Shown here piece by piece: positions 1 to 41,102 of a stretch of DNA of 41,102 nucleotides (within the stretch, counting starts at the first letter, position 1; each line of letters begins with the position of its first letter). The DNA comes from Desulfuromonadaceae bacterium (GTDB lineage Bacteria; Desulfobacterota; Desulfuromonadia; Geobacterales; Pseudopelobacteraceae), in assembly GCA_028683435.1 (NCBI GenBank), contig JAQUIG010000024.1, forward strand, positions 1-41,102, in the 5' to 3' direction. Under the pieces are notes generated by a model, which was given only the letters and a program-made list of their open reading frames with translations, did not search any database and was not told the DNA's origin. A program made the translations under genes and the position numbers.

Positions 1-1077
1 GTAACGCCACCATGCCACAAAAATGGCTGCATTGACTGTGACGAAATACACAGGAATCTTAAATAACGCATGAGTAGGTGTTGATTTAGCTGCCCAACCT
101 CCTAAGGCAATGCCGTAGAAGGCAAGATGAAAGAAAAAGATCATAAAGTATCCGACCGAATGGGGGCTTAACGCTGCATTTGCTATAAAAGCGGTAAAAA
201 GGAAGAGAGGGACCAGCCAGCGCAGCAGTTTGTGGCATAAATACTGATATGAAAACAGCCCATAACGGAAAGGATTAAGAAATTCGAGGTTGCGAAAAAA
301 AACCGTCAAACCTCTGATCACCGTACGTATTTTGCGGTCGAACTCACGTCTGTTGTCGGAAATGTCCTGGTAGTAGCCAATGGCGTTTGGATCACTCACC
401 CCCCGTAACCCCAGCCTCATGCTGTTGAGCACCGTCCTGAAATCGCTCTGCATCTCCCCGGAGAAGTCGCGGCATACCGTATTGCGTGCGGCAAAGAACG
501 AACCGCTGAGGCCGACAAGAGAGTTGACCTGTGACTCCAGATCCCTCAACCACATTTCGTACCTGACGTAAAACCCCTCGCCGCAAGGCTTTCCATCGCG
601 GCCGATCACCCTGTCGGCGCTGCTTACGCAGCCGACGGACGGATCGGCGAAGTTGGCGATAATCTCCCTGAGCCCGAGGTGATCAATGCGGGTGGCCACG
701 TCGGAAAATACTATGACTTCGCCGCTGGCGTGGAGTACCGCATCCTTCTGCGCGCTTTCCTTGCCGCGACGCTCCGGAAAAGCGAGAAGTTCAATGCCGT
801 GGGGGGCATAGCTTTGCACGATCTCGTTGGTTCCATCGGTGGAACCATCTGAGGCTACCAGTACCTGAAGTTTTTCCCGGGGATAGTCCAGGGTGAGGGT
901 GTTTTCGAGCTTGTCCCTGATCCTGCGCTCTTCGTTGCTGGCGGTGATGATCAGGGTTGCGTGCGGTTCAAATGGGGCCTTTATCGTCGGTTTCCGTCTG
1001 AGTAAGAGGAGGGACAACGGGTAACCGAAGTAGGCGTGGAAGACCAGAAAAAGTGATGCTGCAAAAATCAGTTCCAT
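1..1077 (-). CDS. Family 2 glycosyltransferase, membrane-anchored (3' end cut by window)
   Basis: The reading frame is open from an ATG at 1077 to the left edge (359 codons, no stop), so the C-terminus is missing. A Shine-Dalgarno AAGGAG lies just upstream. The N-terminus is one hydrophobic segment (residues 1-20), followed by a GT-A nucleotide-sugar fold with the typical ASDGSTDGT stretch (about residue 80), a GSFFAARN segment and, further on, a YYQDISD motif. The last ~100 visible residues are strongly hydrophobic, suggesting two or more membrane helices. Family knowledge: such processive or polyprenyl-linked GT2 enzymes build exopolysaccharide or glycolipid at the inner membrane. The neighbouring GT4 gene in the same orientation supports a polysaccharide cluster. 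The sugar donor and acceptor cannot be read from sequence. Confidence 0.88.
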   Translation of the reverse strand, partial: MELIFAASLFLVFHAYFGYPLSLLLLRRKPTIKAPFEPHATLIITASNEERRIRDKLENTLTLDYPREKLQVLVASDGSTDGTNEIVQSYAPHGIELLAFPERRGKESAQKDAVLHASGEVIVFSDVATRIDHLGLREIIANFADPSVGCVSSADRVIGRDGKPCGEGFYVRYEMWLRDLESQVNSLVGLSGSFFAARNTVCRDFSGEMQSDFRTVLNSMRLGLRGVSDPNAIGYYQDISDNRREFDRKIRTVIRGLTVFFRNLEFLNPFRYGLFSYQYLCHKLLRWLVPLFLFTAFIANAALSPHSVGYFMIFFFHLAFYGIALGGWAAKSTPTHALFKIPVYFVTVNAAIFVAWWRY

Positions 1078-1138
1078 GGGATTCTCCTTGGAAAAGTCTT
1101 TATTTGTAAGCTGGAAAAGCCAGACCAAAAAAATATTT

Positions 1139-1254
1139 CACGCAGAGACGCGAAGAACGCGGAGTAACGTCAAGATCTAAAACGTAAAGTCTTTAGGTTG
1201 AAAGTCCAAAGGTTTAGTTTTTGACTTTCTCCGCGCACTCTGTGACTCCGCGTG
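1139..1254. repeat. Dispersed imperfect inverted repeat, copy A
   Basis: The left arm (1139-1164) and right arm (1229-1254) are imperfect reverse complements, both ending in a CGCGGAG core. An AT-richer loop of about 64 bases separates them. The same arm sequence recurs at 40124-40256, where AGAACGCGGAGTAAC is shared exactly with copy A. The right arm lies inside the 3' end of the downstream glycosyltransferase gene. The element resembles a REP or miniature non-coding repeat and encodes no transposase. Confidence 0.7.
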
Positions 1255-2419
1255 AGGCCGATTTTACTGTATAAACTGGTTGTTGCCATTGATGGACTGA
1301 TGATACTGTACGGCCGTAAAGGTGGTAATAATTATCAGCCATCTTTTCTGCCGAAAAAGCTGACTCTGCCCTGCCTCTGGCCGCCTTTGACATCCTCTCC
1401 CGCAGTTCTCTGTCCTCCCGCAGGAGCAGACATTTTTCTGCAAAGGCACCTGGATTACGACTGTCAATCAGGAATCCTTCTACACCATCTGTGATGATCT
1501 CGCATATCCCCCCCACTGCGTGGGCGATGACCGGTATGCCATGGGCAAGGGCTTCAAGAATAGTCATAGGGATCCCCTCGTGTATCGAAGTGTTCAAGTA
1601 GATGTCTATGCCGTTATAAAAGGTGTCCATGTCGTCCTGATGCCCCTTCATGATAAAGCGGTTCTCTAGCTTATAGCGTTGAATCATGGCTTCAAGAACA
1701 GGTCTGTCAGGTCCTTCCCCCGCAAGCTGAAAATGTACTTCCTCTCCTTTGGTGGCGGCGACTGCTGCCGCTATTTCAACCATGAGCGGATAGTCTTTGA
1801 CCGGGAAAAGACGCCCGGAGGAGCCGATCACAAACGTACCTCTTGTGGGACGAGATGAAACTACTACAGGTATTTTAATGCCGTTGTGAATCGATTCAAC
1901 GCGCTCTTCACTGAATGCATACTGCTTTACAAGGGCGTTTTTGACATCTGCGGATACCGCCACTGTTCTTGTAAAATAGCGTGAAAGTAGATGGAAATTA
2001 GCTTTAGAGATGATTCGGTTCGCAAGCGTACTGTTTTCAGAGGCTAATTCCGGTAAGCCGTGCTGAGTAGCGATCAGTTTTATGTCCCTGCTGAAACCGG
2101 TTGCCAAGGTTGCCAAAATGTTTTCCTTGTAACGATGTGAGTGAATCAGATCGGGATGGGAAGTTTGCATAATTGAGCGTGTCCTGAATAAGATTTCCAG
2201 GAATGAGTGTTCTTTTTCATTGATAACGTGAACAGTTGTCCCAATCTTTCTCAAATTATTAGCAAGTTTCCCCTCGTTAAGCAGGATTACTACAAGGTCG
2301 AGATCGGGATAGCCCTTCAGGTGACTCAGCAGGTTGAAGGCCATCGCTTCGGCCCCTGCCCAGAGGTCACCGGAAATGATGTGAAATACCCTCAGTTTTG
2401 AAATAGGTGCGTTATTCAT
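1214..2419 (-). CDS. Family 4 (GT-B) glycosyltransferase
   Basis: A 401-residue cytoplasmic glycosyltransferase of the group 1/GT4 type. The N-terminal Rossmann half opens with the HIISGDLWAGAEAM segment typical of acceptor-domain starts. The C-terminal half carries IGSSGRLFPVKDY and the donor-binding HEGIPMTILEALAHGIPV stretch with the conserved glutamates. Role inferred: addition of one sugar to a lipid-linked exopolysaccharide or O-antigen intermediate, together with the GT2 gene 137 bases downstream. The start ATG at 2419 has only a weak ribosome site. The last dozen or so residues are encoded by the right arm of the inverted repeat at 1139-1254, so the C-terminal tail is probably acquired and not conserved. 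Confidence 0.88.
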   Translation of the reverse strand: MNNAPISKLRVFHIISGDLWAGAEAMAFNLLSHLKGYPDLDLVVILLNEGKLANNLRKIGTTVHVINEKEHSFLEILFRTRSIMQTSHPDLIHSHRYKENILATLATGFSRDIKLIATQHGLPELASENSTLANRIISKANFHLLSRYFTRTVAVSADVKNALVKQYAFSEERVESIHNGIKIPVVVSSRPTRGTFVIGSSGRLFPVKDYPLMVEIAAAVAATKGEEVHFQLAGEGPDRPVLEAMIQRYKLENRFIMKGHQDDMDTFYNGIDIYLNTSIHEGIPMTILEALAHGIPVIAHAVGGICEIITDGVEGFLIDSRNPGAFAEKCLLLREDRELRERMSKAARGRAESAFSAEKMADNYYHLYGRTVSSVHQWQQPVYTVKSASRGVTECAEKVKN

Positions 2420-2732
2420 GGTTCAGTGACAAATGCACATGTGGGTTTATCCTCTCGCCTTGTTAAAGGTGGTTCGGATTTATGAAACATGCGTATGCAA
2501 ACAAGCTCTATTCATATTTGATGCCACCAGTCAACATGCTGTAACTAAAGCTTTTTTTAAGATTATAAGGTGTTTAGGATGTTAATCAGAAAAATAATTA
2601 ATGGCACGGGATTATGGAAAGGCAGGCCAGGCGGGGGAGCGTTGGTAATGTAAAATAATTATCTTTGTTATGTTCCGTGACACCAATCACATTAATTAAG
2701 TCGCAGTTGTCCGATAGTACAAGCAAAAGAAG
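2420..2732. other. Intergenic region upstream of the riboswitch
   Basis: No gene is seen here. The stretch is AT-rich and holds TGGCACGGGATTATGG at 2602-2617, with a perfect -24-like half but a -12 half off register by one base. It could be a weak sigma-54-like promoter for the riboswitch transcript, but this is uncertain. Confidence 0.4.
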
Positions 2733-2836
2733 TGCTGTTTCCGAAGAGGTAAACCTGGGGTAACCTGGGGACACAAAGCTGCGGATCCTGAATTTTCTAG
2801 GTAAATTCAGGATGGCCGGGTTGGCGAGGAACAGGT
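2733..2836 (+). promoter_or_regulatory. Class I cyclic-dinucleotide riboswitch (GEMM-I)
   Basis: Three paired elements are visible. P1 candidate: CTGTTTCC (2735-2742) with GGAACAG (2828-2834). P2: CCTGGG (2754-2759) with CCTGGG (2764-2769), including two G-U pairs and closed by a GTAA GNRA tetraloop (2760-2763). P3: a perfect 11-bp stem, ATCCTGAATTT (2785-2795) with AAATTCAGGAT (2803-2813). The GGTAAACC and GACACAAAGC segments align without gaps to the Vibrio Vc2 c-di-GMP aptamer over G20 to G50. The ligand-contacting G20 falls at 2748 and the intercalating A47 at 2775. A G at position 20 favours c-di-GMP over cGAMP, for which Geobacter variants carry A (recalled knowledge). The 3' strand ends GGTTGGCG, where the usual form is closer to GGTTGCCG. 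It controls the surface-protein gene at 2953. Confidence 0.85.
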
Positions 2837-2881
2837 TCCCTGGTAGGTAATCTAAACTACGGCGGACTGTCCTTTTTTTTT
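2827..2881 (+). terminator. Riboswitch expression-platform terminator
   Basis: AGGAACAG (2827-2834) can pair with CTGTCCT (2867-2873), with one bulged A, directly before nine T residues (2873-2881). The 5' side of this stem is the same GGAACAG that forms the 3' strand of riboswitch P1. Aptamer and terminator therefore exclude each other, which predicts an ON switch: ligand binding locks P1 and lets transcription continue. Confidence 0.7.
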
Positions 2882-2952
2882 GCTCGACAGATGCATGTTG
2901 AGTGCAATCGAAAAATCAGTTAAGCGCCGAAAATGTAAAAGGAGCCCGTTTT

Positions 2953-5900
2953 ATGAAATGTCATACCCTCAAGATTCTCTTCTATGCATGCATATTCAGC
3001 ATAGTAACAGCCACGGCCAGTCAGGCAAGAGACGTAACCCTACAGTGGGACCCTAGTACGGACAGTACTGTTACCGGTTATAAAGTTAATTACAATGCCG
3101 ACTCTGCAACTACCCCATTCAGTGGTGCAGGAGCTACCCAGGGTTCCTCTCCATATGATGCCAAAAAGGTTACAACCGCCACATTGACCGGCCTTGACCC
3201 CAACCGAACCTATTATTTTGCAGTCACTGCCTACAATGCAACCGGAACGCAGAGCTCTTATTCCAACATCGTCAGTGTTGCTGAAGCAACTCCTCCGACG
3301 ATATCGATTACCGCGCCCGCAGCGAACACCACAATAAGCGGAACGGTTTCGGTCACCGCCAGCGCCACTGATAATGTCGGGGTAACGAAAGTAGAATATT
3401 ATCTGAACGGTACCCTCAAGACCACCGATACGTCAACTCCCTATGTGTATTCGTTGAACACTACTTCACTTGCCTCCGGTACATACATGCTCATGGCCAA
3501 GGCATACGATGCAGCGGGGAATGTTGGCCAGTCGAGTAATGTTTCCGTGACGGTTGTCAATGATACAACCGCCCCCACAGTATCCCTGACTACGCCTGCC
3601 AATAATGCAACAGTTAGCGGGACAACGACGATAACAGCAAGCGCGAGTGACAACGTTGGTGTGAGCAAGGTAGAGTTTTACCGAAGCGGCACGCTTTTGT
3701 ATGCAGCCAATGTGGCTCCGTTCAGCTACGCCTGGAATACGGCTACCGTTACTAACGGCAGCTACACTTTGACTGCCAAAGCCTACGACAATACCGGCAA
3801 TGTCGCCACGTCTGCGAATGTCGTCGTGACGGTGAATAATGTTGTCGCCGATGTTACCGCTCCGGTTGTCTCCGTGACCGCTCCTGCCACTGGTGCTACT
3901 GTCAGCGGAACCGTTTCTGTTGCCGCTTCCGCCTCGGATAACAGCGGTGTCAGCAAAGTAGAATTCTATGTCAACGGCGCATTGAAAGCCACTGACACCG
4001 CATCCCCCTATACTTACAGCTGGAATACCGCTTTAGTGTCCAATGGTTCCTATAATGTAATGGCCAAAGCGTACGACGCAGCCGGTAATATCGGCCAGTC
4101 GGCCAGCGTGTCAGCTACCGTCAACAATGGTGTGACACCGCCTGCAGGAACCATTACAGCCGTCTTTGGTAATGTCGCGGGTTCCAATTACGCTAATACT
4201 GTTGAGGATACCTTTCTCCAACTTAACACCAACGCTAACGCAACCAGCACGGCCCTTAATACATACACGTGGCCGGCCGCCAAACCTGCCAACGCCATTC
4301 TGATGAACTGGGATCTATCTGCTCTTCCTGCCGGCGCCGTCATCCAGAGCGCCACACTCAGCCTCTATATGAGCGCAAGCGGTGGAGACGCCCTCTACGA
4401 AATGCCGGTATCCGGAATAATCAACAAAATGCCGATCATCGCCAAGAGCAACGGCACTACCTACGACGGAACCAATGCGTGGACAGCCAGCAGTGTGCCG
4501 TATAACAGTATTCCCCTGGCACAGTCCGATATCGCTACCGCTGTTGATGCCCCGCTTATCGACAAGACCATCGGTTACAAAAACTGGAATGTGACCAGCC
4601 TCGTAAAGGGTTGGGTGGCAACACCTGGAAATAACAAAGGGCTCTTGCTGAACTCGTCAAGCAAAGCCAGTTCCGACAGTAATCGCGTGTTTGTCTCAAG
4701 TGAAGCTTCTGATAACAACCAGAGACCAAAACTTGTCGTAACCTATACTTTGCCCTCCTCCGACACCACCGCTCCAGCGGTAGCAATTACCGCTCCGGGC
4801 AGCAGCACAACCGTTAGCGGCACGCTTGCTGTCAGCGCAACAGCATCTGACAATGTTGCCGTGGCCAAGGTCGAGTTTTATGTGAATGGAACACTGCAAA
4901 CTTCAGACACCGCATCTCCCTATTCCTTCAGCTGGAATACCTCTTCGCTGGTCAATGGTTCTTACTCCATTACCGCCAAGGCTTATGATGCCGCCGGTAA
5001 CGTAGGCCAGTCTGCAGCAGGAACAGTTACGGTGAACAACATCGTAGCGGATACGACTGCACCAATCACCGCCATCACATCTCCCGCTACGAATGCTACG
5101 GTAAGTGGCACAGTCAACATCAGCGCATCAGCCAGCGACAGCGTGGGTGTCAGCAAAGTAGAATTCTATGTCAACGGCGCATTGAAAGCCACTGACACCG
5201 CATCCCCCTATACTTACAGCTGGAATACCGCTTTAGTGTCCAATGGTTCCTATAATGTAATGGCCAAAGCGTACGACGCAGCCGGTAATATCGGCCAGTC
5301 GGCCAGCGTGTCAGCTACCGTCAACAATGGTGTGACACCGCCTGCAGGAACCATTACAGCCGTCTTTGGTAATGTCGCGGGTTCCAATTACGCTAATACT
5401 GTTGAGGATACCTTTCTCCAACTTAACACCAACGCTAACGCAACCAGCACGGCCCTTAATACATACACGTGGCCGGCCGCCAAACCTGCCAACGCCATTC
5501 TGATGAACTGGGATCTATCTGCTCTTCCTGCCGGCGCCGTCATCCAGAGCGCCACACTCAGCCTCTATATGAGCGCAAGCGGTGGAGACGCCCTCTACGA
5601 AATGCCGGTATCCGGAATAATCAACAAAATGCCGATCATCGCCAAGAGCAACGGCACTACCTACGACGGAACCAATGCGTGGACAGCCAGCAGTGTGCCG
5701 TATAACAGTATTCCCCTGGCACAGTCCGATATCGCTACCGCTGTTGATGCCCCGCTTATCGACAAGACCATCGGTTACAAAAACTGGAATGTGACCAGCC
5801 TCGTAAAGGGTTGGGTGGCAACACCTGGAAATAACAAAGGGCTCTTGCTGAACTCGTCAAGCAAAGCCAGTTCCGACAGTAATCGCGTGTTTGTCTCAAG

Positions 5901-6531
5901 TGAAGCTTCTGATAACAACCAGAGACCAAAACTTGTCGTAACCTATACTTTGCCCTCCTCCGACACCACCGCTCCAGCGGTAGCAATTACCGCTCCGGGC
6001 AGCAGCACAACCGTTAGCGGCACGCTTGCTGTCAGTGCAACAGCATCTGACAATGTTGCCGTGGCCAAGGTCGAGTTTTATGTGAATGGAACACTGCAAA
6101 CTTCAGACACCGCATCTCCCTATTCCTTCAGCTGGAATACCTCTTCGTTGGTCAATGGTTCTTACTCCATTACCGCCAAGGCATACGATGCAGCCGGCAA
6201 TGTGGGGCAGTCTTCAGCAGTACAGGTGACGGTTAGCAATGCCGTCACCGATACCGTAGCTCCTTCAGTCACTATTACCTCACCGAGCAATAGATCAACC
6301 GTTAAGGGAACAGTTTGTGCCGCAGTATCCGCAAGCGATAATGTGGGCGTGACTAAAGTGGAATACTTTGTGAACGGCAGCTTGAATGAATCCGTTGCAG
6401 CATCTCCATTCGGTTACTGCATAACGACAACCGCCGCATTTAACGGCACGTACACCATGTATGCCAAGGCCTACGATGCTGCAGGCAACGTAAAACAATC
6501 GAGATCGGTAAAATATACAATTAAAAACTGA
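2953..6531 (+). CDS. Large secreted FN3 / Ig-like / DNRLRE-domain surface protein
   Basis: A 1192-residue exported protein. The ATG at 2953 is chosen over an in-frame GTG at 2902 because it has AAAGGAG eight bases upstream and opens a clear signal peptide (cleavage near ATASQA-RD). Domain order: fibronectin type III (about 26-108), three Ig-like repeats of the Big_9 type with the SDNVGVSKVEFY signature, a DNRLRE-like beta domain, two Ig-like repeats, a second DNRLRE-like copy, and two final Ig-like repeats. There is no catalytic motif, transmembrane anchor or PEP-CTERM/LPXTG sorting tail. Low cysteine and Thr/Ser/Ala richness suit an extracellular matrix or adhesin protein. The upstream GEMM riboswitch suggests production at high cyclic dinucleotide levels, as for biofilm adhesins (inference). 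Residues 332-676 are repeated at 732-1076. Confidence 0.85.
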   Translation: MKCHTLKILFYACIFSIVTATASQARDVTLQWDPSTDSTVTGYKVNYNADSATTPFSGAGATQGSSPYDAKKVTTATLTGLDPNRTYYFAVTAYNATGTQSSYSNIVSVAEATPPTISITAPAANTTISGTVSVTASATDNVGVTKVEYYLNGTLKTTDTSTPYVYSLNTTSLASGTYMLMAKAYDAAGNVGQSSNVSVTVVNDTTAPTVSLTTPANNATVSGTTTITASASDNVGVSKVEFYRSGTLLYAANVAPFSYAWNTATVTNGSYTLTAKAYDNTGNVATSANVVVTVNNVVADVTAPVVSVTAPATGATVSGTVSVAASASDNSGVSKVEFYVNGALKATDTASPYTYSWNTALVSNGSYNVMAKAYDAAGNIGQSASVSATVNNGVTPPAGTITAVFGNVAGSNYANTVEDTFLQLNTNANATSTALNTYTWPAAKPANAILMNWDLSALPAGAVIQSATLSLYMSASGGDALYEMPVSGIINKMPIIAKSNGTTYDGTNAWTASSVPYNSIPLAQSDIATAVDAPLIDKTIGYKNWNVTSLVKGWVATPGNNKGLLLNSSSKASSDSNRVFVSSEASDNNQRPKLVVTYTLPSSDTTAPAVAITAPGSSTTVSGTLAVSATASDNVAVAKVEFYVNGTLQTSDTASPYSFSWNTSSLVNGSYSITAKAYDAAGNVGQSAAGTVTVNNIVADTTAPITAITSPATNATVSGTVNISASASDSVGVSKVEFYVNGALKATDTASPYTYSWNTALVSNGSYNVMAKAYDAAGNIGQSASVSATVNNGVTPPAGTITAVFGNVAGSNYANTVEDTFLQLNTNANATSTALNTYTWPAAKPANAILMNWDLSALPAGAVIQSATLSLYMSASGGDALYEMPVSGIINKMPIIAKSNGTTYDGTNAWTASSVPYNSIPLAQSDIATAVDAPLIDKTIGYKNWNVTSLVKGWVATPGNNKGLLLNSSSKASSDSNRVFVSSEASDNNQRPKLVVTYTLPSSDTTAPAVAITAPGSSTTVSGTLAVSATASDNVAVAKVEFYVNGTLQTSDTASPYSFSWNTSSLVNGSYSITAKAYDAAGNVGQSSAVQVTVSNAVTDTVAPSVTITSPSNRSTVKGTVCAAVSASDNVGVTKVEYFVNGSLNESVAASPFGYCITTTAAFNGTYTMYAKAYDAAGNVKQSRSVKYTIKN
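3946..4982 (+). repeat. Internal direct repeat, copy 1 (1037 bp)
   Basis: This segment recurs exactly 1200 bases downstream at 5146-6182. By eye the copies differ at only two positions (4836/6036 and 4948/6148), both synonymous. It spans part of an Ig-like domain, a full DNRLRE-like domain and most of the next Ig-like domain. Confidence 0.95.
5146..6182 (+). repeat. Internal direct repeat, copy 2 (1037 bp)
   Basis: Second copy of 3946-4982. The flanking bases diverge immediately on both sides (3945/5145 and 4983/6183) while still encoding homologous Ig-like sequence. This suggests recent duplication or gene conversion inside an older repeat array. Confidence 0.95.
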
Positions 6532-6557
6532 TAAATTTTAAATAGGTTTTGATCGAC

Positions 6558-6594
6558 AAAAGCTGCCCTTTCCTTCGAGAGGGCAGCTTTTTTG
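6558..6594 (+). terminator. Rho-independent terminator of the surface-protein gene
   Basis: AAAGCTGCCCT pairs with AGGGCAGCTTT around a short pyrimidine-rich loop, followed by a run of T. It starts 27 bases after the stop codon. Confidence 0.92.
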
Positions 6595-6721
6595 TTTGTC
6601 TGGTTTCTCGGGTAAAAAAACTGCAAAAAATCCTGAAAATTATGTCGATGCATCTTACAGTTTCAGCTATGCAATGACTTTTTACCACGGTTTTGTATAA
6701 TAAATACAGTCATATAATATC

Positions 6722-6737
6722 TGGCACGCTTGATGCT
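6722..6737 (+). promoter_or_regulatory. Sigma-54-like -24/-12 promoter
   Basis: TGGCACGCTTGATGCT has GG and GC separated by exactly ten bases, matching TGGCAYR-N5-TTGCW closely. It lies 62 bases before the small gene at 6799. It is the best match among eight related sites in the window. Confidence 0.65.
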
Positions 6738-6798
6738 GAATTGTTGACAATATTCTGCCAGGCTCTCGCGCAGAATTTCAGTCTGAGGGGGGATTGTC

Positions 6799-7014
6799 AT
6801 GTTGATCAGAGTTAAATACGTAGATGAACGTTTTGACATGGTCCGTCCTGAAATACTGGACCGTCTTCTTGAAGCGGGTAAGGTGCGAGAATTCCAGCGT
6901 AGTGATGGCTGGGTTATGCCCGGAATAGGTAACTTGCGCCGCAAGAACAGAAATGGCTATTCCGGTCCTGACCGCCGCAAGAACCATGAAGATGAACGCA
7001 GAGTGTCGGGGTAG
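6799..7014 (+). CDS. Small basic GSU3473-like protein
   Basis: A 71-residue soluble protein with a good ribosome site (GAGGGGGG) before the ATG. The first half (MLIRVKYVDERFDMVRP, then LDRLLEAGKVREFQRSDGW) is compact and charged. The second half is basic and ends around a YSGPDRRK motif. From memory it resembles a Geobacter family annotated GSU3473, whose function is unknown. It has its own sigma-54-like promoter and stands alone between the surface-protein and glycosidase genes. No enzyme motif or membrane segment is seen. Confidence 0.8.
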   Translation: MLIRVKYVDERFDMVRPEILDRLLEAGKVREFQRSDGWVMPGIGNLRRKNRNGYSGPDRRKNHEDERRVSG

Positions 7015-7093
7015 GGGGTATGCCGCAATTAGCCCGGTCAAAAAGTCTGCGCTGAATCCGTTCGTTAATCTATTCTTGAGATAGGTGGATATT

Positions 7094-9028
7094 ATGTTGA
7101 ATAATTCAAGAATGTTACGGTCTATTATGGGCATGCTTGTGCTCATTATCGTCTGCGCATGTAATTCCTCGTCTAGTGTAACTCCCGACGTCACCGATGT
7201 GGCCGTCGATCAAACCGCGCCTATCATAACGACCTTCACGATACCGGTCGCTTCATCAACACTGGTTGTGTCAGGTGTTGTTCTGGCTGCCAGTGATAAC
7301 GTCGCTGTGACCGGGTATTATCTCAGTACCAACTCTATCCCCCCCGGGGCGACGGCCGCCTGGAGCACCAGCACTCCCTCCAGCTACATCTTTACTTCAC
7401 CCGGAACGATGACGCTGTATGCCTGGGTAAAGGACGCAGCAGGCAACGTATCGGCATATCAGAGTACAAGTGTAACCATTACACTGCCGCCAGCGCAGTC
7501 TCCAACGGCAGTCTTGGAAATTGATGCGGCAGGAACTGACACCGCTCCGCTCCATTCACCTTGGGATACCTGGGCTTTGTGGACGCCCGCTCCCGTTTCT
7601 GTCGCTGATGCGGCCAGATCCCCGATGATCCGCTATATTGCTTTTTTCAACGCAACCGGCGGTATGCCCGCCTTACCGGAAAATGAACTTTATGACGAGG
7701 ATGCAGCCGGCAACCCGGTTTACCACTTCGAGAGATTGACGCCGAAACTTGATTCTGTTTTGGCGGCTGGATTCAAACCCTATATTGTACTGTCCTATAC
7801 GCCGCTTAAACTGGCCAGCGATCCGGCGGCTATTTCCCCTGAATTCGGCACCAACACCAGCCCGCCAAAAGACTGGAACAAATACTACAACTACATCAAA
7901 GCGTTTTTCGAAAACCTGAGCCTGACTTATGGGGTCGGGGAGGTGGCATCGTGGCGTTTCCGTTGCGGTACCGAGCCGGACAATGGCGCGTGGTGGAGCG
8001 GAACCATGGATGAGTGGTTCAAATTCTACGATTACACCATTTCGGCGGCCAGGGTAGCGAACCCGAATGTGAATATGCGCATCAACATCAATCCGGGCAA
8101 TTACATGTCTTCAGCTTCCCCGTTCGTTGCTGCGCTGGCAGCGCGGATCCAAGCCGGAACTTTCAGTATTCCCGGTGAATCACCCATTGTGCCGTCAGTC
8201 ATAAGTTTCTCGTACTACCAGGATGACCCGTCAAAAATCGCCGCTGCCGTCTCTGATATCCGTTCTGAGCTGGAGCGGTATCCCATGTTTGGCGGAATAC
8301 CGCTCGGCGTCGACGAGGGGTATATCTATGATGATGAAACTGGTGCGATCATGTACTCACGACTTGACGGGACCGAGTTTGGCGGGGCTTATTTCGCGTT
8401 ACTCACGGCAACAATGGTTGAACAGAACATTCTCTGGGGGGCGTTGTGGAACACCGGTGCGGCTGATGTGCCGCCTCCTGCCCGGAACGTCCTCGATCTG
8501 TTTCAGCAGCTACTTGTCGGTGGCATAAGATTAGGCTGGTCGACAGCTTATGGGAAACCGGTGGATAATAATGTGGTCGGAGGACTGGCTGTCCGGCCAG
8601 TGGGTGTGTCTAATGGCCAGGTACGACTGATGGTGTTCAACTATAACGCCTCGCGTTCTGCCAACGCCGCTGAGTCTGTACTGCTCCGGTTGCGCGGGGT
8701 CTCGGCGAGTGGTGTGAAAGTAACCTGGTATCGGATCGATCGCAACCACGCCAACTACTCAGCCCGGTGGCTTGCGGACAGTGCCGAAATACCGAGAAAT
8801 GCATATACAACTTCTGCTCTGTCACTCTATGACCTCGATCCAACAGATGGAATAATTCAGAAAGGAGTTGATCTGTGGAACGCCAATAAATCGATCTACG
8901 CCGCTCTCTCGAAGGTTTTTCCGGAGTCTGAACAGGCGGTTCGTATGCCGAATGCAGAAGGTACGCTGGAGATACAGCTGACTCTTCCTCCACATGGAGT
9001 CGTGTTTATGCGTCTGGATCCGCCCTGA
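7094..9028 (+). CDS. Lipoprotein with Ig-like domain and GH39-like glycosidase domain
   Basis: About 644 residues. The ATG at 7094 is preferred over the GTG at 7085 because AGGTGG lies six bases ahead of it. A hydrophobic N-terminus ends in IIVCAC, a plausible lipobox with Cys 23. Residues 45-130 form an Ig-like domain with SDNVAVTGYYLS and DAAGNVS. The rest matches the (beta/alpha)8 pattern of GH39 xylosidase/iduronidase-like enzymes: WDTWALW, then WRFRCGTEPDN with the likely acid/base Glu 294, GTMDEWFKFYDYT, and a GVDEGY segment with candidate nucleophile Glu 408. Family GH39 members hydrolyse exopolysaccharides such as PslG substrates. Next to glycosyltransferases and a matrix protein, a role in trimming or releasing surface polysaccharide is inferred. 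The substrate is unknown. Confidence 0.75.
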   Translation: MLNNSRMLRSIMGMLVLIIVCACNSSSSVTPDVTDVAVDQTAPIITTFTIPVASSTLVVSGVVLAASDNVAVTGYYLSTNSIPPGATAAWSTSTPSSYIFTSPGTMTLYAWVKDAAGNVSAYQSTSVTITLPPAQSPTAVLEIDAAGTDTAPLHSPWDTWALWTPAPVSVADAARSPMIRYIAFFNATGGMPALPENELYDEDAAGNPVYHFERLTPKLDSVLAAGFKPYIVLSYTPLKLASDPAAISPEFGTNTSPPKDWNKYYNYIKAFFENLSLTYGVGEVASWRFRCGTEPDNGAWWSGTMDEWFKFYDYTISAARVANPNVNMRININPGNYMSSASPFVAALAARIQAGTFSIPGESPIVPSVISFSYYQDDPSKIAAAVSDIRSELERYPMFGGIPLGVDEGYIYDDETGAIMYSRLDGTEFGGAYFALLTATMVEQNILWGALWNTGAADVPPPARNVLDLFQQLLVGGIRLGWSTAYGKPVDNNVVGGLAVRPVGVSNGQVRLMVFNYNASRSANAAESVLLRLRGVSASGVKVTWYRIDRNHANYSARWLADSAEIPRNAYTTSALSLYDLDPTDGIIQKGVDLWNANKSIYAALSKVFPESEQAVRMPNAEGTLEIQLTLPPHGVVFMRLDPP

Positions 9029-9222
9029 CAATTGCACCCGGATAATTTTAAGCTCGATTATTGCCATGCTGTTGATTCCGGAGACAAAAAGCTATCTAAA
9101 AGAAATATCCGAACCTATATATCCGGCTGTGCTGGATGTTTTTATTTTGTATGGTAGAGTTACAACTGTTGCTGCGGTTGTGAATAACTGATCCTTATCA
9201 AAGCCGTTAAAAGGAACATGCC

Positions 9223-10416
9223 ATGCCGAATGAAGAGTCCACCATCTCTCCGGAGGAACAAGAGAAACTTATCCATGCAAAACAGGAGTGGGCGCATACC
9301 TTTGATGCGGTCTCAGATCTGATTTTTATTGTCGATAACGATCTTAAGTTCCTTCGTGTTAACCGCGCCATGGCAGAGCATTGCGGCTGCAGACCCGAGG
9401 AGCTGGTGGGACGCAAATGTTTTGAGGTAATACATGGTACGAAATCTGCCCCTGACAACTGCCTGCATGCCAAAGTAATCGAACTCGGGAAACCTCAAAC
9501 AGCAGAGTTTATTGTGGAAAAACTCGGCGGAATTTTTGAAGTAACCATGTCCCCGATGTTCAATACTGATGGGCGGATAACTGCCACTGTCCATGTTGCG
9601 CGGGATATTACCGAAAAAAGACGCCATGAAGAACTGCTGGCCGCTCAGCAAAAACAGCTTGAAGAGATAAATAACACCCTCGAGAGTCGCATCACCGAAG
9701 CTGTAGCCGAACTGCGCAAAAAAGATGATATTCTCATTCAGCAGAGCCGACTGACCGCCATGGGTGAAATGATCAGCAATGTCGCCCACCAGTGGCGTCA
9801 ACCGCTCAACAATGTTGGCTTGATTGTACAGAACCTGCAGCTTGCCTTTAAGTCGAACGATCTATCGGTTGAGGAGCTGGACGAAGATATTGCGGAGATC
9901 ATGAAGGTACTTCAGCAAATTTCTGAGACCATCGATGACTTTCGCAATTTTTTCAGTTATGAGGAAAAACCGTGTTCGTTTATTGTCAATGAACTGGTCT
10001 CCCGCTCGCTTTCGTTCGTAGAACCGTCGTTGAAAAGGAAGGGGATCTTGATAGAACTCGATGAACAGCCTGACATAGTAGTGAGTGGGTATCCCAATGA
10101 ATACATGCAGGCATTTTTAAATGTCATGCTGAATGCGAGGGATGCGCTGCTGGGCCATCAGGTGAGCATGCCGCTGATCAGCATCCGCATCTCCGGCGAA
10201 AACGGGCGTTCGATAGCCACGGTTCGCGATAATGGCGGCGGCATCCGTGAAGATATTCTACCAAAGATATTTGATCCATACTTCACTACCAAGCATCAGA
10301 GCACGGGAGTCGGGCTCGGTCTGTATATGGCCAAGATGATTATCGAGAAAAAAATGCACGGCACCCTGACGGCCCGTAACGTGGACGGTGGGGCCGAATT
10401 CAGAATAGAAGTATAG
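9223..10416 (+). CDS. PAS-domain sensor histidine kinase
   Basis: 397 residues, no membrane segment, so cytoplasmic. A PAS domain occupies about 20-125 (FDAVSDLIFIVDNDLKFLRVN) and contains three cysteines (CGCRPEELVGRKCFEVIHG) in a pattern often found in PAS domains of Deltaproteobacteria. A coiled-coil linker runs from 130 to 175. The H-box NVAHQWRQPLNN puts the phosphorylated His at 189. The ATPase domain shows the N-box (NVMLNARDALL), G1 (DNGGGI) and G2 (GVGLGLYMAK). No response regulator is adjacent, so it is an orphan kinase whose partner must be elsewhere. The start has AAAGGAA upstream. Confidence 0.93.
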   Translation: MPNEESTISPEEQEKLIHAKQEWAHTFDAVSDLIFIVDNDLKFLRVNRAMAEHCGCRPEELVGRKCFEVIHGTKSAPDNCLHAKVIELGKPQTAEFIVEKLGGIFEVTMSPMFNTDGRITATVHVARDITEKRRHEELLAAQQKQLEEINNTLESRITEAVAELRKKDDILIQQSRLTAMGEMISNVAHQWRQPLNNVGLIVQNLQLAFKSNDLSVEELDEDIAEIMKVLQQISETIDDFRNFFSYEEKPCSFIVNELVSRSLSFVEPSLKRKGILIELDEQPDIVVSGYPNEYMQAFLNVMLNARDALLGHQVSMPLISIRISGENGRSIATVRDNGGGIREDILPKIFDPYFTTKHQSTGVGLGLYMAKMIIEKKMHGTLTARNVDGGAEFRIEV

Positions 10417-10664
10417 ATTTTACTGCTCTGGCGCAACATCGATACAATTGGAACAGTACGATCCTAAAACCGGCCCCCCACAAAAAACAAATGTTACAAA
10501 TCGAGCTCCCGGTAAAAAATATTACTTTCCATAACCACCCGCTATCAAACAATTATTACTACGCCACGCTTAAATTATTAAACTGGCGGTTCACATCCTT
10601 TGCCCCACTATGGAATTTTAGTCTGTAACTATTTAAAATAACACGTTAAATTTAATAATAAATT
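10417..10664. other. AT-rich gene-free spacer
   Basis: No gene, hairpin terminator or repeat is evident between the kinase stop and the promoter-like site at 10665. The last 120 bases are very AT-rich. Confidence 0.5.
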
Positions 10665-10680
10665 TGGCACGCCTTATGTA
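10665..10680 (+). promoter_or_regulatory. Sigma-54-like promoter of STAS gene 1
   Basis: TGGCACGCCTTATGTA has a perfect -24 half and a degenerate -12 half (ATG in place of TTGC). It starts 60 bases before the ATG at 10725. A related site lies at the same kind of distance before the paralogous gene at 16120. Confidence 0.5.
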
Positions 10681-10724
10681 AAGCAACACCTGATTTAAAA
10701 AATAAATCAGACGGGGAGGTTTGC

Positions 10725-11048
10725 ATGACCATTAGGATGGCAGGTACAGTGGCACGCCTGGAGGGGGACTGGACCCTTACCGCAATTACTCGTAATCTTG
10801 ATTCACTGGCACTTTCTTTACAACAGCTGGAATCTGGAATTGGAAAAAAACTTCGAGTCGACTGCGGTCAGATGAAAGATGCAGACATAAGCGGTTTGCA
10901 ACTTCTCAACGTATGGATGCAGTGTGTCAGGTTCCGCGGCGTGGAGCCAACCCTGGTCAATGTGCCGGAAAAGCTGCGGCACGCCATGCAGGCCCTGGTA
11001 GGACATTGTTTTAAAGATACCTGCCCTGAAGCCGTAATGCTTGCCTGA
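10725..11048 (+). CDS. STAS-domain protein (anti-sigma factor antagonist-like), paralogue 1
   Basis: 107 residues forming one STAS domain. The conserved ADISGLQLLNVW segment carries the regulatory serine (Ser 56) that a partner anti-sigma or switch kinase would phosphorylate in SpoIIAA-type proteins. GGGGAGG precedes the ATG. It is very similar to the protein at 16120 (shared RMAGTVA-LEGDW start and SGLQLLNVWM core). No RsbW-type kinase or PP2C phosphatase is encoded nearby, so the partner is unknown. It may instead be a chemoreceptor- or kinase-associated STAS module. Confidence 0.85.
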   Translation: MTIRMAGTVARLEGDWTLTAITRNLDSLALSLQQLESGIGKKLRVDCGQMKDADISGLQLLNVWMQCVRFRGVEPTLVNVPEKLRHAMQALVGHCFKDTCPEAVMLA

Positions 11049-11124
11049 CCCCCGATAAGCAGGTTGTTATGGCAGAGACAATGCCTGATCACTAAAAATC
11101 ACAAATAAACAAGGAGCATACAGG

Positions 11125-11304
11125 ATGAAATTCACCGAAATCAAGGAAATCGCCAGGCAGCACAATCTGAAGGTCGGAAAAACAACCAAAAGTCAACTGG
11201 TTCGGTCTATCCAGCAGGCTGAGGGAAACCAGCAGTGCTTTGGCAATAACCTTTCTGCGGAATGTGGACAGTTTTCCTGCGCATGGCGCGAAGATTGTGT
11301 CTGA
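11125..11304 (+). CDS. Small SAP-domain-like protein with C-terminal cysteine cluster
   Basis: 59 residues, ATG after AAGGAGCATACAGG. The first 35 residues (MKFTEIKEIARQHNLKVG, then TKSQLVRSIQQAEG) form the two-helix SAP / Rho-N-like pattern, usually nucleic-acid binding. The last 22 hold four cysteines in CFG-x7-C-x4-C-x6-C spacing, suggesting a metal site or redox role. Similar SAP-plus-Cys small proteins are, from memory, widespread in Geobacter. The stop codon is directly followed by the ATG of the next gene, so the two are probably translated together. Confidence 0.75.
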   Translation: MKFTEIKEIARQHNLKVGKTTKSQLVRSIQQAEGNQQCFGNNLSAECGQFSCAWREDCV

Positions 11305-11670
11305 ATGATTAACCATAAAAAAATTATTTCTCTGTTGCTGTTCATAGTGGCCTGCAGATCAGCTGATTCCATGGCTGCCGGGCAGAATATCAATTGCAGC
11401 AGTATTCAGCATATGCAGAGTGAAAGCAGGCAGTTTAAGATCTGCCTCGACCGGCAAAATAGTTTGCAGACGGAAAAACGGTTGCAGTTGCCACTATTAT
11501 CCGAAGGTGTCGGCAGTGAAGAAGAGTTGATTTGTAAGCTGCTGGAAGAAATAGTAAAAAACGAAACAGAGCGCCAAAAAAGTCAGGATAGACAGGCTGA
11601 TATTCTGGAGAAGCTGCTTTTGGAATCAACAATTTCAGAAGCAGCTTCTATCATTTCAGAGCCACAGTAA
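11305..11670 (+). CDS. Small secreted protein of unknown function
   Basis: 121 residues, starting immediately after the preceding TGA. An N-terminal signal sequence (KKIISLLLFIVACRSADSMAAG) predicts export to the periplasm. The mature part has two cysteines (near 30 and 47) and a charged, helical, probably coiled-coil C-terminal half rich in Glu, Lys and Gln. No family is recognised. Linkage to the SAP-like gene by a zero-base gap suggests co-expression. Confidence 0.6.
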   Translation: MINHKKIISLLLFIVACRSADSMAAGQNINCSSIQHMQSESRQFKICLDRQNSLQTEKRLQLPLLSEGVGSEEELICKLLEEIVKNETERQKSQDRQADILEKLLLESTISEAASIISEPQ

Positions 11671-11721
11671 AAAACCTCCGCCAGTGATGAGGGTACTTAT
11701 GAATGAAAGCCGGGTTTAAAT

Positions 11722-14700
11722 ATGACCACACAGAGCAAGGTTTCTGACTACTTCCGCCATGTCATCCCGATTTCCTTCCGACAGTGGCGCTCCCTCGGAT
11801 TGGGAGATCTTTCACGCCACATGGGTGAACGGCGACTCCCTCCGGTAATCTTTTTTCGTCAACTGGCTTTATCGCTTAACAGTGCTCATCCCGCCGGTGC
11901 TCCGACGGTATACGCGGCACACCTGAATCTCTTTGCCATCCTGCAGTCAGTGTATCGTTACATGATCGATGTCCTTGCTGAACACGCTGCCTTTGGCGTG
12001 CTTGAAGAGGCGGTGCATCGCGCCGGCTTTGATCCGGCAGGTGGCGAAGCCATGTTGTCTGCAGGGCGATTCGTGGAACTGTTCCCGCCTGCTGAAGTAA
12101 TCTCCGGCGAAGTGTCTGCCGACGCCTGGCTGAAGGGAGACTCCCGGATGCGTGAGGTGCTGCGGGAGATGCTGCTTCTGCATGCTGCCGCTGAAAATCC
12201 GGCCGTTGAGAGTTTTCGCGATATAATAGATGATAGTGAGTTAGCAGAGTCGTCATCATATAAGGACATTGCCGCAAAAACCCACGATGCACTGACTGAG
12301 AAACCGTTCGTAGCGCAGCTTGGAATCTCGCTTGGTGAGGCGCTCCGGGCTCCGGTCCGGGCGGCACCGGATTCGCTGGCAGAGCAGGTGCGTTTCGTAC
12401 GTGACAGATGGGGTGCCGTTCTGACTCCCGAACTACTTGCAGAACTGACAACAGCACTTGATATTCTGCTTGAAGAGGAACGCGAGCGGGGGTGGGGTGG
12501 CGAACCGGGACCGCCACCGGTGCTGGAATTCAAGCGAGGCGGAGGAATGGGTCCTGGCCGCGGCGATTCAATTTTCGCCGGGTTTGATTATCCCGAATAC
12601 GAACGATTTTCTCAGGATGCCGACTGGATGTCCAATGTCGTTCTGATGTCAAAGATGGTCTATGTCTGGCTCGACCAGCTAAGCCGCATTCATGGATATC
12701 CCATCACCCGTCTTGACCAGATTCCCGATGCCGAGCTTGACCGTCTCGCATCCTGGGGCTTTTCGGGACTCTGGCTGATCGGCCTCTGGGAACGCTCACC
12801 CGCTTCACAGCGAATCAAGCAGATCTGTGGGAATCCTGATGCCATCGCCTCGGCCTATTCCCTGTACGATTATGAGGTCGCCGACGATCTGGGAGGGTGG
12901 GATGCACTTTCCAACCTGCGGGAGCGAACCGCCAGGCGCGGTATCCGTCTGGCCAGCGACATGGTCCCTAACCATACCGGCATCTATTCGCGCTGGGTGA
13001 TACAGCACCCGGAGTGGTTTGTTCAGACCGACTACCCACCCTTTCCGACGTACCAATTTAATGGCGAAGATCTGTCCCGCGATTGCAATGCCTGCATTCA
13101 GATAGAGGACGGCTACTGGAGCAAAAATGATGCTGCCGTAGTCTTCAAACATTATGACCGGCGTGATGGGCGTACCCGTTACATCTACCATGGCAACGAC
13201 GGCACCAGCATTCCCTGGAATGACACCGCGCAGCTCAACTATCTGATCCCCGAAGTCCGTGAAGCGGTCATTCAGACCATTCTGCATGTAGCCCGCAATT
13301 TCCCGATCATCCGCTTCGACGCCGCTATGACCCTGGCAAAAAAACATTACCAGCGGCTCTGGTTCCCGTTGCGCGGCCACGGGGGCGGCATTCCGTCACG
13401 TGCCGAGCACGGCATGAGCAAAGAGGAGTTTGATGCTGTCTTCCCGGTCGAGTTCTGGCGCGAGGTAGTGGATCGTGTCGCCGAGGAGGCTCCCGGCACA
13501 TTGCTGCTGGCGGAGGCCTTCTGGATGATGGAGGGGTATTTTGTCCGGACGCTGGGGATGCACCGGGTCTATAACAGCGCCTTCATGAATATGCTCAAGA
13601 CAGAAGATAATCACAAATATCGCCATACAATTAAAAATGTACTGGAGTTCAACCCCGAGGTACTCAAACGGTTTGTCAACTTTATGAACAATCCGGATGA
13701 GAAGACGGCCGTGGCGCAGTTCGGCTCGCAGGACAAATACTTCGGTGCCTGCGTACTGCTTGCCACCATGCCGGGACTGCCGATGTTCGGCCATGGCCAG
13801 ATCGAGGGGTTCCATGAAAAGTACGGCATGGAGTACAAACGTGCCTATTGGGATGAACAGATTGACGAAGGTTTGGTGGGAGGGCACGAGTTATGGATTT
13901 TCCCGCTGCTGCGCCGCCGCTGGCTCTTTTCCGGCTCGCAAAATTTCATGCTCTACGACTTCTACGCCTGCGACTGTATCAACGAGAACGTTTTTGCCTA
14001 TTCCAATCGGGCTGGAGAACATCGGTCACTGGTTTTATACCACAACAGCTTTTCTACCGCTGCCGGATGGATCAGGGAGTCGTCCGGATTTGCCGTAAAA
14101 AACGACAACGGTGAGCCAGAAATTCGCCGGACAACGCTGGGGGTCTCCCTGGGTCTGAAAGATGAAGAGGGTGTTTATTGTGCTTTTCGCAATCACATCA
14201 CGGGGTTGTCATATCTGCGCAACAGTCGCGAACTGTATGAATATGGACTCTACGCCGAGCTGAAAGAATACCAGTTTTATGTTTTTGTGGATTTTATTGA
14301 AATCCATGACGATAGCGAGGGAAACTGGAGTCGGCTCTGTTCGGCGCTGGAAGGCAGGGGTGTGGACTGCCTGAAGGATGAGCTGAAACAACTGAAATAT
14401 GGGACATTGAATGACACTTTTAAGACAGCGATAAAGGTGATGCAGGGTGTGATGGGGGTCATGATTGATGCCCCTGCGGTCGATGCTGCTGCGATCGATT
14501 GTACTGCTGTGACAGCGGCCTCGCGCGATTTTTTGATCGAGTTGCAGAGGTTGGCCGATGCTGAGGAAAAGGTTCAGGCGGATACGCGTTTGCTTGACAA
14601 ACGGCTCAAGACGATTGGGTCACGGTTCAAGCGAGTTGCAGCGCTGTTAAAAATCAAGCCGGTTTCAAAAGACGCTCACGCCTTCCAAGCACGGTTAAAC

Positions 14701-15189
14701 GCTACTGCCGGTTCTGCCGACGGCAGCGGGTTGCTAGCGGCCTGGGTGTTGTTATCCGGCACGAAACCTGGCGTCATGGAGCAGTTTGGACTTGATTGCA
14801 CCTTGCGGCGGATGCTGGGTGTCGATGGTGCCCTGCACAGGATTAGACTTCTCTCTGCGATACTGGCTCTCCCGGAAATATCAGCACTGCCGACGCACAT
14901 TTTTTCTGCTTCAGCTTGCCGGGAGTTTCTGGATGTTCATGAAAGCAGAGGCACAGAGTGGTTTAACAAAGAGCGTTTTGAGGAACTGGGGGAGTGGCTG
15001 GCGATGCTCAGTCTGATAGCTTCGGCTTCACGTGCGGAATCTGCCGCCTCTGTTTCGGCAGCGATGGTCAAGGCTGAAAATATGCTGAACTATGCCAATG
15101 AACTTGCTGCCCATGCCGGGTATCGTACCGGTCTGTACCAACGGATGTTGCTGATATCCAAACATGAATTATCATTAGATTGCGCATGA
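11722..15189 (+). CDS. Large GH13 alpha-amylase-family enzyme with extended N- and C-terminal regions
   Basis: 1155 residues, about twice a usual amylase. No signal peptide, so probably cytoplasmic. Residues 1-300 are helical with no recognised domain. The GH13 barrel follows: region I SDMVPNHTG (about 408-417), region II IIRFDAAMT with nucleophile Asp 533, region III LLLAEAFW with acid/base Glu 598, and region IV FMNNPDE with Asp 659. All three catalytic carboxylates are present. NNPDE in place of the usual NHD recalls GlgE-like and other atypical GH13 members. Residues 850-1155 form another helical region with no recognised family. Likely role: processing or transfer on storage alpha-glucan. 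Hydrolase versus transferase cannot be decided. The ribosome site is poor. Confidence 0.85.
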   Translation: MTTQSKVSDYFRHVIPISFRQWRSLGLGDLSRHMGERRLPPVIFFRQLALSLNSAHPAGAPTVYAAHLNLFAILQSVYRYMIDVLAEHAAFGVLEEAVHRAGFDPAGGEAMLSAGRFVELFPPAEVISGEVSADAWLKGDSRMREVLREMLLLHAAAENPAVESFRDIIDDSELAESSSYKDIAAKTHDALTEKPFVAQLGISLGEALRAPVRAAPDSLAEQVRFVRDRWGAVLTPELLAELTTALDILLEEERERGWGGEPGPPPVLEFKRGGGMGPGRGDSIFAGFDYPEYERFSQDADWMSNVVLMSKMVYVWLDQLSRIHGYPITRLDQIPDAELDRLASWGFSGLWLIGLWERSPASQRIKQICGNPDAIASAYSLYDYEVADDLGGWDALSNLRERTARRGIRLASDMVPNHTGIYSRWVIQHPEWFVQTDYPPFPTYQFNGEDLSRDCNACIQIEDGYWSKNDAAVVFKHYDRRDGRTRYIYHGNDGTSIPWNDTAQLNYLIPEVREAVIQTILHVARNFPIIRFDAAMTLAKKHYQRLWFPLRGHGGGIPSRAEHGMSKEEFDAVFPVEFWREVVDRVAEEAPGTLLLAEAFWMMEGYFVRTLGMHRVYNSAFMNMLKTEDNHKYRHTIKNVLEFNPEVLKRFVNFMNNPDEKTAVAQFGSQDKYFGACVLLATMPGLPMFGHGQIEGFHEKYGMEYKRAYWDEQIDEGLVGGHELWIFPLLRRRWLFSGSQNFMLYDFYACDCINENVFAYSNRAGEHRSLVLYHNSFSTAAGWIRESSGFAVKNDNGEPEIRRTTLGVSLGLKDEEGVYCAFRNHITGLSYLRNSRELYEYGLYAELKEYQFYVFVDFIEIHDDSEGNWSRLCSALEGRGVDCLKDELKQLKYGTLNDTFKTAIKVMQGVMGVMIDAPAVDAAAIDCTAVTAASRDFLIELQRLADAEEKVQADTRLLDKRLKTIGSRFKRVAALLKIKPVSKDAHAFQARLNATAGSADGSGLLAAWVLLSGTKPGVMEQFGLDCTLRRMLGVDGALHRIRLLSAILALPEISALPTHIFSASACREFLDVHESRGTEWFNKERFEELGEWLAMLSLIASASRAESAASVSAAMVKAENMLNYANELAAHAGYRTGLYQRMLLISKHELSLDCA

Positions 15190-15225
15190 TGCTGCGCACA
15201 AACCACTTCTATACACAGGAGCGTT

Positions 15226-15840
15226 ATGACTCACGATACTATTTCAAGGGTACTTGACAGATACTACCATCCGCTTATGACAGCCCTGTTTGGGGTATCC
15301 TCTGTTGTCCTGGCTGCGGCTGCAGGTTCGTTGGCTGGATTAGAGGCAAACATAAACAGCGGTACAGAAAAAGTAAGGACAGTAAAATATTCCGACGTAT
15401 TTGACATCGTCCATGAACAGCGGGTGAAATTCGCTGCAGTCCATGGGGTCGCAGATCCGGCCGCGCTTGTTGCGGCGGTCAGGCATAGTGCTATGGCAAA
15501 CCTGCTGATCAGTGTTGCCATTGAGGAAAGTCGTGGTGATCCGGTTGCGGTAGGTTCGGCCGGGGAACAGGGAGCCTGGCAGGTAATTGCTTCGGACTGG
15601 GGGTCAGTGCCAAAAGATATGATTGGGCAGGCAATCCAGGCAGAAAGAATCATCCGTGCCCTTCTGGCCGATGCCAACGGGGATAAGAGAAAGGCACTGG
15701 CACGGTACAATGGCGGCCCTACACCTCCCGGCAAGAGTTATCGGTATGCGGAAAGAATACTAAAAAGGGCGAGGCACCTGCAAGTTGCAGTCAATTACCT
15801 CCCGCCGAAAGAATATAGATTGAGAACTGCCGCTCTGTAA
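15226..15840 (+). CDS. Lytic transglycosylase-like (SLT domain) protein
   Basis: 204 residues with AGGAG before the ATG. A hydrophobic stretch at about 19-40 may be a membrane anchor or uncleaved signal. The SLT fold follows: SVAIEESRGDP with the probable catalytic Glu 101 of the ES motif, GEQGAWQV, and the ALARYNGG segment typical of the family. Such enzymes cleave peptidoglycan glycan strands with 1,6-anhydro bond formation in the periplasm. It lies 36 bases after the amylase gene and is probably in the same transcript. Confidence 0.82.
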   Translation: MTHDTISRVLDRYYHPLMTALFGVSSVVLAAAAGSLAGLEANINSGTEKVRTVKYSDVFDIVHEQRVKFAAVHGVADPAALVAAVRHSAMANLLISVAIEESRGDPVAVGSAGEQGAWQVIASDWGSVPKDMIGQAIQAERIIRALLADANGDKRKALARYNGGPTPPGKSYRYAERILKRARHLQVAVNYLPPKEYRLRTAAL

Positions 15841-16043
15841 GGGGGTGGTTGCGGAAATATTCAATGATGTAACAAACAGTGCTGCCGATAAAAAAGTAAC
15901 GCACTTGCAAATATGTAATTTATTAACCAGTTACCAGCATATGCTATCTCTGATTCACTCGGGTGCACTACTTATTGAACCGCCTTCATCCGACACAACA
16001 ATCTTAAGTGTCCGATATTAAATGATAATTATCAGGTAATATT

Positions 16044-16059
16044 TGGCATGAGATGTGAA
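16044..16059 (+). promoter_or_regulatory. Sigma-54-like promoter of STAS gene 2
   Basis: TGGCATGAGATGTGAA has a -24 half of TGGCATG and a weak -12 half. It lies 61 bases from the -24 end to the ATG at 16120, nearly the spacing seen for the paralogue at 10725. The rest of the 15841-16119 spacer shows no gene. Confidence 0.4.
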
Positions 16060-16119
16060 AACACCATGCTGATGTACTTATTTCTAAAATCGGGCTAACT
16101 GGTGAAAATGGAGGCATAT

Positions 16120-16422
16120 ATGACCGTTCGCATGGCAGGTACGGTGGCTCATCTGGAGGGGGACTGGACCATGACTGGAGTGGCAGACAATATCGATTCG
16201 CTGGTGTTGTCTCTTAACAAGATTGAATCTCAAGGGGGAAAAAGTCTCCTGATAAACTGTGAGCAGATTGATGAGACAGATACAAGCGGCTTGCAGCTCC
16301 TGAACGTCTGGATGGAATGCGCCAGACTCCGGGGTATTGAACCGAAACTGGTGAATGTGAACAATGATATGCGGCGAGCAATAAAAGAGCTCGGTTTTAG
16401 TAACAGCTTTTCAGATACATAA
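16120..16422 (+). CDS. STAS-domain protein, paralogue 2
   Basis: 100 residues. The ATG at 16120 is chosen over the GTG at 16102 because GGAGG lies just ahead of it and the protein then aligns from residue 1 with the STAS protein at 10725. The regulatory serine is Ser 56 in TDTSGLQLLNVWM. Its C-terminus is shorter and lacks the cysteines of paralogue 1. Family role: switch protein in a partner-kinase phosphorylation cycle. The partner is unknown. Confidence 0.85.
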   Translation: MTVRMAGTVAHLEGDWTMTGVADNIDSLVLSLNKIESQGGKSLLINCEQIDETDTSGLQLLNVWMECARLRGIEPKLVNVNNDMRRAIKELGFSNSFSDT

Positions 16423-16446
16423 AGATCCTGTTGGAGAAATACCGCT

Positions 16447-17457
16447 ATGAAACACGAAATTACAGGAGATAGTCAACACCGTCAAACGCGCCTGCGTCTG
16501 CAGTCGGAGAAGTTTTCCGCTCTTTTGGGGGCTGAGTCAGCACCTGCGCATCAGGAGGAGATGCAAACTATCACCACAGCTGTCGATAATCTCCTTAAAT
16601 GCACTGGATTCCAGGGCCGCGCCCGCCGCAATTGCTTCGACTATCGGTTGGAGAAAAATGAAGTATATCTGCCGGGACTGCCACCCGCCTTCGATGGTTA
16701 TACTATCTTGCACCTTTCCGATCTGCACGCCGATGGACTCGTCGATGAGGGGGAAGGCATCATGCGGATTGTCGAAACTGTACCGTGTGACCTCGCGGTG
16801 ATGACCGGTGACTTCAGCTCCGAAGAAGCCGGTGCTCATTACGAGCCATGCCTTGAGGCACTTGCGCCGATCGTCCGCTCCATTTCGGCCCAGGATGGGA
16901 TCTTCGGGGTTCTGGGCAATCACGATCTTTGGGAAATGGTACCGGAACTGGGGCGGATCGGTGTGCAGGTGCTGCTGAATGAAGCGGCTCAGTTGCGCCG
17001 CGGTACAGCGGATATCGTACTGGCCGGCGTTGACGACCCGCATTACTATAAATGCCATGATCTGAAAAAGGCTCTTGCGGCGGTGGCTCCTGATCAGGTT
17101 GTCATTTTGCTGTCACATTCCCCGGAGATCGCAGCAGAAGCGTCAAGGTACGGAGTTGATTTCTACCTGTGTGGGCACACCCATGGTGGCCAGATCTGCC
17201 TGCCGGGAGGAATAGCGCTGTTTGCCAATACCTCCTGCATTCGCAGCTATGTGTCCGGGAGCTGGAAATGCGGCACCATGCAGGGGTACACCAGCAGGGG
17301 AACAGGGTTCTCGCTGGCAGCGGCCCGTTTGTTCTGTCCGCCGGAGATAACGCTGCATACGCTTCACACCGGCAGTTTGCCGTGCGACTTCTACGGAGTG
17401 ATTGAGGAAAATATTGGAAAATTGTTCAACATGACGGGGCATGCCGTATATGCGTAA
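16447..17457 (+). CDS. Calcineurin-like metallophosphoesterase (YkuE/YaeI type)
   Basis: 336 residues with all dinuclear metal motifs: [27 protein letters not shown] and CGHTHGGQ. The N-terminal 75 residues are a charged, family-specific extension without a signal peptide or transmembrane helix, unlike many YkuE-type proteins that are membrane bound. Family members hydrolyse phosphodiester or pyrophosphate bonds, some in lipid A precursor or phospholipid metabolism. The substrate here is unknown. It begins 24 bases after the STAS gene and is followed closely by the cold-shock gene. Confidence 0.9.
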
Positions 17458-17480
17458 ACGACACTAAAAGGAGAATACAA

Positions 17481-17684
17481 ATGGCAAAAGGGACGGTTAA
17501 ATGGTTCAACGACAGCAAGGGATTCGGATTTATTGAGCAGGAAGATGGCAGTGCTGATGTATTCGTCCACTTCTCCGCGATTGCCGGTGACGGCTTTAAG
17601 ACACTTGTCGAGGGCGACAAGGTTACGTACAACGTTGTCAAGGGGCCGAAAGGTCTTCAGGCTGAAAACGTGCAGCGGGTTTAA
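17481..17684 (+). CDS. Cold-shock-domain RNA chaperone
   Basis: 67 residues, full-length CspA family. RNP1 (KGFGFI) and RNP2 (VFVHF) motifs are intact, opening with the canonical [23 protein letters not shown] lies seven bases before the ATG. Cytoplasmic single-strand nucleic-acid-binding protein that melts mRNA structure. The 23-base spacing from the metallophosphoesterase gene suggests a shared transcript, though csp genes often have their own promoter. Confidence 0.97.
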
Positions 17685-17721
17685 CGGCATTCCGCTCTGT
17701 CGCCGCAGCAGGGGCTGACCC

Positions 17722-18999
17722 ATGAACATTCCCAAGACCAGTACATTAGCCGTTCCGTTCCAAAGGATAGTCGGCCTGAGGAACCTCGGTGGCAGGGTTT
17801 ACGGCATCGACAGATGGTTGGTGGGCACATTTCTGCACGCCATTGGTGATCCGGCATTGTGTGTGACGTTGTGGGATGGAAAACAAATCGGGGGGGAGAC
17901 AACTATCTCCACCGTTGGCATGGTGATTCACGACCGGGCCGCTCTCTTGCGGCTCCTGACCAATTCGCTCCTGCATTTCGGCGACGATTACAGCAACGGC
18001 CGGATCGAGATAGAGGGGGGGCTGGTTCCGTTCATGGAAACCGTATATCAGGCCATGGATCGACTGCCTAAATTCCGGCAGGTTTCCGATCCCGCCGCGT
18101 ATCGTCGCAATCAACCACGTCTTAACTCCCTCTCCGGATCACAGCGCAATATCCATCACCACTACGATATCGGCAATGATTTTTACCAGCTATGGCTGGA
18201 TGCCGACATGCTTTATACCTGTGCCTATTTTCCCGATCCGTCCGCATCACTGGAGGATGCCCAGATCGCAAAGATGGAGCTGATCTGCCGGAAACTGCGT
18301 CTGCAGCCGGGACAGACCGTTGTGGATGCAGGATGCGGCTGGGGCGCGCTGGCGCGTTACATGGCCAGACGCTACGGCGTCAACGTCAGGGCTTACAATA
18401 TTTCGCACGAGCAGATCGCTTATGCGCGCCAACGGGCCCGTGCCGAAGGTCTGGAGCGGCAGGTCGAGTATATCGAGGATGATTATCGGAGCATTACCGG
18501 AACCTGTGACGCCTTCGTTTCGGTGGGGATGCTGGAGCATGTGGGGCCGGACCATTACCATGAACTAGGCCTTGTGATTGATCGCTCCCTGAAAGACGAT
18601 GGTATCGGTCTGATTCACACTATCGGGCAGAACTGTTCGAGGCCGATGAGCCCCTGGTTTTTGAAACGGATGTTTCCCGGCAGCTACCCCCCTACCATCA
18701 AGGAGATGATGACGCTCTTCGAACCGGGTGAGTTTACCGTTCTGGACGTGGAAAACCTTCGACTGCACTATGCGAAAACTTGCGAGCACTGGCTTGAGCG
18801 TTTTGAACGTAACCTGAACCGGATCCGGGAAATGTTCGATGAAGTCTTTATCCGCGCTTGGCGACTCTATCTGTCCGGCTGCATCGCCAATTTCAATATC
18901 GGCGCCCTGCAGCTGTTCCAGGTCGTATTCTCACGGGCAGCCAACAACCGGCTCCCCTGGACACGGGCGCATATGACGGCCCCGAATGGGGATCCCTGA
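17722..18999 (+). CDS. cfa: Cyclopropane-fatty-acyl-phospholipid synthase
   Basis: 425 residues. The C-terminal SAM methyltransferase domain shows HYDIGNDFYQLWLD, YTCAYF (catalytic-site Cys), VVDAGCGWGALARYMA (SAM binding) and GMLEHVGPDHY (bicarbonate-binding Glu region), all diagnostic of the family. The enzyme methylenates unsaturated acyl chains of membrane phospholipids at the inner leaflet, often in stationary phase or stress. Its TGA overlaps the ATG of the next gene by one base, so the two are translationally coupled. Confidence 0.94.
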   Translation: MNIPKTSTLAVPFQRIVGLRNLGGRVYGIDRWLVGTFLHAIGDPALCVTLWDGKQIGGETTISTVGMVIHDRAALLRLLTNSLLHFGDDYSNGRIEIEGGLVPFMETVYQAMDRLPKFRQVSDPAAYRRNQPRLNSLSGSQRNIHHHYDIGNDFYQLWLDADMLYTCAYFPDPSASLEDAQIAKMELICRKLRLQPGQTVVDAGCGWGALARYMARRYGVNVRAYNISHEQIAYARQRARAEGLERQVEYIEDDYRSITGTCDAFVSVGMLEHVGPDHYHELGLVIDRSLKDDGIGLIHTIGQNCSRPMSPWFLKRMFPGSYPPTIKEMMTLFEPGEFTVLDVENLRLHYAKTCEHWLERFERNLNRIREMFDEVFIRAWRLYLSGCIANFNIGALQLFQVVFSRAANNRLPWTRAHMTAPNGDP

Positions 19000-20096
19000 T
19001 GGAATCCTGCGAGGTGCTTGTGGTCGGCGGCGGCCCGGCGGGGTCAACCTGTGCCGGCAAACTTGTGCAGGCGGGGCTTGATGTGCTGCTGCTGGACAAA
19101 GAGAGGTTCCCGCGGGAGAAACCGTGTGCAGGGTGGATAACACCGGCTGTATTTGAAGTGCTGGAGCTTGATGCTGAAGAATACCGACAGGGGAGGGTAC
19201 TGCAGAATATCAACAGCTTCCGCACCGGCCTTATGAACGGCGCCGAGGTTGTTACCAGCTATGGCACAACCGTCAGTTACGGCATCAGGCGCTTCGAATT
19301 TGATCACTACCTTCTGGAGCGAAGTCGTGTGCGCCGGCAGCTTGGAGAAGCGGTGACGTCCCTGAATTATAAAGACAACTGGTGGCTCGTAAACGGGCGT
19401 ATCAGAGCCCGGATGCTGGTGGGGGCAGGAGGTCATTTCTGTCCGGTGGCGCGTCAGCTTGGAGCATGCATCGGCCGAGAGGAGGTTGTTGCCGCCCAGG
19501 CGGGGGAATGGGCCATGACTCCGGCAGAGGAACAACAGTGCCGTATCCAGCCCGACACCCCGGTGCTGTTTTTCTGTCGTGACATGAAAGGGTATGGCTG
19601 GATGTTCCGGAAAGATAGCTGGCTCAATATCGGCATGGGACGCAGGGATACGGTTAATCTTATCCGCCACACCAGTGATTTCTGTACTTTACTCGAACAG
19701 CAGTGCCGTCTTCCTGCCGGTCTGGTCGGTAAGCTCCAGGGGCATGCCTACCTATTGTACGGGGGGGTGAATCGGCGCTGTTGCGTCAGTGACGGGGCGC
19801 TGCTGATCGGTGATGCCGCCGGAGTCGCAAACCCGGACAGCGGCGAAGGGATTCTGCCGTCTATCGAGTCGGCCCTGTTGGCCGCAGAAGTCATGCTGGC
19901 GGCCAATGGCGATTACCGTAGCGACAATCTTAAGCCGTATGCAGAGCGGTTGAATCTCCATTTAGGTAGCGTAAATGCCACCATCTCTTCGTTACAGATA
20001 TTATCCCCGATCTCCTGCTATCTTGGGACCAGACTGCTCTCCAACGGCTGGTTTACGCGACATATCCTCCTTGATCGCTGGTTCCTCCGGCGCTGA
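18999..20096 (+). CDS. FAD-dependent oxidoreductase, geranylgeranyl-reductase-like
   Basis: 365 residues from the ATG at 18999, which overlaps the previous stop and precedes the FAD-binding start VLVVGGGPAGSTCAGKL. The second FAD motif GDAAGVANPDSGEGI sits near residue 270. The family includes geranylgeranyl reductases and other flavoenzymes acting on lipid or isoprenoid double bonds. Coupling to cyclopropane synthase suggests a linked membrane-lipid modification (inference). CAGWITPAVFE near residue 45 is the usual family signature. No iron-sulfur motif or membrane helix is seen. Confidence 0.85.
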   Translation: MESCEVLVVGGGPAGSTCAGKLVQAGLDVLLLDKERFPREKPCAGWITPAVFEVLELDAEEYRQGRVLQNINSFRTGLMNGAEVVTSYGTTVSYGIRRFEFDHYLLERSRVRRQLGEAVTSLNYKDNWWLVNGRIRARMLVGAGGHFCPVARQLGACIGREEVVAAQAGEWAMTPAEEQQCRIQPDTPVLFFCRDMKGYGWMFRKDSWLNIGMGRRDTVNLIRHTSDFCTLLEQQCRLPAGLVGKLQGHAYLLYGGVNRRCCVSDGALLIGDAAGVANPDSGEGILPSIESALLAAEVMLAANGDYRSDNLKPYAERLNLHLGSVNATISSLQILSPISCYLGTRLLSNGWFTRHILLDRWFLRR

Positions 20097-20143
20097 ATCC
20101 ACGGTGGCGGTATTACTTTAAAGACATATTCCGGAGGGAACTC

Positions 20144-20701
20144 ATGCGGCTTTTTATTGCCATAAAAATTCCCGATAACATCAAGATGGCAATCGGCAGC
20201 CTGCGGGTGGATATTCCAGGCGCCCGCTGGGTTCCGGCGGAACAGATTCACCTGACCCTCGCCTTTCTGGGCGAGGTGAAAGAGGTTGTCGCAGGGGGGG
20301 TGACGGAGGAACTCGGCCGCATACAACTCCCTGAATTCATCCTCCACTTCAGCGGGACCGGCTGCTTCCCCGACCGTCACCGGCCACGGGTGCTCTGGAT
20401 CGGGGTGCAGCCGCATCCGCATCTGCAGGCGCTCGCCGCGATGGTGCGCACAGCCGTGCTTGCCTGCGATATCCCGCAGGAGGAGCGTCCCTTTTCTCCC
20501 CATATAACGCTGGTCCGGCTGAAACCGGCACCCTCCCGTGAGTTTGATGCTTTTCTCGACAGGAACAAAAATCTAACGTTTCCACCATTCAGGGTGCGGG
20601 AGTTTACACTTTTTCAGAGCATATTGACCCAGCAAGGGGCGCTGCATATTCCTGTCAGGAATTATCCGCTGGCTGCTGCTGATGTCGTCAGCGGGCTGTG
20701 A
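20144..20701 (+). CDS. thpR: RNA 2',3'-cyclic phosphodiesterase (2'-5' RNA ligase family)
   Basis: 185 residues with GGAGGG before the ATG. The two HxTx catalytic motifs of the 2H phosphoesterase family are intact: HLTL at 36-39 and HITL at 120-123. Family members hydrolyse 2',3'-cyclic phosphate RNA ends to 2'-phosphate and can ligate 2'-5' tRNA halves in vitro. The RNA-end-repair pair rtcB-archease lies 1.5 kb downstream on the opposite strand, a thematic but not operonic link. Confidence 0.93.
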   Translation: MRLFIAIKIPDNIKMAIGSLRVDIPGARWVPAEQIHLTLAFLGEVKEVVAGGVTEELGRIQLPEFILHFSGTGCFPDRHRPRVLWIGVQPHPHLQALAAMVRTAVLACDIPQEERPFSPHITLVRLKPAPSREFDAFLDRNKNLTFPPFRVREFTLFQSILTQQGALHIPVRNYPLAAADVVSGL

Positions 20702-20930
20702 TCTGCGAATGGTCCGGGGAGAGGCGCAATCAACAGCACCGATCCTGTATGCAGATGTTATGAAGTGAGCCGCAGGCAAAAAAACATATTTCCGGAAAAA
20801 CTCCAGCCGATGTTTATATTCCGGCAGTCACCCTACTTTCCTCTTTAAATTCCCTGTAAATATTGAACCGGCGCTAATATGTGTAAAATTTATAAACCAC
20901 TGAAATTCAAGGTTTATTTATGGAACGTTT
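20702..20930. other. Gene-free spacer before lipoprotein gene
   Basis: No coding sequence, strong hairpin or repeat is evident. It becomes AT-rich from about 20780. The sigma-54-like site follows at 20931. Confidence 0.5.
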
Positions 20931-20946
20931 TGGCACGTCGTGTGTA
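20931..20946 (+). promoter_or_regulatory. Sigma-54-like site upstream of lipoprotein gene
   Basis: TGGCACGTCGTGTGTA has a perfect -24 half, while the -12 half GTGT is weak. The leader to the ATG at 21065 would be about 107 bases. Confidence 0.4.
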
Positions 20947-21064
20947 GATGTTCCTCACAGTACCTACTATTGACGACTATCCTCAGTTCGGCGACAAGAC
21001 AAAGGCTCCGTCTTGGTTGATGTCCGACGATATTCCCACCGAGCCGAAGACAGGAGGGCAGGAC

Positions 21065-21562
21065 ATGCGAAGTAATGTGATCAATGTGATGATGATGGCG
21101 TTTATTGCCGTGGTGTTTGGCATGGCTGGCTGTGGAGGAGGCGGAGGTGATCCCTCTAAAACAGCAGCTACGCCCGCAACCGAACCCGTAACGACACCTG
21201 TAACCGAACTAGCACCTGCAGTTTTTAATATTGCCAGGGTGGCGAGAAACGGGATGATCGTCACTTTGACATCGGCCACAATCTCCAAGGACGGGTCAAA
21301 TGACGTATATACGTTTAATTACACCCAGAAAAACGTGACAAGTGGCACTCTTGATGAAGTCCGCATGAAGTTCTACTTCACCGACGCTACATCAATGCCT
21401 CAAGATGGTTCCTTCGGTACTCTTGTCCCAGGAGAGTCCAAGCAAAAAAGTTACTCATTCACAGTCCCATCCACTAAGAAACCTTCGATACTTGAGTTTG
21501 ATCATGATAATGCTTTTGCATTGATCCCCGTTCCTGGTTCGATACAGATACCGTGGTCATAG
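21065..21562 (+). CDS. Lipoprotein of unknown function
   Basis: 165 residues. The ATG at 21065 is chosen over an upstream in-frame ATG at 20948 because AGGAGG precedes it and it opens a lipoprotein signal ending in GMAG-C (Cys 23), followed by glycine residues. A Thr/Pro-rich linker leads into a probable beta-sandwich of about 110 residues (FNIARVARNGMIVTLTSATI onward). No family is recognised. It is monocistronic: promoter-like site upstream, strong terminator downstream. Confidence 0.75.
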   Translation: MRSNVINVMMMAFIAVVFGMAGCGGGGGDPSKTAATPATEPVTTPVTELAPAVFNIARVARNGMIVTLTSATISKDGSNDVYTFNYTQKNVTSGTLDEVRMKFYFTDATSMPQDGSFGTLVPGESKQKSYSFTVPSTKKPSILEFDHDNAFALIPVPGSIQIPWS

Positions 21563-21614
21563 TAGTCCGCCCCGCCACGGCAATCAGTGTGTGACCTTGT
21601 TTCATACTATTTGA

Positions 21615-21654
21615 AAAGCATGAGTTCCAAAGGTAAGAGGAACTCATGCTTTTT
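21615..21654 (+). terminator. Rho-independent terminator
   Basis: A perfect 14-bp stem, AAAGCATGAGTTCC with GGAACTCATGCTTT, has a 10-base loop and a T run. The A run on the other side means it could also serve the archease gene from the opposite strand. Confidence 0.93.
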
Positions 21655-21718
21655 AGAGAGATTTATAATACCTTAAAACGGCACACTTCCCTGGAGTACA
21701 GCATCCGGATCTGCTCTG

Positions 21719-22150
21719 TTACACGTCCAGCACGACAACCGCTTTCCATATAGTGTCCTTGTACACGACCTGCAAGCGGTGCAGCGTGACCGCCTTGACA
21801 TCGACCAGCAGACGGTGCCGGTCAGTACTGAGCTGTTCCCCGCTGAGGGTCGACTCCAGACTGAAACCGCCTTCCCGCTCTTCTATTCGCACCGTGTCGG
21901 CATGTAAAAGCAACCGGCGGGCATCCTTGTAGAAAATCAGCTCTTGCAAAAATGACCAGAGCAACAGGTCCAGCTCCTGGTTCTCCAGCCGTATCGTCAA
22001 CTCCTGCCGCCGCTCCACCCGCTCCGGCGCTGCAGCCATGGTGCGCAGCAGGGCGGCTGCAGCGGAGATAAACAGCTCTTCCCGTGTCCCGCCAAATGCC
22101 TCGAAGGCAACATCGGCGGTGGCGATATCTTCAAGAAAGCGGAACGCCAT
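21719..22150 (-). CDS. Archease (RtcB activator)
   Basis: 143 residues with AAGGAG before the ATG. It matches archease from end to end: MAFRFLEDIATADVAFEAFG at the start, AAAALLRTMA, an LLLWSFLQELIFYKDA core, and a C-terminal VKAVTLHRLQV segment with the calcium-site region. Archease accelerates guanylylation and turnover of RtcB. The gene begins 31 bases after the rtcB stop, so both form one operon. Confidence 0.92.
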   Translation of the reverse strand: MAFRFLEDIATADVAFEAFGGTREELFISAAAALLRTMAAAPERVERRQELTIRLENQELDLLLWSFLQELIFYKDARRLLLHADTVRIEEREGGFSLESTLSGEQLSTDRHRLLVDVKAVTLHRLQVVYKDTIWKAVVVLDV

Positions 22151-22181
22151 GATCGAGTCTCCTTAAACAGCAATAACCAGG

Positions 22182-23639
22182 TTACCCCTTGATGTTGCCG
22201 ATCGGCACCAGTTTGGCGACCCTTCTGCTCAAGCCGGCCTCTTCTGTCACCCGTGCCACAAGGTCGATATCCTTGTAGGCCAGCCCCGCCTCCTCGGCCA
22301 GGCCGCCGTAAGAGGCGGTGCGGACATAGATGCCGCGCTGCTCCATCTCTCCCAGCAGTGTGCGCCCCTTAACCATCTTTTTGGCCTGGTGGCGGCTCAT
22401 GGTCCGACCGCTGCCGTGGGCGGTTGTATAGAAGGTGGGGGCGGCGCTCGCCATCCCTGCCAGCAGGTATGATCCTGTCTCCATGCTGCCGCCGATAATG
22501 ACCGGCTGGCCGGTTTCACGATAACAGTCGGGAAGGCCGGGCATCCCCGGCCCAAAGGAACGGGTCGCCCCCTTGCGGTGTACCAGCAGTTCCCGCAGTT
22601 CGCCATCGATCAGGTGCTTCTCCAGCTTGGCGGTGTTGTGCGCTACATCATAGACCATGTGCATTCCCAGATCCTCCGGTGAGCGATGGAAGAGACGGGA
22701 GAATACTTCGCGGATACGATGCAGGATCACCTGACGGTTGGCAAAGCCCATATTGGCCGCGCATTTCATCGCCGCAAAATAGGACTGCCCCTCGGGCGAG
22801 CGAAAGGGGGCGCAGGCCAGCTCCCGGTCATGCAGCTTGATCCCGTATCTGGTCGTCATCACCTTTAGAAAGGATTGGAGGTAGTCGGTTGCCACCTGAT
22901 GGCCGAAGCCGCGGCTGCCGCAGTGAAACATGATCACCACCTGGTTGGGGGTTGTGATGCCGAAGGCCCGGGCGGTCGCCGCGTCAAAGATGTTCTCCGG
23001 CCTGGCCACCTGAATTTCGCAGTAATGGTTGCCGGAGCCGAGGGTGCCGATCTGGTCGAAGCCACGTTCTATGGCCTTGTCGCTGCAGGCGTCGGCATCG
23101 GCCCCTTCGAAACAGCCACCCTCCTCGGTCATCTCCAGATCCTCCGGAGTCGCCAGGCCGTTCTCAAGGCACCAGCGTGAGCCGTTTTCGATCACCCGGC
23201 GGAATTTGCTCTGCGAGCAGCGGACGAAACCGGTACACCCCACCCCGGTAGGAACCGCGAAGAACAGCTGGTCCACCAGTTCGTGAATGCGCGGTCGCAC
23301 CTCCTCCTCGGTCAGGGTCGTCAGACAGAGGCGCATGCCGCAGTTGATGTCGAAACCGATCCCGCCGGGTGAGATCACGCCGGTGGTCGGGTCAAAAGCC
23401 GCCACGCCGCCGATAGGGAAACCATATCCCCAGTGGCCGTCCGGCATGCAGTAAGAATAGTTGATGATACCGGGGAGACAGGCCACATTGGCGGCCTGAT
23501 CGAAGACTCCGGCCTCCATGCCGCCGAGGAGCGACTCCGAGGCGATAATCCGGGCAGGAACTCGCATCCCCTCCTTGTAGCCGACAGGGAGTTCCCACAC
23601 GGTGTCGGATATTTTACGCAGCTGCGGCGGAAGTGACAT
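22182..23639 (-). CDS. rtcB: RNA-splicing ligase RtcB (3'-phosphate/5'-OH ligase)
   Basis: 485 residues from the ATG at 23639 (AAGGAA upstream). An open frame extends to 23879 but the extra residues match no family start. Metal and GTP-binding motifs are intact: GGIGFDINCGMRL with Asp 97 and Cys 100, GSGNHYCEIQ, FHCGSRGFGHQ, and the HGSGRTMSR segment holding the His that becomes guanylylated. RtcB joins 2',3'-cyclic phosphate or 3'-phosphate ends to 5'-hydroxyl RNA ends using GTP and Mn, repairing cleaved tRNA or rRNA. In E. coli the operon is sigma-54/RtcR controlled. No rtcR is seen here, but a sigma-54-like site lies upstream. Confidence 0.95.
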   Translation of the reverse strand: MSLPPQLRKISDTVWELPVGYKEGMRVPARIIASESLLGGMEAGVFDQAANVACLPGIINYSYCMPDGHWGYGFPIGGVAAFDPTTGVISPGGIGFDINCGMRLCLTTLTEEEVRPRIHELVDQLFFAVPTGVGCTGFVRCSQSKFRRVIENGSRWCLENGLATPEDLEMTEEGGCFEGADADACSDKAIERGFDQIGTLGSGNHYCEIQVARPENIFDAATARAFGITTPNQVVIMFHCGSRGFGHQVATDYLQSFLKVMTTRYGIKLHDRELACAPFRSPEGQSYFAAMKCAANMGFANRQVILHRIREVFSRLFHRSPEDLGMHMVYDVAHNTAKLEKHLIDGELRELLVHRKGATRSFGPGMPGLPDCYRETGQPVIIGGSMETGSYLLAGMASAAPTFYTTAHGSGRTMSRHQAKKMVKGRTLLGEMEQRGIYVRTASYGGLAEEAGLAYKDIDLVARVTEEAGLSRRVAKLVPIGNIKG

Positions 23640-23685
23640 GATCTGTTCCTTTTTGTTATGACGGTGTTTAGCAGGAGTTATAACC

Positions 23686-23701
23686 ATCATGAAACGTGCC
23701 A
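23686..23701 (-). promoter_or_regulatory. Sigma-54-like promoter of rtcB-archease
   Basis: On the minus strand this reads TGGCACGTTTCATGAT: perfect -24 half, degenerate -12 half (ATGA). It lies about 47 bases before the rtcB ATG. Near-identical sequence (TGGCACGTTTCGTGAC) lies before htrA. Confidence 0.55.
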
Positions 23702-23758
23702 GGCTTTGCCGGAAATAAATATTTAAATAACGATGTGTTGGGTAATACGCCAAAACAA

Positions 23759-23840
23759 GGGATGTTAAAATAAGCGCTGTTAGCCGATGCTTTGCATGGA
23801 AGGAGGCTTGTACGACAAGGAGCTGCACGGGATTGTTAAC
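23759..23840 (-). promoter_or_regulatory. Upstream conserved elements of the rtcB promoter
   Basis: Two related boxes, plus-strand GGATGTTAA (23759-23767) and GGATTGTTAAC (23830-23840), lie 58 and 129 bases upstream of the -24 element. Both recur with almost the same spacing before htrA. They are candidate activator-binding sites. The remainder of the 23640-24001 spacer holds no gene apart from the promoter-like site at 23931. Confidence 0.5.
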
Positions 23841-23930
23841 TATCTTGCATATGTAAAAAACTGACGGCTGAACGCTCATGAATAAAGCTATAAAGAGCTG
23901 TAATTAAAGCGTTATTTGTGCAGTTTCTTC

Positions 23931-23946
23931 TGGCATGAAATATGGA
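23931..23946 (+). promoter_or_regulatory. Sigma-54-like site before the small zinc-protein cluster
   Basis: TGGCATGAAATATGGA starts 71 bases before the ATG at 24002, in divergent orientation to the rtcB promoter. The -24 half is good and the -12 half weak. Confidence 0.4.
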
Positions 23947-24001
23947 TTCAACCGGTAGAAACAAAATAGATCACTGAAACCTGCATAAAGGAGAGCATGC
24001 C

Positions 24002-24157
24002 ATGCTTTATTTTGTCAAAAACAACATGCTGCATCGTTTACCTGTTTCCAGACGTTGTGACTGCATTTACAAGAATGAGCCGTTGCGAGACACAATCCCT
24101 AACGACGTCGAACGGTGCGTGTATTGCATGAACTACTGGCCTGACGACGAAGCTTGA
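24002..24157 (+). CDS. Small four-cysteine protein, putative metal-binding
   Basis: 51 residues, preceded by AAAGGAG. Two Cys pairs are visible: RRCDC (20, 22) and RCVYC (39, 42), the second a classical CxxC knuckle, so a zinc site is likely. The C-terminus is acidic (WPDDEA). No family is named with certainty. It precedes the FmdB-type zinc-ribbon gene by 23 bases in the same direction, and the two were probably expressed together. Confidence 0.65.
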   Translation: MLYFVKNNMLHRLPVSRRCDCIYKNEPLRDTIPNDVERCVYCMNYWPDDEA

Positions 24158-24180
24158 CTCTTTTTGAGGAGGGATGTGAT

Positions 24181-24345
24181 ATGCCTGTTTACGAGTATCG
24201 CTGCAAGAGTTGCGGAAAGGTGTTTACTCTCCAGTTGAGCATATCGGAGCATGAAAAAGGAAAGATCACCTGTCCTGATTGCAAGGGGAGCAAGGTTGTC
24301 CAGCAGTACTCCACCTTCTTTGCTAAAACAAGCAAGAAGAGTTGA
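24181..24345 (+). CDS. FmdB-family zinc-ribbon protein
   Basis: 54 residues. ATG at 24181 after GAGGAGGGATGTGAT. The sequence is the FmdB/CxxC zinc-ribbon family: MPVYEYRCKSCGKVF with the first CxxC, then ITCPDC with the second. It ends in a basic Ser/Lys tail. The family is described as putative regulatory, but its biochemical role is not established. The stop codon overlaps a possible TTG start of the next gene. Confidence 0.93.
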   Translation: MPVYEYRCKSCGKVFTLQLSISEHEKGKITCPDCKGSKVVQQYSTFFAKTSKKS

Positions 24346-24377
24346 TTCGTATTTCTGTGAAGCCGCTTGGCGCCCAG

Positions 24378-24935
24378 ATGACAGACCAGCTTGCTTTCAT
24401 TGCAGAGTTCGTTAAACACCCGCTCCAGGTCGGGTCTATTATCCCGAGCTCACACTTTCTCCTGCGCCGAATTGTGGACGCTGCCGGGATTGATTCGGCC
24501 AAGACCATCGTGGAGCTTGGCCCGGGAAATGGCGGTTCTACGCGGGCAATCCTGCGCGCAGCCCCTGCAAACATGAAACTCCTCAGCGTCGAGGTCAATC
24601 CGAGTCTGCATGCGCTGGTTCGCGACATCGGCGATAAACGACTCATAGCCCATCGGGGTGACGCCTGCCACCTGAAGGAAATCCTCGCCCAGTATGGGCT
24701 TGGCGCCCCGGATGTGGTGATTTCAGGTATTCCTTTTTCCACCATGAGCGTGTCGACTGGTTCTCAACTCCTTAAGGAGATATCCTCCCTGCTCGCACCG
24801 GGAGGACGCTTTGTGGCGTATCAGGTAAGCAGGCGGGTTGCCACCCTGGCGAGGCCTTTCATGGGAACGGGGCATATGGAGCTGGAGCTTTTCAATATAC
24901 CGCCGATGCGGGTGTACCGGTGGGAGAAACGGTGA
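24378..24935 (+). CDS. Class I SAM-dependent methyltransferase, phospholipid N-methyltransferase-like
   Basis: 185 residues from ATG 24378. An in-frame TTG at 24342, overlapping the previous stop, would add 12 residues, and neither start has a strong ribosome site. Features: an FVKHPLQVGSIIPSS opening typical of bacterial PmtA-like enzymes, SAM motif I VELGPGNGGSTRAIL, motif II LLSVEVNP, and SGIPFSTM in the active-site region, which matches the PmtA family better than rRNA dimethylases. Likely methylates a lipid head group at the membrane, but the substrate is not proven. It converges with the MarC gene. Confidence 0.8.
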   Translation: MTDQLAFIAEFVKHPLQVGSIIPSSHFLLRRIVDAAGIDSAKTIVELGPGNGGSTRAILRAAPANMKLLSVEVNPSLHALVRDIGDKRLIAHRGDACHLKEILAQYGLGAPDVVISGIPFSTMSVSTGSQLLKEISSLLAPGGRFVAYQVSRRVATLARPFMGTGHMELELFNIPPMRVYRWEKR

Positions 24936-25035
24936 GCCGGACATCCTCTTATCATCACCGGTGCGGCCCCCCCAGCGAGCCTGAACCGATAATATCCACT
25001 TGTAACGGTTTACGCTTGCTCCTTTGACGGTGGTT

Positions 25036-25662
25036 TTACCCGCTTATGGTTCGAATGCCATCGATGACATACTGGACGGCTATAAATGCCAGGAGAAGCC
25101 CGACCGTCCTCGTGACTATCTTCATGCCGAGGGTGCCTATGACCCTGGTCAGCGCTTCGCCCCAGTGAAAAACCACATAGACAAGTACAAAAACAATCGC
25201 GGCTCCAACCACCAGTGTGGCAAAGGCAAGCGTACTGTCTGCCCGCTCTGCAAAAACAAGGGTCGTTGCAATGGCGCCCGGACCGGCCAGCAGCGGGATG
25301 GCGAGCGGCGTAACAGAAACATCCTCCTTCACTTCTGCAAGCCGCTCCTCCCGATTGCTCGTTTGCGTACCGGTCGCTCTGCCATAGAGAAGTTCGAGAG
25401 AGATTATGAAGAGGATGATCCCCCCGCAGATCCGCACAGCCGAGGTTGTGATGCCTAAATATTCAAGGATTGAAGACCCTGCCACAAGAAAAAAGACGAC
25501 CACGGCAAAGGCGATGATGCAGCTCCGCCGTGCCGTGACCCGTCGTTCACGCGTGCTCTTGCCCGGTGTTATGGCGAGGAAGATCGGGATGCCGGTAATC
25601 GGATCGACTATAATGAAGAGCTGGATAACGAAGACGATTAACAGCTCAAGACAGTGTGTCAT
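25036..25662 (-). CDS. MarC-family integral membrane protein
   Basis: 208 residues from the ATG at 25662 (AAAGGGTC upstream). An in-frame start 14 residues earlier lacks support. Six hydrophobic segments are visible. The first contains the FIIVDPITGIPIFLA signature of UPF0056/MarC, with RICGGIILFIISLELLYG and PLAIPLLAGPGAIATTL further on, matching the two half-repeats of the family. Function is unknown; an early link to multidrug resistance was not upheld. It is monocistronic and ends in the spacer before the methyltransferase stop. Confidence 0.93.
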   Translation of the reverse strand: MTHCLELLIVFVIQLFIIVDPITGIPIFLAITPGKSTRERRVTARRSCIIAFAVVVFFLVAGSSILEYLGITTSAVRICGGIILFIISLELLYGRATGTQTSNREERLAEVKEDVSVTPLAIPLLAGPGAIATTLVFAERADSTLAFATLVVGAAIVFVLVYVVFHWGEALTRVIGTLGMKIVTRTVGLLLAFIAVQYVIDGIRTISG

Positions 25663-25748
25663 GGTTGACCCTTTGCCGTGAGGCCCCTCTTTCTCCACAT
25701 ACACAGGTAATGCTGCTAATACCCTGTAACTCTTAATTTTTCACACCA

Positions 25749-25826
25749 AACCCCTCCAAACCTCCTCTTATCAAGGGAGGCTTAAAGGCTTCCCCCATGA
25801 TAAGGGGGGACTGGTGGGGGGGGGGT
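25749..25826. repeat. GC-rich palindromic intergenic repeat
   Basis: Two arms, 25751-25783 and 25785-25820, are imperfect reverse complements of each other. Each arm is itself a small palindrome built on a CTTATCAAGGG-like core. It lies just after the htrA stop and may act as its terminator. It resembles the common class of C-run/TTATC/G-run intergenic repeats in environmental proteobacteria. It ends in a run of 12 G, a likely slippage site. Confidence 0.7.
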
Positions 25827-25844
25827 ATTAGGTGTTCCACGGTG

Positions 25845-27242
25845 CTAGTCGAACGTGGCTGCCAGATAGAGTGAATTATCGCCGCGCTTCAGAAGAAAGC
25901 GGATGATATCCCCTTTCTTCTGGGCAGCGACAGCCTTCTCGTACTCCTTCAGTGTGTCAATCGTTTTTCCGTTAATTTCCTTGATAACGTCCCCTTCGGC
26001 GATGCCCGCCCCTTGAGCCGCGCCGTCGGATTTCAGATCTGTTACGACCACTCCGGTCGTCTCTTTGAGCTGGAACCGTTCAGCCAGTTCCTTGTTCAAC
26101 TCCTTGACGGTCAGGCCCAGTTTGTCCTGGATCGCTTCTTCACCATTATCAGCGCCGCTCTCTTTCAAGCGCTCGATGACAACCGTGACCTTCTTTTCCT
26201 TGCCGTCACGCATGACGGTCAGCGCAACCTTCTTGCCGACAGGCGCCGCTGCCACCATCCTTGATAGTTCGTTCATCTCCTGGATTTTCTTCCCGTCAAA
26301 ATCCATAATAATATCACCCGCCTTCAATCCCCCCTTCTCGGCCGGACTTCCGGGAATGATTCCGCTGATCAGAGCACCCTTTTCGCCGCTCAAACCAAAG
26401 GACTTGGCCAGATCAGGGGTTACCTGCTGGATGCTGACCCCCAGCCAACCACGGGTCACGGTCCCTTTCTCCTTGAGTTGGGGGATGATGGACGTGGCCA
26501 TATTGATCGGAATGGCGAAACCGATCCCCTGGCCACCGGAAACCATCGCAGTATTGATGCCGATTACTTCACCACTGGTATTAAACAGGGGGCCGCCTGA
26601 GTTGCCGGGGTTGATGGAGGCGTCGGTCTGGATGTAATCGTCGTACGGACCGCTGCCGATCACCCTTCCCTTGGCGCTGACAATGCCTGCTGTAACCGTT
26701 TCAGCCAGACCAAAAGGGTTGCCGATAGCCATAACCCATTCACCCACCTGAATGGAATCGCTGTTGCCGAGCTTTGCCGCCGGCAACGTCCCTTTGGCGT
26801 CAATCTTCAGCAAGGCCAGATCCAGCCGCTCGTCAACCCCCTTGATTTCCGCCTTGAATTCACGATTGTCAGCCAGCTTCACCTTGATTTCGTCAGCGCC
26901 GGCGACTACATGATTATTGGTAAGGATATATCCCCCGTCTATGATGAAGCCGGAGCCGAGGCTCCGCTGCTTGTAGCCTCGCTGATGCATGTCGTCAAAA
27001 TAACGGTCGAAAAACTCCTGGAACGGATCGTTCCCGAAGGGGCCGCCATAAGGGCGCTGGAACTGCCGCCGTGGTTTCACCGTTTTGGCAGTGCCGATAT
27101 TGACAACCGATGGTTTCAGCCTTTTGGCCAACTCCACAAAGTCAGGCGCTGATTCCTTTGCCCAGGTCGTGCCGGGAAGCGTGGTAACCGTCAGTATCGC
27201 TGCTTGCAGCACCCAGAGCGCACACACTTTCAATCTTCTCAT
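25845..27242 (-). CDS. Periplasmic HtrA/DegP-family serine protease with two PDZ domains
   Basis: 465 residues from the ATG at 27242 (GGAGGAG upstream). An ATG at 27260 lies inside the ribosome site and is rejected. A signal peptide (MRRLKVCALWVLQAA, cleaved near TTWA-KE) predicts the periplasm. The trypsin-like domain has the full triad: His 111 (TNNHVVAG), Asp 141 (DLALLKID) and Ser 215 (GNSGGPLF). PDZ1 starts at RGWLGVSIQQVTPDLAKSF and PDZ2 at KLGLTVKELN. It degrades or refolds damaged envelope proteins. Its promoter region matches that of rtcB, not a sigma-E type. Confidence 0.95.
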   Translation of the reverse strand: MRRLKVCALWVLQAAILTVTTLPGTTWAKESAPDFVELAKRLKPSVVNIGTAKTVKPRRQFQRPYGGPFGNDPFQEFFDRYFDDMHQRGYKQRSLGSGFIIDGGYILTNNHVVAGADEIKVKLADNREFKAEIKGVDERLDLALLKIDAKGTLPAAKLGNSDSIQVGEWVMAIGNPFGLAETVTAGIVSAKGRVIGSGPYDDYIQTDASINPGNSGGPLFNTSGEVIGINTAMVSGGQGIGFAIPINMATSIIPQLKEKGTVTRGWLGVSIQQVTPDLAKSFGLSGEKGALISGIIPGSPAEKGGLKAGDIIMDFDGKKIQEMNELSRMVAAAPVGKKVALTVMRDGKEKKVTVVIERLKESGADNGEEAIQDKLGLTVKELNKELAERFQLKETTGVVVTDLKSDGAAQGAGIAEGDVIKEINGKTIDTLKEYEKAVAAQKKGDIIRFLLKRGDNSLYLAATFD

Positions 27243-27340
27243 AGTAAAACTCCTCCCCATTGTAAAATCGGGTCACATGCCCCTGACCAGCATATTGCCG
27301 TCCAACTGGTCTGAAGAGCACAGTTCCACCCGCTACACCT

Positions 27341-27356
27341 GTCACGAAACGTGCCA
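27341..27356 (-). promoter_or_regulatory. Sigma-54-like promoter of htrA
   Basis: Minus-strand TGGCACGTTTCGTGAC, 99 bases before the ATG, is the same as the rtcB site except for two positions. Confidence 0.55.
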
Positions 27357-27414
27357 AGCTATGCTGGGGAAAAACATTTGAATAATAGGTTGTTACGTGG
27401 TGCATAAAAACGGG

Positions 27415-27494
27415 GGATGTTAAAAAAGTTGCCGGTATCGATGGGTTCTGCGGGTGGAGGGGTGTGCGACAAGGCTGTTCCCAGGATTGTTAAC
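27415..27494 (-). promoter_or_regulatory. Upstream conserved elements of the htrA promoter
   Basis: GGATGTTAA (27415-27423) and GGATTGTTAAC (27484-27494) on the plus strand lie 59 and 128 bases upstream of the -24 element. The same boxes and spacings occur before rtcB. The rest of the 27243-27553 spacer shows no gene. Confidence 0.5.
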
Positions 27495-27553
27495 TTTTTT
27501 GCACGTGGCTGATTTTTTAGAAGTGGTGACGTATATAATCCCGGCGGAGAGCA

Positions 27554-29488
27554 TTAATCCGCCAGCATAACCCGCTGCATTTCTGCCTCAAGCACATTCA
27601 TGCTGTACGGCTTGCGGATGAATCCGCACGGGGGTTGATCGGTGATGCGCTCACTTAGTTCCTCTTTATTGAAACCGCTGGAAATGATCACCTTGACATT
27701 CGGCCTGATCAAGTAAATTTCACTCATGGCCGTTAAACCATCCATATTCGGCATCGTCAGATCCATCAGCACGACAGCAATCTCGTCAGCCTGTTCGCGG
27801 AATTTAGCGACGGCATCGATGCCGTCACAGGCGGTAATGACGGTGAAGCCGCAGAGCTGGACCATCTTCGTACAGATCTTCAGGACCTGCTTTTCATCAT
27901 CTACTACAAGGACCAGGCCGGAAAGCCGTTTCACCGGGGAGTCGCTTTCCGGTGGGGGAATAACCGGTTCTTGAACCGGCCTCGGCAGGGCAGATTCCGA
28001 TACCGGGAACAGCGCCCGGAAGGTTGTCCCCTTGCCCGGCTCACTCTCCACAAACAATGCACCGTTGTGCGTTCTTATTATCCCCATAACTGCCGACATT
28101 CCCAGCCCGCGCCCGGTAAACTTTGTCGTAAAGAAGGGGTCGAAGAGGCGTTGGAGGGTTTCCTGGCTCATGCCGCAGCCGTTATCACTGACCTCCAGAA
28201 AAACATAGCGGCCGGGTGCCGGTTTCTCCTCCAGCAGGCTGGCGGACAAACATGCTTGATCACAGCTCTGGGTGCCGGTCGTGATCCTGACCCGGCCCGG
28301 TTGTTCCAGAATAGATTCTGCAGCGTTGCTGATCAGATTCATGACCACCTGCTGAATATGAGCTATATCTGCAGTTATGGCCGGCAACTCCGGGGAGAGG
28401 TGCAACTCCGTTGAAACGGCTGCCGAGGTGGTCATCCGGAGCATTTCAGCGTTATCCCTGACCAGTTCATTCAGGTTCAACTCTTTTTTTGCCGTTAATC
28501 CCTTGCCGAGATACGTCAACATCAAGTTGGTAAGGTGAGCCGCGTGCTTGCCGGAGATTATGGCATTGGCGATATACTTTTGCGAGGCGGCATCGGCGGG
28601 GAGTTTCATCGAGGCCAGTTCAATATTGCCGAGAATGGCCTGCAGCAGGTTGTTGAAATCGTGGGCGATGCCACCCGCCATAATCCCCAGACTCTCCAGC
28701 TTCTGTGTCTGGAGCATCTGCCGCTCAATATCCAGACGCTCTTTCTGGAGGCGTATGTTTTCCCCGCCGCGTTGCTGTAATGCGTCCGCCAGGTTATTGA
28801 CGGCACGTGCCGCCCTTCCCGGTTCGTCATTTGATTCAATGTTTATCCGGGAGGTAAAACGGCCGTCCTGCATGGCATTTATGCCGCGGACAAGTGTGTT
28901 GAAAGAGCTGGTTACCCGCCGGAGCACCAGATGGCAGAGCAGGGAAACCGCCAGCCAGAAGGCGATGGCCACACTGGTGGAGAGCATAACAACCTGCCGG
29001 CGAGCCCGTGACAGGTCAGCCGTTCCCCGCTCAATGCGCACGCGGCCGATCTGCACTGCGGAGGTGGTTACGCCTCCGGTCATGGCCGATTCTACAGAAT
29101 CTACCAGTGGGTTGCTTTGCACCTCAACCGTCTCGATGATGTTGCCACTTTTGTTGGAATAACCCGGTGAGTGGTACTGAGCGAGTACTCTGTCGTCCGG
29201 AGCGGTGATCACCACCGCCCGTATTTCTGGTGCCACGGCTACTTGTTCTGCCAGCAGGCGCAGGGTATCACGGTTTTCGGCATAGAGCGGGAGCCGGATG
29301 GAATCGGCCAGTTGCCGTGCCCGTAGCTGAAGCTGTTCGCTAGCAAGGCGGTGTGCTTTATGGTTTTCAGTGACGATGTACAGAACACTCAGCAGAGAGG
29401 CGATCAGAAAGGTCAACAGGGTAAAGATGAGGAAGAGTTTGAACTGGAAGCTGGTACAAAAGTTTGACCATCGGGTACACAGTGGCAC
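27554..29488 (-). CDS. Hybrid sensor histidine kinase (periplasmic sensor, HAMP, kinase, receiver)
   Basis: About 644 residues. The GTG at 29488 has GAGG eight bases upstream; a TTG at 29494 is the alternative. Two membrane helices (about 16-38 and 167-190) enclose a periplasmic domain of about 125 residues, followed by HAMP (to about 240). The H-box [17 protein letters not shown] puts the phospho-His near 276. ATPase boxes [17 protein letters not shown] and [12 protein letters not shown] follow. A C-terminal receiver has VVDDEK and the phospho-acceptor Asp in LMDLTMP. No output domain, so it must signal to another protein. It is last in the operon with the TonB receptor and binding protein. 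Confidence 0.93.
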
Positions 29489-29546
29489 GGCCAATACCTC
29501 ACAGGGTTTAGTGTTTTCTTATAAAACAGGTATCATGCCCTGATAG

Positions 29547-30422
29547 CTATTGCAACGGTGAATCGTCTTCATTAATGGCAATTCTCAGGCGCTTCAAAAC
29601 GCTGGAGTTGGTTTTTAATGTAATGCCTTTCGGCAAGTCGAGCGGCATGCTCTCTATGCTGCTGCCCCTCAGGATCTCTGTCATCATGACGTCAGCCTGG
29701 CGACCTATGGCGCCCCGATCGATTTCAAGCACCGCAGCGGCACCGAGCCCAAGATAAGCGGCGGCGAAGGAGACCACCGGGATATGCTGCTCCTGGCCGA
29801 AACGGAAATATGCCTCTGCTGTTTCCCTGGTGACCGCCGTGCTGTCGGGCAGCATCCAGAGGGCATCCACCTTGTCGGCCAGCGCCGATAAGCGTCCGAT
29901 TGATTCGCGTGGCGCCGAGACTTCGCGGACCACCAGTTCGATGCCGGCCGCTTCGGCGGCACGTTGGGCCAGGCGCAGATACCAGCCGCTTTTGGCCGGA
30001 TTGTAGATCACGCCGACGCGTCTTGTTTTCATGTTTTTGAATATGCCGATATAGCGTTCCGGCGGGGCGAACATCGGGATACCGGTCAGATTGTTGTGTG
30101 AAACTTTATGTCTGTTGATGCCGAGCGACATGACGGCAACCACCGGCGTGTTACGGACATTGCGGGCTGCTGTCAGGGCGGCGTCACCAAGGGCCAGGAT
30201 CACCCGGGGGCGATCTTCGCGCACGATCCGCACGACATCCACTTCGGCGTAGTCGGACAGCACAACGACGCGCTGTGAGGCGTTATGCCCGGCGCGCAAA
30301 CCTTTCAGTACCTGCTCATAAGCCGGATCACGACGGCTCTGGAGTATCAGGATGTCGTACGCCTGGGCCAGGGAGGGGAGCAGGGTCGCCAGGGCGAGTA
30401 TGAGGAGAATAAAGCGTCTCAT
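29547..30422 (-). CDS. Orphan ABC-type periplasmic substrate-binding protein
   Basis: 291 residues with a clear signal peptide (MRRFILLILALATLLPSLAQA, cleaved before YD). It matches the ABC_sub_bind family: ILILQSRRDPAYEQVLKGLR, ALGDAALTAAR, RVGVIYNPAKSGWYL and VDALWMLPDSTAV, two lobes of type I periplasmic binding fold. No permease or ATPase gene is nearby, which points to ligand presentation to the adjacent sensor kinase instead of import (inference). Its ATG overlaps the TonB-receptor stop by one base, giving translational coupling. Confidence 0.9.
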   Translation of the reverse strand: MRRFILLILALATLLPSLAQAYDILILQSRRDPAYEQVLKGLRAGHNASQRVVVLSDYAEVDVVRIVREDRPRVILALGDAALTAARNVRNTPVVAVMSLGINRHKVSHNNLTGIPMFAPPERYIGIFKNMKTRRVGVIYNPAKSGWYLRLAQRAAEAAGIELVVREVSAPRESIGRLSALADKVDALWMLPDSTAVTRETAEAYFRFGQEQHIPVVSFAAAYLGLGAAAVLEIDRGAIGRQADVMMTEILRGSSIESMPLDLPKGITLKTNSSVLKRLRIAINEDDSPLQ

Positions 30423-32302
30423 CAGAAGTTCACCCTCACTCCGCCTTCAAACCAGCGGCCTACATTTGGGAAAACATCTCTGTTATACTGAGTGCCATCG
30501 AACAGGTTATGGCCGGAGAAGAACAGTTCGAGCGAGCTGTTCTCACGCTTGAGCAGGGTAGCGCCGAGATGCAGATCCCATAAAAGTCCGGGTTTGCTAA
30601 AATCATCCGGTGCCGAATTCCAATAGAGATACTGGCCGCTTAACACGCCACGGAATGTTTTATCATCATACCGCAGTGCCATTTTCAGTGTATGGCGGGC
30701 AATATTATTGCTATATACAAAAGAACCATCAGCGGTACGAGTAGTCTCGGTAAAGGTATAGCCAGTCCCCAGGGAAGTATTGAAGAGCGGTACGGTACGG
30801 ACTTCCAGTTCAGTACCCAAGGCGACGCGGCGCTCGGGAATTGTATAGTCCAGATTAGAACCATCCACAACATTCCATGTTTCATTGCGGAACAGCGTTG
30901 CTTTAACCCACAGATAGGGTATGGCGCTGCTCTCAGCACCAAACTGACTGGTCCATATTTTTGCCGATGGGCTGTCGGTTGCAAGCAGTAGGGGCAGGCC
31001 GTAACCGCGACCGGTGTAGGCGCGCAGCAGTGTGCTGTCGGTTAGTTGATATGTGGCGCCCAGAGAGTAGCTGACCTGATCGCCGCTGGTCTGGGTATGA
31101 TCCAGTCGCACACTCGGACTCAGACTCATAGGCCCCAGTGTCAGGGTGTCATTGAGGTAGATGCCCCAGCGATCAACGGTACGTGTAAAAGGGCTGAGTG
31201 TGCTGGCGTCGACAGAGTTTGACTGTGTTTCATGATGGTTGTAATCGCTGCCTGCCACCAGGAGATTGTCATAGCCTCGCCATATCAGCTTGGCACTGCT
31301 TCCAAATGTCTGTTCCCTGCTGCTGGCTGTCGGCAATTCGGGCGCTTGGTACTGCCACAGCAGACCGTCACTTATGTTGAAATATGACGTATCATCGGCC
31401 CGTGAATAATGGCGTCCGGTAAGTTCGAGCTCAAGGCTGTCGGTAAGGTGGTAACGAAGTCCAATCGAAGCCAGTTTCTGACTCTTGACATTACGTTCCT
31501 TCAGATCATAGTCATGGATTGGTACATAGAGATCGCCCATATTAGCATGAATATAGCCGAATGTTCCCCAGAGCAGACCTTGCTTGGGGAGGTCATAGGT
31601 CAATTTGGCATAGGCGTGGTTGGAGCCGATCTGCATGGTCGGAAGCAGGCCGTTGGAGCCGAGGTAACCGCCGGAAAAAAAATAACCAACTTTACCGGTG
31701 GTGCCGCTCAGTTGTGCGCTCGTATCTGCTGTGGTGCGTTCTCCGATAGAAGCGGTCGCTGAGCCGCTGATGGCTCGTTCTTTTTCCGGCGACTTGGTTA
31801 TGACATTAATCACCCCGCCCAAGGCAGACCCCCATGACGCTGAGGCGGCACCTTTGATTATTTCGACTCTGTCGATAATTTGAGCCGGTATTAAGGACAC
31901 GTCAGTGTAGTTGCTCGGCAGAGCTGAGATTGAAACGCCGTCCACAAAGACTTGCGTATAAATATAATCGGTGCTTTGAATATAGGTGTAGGAGGTGATT
32001 CCCGGTCCGCCGTTGTGCTGTAGCTGGATGCCCGGAATGGTATTGAGGATGTCGTCCAGGGTGTGGGCGTTGAGCGCCCGGATGTCGGCGGCGGTGATGA
32101 CGGTGACGTTTTCGGCGGTCTGGGAAAGCGGCTTCGGCACGCGGGATATCGTAACGTCCTGCTCCTGCCAGGCGCTGAACAGATCCGTAGCGTCCTCGTT
32201 GTCCTCGCTCTCGCCCCAAGACACGGAAGGGATCAGGCAGATTGTCAGACAGAGGCTCAGAAAAAGTGCCCGCAGGCTATGTGCGTTGTTGTGAAATTTC
32301 AT
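30422..32302 (-). CDS. TonB-dependent outer-membrane receptor
   Basis: 626 residues from the ATG at 32302, which opens a signal peptide (MKFHNNAHSLRALFLSLCLT, cleaved near SVSWG-ES). The open frame extends upstream to 32473 but overlaps the divergent peptide gene and is rejected. Plug domain: ENVTVITAADIRALNAHTL, DILNTIPGIQLQ, VFVDGVSI and RVEIIKGAASASWGSALGG. The barrel ends in aromatic-terminated VRVNF as expected. The region SRVPKPLSQ before the plug may be a weak TonB box. BtuB-like in the plug, but the substrate is unknown. It leads the receptor, binding-protein and kinase operon. Confidence 0.93.
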   Translation of the reverse strand: MKFHNNAHSLRALFLSLCLTICLIPSVSWGESEDNEDATDLFSAWQEQDVTISRVPKPLSQTAENVTVITAADIRALNAHTLDDILNTIPGIQLQHNGGPGITSYTYIQSTDYIYTQVFVDGVSISALPSNYTDVSLIPAQIIDRVEIIKGAASASWGSALGGVINVITKSPEKERAISGSATASIGERTTADTSAQLSGTTGKVGYFFSGGYLGSNGLLPTMQIGSNHAYAKLTYDLPKQGLLWGTFGYIHANMGDLYVPIHDYDLKERNVKSQKLASIGLRYHLTDSLELELTGRHYSRADDTSYFNISDGLLWQYQAPELPTASSREQTFGSSAKLIWRGYDNLLVAGSDYNHHETQSNSVDASTLSPFTRTVDRWGIYLNDTLTLGPMSLSPSVRLDHTQTSGDQVSYSLGATYQLTDSTLLRAYTGRGYGLPLLLATDSPSAKIWTSQFGAESSAIPYLWVKATLFRNETWNVVDGSNLDYTIPERRVALGTELEVRTVPLFNTSLGTGYTFTETTRTADGSFVYSNNIARHTLKMALRYDDKTFRGVLSGQYLYWNSAPDDFSKPGLLWDLHLGATLLKRENSSLELFFSGHNLFDGTQYNRDVFPNVGRWFEGGVRVNF

Positions 32303-32381
32303 AGGATTTTGTATTTTAATTAACAGCGAAGATACTGTATTGTCCAGTAAAATATGTATACAGGAAAGGGGGGTGATACTC

Positions 32382-32480
32382 ATGCATGAAGAGACCAATG
32401 ACTTGATGGTGCTGGAAGAAGGCGGAGAGGCAAATGTTGTGAATAGCTGTTGCAAGGGGACTGCATCTGCCAAGCTGTAA
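32382..32480 (+). CDS. Geopeptide-like RiPP precursor peptide
   Basis: 32 residues, ATG after AGGAAAGGGGGG. The N-terminal 19 residues are acidic (ETNDLM, LEEGGEAN), a typical leader. The C-terminal part, VVNSCCKGTASAKL, holds adjacent Cys 23-Cys 24 and small Ser/Thr/Ala residues. It lies 72 bases upstream of a radical SAM/SPASM gene in the same direction. Small size, acidic leader, Cys-containing tail and position together mark it as the substrate. The name follows the TIGRFAM geopeptide family, which I recall but could not search. Confidence 0.78.
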   Translation: MHEETNDLMVLEEGGEANVVNSCCKGTASAKL

Positions 32481-32552
32481 GCATTAAGTGTGTAGCTGGT
32501 GGGCGGTGCTCGCCAGCTACACAGCCGAAGAAAGCAATAAAAGGAGCTTGCA

Positions 32553-33860
32553 TTGCAGCTATCACACTACATCATGACCTACCCATGCCGAGATAAACCG
32601 GGGCGTATGTTGCTGATCGCAACCCGGCGCTGCGCCGTTCTGGAGCTGTCCGAAACACTGTGGAGCAGAGTGCGTGATGGCGGCGAGCTGACCGAAAACG
32701 AGCAGAACACTTTTATCCGCCTCGGAGTGCTGGTGGAAAATCGTGCCGCAGAACGGGAGGAGATGCGAGCCACCTTTGACACTATTAATGCCGACTGTCG
32801 CCGCTTTGAGGTGACTGCTGTTCTGACCCTGGAGTGCAACCTGGCCTGCCCCTACTGTTTTGAAGATCCTTTTCGCGGACGCTTCGTGATGAGCGCGGAA
32901 ACCGCCGACCTGCTGGTGCGGCGGCTGAACGAGCGCATGGCCGCCGGCCTCGATATCCTGGTGGATTTCTACGGCGGCGAGGCTTTGATGCGGCTGGACC
33001 TGCTGCGCGGAATTGCCACGCGCCTGAAAGATGCAGCTGCGGAACAGGGGGTCGCCTTTACATTCAACATTTTTTCCAATGGCGTTCTGCTGACCCGCAG
33101 CGTGGTGGAAGAGCTGCTGCCGCTGGGGCTTCATGCGGTGCGGACAACACTGGACGGTCCTCCTGATATCCACGACATCCAGCGCCCTTTTGTCTCCGGC
33201 AAAGGGAGTTTTGACGTTATTATGAAAAACATGGTTGCCGTACAAGATATCGTTGTCCTGGACGTAGGAGGCAACTACACCCGCGACAACTACCGCCGTT
33301 TTCCCGAGTTGCTGGACATCATGCTGGCGGCGGGCATTGATCCGGCACGCTTGAAGGCGATCAGCTTTTCGCCGGTTATGCCCAAGGCGGACGGCAGCGG
33401 CTTGGGGGATCACGCCGCGACCTGTGCTTGCAGCAATGAGCCGTGGAGCGTCGAAGCCAATCTGTTTCTGCGTGATGAAATCATGCGGCGCGGCTTCCCC
33501 ACTGAAAAACTTCAGGCGAGCGCCTGCATGATCGAGTTCACCAATGATATCGTTGTGGGTTACGACGGTAGCCTCTACAAATGCCCGGTTTTCATGGGAC
33601 AGGAAGAGATGCGAGTCGGCACCCTGGCTGACGGCATCAACGATTACCGCCATTCCCACAATATGGATGTCTGGAAAAACGACGAATGCCTGGAGTGCGC
33701 CTACCTGCCGTTCTGCTTTGGCGGCTGCCGCTTTTTCAACAAGCTGAAAACCGGCAGCATCGATGGCGTCGATTGCCGCCGGGCCATGCTGGACGCGTCA
33801 TTAGAAACAATTATAAGGCAGGATCTGGGGGTAGGGACGGCAGCATTAATCACAAGGTAA
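32553..33860 (+). CDS. Radical SAM/SPASM peptide-modifying enzyme (geopeptide maturase type)
   Basis: 435 residues. The TTG at 32553 is chosen because AAGGAG lies six bases ahead; the ATG at 32574 would be 27 bases away. Residues 1-85 look like a peptide-recognition N-domain (SHYIMTYPCRDKPGRMLLIA). The radical SAM motif CNLACPYC binds the 4Fe-4S cluster through Cys 95, 99 and 102, and FYGGEALM follows. The C-terminal SPASM region has about eight more Cys, including YKCPVF, CLECAYLPFCFGGCRFF and DCRRAM, enough for two auxiliary clusters. Such enzymes install thioether or carbon-carbon links in peptides. The substrate is presumed to be the peptide at 32382. No protease or exporter gene is adjacent. 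Confidence 0.92.
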   Translation: MQLSHYIMTYPCRDKPGRMLLIATRRCAVLELSETLWSRVRDGGELTENEQNTFIRLGVLVENRAAEREEMRATFDTINADCRRFEVTAVLTLECNLACPYCFEDPFRGRFVMSAETADLLVRRLNERMAAGLDILVDFYGGEALMRLDLLRGIATRLKDAAAEQGVAFTFNIFSNGVLLTRSVVEELLPLGLHAVRTTLDGPPDIHDIQRPFVSGKGSFDVIMKNMVAVQDIVVLDVGGNYTRDNYRRFPELLDIMLAAGIDPARLKAISFSPVMPKADGSGLGDHAATCACSNEPWSVEANLFLRDEIMRRGFPTEKLQASACMIEFTNDIVVGYDGSLYKCPVFMGQEEMRVGTLADGINDYRHSHNMDVWKNDECLECAYLPFCFGGCRFFNKLKTGSIDGVDCRRAMLDASLETIIRQDLGVGTAALITR

Positions 33861-33870
33861 CCAAAATCAC

Positions 33871-34485
33871 TCAATCCCGCCTCAGTTCCAACCCCAACAA
33901 TCCCTGCAGCTCATCCACGGTGGCCAGCTGCGCACCTGCTTTTACCATGTCCTCAATAGCACATGCCGATTCTCCGGGGACGATATCAACTCCGGCCACG
34001 GCATCGGTCAGTACCGTGATATGCAATCCGTTGCGCAGAGCTTCAAGCGTTGTACAGAGAACACAATAGTCGGTCGCAAGGCCACAAATGTATATCCGCT
34101 GGACATCCAAGTCACGCAGCAGTCCTCCCATCGTCCTGCCGTCGCCGGTTACCCCGTCAAAGGCCGAATAACCGTCCAGTTCCGGGTTTATCCCCTTGGA
34201 AAGCACCACCGTTTCTTCCGGGAGGTGGAGGTCGGGATGGAACTCCGCTCCCGCAGTCCCCTGCACGCAATGCACCGGCCAGACCCCGCCTGATTCCCGG
34301 AAATGTCTGGTTTTCGGTGGGTGCCAATCCCGGCTTGCCATTATCGGCAGCCCGGCCGCGGAAAAATATGTTATCGCCCGGTTGATAGGCTCTACCACCC
34401 GATCTCCATTTTGTATCTGCAGTGCGCCGCCGGGGCAGAAATCGTTCTGTACATCAACTATCAATAACGCCGTCTTGCTTTCCAT
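33871..34485 (-). CDS. pncA: Nicotinamidase
   Basis: 204 residues. The isochorismatase-fold catalytic triad is visible: Asp 11 (IVDVQNDF), Lys 97 (VVLSKG) and Cys 141 (GLATDYC), with the metal-site Asp 53/His 55 in SRDWHPP. It deamidates nicotinamide to nicotinate in the cytoplasm. It starts three bases after the pncB stop, so both steps of the salvage route to nicotinate mononucleotide are co-expressed. It converges with the radical SAM gene, with only 10 bases between the stops. Confidence 0.95.
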   Translation of the reverse strand: MESKTALLIVDVQNDFCPGGALQIQNGDRVVEPINRAITYFSAAGLPIMASRDWHPPKTRHFRESGGVWPVHCVQGTAGAEFHPDLHLPEETVVLSKGINPELDGYSAFDGVTGDGRTMGGLLRDLDVQRIYICGLATDYCVLCTTLEALRNGLHITVLTDAVAGVDIVPGESACAIEDMVKAGAQLATVDELQGLLGLELRRD

Positions 34486-34488
34486 GGT

Positions 34489-35913
34489 TTATTCTCCCTT
34501 GCGCAGCTGTTCAATCATTCTGTTTCGCAGTTCATTCAGCCGCCCGGAAATGGAGACCTTATAGCGGTGGGGATTGATGAAGCGGAGGCACCCCTGCGGC
34601 AGCAAGGTAAGTTCTCGCTGGCTCCGTTCGGCCATTATGTCCAGCGTTTCAGGGTCTCCCGTCCGGCTGCCGTTATCCATCACTACCCGTCGCAACTCAT
34701 GCAGTTCGACAGGTGACGGGAGCGTCGTATGCTGGAGTGGATTACCGGGATCATAGACCGTATCCCCCCCGTGGAGCTCATCCTGATGCAGACAGATCAC
34801 ATCCTGAATCAAACCGCCATCACCGGCTGTTGCTCTCAGGACACGTTTTTTCCCCGGCAGGGTGGCCTTGGCGATGTCGCTCGTGACCTTCAGCTTTGGC
34901 AGGCCGTCTACCTCTACGAGTTTATAAACTCCTCCCAGCGCCCCGCCTCCCGCCCCGCCGCAGGTCGCCAGTTTCGTACCGACGCCGTAAATGTCCACCC
35001 GCCCCCCTTCGTCTCTGATCGAATCGATCACAAATTCGTCCAGCTCGTTGGATGCAACGATCTTCACCGCCGGGAAGCCGGCCTCGTCGAACATCCGGCG
35101 GCTCTCGCGGGAGAGAAATGCGAGATCTCCGGAATCGAGACGGACTCCGCGCAGTTCATGCCCCCGTTCCTGCAGTTCACGAGCAACGGTTATGGCGTTG
35201 GGGACCCCGCTCTTCAGCGTGTCGTAGGTATCTACCAGCAGGATGGAACTGTCGGGGAATGCGTCCGCATAGGCACGAAAGGAGGCCAACTCGTTCGGGA
35301 ACGCCTGCACCCAGCTGTGGGCGTGAGTCCCGCGCACCGGCAGGCCATAGACCATCCCCGCCTGCACGTTACTGGTACTGCGAACGCCACCCACGCAGGC
35401 CGCTCGGGCGCAGGAGAGGGCGCCGTCCGGTCCGTGGGCACGTCGCAGCCCGAACTCCATAACCGGCGCCCCGGCGGCGGCATGAGTGATCCGGGCAGCC
35501 TTTGTAGCTACTAGGGTCTGGAAGTTGATGATGTTGAGCAGCGCCGTCTCTACGAACTGCGCCTCCGCCAGCGCTCCCTCCACCGTCAGAAGCGGCTCGT
35601 TGGCAAAGACCGCCGTTCCCTCCAGCGGCGCCGTCACCTTGCCGCGGAAGCGAAACTCGCGGAGAAACTCGATAAAGCGCGGTTTGAATATTCCCAACCC
35701 CTGCAGATATGCCAGTTCATCCGGCAGAAAGCGCAACCCCTCCAGATAGGTGAGGGCCGGCTCCAGTCCGGCAAAGACCGCATAGCCCCCCTCGAACGGG
35801 TTTCTGCGGAAAAACAGGTCGAAAACAGCCTGTTTTTCCGCCATTCCCTCCTCCAGATAGCCGGCCAGCATGGTCAGTTCGTATAGGTCTGTCAGCAACG
35901 GAGGATAGCGCAT
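34489..35913 (-). CDS. pncB: Nicotinate phosphoribosyltransferase
   Basis: 474 residues with AGGGAG before the ATG. Family signatures: [17 protein letters not shown] at the start, [19 protein letters not shown] with the active-site His, [11 protein letters not shown], and GVRLDSGDL. It converts nicotinate and PRPP to nicotinate mononucleotide, coupled to ATP hydrolysis, for NAD salvage. It is followed directly by pncA. Confidence 0.95.
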
Positions 35914-35948
35914 GGGTCTCCCTGTGTATGAAAAAATAGTCGTATGGA

Positions 35949-36335
35949 TCAGTACTTGCGGCCTCCACCAGGGCCCATACCTCCACCGGGTCCCATGCCA
36001 CCGCCAGGACCCATATTCATGCCAGGTCCCATGCCGCCGCCACTGGCCGGCGGCTCATCGGGGAGGGTGAGGCCTTTGGACTTGGCTCGCTCCTGCATGA
36101 GCTTGTGATGCTCCTGGCGGATTTGCTGTCGCTCCTCGGCGGTTTTTGCAGCACGCATCCTGGCGCGATATTCCAAGCGCTCCTGTTGTGTCATAAGTTG
36201 GCTGCCATAGATTGGTAATTGAGTTTGATTCTGGACCTTTTCCTGGTTACTTTGCTGCTCAGCAGCGAGTAACAAAGTGGATGGCAGCAACAGTGAGGCC
36301 GCCACTACGGATAGCACTACCGATTTTGTCATCAT
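35949..36335 (-). CDS. Secreted Spy/LTXXQ-like protein with Gly-Met-Pro repeat tail
   Basis: 128 residues. A signal peptide (to about residue 25, SLLLPSTLLLAA-EQ) predicts a periplasmic location. A charged helical middle contains MTQQERLEYRARMRAAKTAEER, resembling the LTXXQ helices of Spy/CpxP-like chaperones. The tail repeats GPGGGM units. From memory, similar proteins are common in Geobacter. Methionines in the tail could bind copper or other soft metals (inference). AAGGAG precedes the ATG. A sigma-54-like site lies 92 bases upstream. Confidence 0.72.
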   Translation of the reverse strand: MMTKSVVLSVVAASLLLPSTLLLAAEQQSNQEKVQNQTQLPIYGSQLMTQQERLEYRARMRAAKTAEERQQIRQEHHKLMQERAKSKGLTLPDEPPASGGGMGPGMNMGPGGGMGPGGGMGPGGGRKY

Positions 36336-36426
36336 AATTGACTCCTTATGGATGTGGGGTATTCGATTTACGGACGCAACTCTGTAACCCGTTCAGCCGC
36401 TGCGGCCTGCATGTGACTGGTGTCCT

Positions 36427-36442
36427 CTCACATGCCATGCCA
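36427..36442 (-). promoter_or_regulatory. Sigma-54-like promoter of the Spy-like gene
   Basis: Minus-strand TGGCATGGCATGTGAG closely resembles the STAS 2 site (TGGCATGAGATGTGAA). A GGATTGTTAC box (36471-36480, plus strand) like those before rtcB and htrA lies 29 bases upstream, overlapping the pcm stop, so the spacing differs. Confidence 0.5.
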
Positions 36443-36476
36443 AGATGGTTTAAATATTACATGCCTTGCGGGATTG

Positions 36477-37121
36477 TTACCACCCGGCGGCACCGATCAG
36501 GGGAACAAAACGGACACCGCAGAGCTCTTCGCTCCGGTAGTCACCCTCGGTCACCCGCCGCACCCGGACCAGCATCTGCACATCATAGGATCTCCCGACC
36601 GGAATGACCAGCCGTCCGCCGATGGCAAGCTGATCAAGAAGAGGCTGCGGCACTTTCGGTGCTCCGGCGGTGACGACGATGGCGTTGTAGGGCGCATGCT
36701 CCGGCCAGCCGAGGGTGCCGTCACCTTCATGGACCACAATATTGCTGTAACCGAGTCGATCGAAACGCTCCCTGGCACCCTGCGCCAATCCGCCGAGGCG
36801 CTCGACGCTATAAACGGTTGTCGCGATCCTGCTCAGTACAGCGGCGGCGTAACCGGAGCCGGTGCCGATCTCCAGCACCCGGTCCGAAGATTTCAACTCC
36901 AGCGCTTCGGTCATGTATGCCACAATATATGGCTGCGATATTGTTTGCCCCTCCGCGATCGGGAGCGGGTGGTCTCCGTAGGCATTCTCCACCATCCGCC
37001 CGTCAATAAACTCTTCGCGCGGTACGTCACGCATGGCCTCAAGGACGGCACGGTCCCGTATGCCGCGACTCATCAGGTGCTCACGGATCATGGTGTCGCG
37101 CTGGTAATCGAGCGTTTTCAT
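36477..37121 (-). CDS. pcm: Protein-L-isoaspartate O-methyltransferase
   Basis: 214 residues, full length. SAM motif I is VLEIGTGSGYAAAVLSRIA. Other family marks are REEFIDGRM, YGDHPLPIAEGQTISQPYIVAYM and the C-terminal YNAIVVTAGAP. It methylates isoaspartyl residues in damaged proteins so that they can revert. It begins 10 bases after the radical SAM gene stop, in one operon. The ribosome site is weak, so translation may be coupled. Confidence 0.94.
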   Translation of the reverse strand: MKTLDYQRDTMIREHLMSRGIRDRAVLEAMRDVPREEFIDGRMVENAYGDHPLPIAEGQTISQPYIVAYMTEALELKSSDRVLEIGTGSGYAAAVLSRIATTVYSVERLGGLAQGARERFDRLGYSNIVVHEGDGTLGWPEHAPYNAIVVTAGAPKVPQPLLDQLAIGGRLVIPVGRSYDVQMLVRVRRVTEGDYRSEELCGVRFVPLIGAAGW

Positions 37122-37131
37122 ATAAAAGGTT

Positions 37132-38142
37132 TCACAGGCCGATACCGGCTATGGCTGCACCGCAGTCGGGACAGGCGCCGTTGCTGATCCTGGCATTCTC
37201 GATGACGTAGCCGTAGCGTTTGATCAGCAGGGCCAAGCAGGATGGGCAGTAGGTGTTCTCGCCCCCTTCACCCGGTACGTTCCCCTCGTACACATAGCGC
37301 AATCCGGCGGCGAGGCCGATGTCGCGTGCCCTGCGCAGTGTCGCTACCGGCGTACGGGGGAGGTCGGTCAATTTGTAGGTGGGGTAAAACTGGCTCACGT
37401 GCCAGGGGGTGTCGATCCCTAGGTTGGTGACGATGAACTCTGCGATGCCCTGCAGTTCGTTGTCGGAATCGTTGAGTCCCGGGATGACCAGGGTCGTGAG
37501 TTCGAGCCAAATCCCCTGCTTGCGATATTCGATAATCGAGTCAAGCACTTCGGATAAACGGGCGTGGACGATGTCGCGATAGAAACCTTCGGAGAAACCT
37601 TTCAGGTCTATATTTGCGGCATCCAGAAAAGGTGCAATCTTTGCCAGCGCCTCACTGGTGATATAGCCATTGGTGACGAAAATGTTTTTCAACCCCGCTT
37701 CATGGGCGAGACGGGCGGTGTCGTAGGCGAACTCGTAGAAGATCGTCGGCTCGGTGTAGGTGTAGGAAACTGAACGGCAATCGCCGGCAATGGCCCGCTG
37801 CACGATCTCCCCCGGTGTCTGCTCTTTCCCCCGGATCGGAGCATTCCGATCGACCTGGGAGATGGTGTAGTTCTGGCAGTGGTGGCAATGAAAGTTGCAC
37901 CCCACCGTGGCGATGGAATAGGAACGGCTGCCCGGCATGACATGGAAGAGCGGTTTTTTCTCGATCGGGTCCACATGCTCGGCGCAAAGTTTGCCGTAGA
38001 CCAGGCTGTAGAGCGTGCCGCCCCTGTTTTCGCGGACGGCGCAGATGCCGCGGGCACCGTCACTGATCAGGCAGCGGAAGCGGCACAGACCGCACCGCAC
38101 CTGGTTGTCTCCCTCCCGTTCGTAAAACATGGCTTCCTTCAT
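37132..38142 (-). CDS. AmrS-type (AmmeMemoRadiSam) radical SAM protein
   Basis: 336 residues with GGGAGG before the ATG. The N-terminal Cys-rich part (CGLCRFRCLISDGARGICAV) and SIATVGCNFHCHHCQNYTISQ with the radical SAM CxxxCxxC cluster motif are diagnostic of this PflA-like family. A late YCPSC / CPDC zinc-ribbon pair ends the protein. From family knowledge, it works with AMMECR1 and Memo partner proteins in an undefined reaction, but those genes are not in this window. Upstream neighbour: the SufC/SufB-like pair, 29 bases away. Confidence 0.88.
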   Translation of the reverse strand: MKEAMFYEREGDNQVRCGLCRFRCLISDGARGICAVRENRGGTLYSLVYGKLCAEHVDPIEKKPLFHVMPGSRSYSIATVGCNFHCHHCQNYTISQVDRNAPIRGKEQTPGEIVQRAIAGDCRSVSYTYTEPTIFYEFAYDTARLAHEAGLKNIFVTNGYITSEALAKIAPFLDAANIDLKGFSEGFYRDIVHARLSEVLDSIIEYRKQGIWLELTTLVIPGLNDSDNELQGIAEFIVTNLGIDTPWHVSQFYPTYKLTDLPRTPVATLRRARDIGLAAGLRYVYEGNVPGEGGENTYCPSCLALLIKRYGYVIENARISNGACPDCGAAIAGIGL

Positions 38143-38171
38143 GCGGAACCTCCCGTTTCAACTTTATAAAT

Positions 38172-39107
38172 CTATCCGAGCATCCCTTTCACGATCACGT
38201 CCACCGCCTCCTCCGGCGCCAGGCCATGGGCCATGAGGGTCTCCAGCTGATGTTTGTCAACACTGCCGATGGCAGCTTCGTGAGTAACCTTGGCCTGGGG
38301 ATGGGTTACGCTGACGATCGGGATCGCCTTTGCCACTGCCCGGTCGCGGATGATCTCCATACAGTCCACATGCCCTCTGGCCCCGGCGGCATTTCCCTCG
38401 GTAATCCCGGTTACCTCTGCCATGGCGTCGTCCTCTACGGCGATCCTCGTCTTGATTATCCCACGGGAATTCTCCCCGTCAAGTACGACCCGCTCCCTTA
38501 TGCGGATCTCGTCGCTGCCATGCCCGAAAACCCGCGCGGTCAATTCGACCACGGCATCCTCGTCCGCCTCCACATCGTAGTCGATGTCAAGGCTTCCGAC
38601 ACGGCCGTCGGTGAGGGTGAAATCCGACGTGTACCTGCCCCCCTTTCCGATCCTGACGGCCGCCCGCGGAATAACTTCTATCCCTCCATGGGGGCCGTGA
38701 AAGTGGCGCTCCTGATACCACATTGATGCACCTGCACCGATCTCGATAGCGGCGTCCATGACATGCCGAACGCGCTCGGCGTTGGGAAAGAGGCAGTGAG
38801 CGATAAAGCGGGCGGAGGAGTTCCGTTCCAGAACAACCTCTATTTTGATCTGCTGTTCTCCTTCTCGATGCACAACCCCGAAACAGGTGTGGACCGGCAG
38901 CGCCAGTTGTATCCCCTCGCGGAGCCTGATCTTCACCCGAACGCCATCTTCCGTACTGTCAGCCTCCACCTCCAGTCCCGGCAGGCTTCGGGAGCTGACG
39001 ACCTGTTTCCCGACCACTACGATGTGCGCAGTCGCCGGATCATCCAGAATTGCCCGGTCACCACCCGCGGCGCCCAATGCCGTCATAAGCTCGTCATATT
39101 CGGTCAT
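38172..39107 (-). CDS. SufB/SufD-like iron-sulfur scaffold protein (minimal SUF)
   Basis: 311 residues, much shorter than SufB (about 480). It keeps the beta-helix core: YQERHFHGPHGG, VEADEDAVVELTARVFG, NSRGIIKTRIAVEDDAMAEV and SVTHPQAKVTHEAAIGSVD near the C-terminus, which matches the SufB signature end. A single scaffold gene paired with SufC is the layout of the proposed minimal SMS system of anaerobes (recalled literature). Its ATG overlaps the sufC-like gene by 14 bases, with GGAGG upstream. Confidence 0.87.
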   Translation of the reverse strand: MTEYDELMTALGAAGGDRAILDDPATAHIVVVGKQVVSSRSLPGLEVEADSTEDGVRVKIRLREGIQLALPVHTCFGVVHREGEQQIKIEVVLERNSSARFIAHCLFPNAERVRHVMDAAIEIGAGASMWYQERHFHGPHGGIEVIPRAAVRIGKGGRYTSDFTLTDGRVGSLDIDYDVEADEDAVVELTARVFGHGSDEIRIRERVVLDGENSRGIIKTRIAVEDDAMAEVTGITEGNAAGARGHVDCMEIIRDRAVAKAIPIVSVTHPQAKVTHEAAIGSVDKHQLETLMAHGLAPEEAVDVIVKGMLG

Positions 39108-39816
39108 CGTTGCAGACCTCCCCGTCGCAGGATATGCATTTTCTGTTTTTAAAGGCGGCGGCGATCTCGTCGGGTCTGCCGGTGCTGACGATCCTGCCGC
39201 CGCAGATCTGCGACGCCCGGTCAGCGGCGGCGCAGATCTCGTCCCGGTGGGTGATCAGGAGTACGGCACTACCACCGCTTCGGAGGCGGTCCAGTACGCG
39301 GATGATGTCGTCGGTGGAGAGCATGTCGATTCCGGAATCCGGTTCGTCAAGTATCGCCAGTTTAGGCCGCAGCGCGAGCACCGAAGCCAGTTCAATCCGC
39401 TTGCGTTCACCCCCGCTCAGCGAACGGTCCACCATCCGGTCAAGATAGCGAAACGGCTCCAGTCCTACCAGCTGAAGAGCTGACTCCGGCTCTTCAGCCA
39501 CCGCTCCGAGTTTGAGGTAGTCACGCACCCTCAACCCTTCGAACCTGGCAGGTTCCTGCCACGCCATGCAGAGGCCGAGTCGTGCCCGCTCGTGAATTTT
39601 CAGGTTGTTAATCAGGGTGCCGTCAAAAAAGATCTCCCCGGACGCGGGTTGATATCCATGACACCCCATTATCATGCTGGCCAGGGTGCTCTTGCCGGTG
39701 CCGTTGGTGCCGAGCAGGGCGTGCACTTCTCCAGCCCTGATGCTGAGAGACAGCCCGGCCAGAATCTCCCGGCCAGTTGCCGCATAATAAATGTCGCATA
39801 ACTCAAGGACGTCCAT
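39094..39816 (-). CDS. SufC-like ABC ATPase
   Basis: 240 residues, soluble ABC ATPase. Walker A GTNGTGKST (near 36-44), ABC signature LSGGERKR, Walker B LAILDEPDSGID and the switch His in LLITHRDE are intact. The sequence GLCMAWQEPARFEGL after Walker A is typical of SufC, not of importers. No membrane partner gene. It pairs with the SufB-like gene that overlaps its end, and the two probably form the B2C2 scaffold complex for 4Fe-4S assembly. No SufS/SufU-type cysteine desulfurase is nearby. Confidence 0.92.
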   Translation of the reverse strand: MDVLELCDIYYAATGREILAGLSLSIRAGEVHALLGTNGTGKSTLASMIMGCHGYQPASGEIFFDGTLINNLKIHERARLGLCMAWQEPARFEGLRVRDYLKLGAVAEEPESALQLVGLEPFRYLDRMVDRSLSGGERKRIELASVLALRPKLAILDEPDSGIDMLSTDDIIRVLDRLRSGGSAVLLITHRDEICAAADRASQICGGRIVSTGRPDEIAAAFKNRKCISCDGEVCNDDRI

Positions 39817-40572
39817 AGCCCATCTCGCGGTGTTAAAAACCGGGCAGTGAGGAAGATTTGTTACACCTCCTTTATGCCGATTGAATATCTGCAGATACGG
39901 CTGCTTACCCGTGATCTACGCGTTACAGCTGTAAAAAAACTTACCTCTTCCGTGTGCGGGGCAATCTGCAGCCCGGAAGACGTGTCTGCTGATGGGCAGG
40001 CTGGAACCGGCATTATTCAGGGGGCAAGGTCTTCGCCCGCACATGAACATTTCGGTGGGCACTGATAGGGGTACAGCAAAAACAAGACCAATTAAAATAA
40101 TATTAAAATCGGCAGTTCAATAACACGGAGACACGGAGAACACCGATAAATCAAAGGCTTAAGGTTTAAAACAGAATATCCTTTTTGGTGAACCATAAAA
40201 CTACTTATTTTATCTGTAACTATCAGATGTTACTCCGCGTTCTCAGTGTCTCCGTGTTTCAAATGTTTTTTATAGATTAAATTATCCCTTCTCTTACGAC
40301 ATAAATGAATGTGTTTAGGGCGGATATCGTTAATGAAGACATACGAATCACTACGTAACCCTGAGTTATGGTAAAAAAATAATAGTGTTAAAAAATAATT
40401 TATCTAAAAAAACTCTGTCAAATAAGGGTGTTACTGCAATCGCTAGCCATTTTATCTATATCTGCCATAAAAAGTTAACATGCCGAATTACATTATTAAT
40501 TCATAACACTCTAGATTATAAAGATAATTTAAATATTTTCTCTGGCACTGTCTGTGCTGTCAAAACAAGACC
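39817..40572. other. Long gene-poor spacer
   Basis: No supported gene. An open frame at 39847-40065 (plus) lacks a ribosome site and family resemblance. The spacer holds the inverted repeat copy B (40124-40256) and then about 300 bases of AT-rich sequence, which may carry promoters for the small gene at 40573. Confidence 0.5.
40124..40256. repeat. Dispersed imperfect inverted repeat, copy B
   Basis: Left arm 40124-40146 (CACGGAGACACGG-type) and right arm 40233-40256 (CTCCGCGTTCTCAGTGTCTCC) are imperfect reverse complements. The reverse of the right arm matches the left arm of copy A through AGAACGCGGAGTAAC. This is the second example in the window, 39 kb from the first. Confidence 0.75.
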
Positions 40573-40758
40573 ATGACCAGCCCGGATACGACCCAGAATC
40601 AGGCAGCTGCACCCTCTCTGTGTGAATTTTCCAGTCACCCTTTTGATGACTGTTACTGTTGTCGTGTCACCGGTCGGTCTGCAGCCATGATTGCAACGTA
40701 TTGTATGGACCGCTATCAGGAATGTCTGATTTTTCAGAAGCATCTAGCAGCAAAATAA
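40573..40758 (+). CDS. Small Cys-rich protein of unknown function
   Basis: 61 residues with five cysteines: one near 17, then DCYCC, YCMDRYQEC. The last segment resembles the YCxxxYxxC pattern of small Geobacter proteins with metal-type Cys motifs (recalled, not checked). Start ATG 40573 has no strong ribosome site, so coding is only probable. Confidence 0.45.
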   Translation: MTSPDTTQNQAAAPSLCEFSSHPFDDCYCCRVTGRSAAMIATYCMDRYQECLIFQKHLAAK

Positions 40759-40780
40759 AAACGCCATAAAAGAACGTTAG

Positions 40781-40809
40781 AGAAAGCCAGGTAGACCGGT
40801 CTGCTTTCT
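40781..40809 (+). terminator. Hairpin after the small Cys-rich gene
   Basis: AGAAAGC and GCTTTCT enclose a small palindrome AGACCGGTCT. There is no long T run, so terminator function is uncertain. Confidence 0.3.
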
Positions 40810-40912
40810 TCTGCCGGGTACAAAAGCGCTGGATTGAAAGGAGGTGAAATACTCGCTAAAGCTATGTATGTCGGCAATAACGATTTGTATTAATTGTGAA
40901 AGGAGGTTTCTG

Positions 40913-41102
40913 ATGGCATTAAAAAGAATGTTCTGCTTGCTGGCAGGTGTAAGCATACTGTTTGGTTCTAGCGCCGCCTGGTCGGCGGAAGTGCATGGCA
41001 GAAGTTCCACCCAGTACCAATGGTTTACCGATTACCTGACTGGTGAAAAACAGGGTGAGTTTGGGGAATATCTCAGCCTGTCAGTCACAAAGGTCGATAA
41101 GG
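40913..41102 (+). CDS. Exported protein, probable outer-membrane protein (5' part only)
   Basis: The frame is open from ATG 40913, nine bases after AGGAGG, to the right edge (63 codons seen). It starts with a signal peptide (MALKRMFCLLAGVSILFGSSA, cleaved near AWSA-EV) followed by alternating residues (STQYQWFTDYLTGEK, EYLSLSVTKVDK) typical of the first strand of a Geobacter beta-barrel protein. The family cannot be fixed from this piece. A further AGGAGG about 70 bases upstream, without a usable start, may belong to a leader. Confidence 0.75.
   Translation, partial: MALKRMFCLLAGVSILFGSSAAWSAEVHGRSSTQYQWFTDYLTGEKQGEFGEYLSLSVTKVDK

Follow-up and report, generated by a model that had tools for sequence, protein, structure and literature searches.

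The window analysed here is the whole 41,102-nucleotide stretch of contig JAQUIG010000024.1 from a Desulfuromonadaceae bacterium. Within it, a small peptide gene precedes the gene for a radical SAM enzyme, and genes for a TonB-dependent receptor, a binding protein and a kinase run divergently from them. This arrangement, first described from the raw sequence, is confirmed by open reading frames and profile matches:

32382-32480, + strand: geopeptide precursor, 32 aa (ORF MHEETNDLMVLEEGGEANVVNSCCKGTASAKL)
32362-32376, + strand: purine-rich stretch, AGGAAAGGGGGGTGA, probably the ribosome-binding site for the peptide ORF (from sequence)
32489-32523, + strand: 16-pair hairpin in the peptide/maturase intergenic region (folding z -4.7)
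32553-33860, + strand: geopeptide radical SAM/SPASM maturase, TTG start (TIGR04280, 660.2 bits)
30422-32302, - strand: TonB-dependent outer-membrane receptor (PF07715 and PF00593)
29547-30422, - strand: periplasmic type I binding protein with a signal-peptide-like N-terminus (PF04392)
27554-29494, - strand: hybrid sensor histidine kinase (HAMP, HisKA, HATPase and receiver domains)

The gap between the divergent units, reported by the first-pass annotation as 79 bases, runs exactly from 32303 to 32381, that is, from the receptor ATG to the peptide ATG. The same annotation described the receptor operon as translationally coupled; this is plausible for the receptor and binding protein genes because they overlap by one base (TGATG); the kinase gene, whose TTG start lies 52 bases past the binding-protein stop, gives no such indication. 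The interval originally assigned to the system (29488..33860) also leaves the kinase gene almost entirely outside. The hairpin between the peptide and maturase genes is a recurrent feature, with z < -2 in 96 of 109 loci compared with 4 of 109 control segments.

The enzyme matches the NCBIfam model TIGR04280, "geopeptide radical SAM maturase", over residues 1-426 with a score of 660.2 bits against a cut-off of 400. Its radical SAM CxxxCxxC motif reads CNLACPYC (residue 95), and a C-terminal SPASM-type region is recognised by TIGR04085 (53.4 bits, cut-off 27). The best sequence match among solved structures is PDB 5wgg (residues 91-253), presumably CteB, a SCIFF/ranthipeptide maturase; in the NCBIfam comparison, the models that follow TIGR04280 include those for CefB and PapB. 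The precursor combines an acidic leader, containing L-M-V-L-E-E-G, with a Cys-Cys core, and the peptide itself has no NCBIfam or Pfam match. A Cys-Cys peptide is encoded upstream of 121 of 131 maturases, as it is here. Two adjacent cysteines occur in the core of 117 of the 119 strict-motif peptides; they are the sole cysteines in 87 of these 117 geopeptides, and in 52 the tail that follows them is at least about half hydrophobic. All five loci read outside the order have a Cys-Cys peptide near the maturase, that of L218 being devoid of the usual leader motif.

On the sensor side, the modelled receptor (pLDDT 83.9) has a BtuB-like fold, its best PDB matches being BtuB itself, and Pfam searches with E values up to 1 returned only plug and barrel, with no N-terminal signalling domain. 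The binding protein has a type I periplasmic binding-protein fold; TorT and LuxP chains were not among the 50 matches listed in its structure comparison, which does not count against a relationship to them. Hydropathy places two hydrophobic stretches in the kinase, one inside residues 12-44 and the other inside residues 167-194, and the approximately 120 residues that they flank probably constitute a periplasmic sensor region. Across loci, a hybrid kinase is exchanged for a kinase plus regulator: a sigma-54 regulator accompanies non-hybrid kinases and not hybrid ones (46 + 32 versus 4 exceptions, p 3e-18).

The first-pass annotation had proposed examining whether the receptor, binding protein and kinase genes co-occur with the peptide genes, and the link holds. 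Among 99 order-wide maturase loci with enough flanking sequence, 97 have the receptor nearby, 97 the binding protein and 87 a kinase, the remaining 12 containing no kinase of this profile; because the kinase and regulator profiles are generic, these are the softest of the counts. The two receptor and binding-protein exceptions (L177 and L181) are also without a recognisable geopeptide; together with L175, they form a maturase branch in which receptor, binding protein and recognisable geopeptide are all missing. At the level of the phylum, with maturase presence defined as a score over the TIGR04280 cut-off, 395 genomes divide into 31 with both maturase and receptor, none with the maturase only, 3 with the receptor only and 361 with neither (Fisher p 5e-43). 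The neighbourhood had been expected to prove fortuitous if receptor operons and peptide genes were widely found apart; instead, all 31 genomes with the maturase have the receptor, compared with 3 of the 364 others. Outside the order, it occurs in 23 of 23 maturase genomes and lies within 8 kb of 23 of 26 maturases. The gene content of the cassette is retained across three layouts.

The maturase-receptor link also tracks individual cassettes inside genomes. In a pairing test of 34 loci in 16 genomes, within-genome maturase and receptor distances correlated with r 0.645, compared with a permuted mean of 0.147, and none of 1000 permutations reached as high a value. Conversely, among the best 150 receptors listed in the order, 113 have a maturase or maturase fragment within 8 kb; maturase-free receptors are less frequent and are interspersed with cassette receptors in the tree. 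Receptor operons have also been kept at places from which the peptide and maturase genes have apparently disappeared.

We consider it probable that the locus is a self-contained cassette in which a self-made geopeptide acts as a signal that is captured and sensed, with the modified peptide as the inferred ligand of the receptor and binding protein. The maturase would modify the Cys-Cys geopeptide, most likely by installing a carbon-sulfur linkage, judging from the enzyme's relatives. The leader would then be cleaved off, probably close to the conserved Gly, and the core would exit the cell, to re-enter through the outer membrane via the TonB receptor. By analogy with LuxP-LuxQ and TorT-TorS, the binding protein may then hand the mature core over to the kinase on its periplasmic side. 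Gene content suggests that the output would pass through the kinase's own receiver domain or through the linked sigma-54 response regulator.

Two further steps of such a circuit were searched for. The cassette contains no exporter, and a C39 peptidase exporter as the export step is not supported, with matches in 70 of 141 order genomes and none in this genome. Likewise, scoring of 116 regions before the peptide gene with a sigma-54 consensus gave 8 regions with a score of at least 5, whereas shuffled sequences averaged 5.7 such regions and the antisense strand had 9; at a score of at least 6, there were 3 regions, against an average of 0.9 and a maximum of 5 after shuffling and a single one in antisense. 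Self-induction of the peptide is therefore unsupported, as no clear sigma-54 signal precedes its gene. Besides these two outcomes, the receptor operons without a maturase, the loci without a kinase of this profile, the maturase branch without receptor, binding protein and recognisable geopeptide, and the pattern of core variation described below all weigh against the signal reading.

An alternative, which we regard as unlikely, is that the sensor half detects some other molecule and turns on production of the peptide, whose role would be that of an effector such as an antimicrobial or redox peptide. Linked regulators often control an adjacent product, which counts in favour of this explanation, as does the want of any special co-variation between core and receptor. 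Over 95 loci, variation in the peptide core correlates more strongly with the maturase (r 0.70) than with the receptor (0.56). After removal of the maturase component, a core-receptor remainder of 0.26 is left (0 of 999 permutations as high); because the leader also shows 0.16, this weak co-variation is not core-specific. However, an effector peptide would have no need of an importer in the outer membrane, yet one is found in all 31 maturase genomes and in all three layouts, and the retention of receptor operons after apparent loss of peptide and maturase likewise argues against it.

A metallophore system, to which we assign a slightly lower probability still, would have the Cys-Cys peptide bind a metal, the receptor import the complex, and the binding protein and kinase govern metal supply. 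Metal chelates are common cargo of TonB receptors, the adjacent cysteines of nearly all cores would suit such a role, and receptor-only loci are compatible with chelator sharing. Against it stand the usual partnership with a kinase with phosphorelay and the tails of many cores, which are at least about half hydrophobic. The absence of a permease or ATPase, already remarked on for this locus, extends to the cassette loci in general, which hold no conserved gene of either kind: beyond the cassette genes and regulator, no ORF cluster appears in more than 18 of 133 loci, there is no recurring inner-membrane transporter, and of the 133 loci, some with short flanks, a motif search found one with an ABC-ATPase-like ORF. 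Where the first-pass annotation had left signalling and metallophore circuits side by side, the kinase and regulator pattern favours the former, and the latter is disfavoured because a conserved transporter gene is lacking.

A passive syntenic block with no functional coupling is highly improbable: descent does relate many loci, but phylum-wide presence and absence, rearranged layouts with retained content and cassette-specific inheritance in multi-copy genomes count strongly against it.

Extending the self-made signal reading to the whole family, we lean slightly towards a phylum-wide form of Gram-negative cell-cell signalling. In this view, a Cys-Cys peptide modified by a radical SAM enzyme would return to the cell through its own TonB receptor and be sensed by a binding-protein-fed kinase, with several parallel cassette-specific channels in a genome and receiver-only lineages arising by loss of the peptide genes. 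If true, this would add an inward outer-membrane route for a modified peptide as a signal, and receiver-only and producer lineages would be available for comparison. The order, taken from named relatives to be that of Geobacter, includes metal-reducing bacteria, and to our knowledge little is known of peptide communication among them. Through its regular association with receptor, binding protein and kinase, what was an orphan RiPP family becomes a signalling circuit open to experiment.

Our literature search returned no described function for the geopeptide maturase and no circuit of such design, although an earlier note of the partnership is possible. Radical SAM enzymes have reportedly been surveyed together with the peptides on which they act. 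The portion of PMC3023750 consulted concerns mycofactocin, and the NCBIfam entry TIGR04280, in the part consulted, names the enzyme alone; the partnership with receptor, binding protein and kinase is added here. Likeness to SCIFF/ranthipeptide maturases, whose products are characterised by non-alpha thioether links, lies in the best solved-structure match (PDB 5wgg), whereas geopeptides usually hold only two adjacent cysteines. In peptide quorum sensing, a peptide is secreted and then switches on the receptor that is linked to it; for the present pairing, genetic linkage is what is observed. What is shared with LuxP-LuxQ and TorT-TorS is the type I fold of the binding protein and, next to it, a kinase that probably has a periplasmic region; binding proteins act on LuxQ, TorS and LytS according to the consulted part of PMC6321045. 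Unlike in those systems, the regular partners here include a TonB receptor together with a gene pair for a modified peptide. Finally, the proposed feeding of a signalling chain by a TonB receptor recalls siderophore cell-surface signalling through FpvA and FecA, but no N-terminal signalling domain was found in the receptor described here, and a kinase replaces the sigma/anti-sigma pair.

The peptide gene of the window is followed by a radical SAM/SPASM gene whose product matches the geopeptide maturase family (NCBIfam TIGR04280, 660 bits), and only 79 bases separate the peptide gene from a divergent receptor operon.

Features of the cassette in the window
32382-32480, + strand: peptide gene (geopeptide), 32 residues
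32489-32523, + strand: hairpin of 35 bases between the peptide and maturase genes
32553-33860, + strand: radical SAM/SPASM maturase gene
30422-32302, - strand: TonB receptor gene, divergent from the peptide gene
29547-30422, - strand: binding-protein gene (PF04392)
27554-29494, - strand: hybrid kinase gene

Within this operon, the receptor and binding-protein genes have one base in common, and the kinase gene begins with a TTG codon 52 bases beyond the binding-protein gene. At strict thresholds, the receptor family and the binding-protein family each have a single member in the source genome.

In a profile search of 141 genomes of the order, 101 genomes exceeded the TIGR04280 cut-off. Regions were taken around matches above the cut-off and around some larger fragments, giving 133 locus records with a tblastn-found maturase, the window among them. 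A pattern-based scan of named contigs recovered at least 25 loci, far below the yield of the profile search, and is thus an underestimate of the family. For the peptide search, 133 maturase matches reaching the N-terminus were considered, of which two lay too near a contig end, leaving 131 scored. A Cys-Cys peptide was found upstream of 121 of these in a tally over both peptide searches, which includes the L176 peptide despite its missing the strict leader pattern, as well as those of L114, L116, L044 and L140, which came to light only in a search extended to 2.5 kb. The other upstream peptides carried C-x-C (three) or a single relevant Cys (two), and no recognisable peptide was found upstream of five of the 131. 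Loci with C-x-C or a single Cys in place of Cys-Cys are L110, L034, L184, L043 and L164; at L040, two tandem maturases accompany three similar geopeptides. The strict leader pattern, which demands Gly at position -1, was matched at 119 loci, with Glu at -2 in 85, Asp or Glu at -3 in 106, Leu at -4 in 105, Val or Ile at -5 in 118, and CC in 117. In these peptides, the tail after CC is bimodal, being either mainly polar or mainly hydrophobic.

Partner genes were counted from -7 to +8 kb at 99 loci with flanks of at least 5.5 kb on the left and 4.3 kb on the right. Receptor and binding protein were each present at 97 of the 99, a kinase at 87 and a sigma-54 response regulator at 60. All the profiles were derived from these very loci, and those for kinase and regulator are generic, so the first two counts are the meaningful ones. 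The first-pass annotation had put receptor, binding protein and kinase forward as a candidate system with the peptide and its enzyme, and their co-occurrence among relatives in the order supports such a link. From the locus maps, we read the content as constant over three layouts: divergent; receptor collinear and ahead of the peptide; and receptor convergent and downstream, plus a second binding protein. Both receptor and binding protein were missing at L177 and L181, where the maturase is divergent and a recognisable geopeptide absent. Together with L175, a similar locus outside the 99, these form a divergent TIGR04280 branch, above the cut-off and adjoining a kinase and sigma-54 regulator; at L175, too, receptor, binding protein and recognisable geopeptide are absent.

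Across the order, receptor matches occurred in 109 of 141 genomes and binding-protein matches in 113. A receptor was listed for 105 genomes, of which 96 carry a maturase or a piece of one as well and nine do not. Five genomes with a maturase or maturase fragment yielded no receptor match. In G010, G067, G074 and G084 the maturase is found at the contig end facing the expected receptor, or is just a fragment there, and G100 contains the receptorless L175 and one further piece. Profiles of receptor and binding protein built from the order only were then run, with the maturase profile, against 395 genomes of the phylum, the three runs being taken as covering one genome set. The maturase was above cut-off in 31, all of which had receptor and binding protein; three genomes had a receptor without a maturase and 361 had neither (p 5e-43), and 17 had a binding protein without a maturase. 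Genome G170, with a sub-threshold maturase (307 bits), had no receptor match. Outside the order, the receptor occurred in 23 of 23 maturase genomes, within 8 kb of 23 of the 26 maturases (no match on the same contig for the remaining three), with a binding protein within 9 kb of 20. A CC peptide lay near the maturase at all five out-of-order loci read, without the usual leader motif at L218.

Among the 150 best of a larger number of receptor matches in the order, 113 have a maturase or a piece of one within 8 kb, and 26 of the other 37 were examined by region. At L188, L190, L192, L193, L199 and L202, the sequence upstream of the receptor runs for 0.2 to 3.2 kb before the contig stops; this short stretch holds a geopeptide and a maturase piece at L192 and a geopeptide at L202. 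The maturase was absent from the available stretch of the other 20 regions, which at L212 reaches just 1.1 kb upstream. Peptides near lone receptors were sought at L188-L207. In the receptor tree, lone receptors are interspersed among cassette receptors, the 19 rows labelled lone needing 16 label changes against a shuffled mean of 18.1 (L194, with its binding-protein side cut, was labelled edge). Lone locus L191 and cassette locus L041 match at 97% across receptor and binding protein, whereas the next stretch is 283 bases in L191 (5010-5292) and 1761 bases in L041 (8845-10605), where it holds peptide and maturase; L191 thus appears to have recently lost the peptide pair at this site. Such loss is the simple reading, one whose direction unrooted-tree counts cannot prove.

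Sixteen genomes carry two or more complete cassettes (34 loci in all), and in these pairing was assessed by permuting partners inside each genome. The distance matrices for maturase and receptor correlated at r 0.645 (shuffled mean 0.147, maximum 0.549), and maturase and binding-protein distances at 0.391 (about 0 when shuffled), with 0 of 1000 shuffles as high in either case; therefore, a receptor tends to remain with the peptide-enzyme pair of its own cassette. The result demonstrates that the genes are inherited jointly; it does not demonstrate binding.

The gap between peptide and maturase genes folded with z < -2 (mononucleotide shuffles) in 96 of 109 cases, against 4 of 109 equal-length control segments inside the maturase gene; at a guess, the hairpin may set the peptide-to-enzyme ratio. 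On the output side, 82 loci have both a kinase and long flanks. At 46 of them the kinase is non-hybrid and accompanied by the sigma-54 regulator, and at 32 it is hybrid and the regulator is absent; there are four exceptions (three non-hybrid without regulator, one hybrid with it; p 3e-18). This complementarity is what a phosphorelay would need. The lack of a transporter ATPase, remarked on from the window, extends to the family: a motif search from -6.5 to +4.5 kb found an ABC-ATPase-like ORF at 1 of 133 loci, some with short flanks. Beyond the cassette genes and regulator, no further ORF cluster exceeded 18 of the 133 loci.

Counting against a self-made modified peptide that is captured by the receptor and binding protein and sensed by the kinase, no clear sigma-54 site was found ahead of the peptide gene, no export gene was found among the ORF clusters of the 133 loci or by a C39 peptidase search of the source genome, and the peptide core tracks the maturase better than it tracks the receptor. 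Overall, functional linkage of the cassette parts is near certain, and the modified peptide is likely to be the ligand of its cassette's sensing half.
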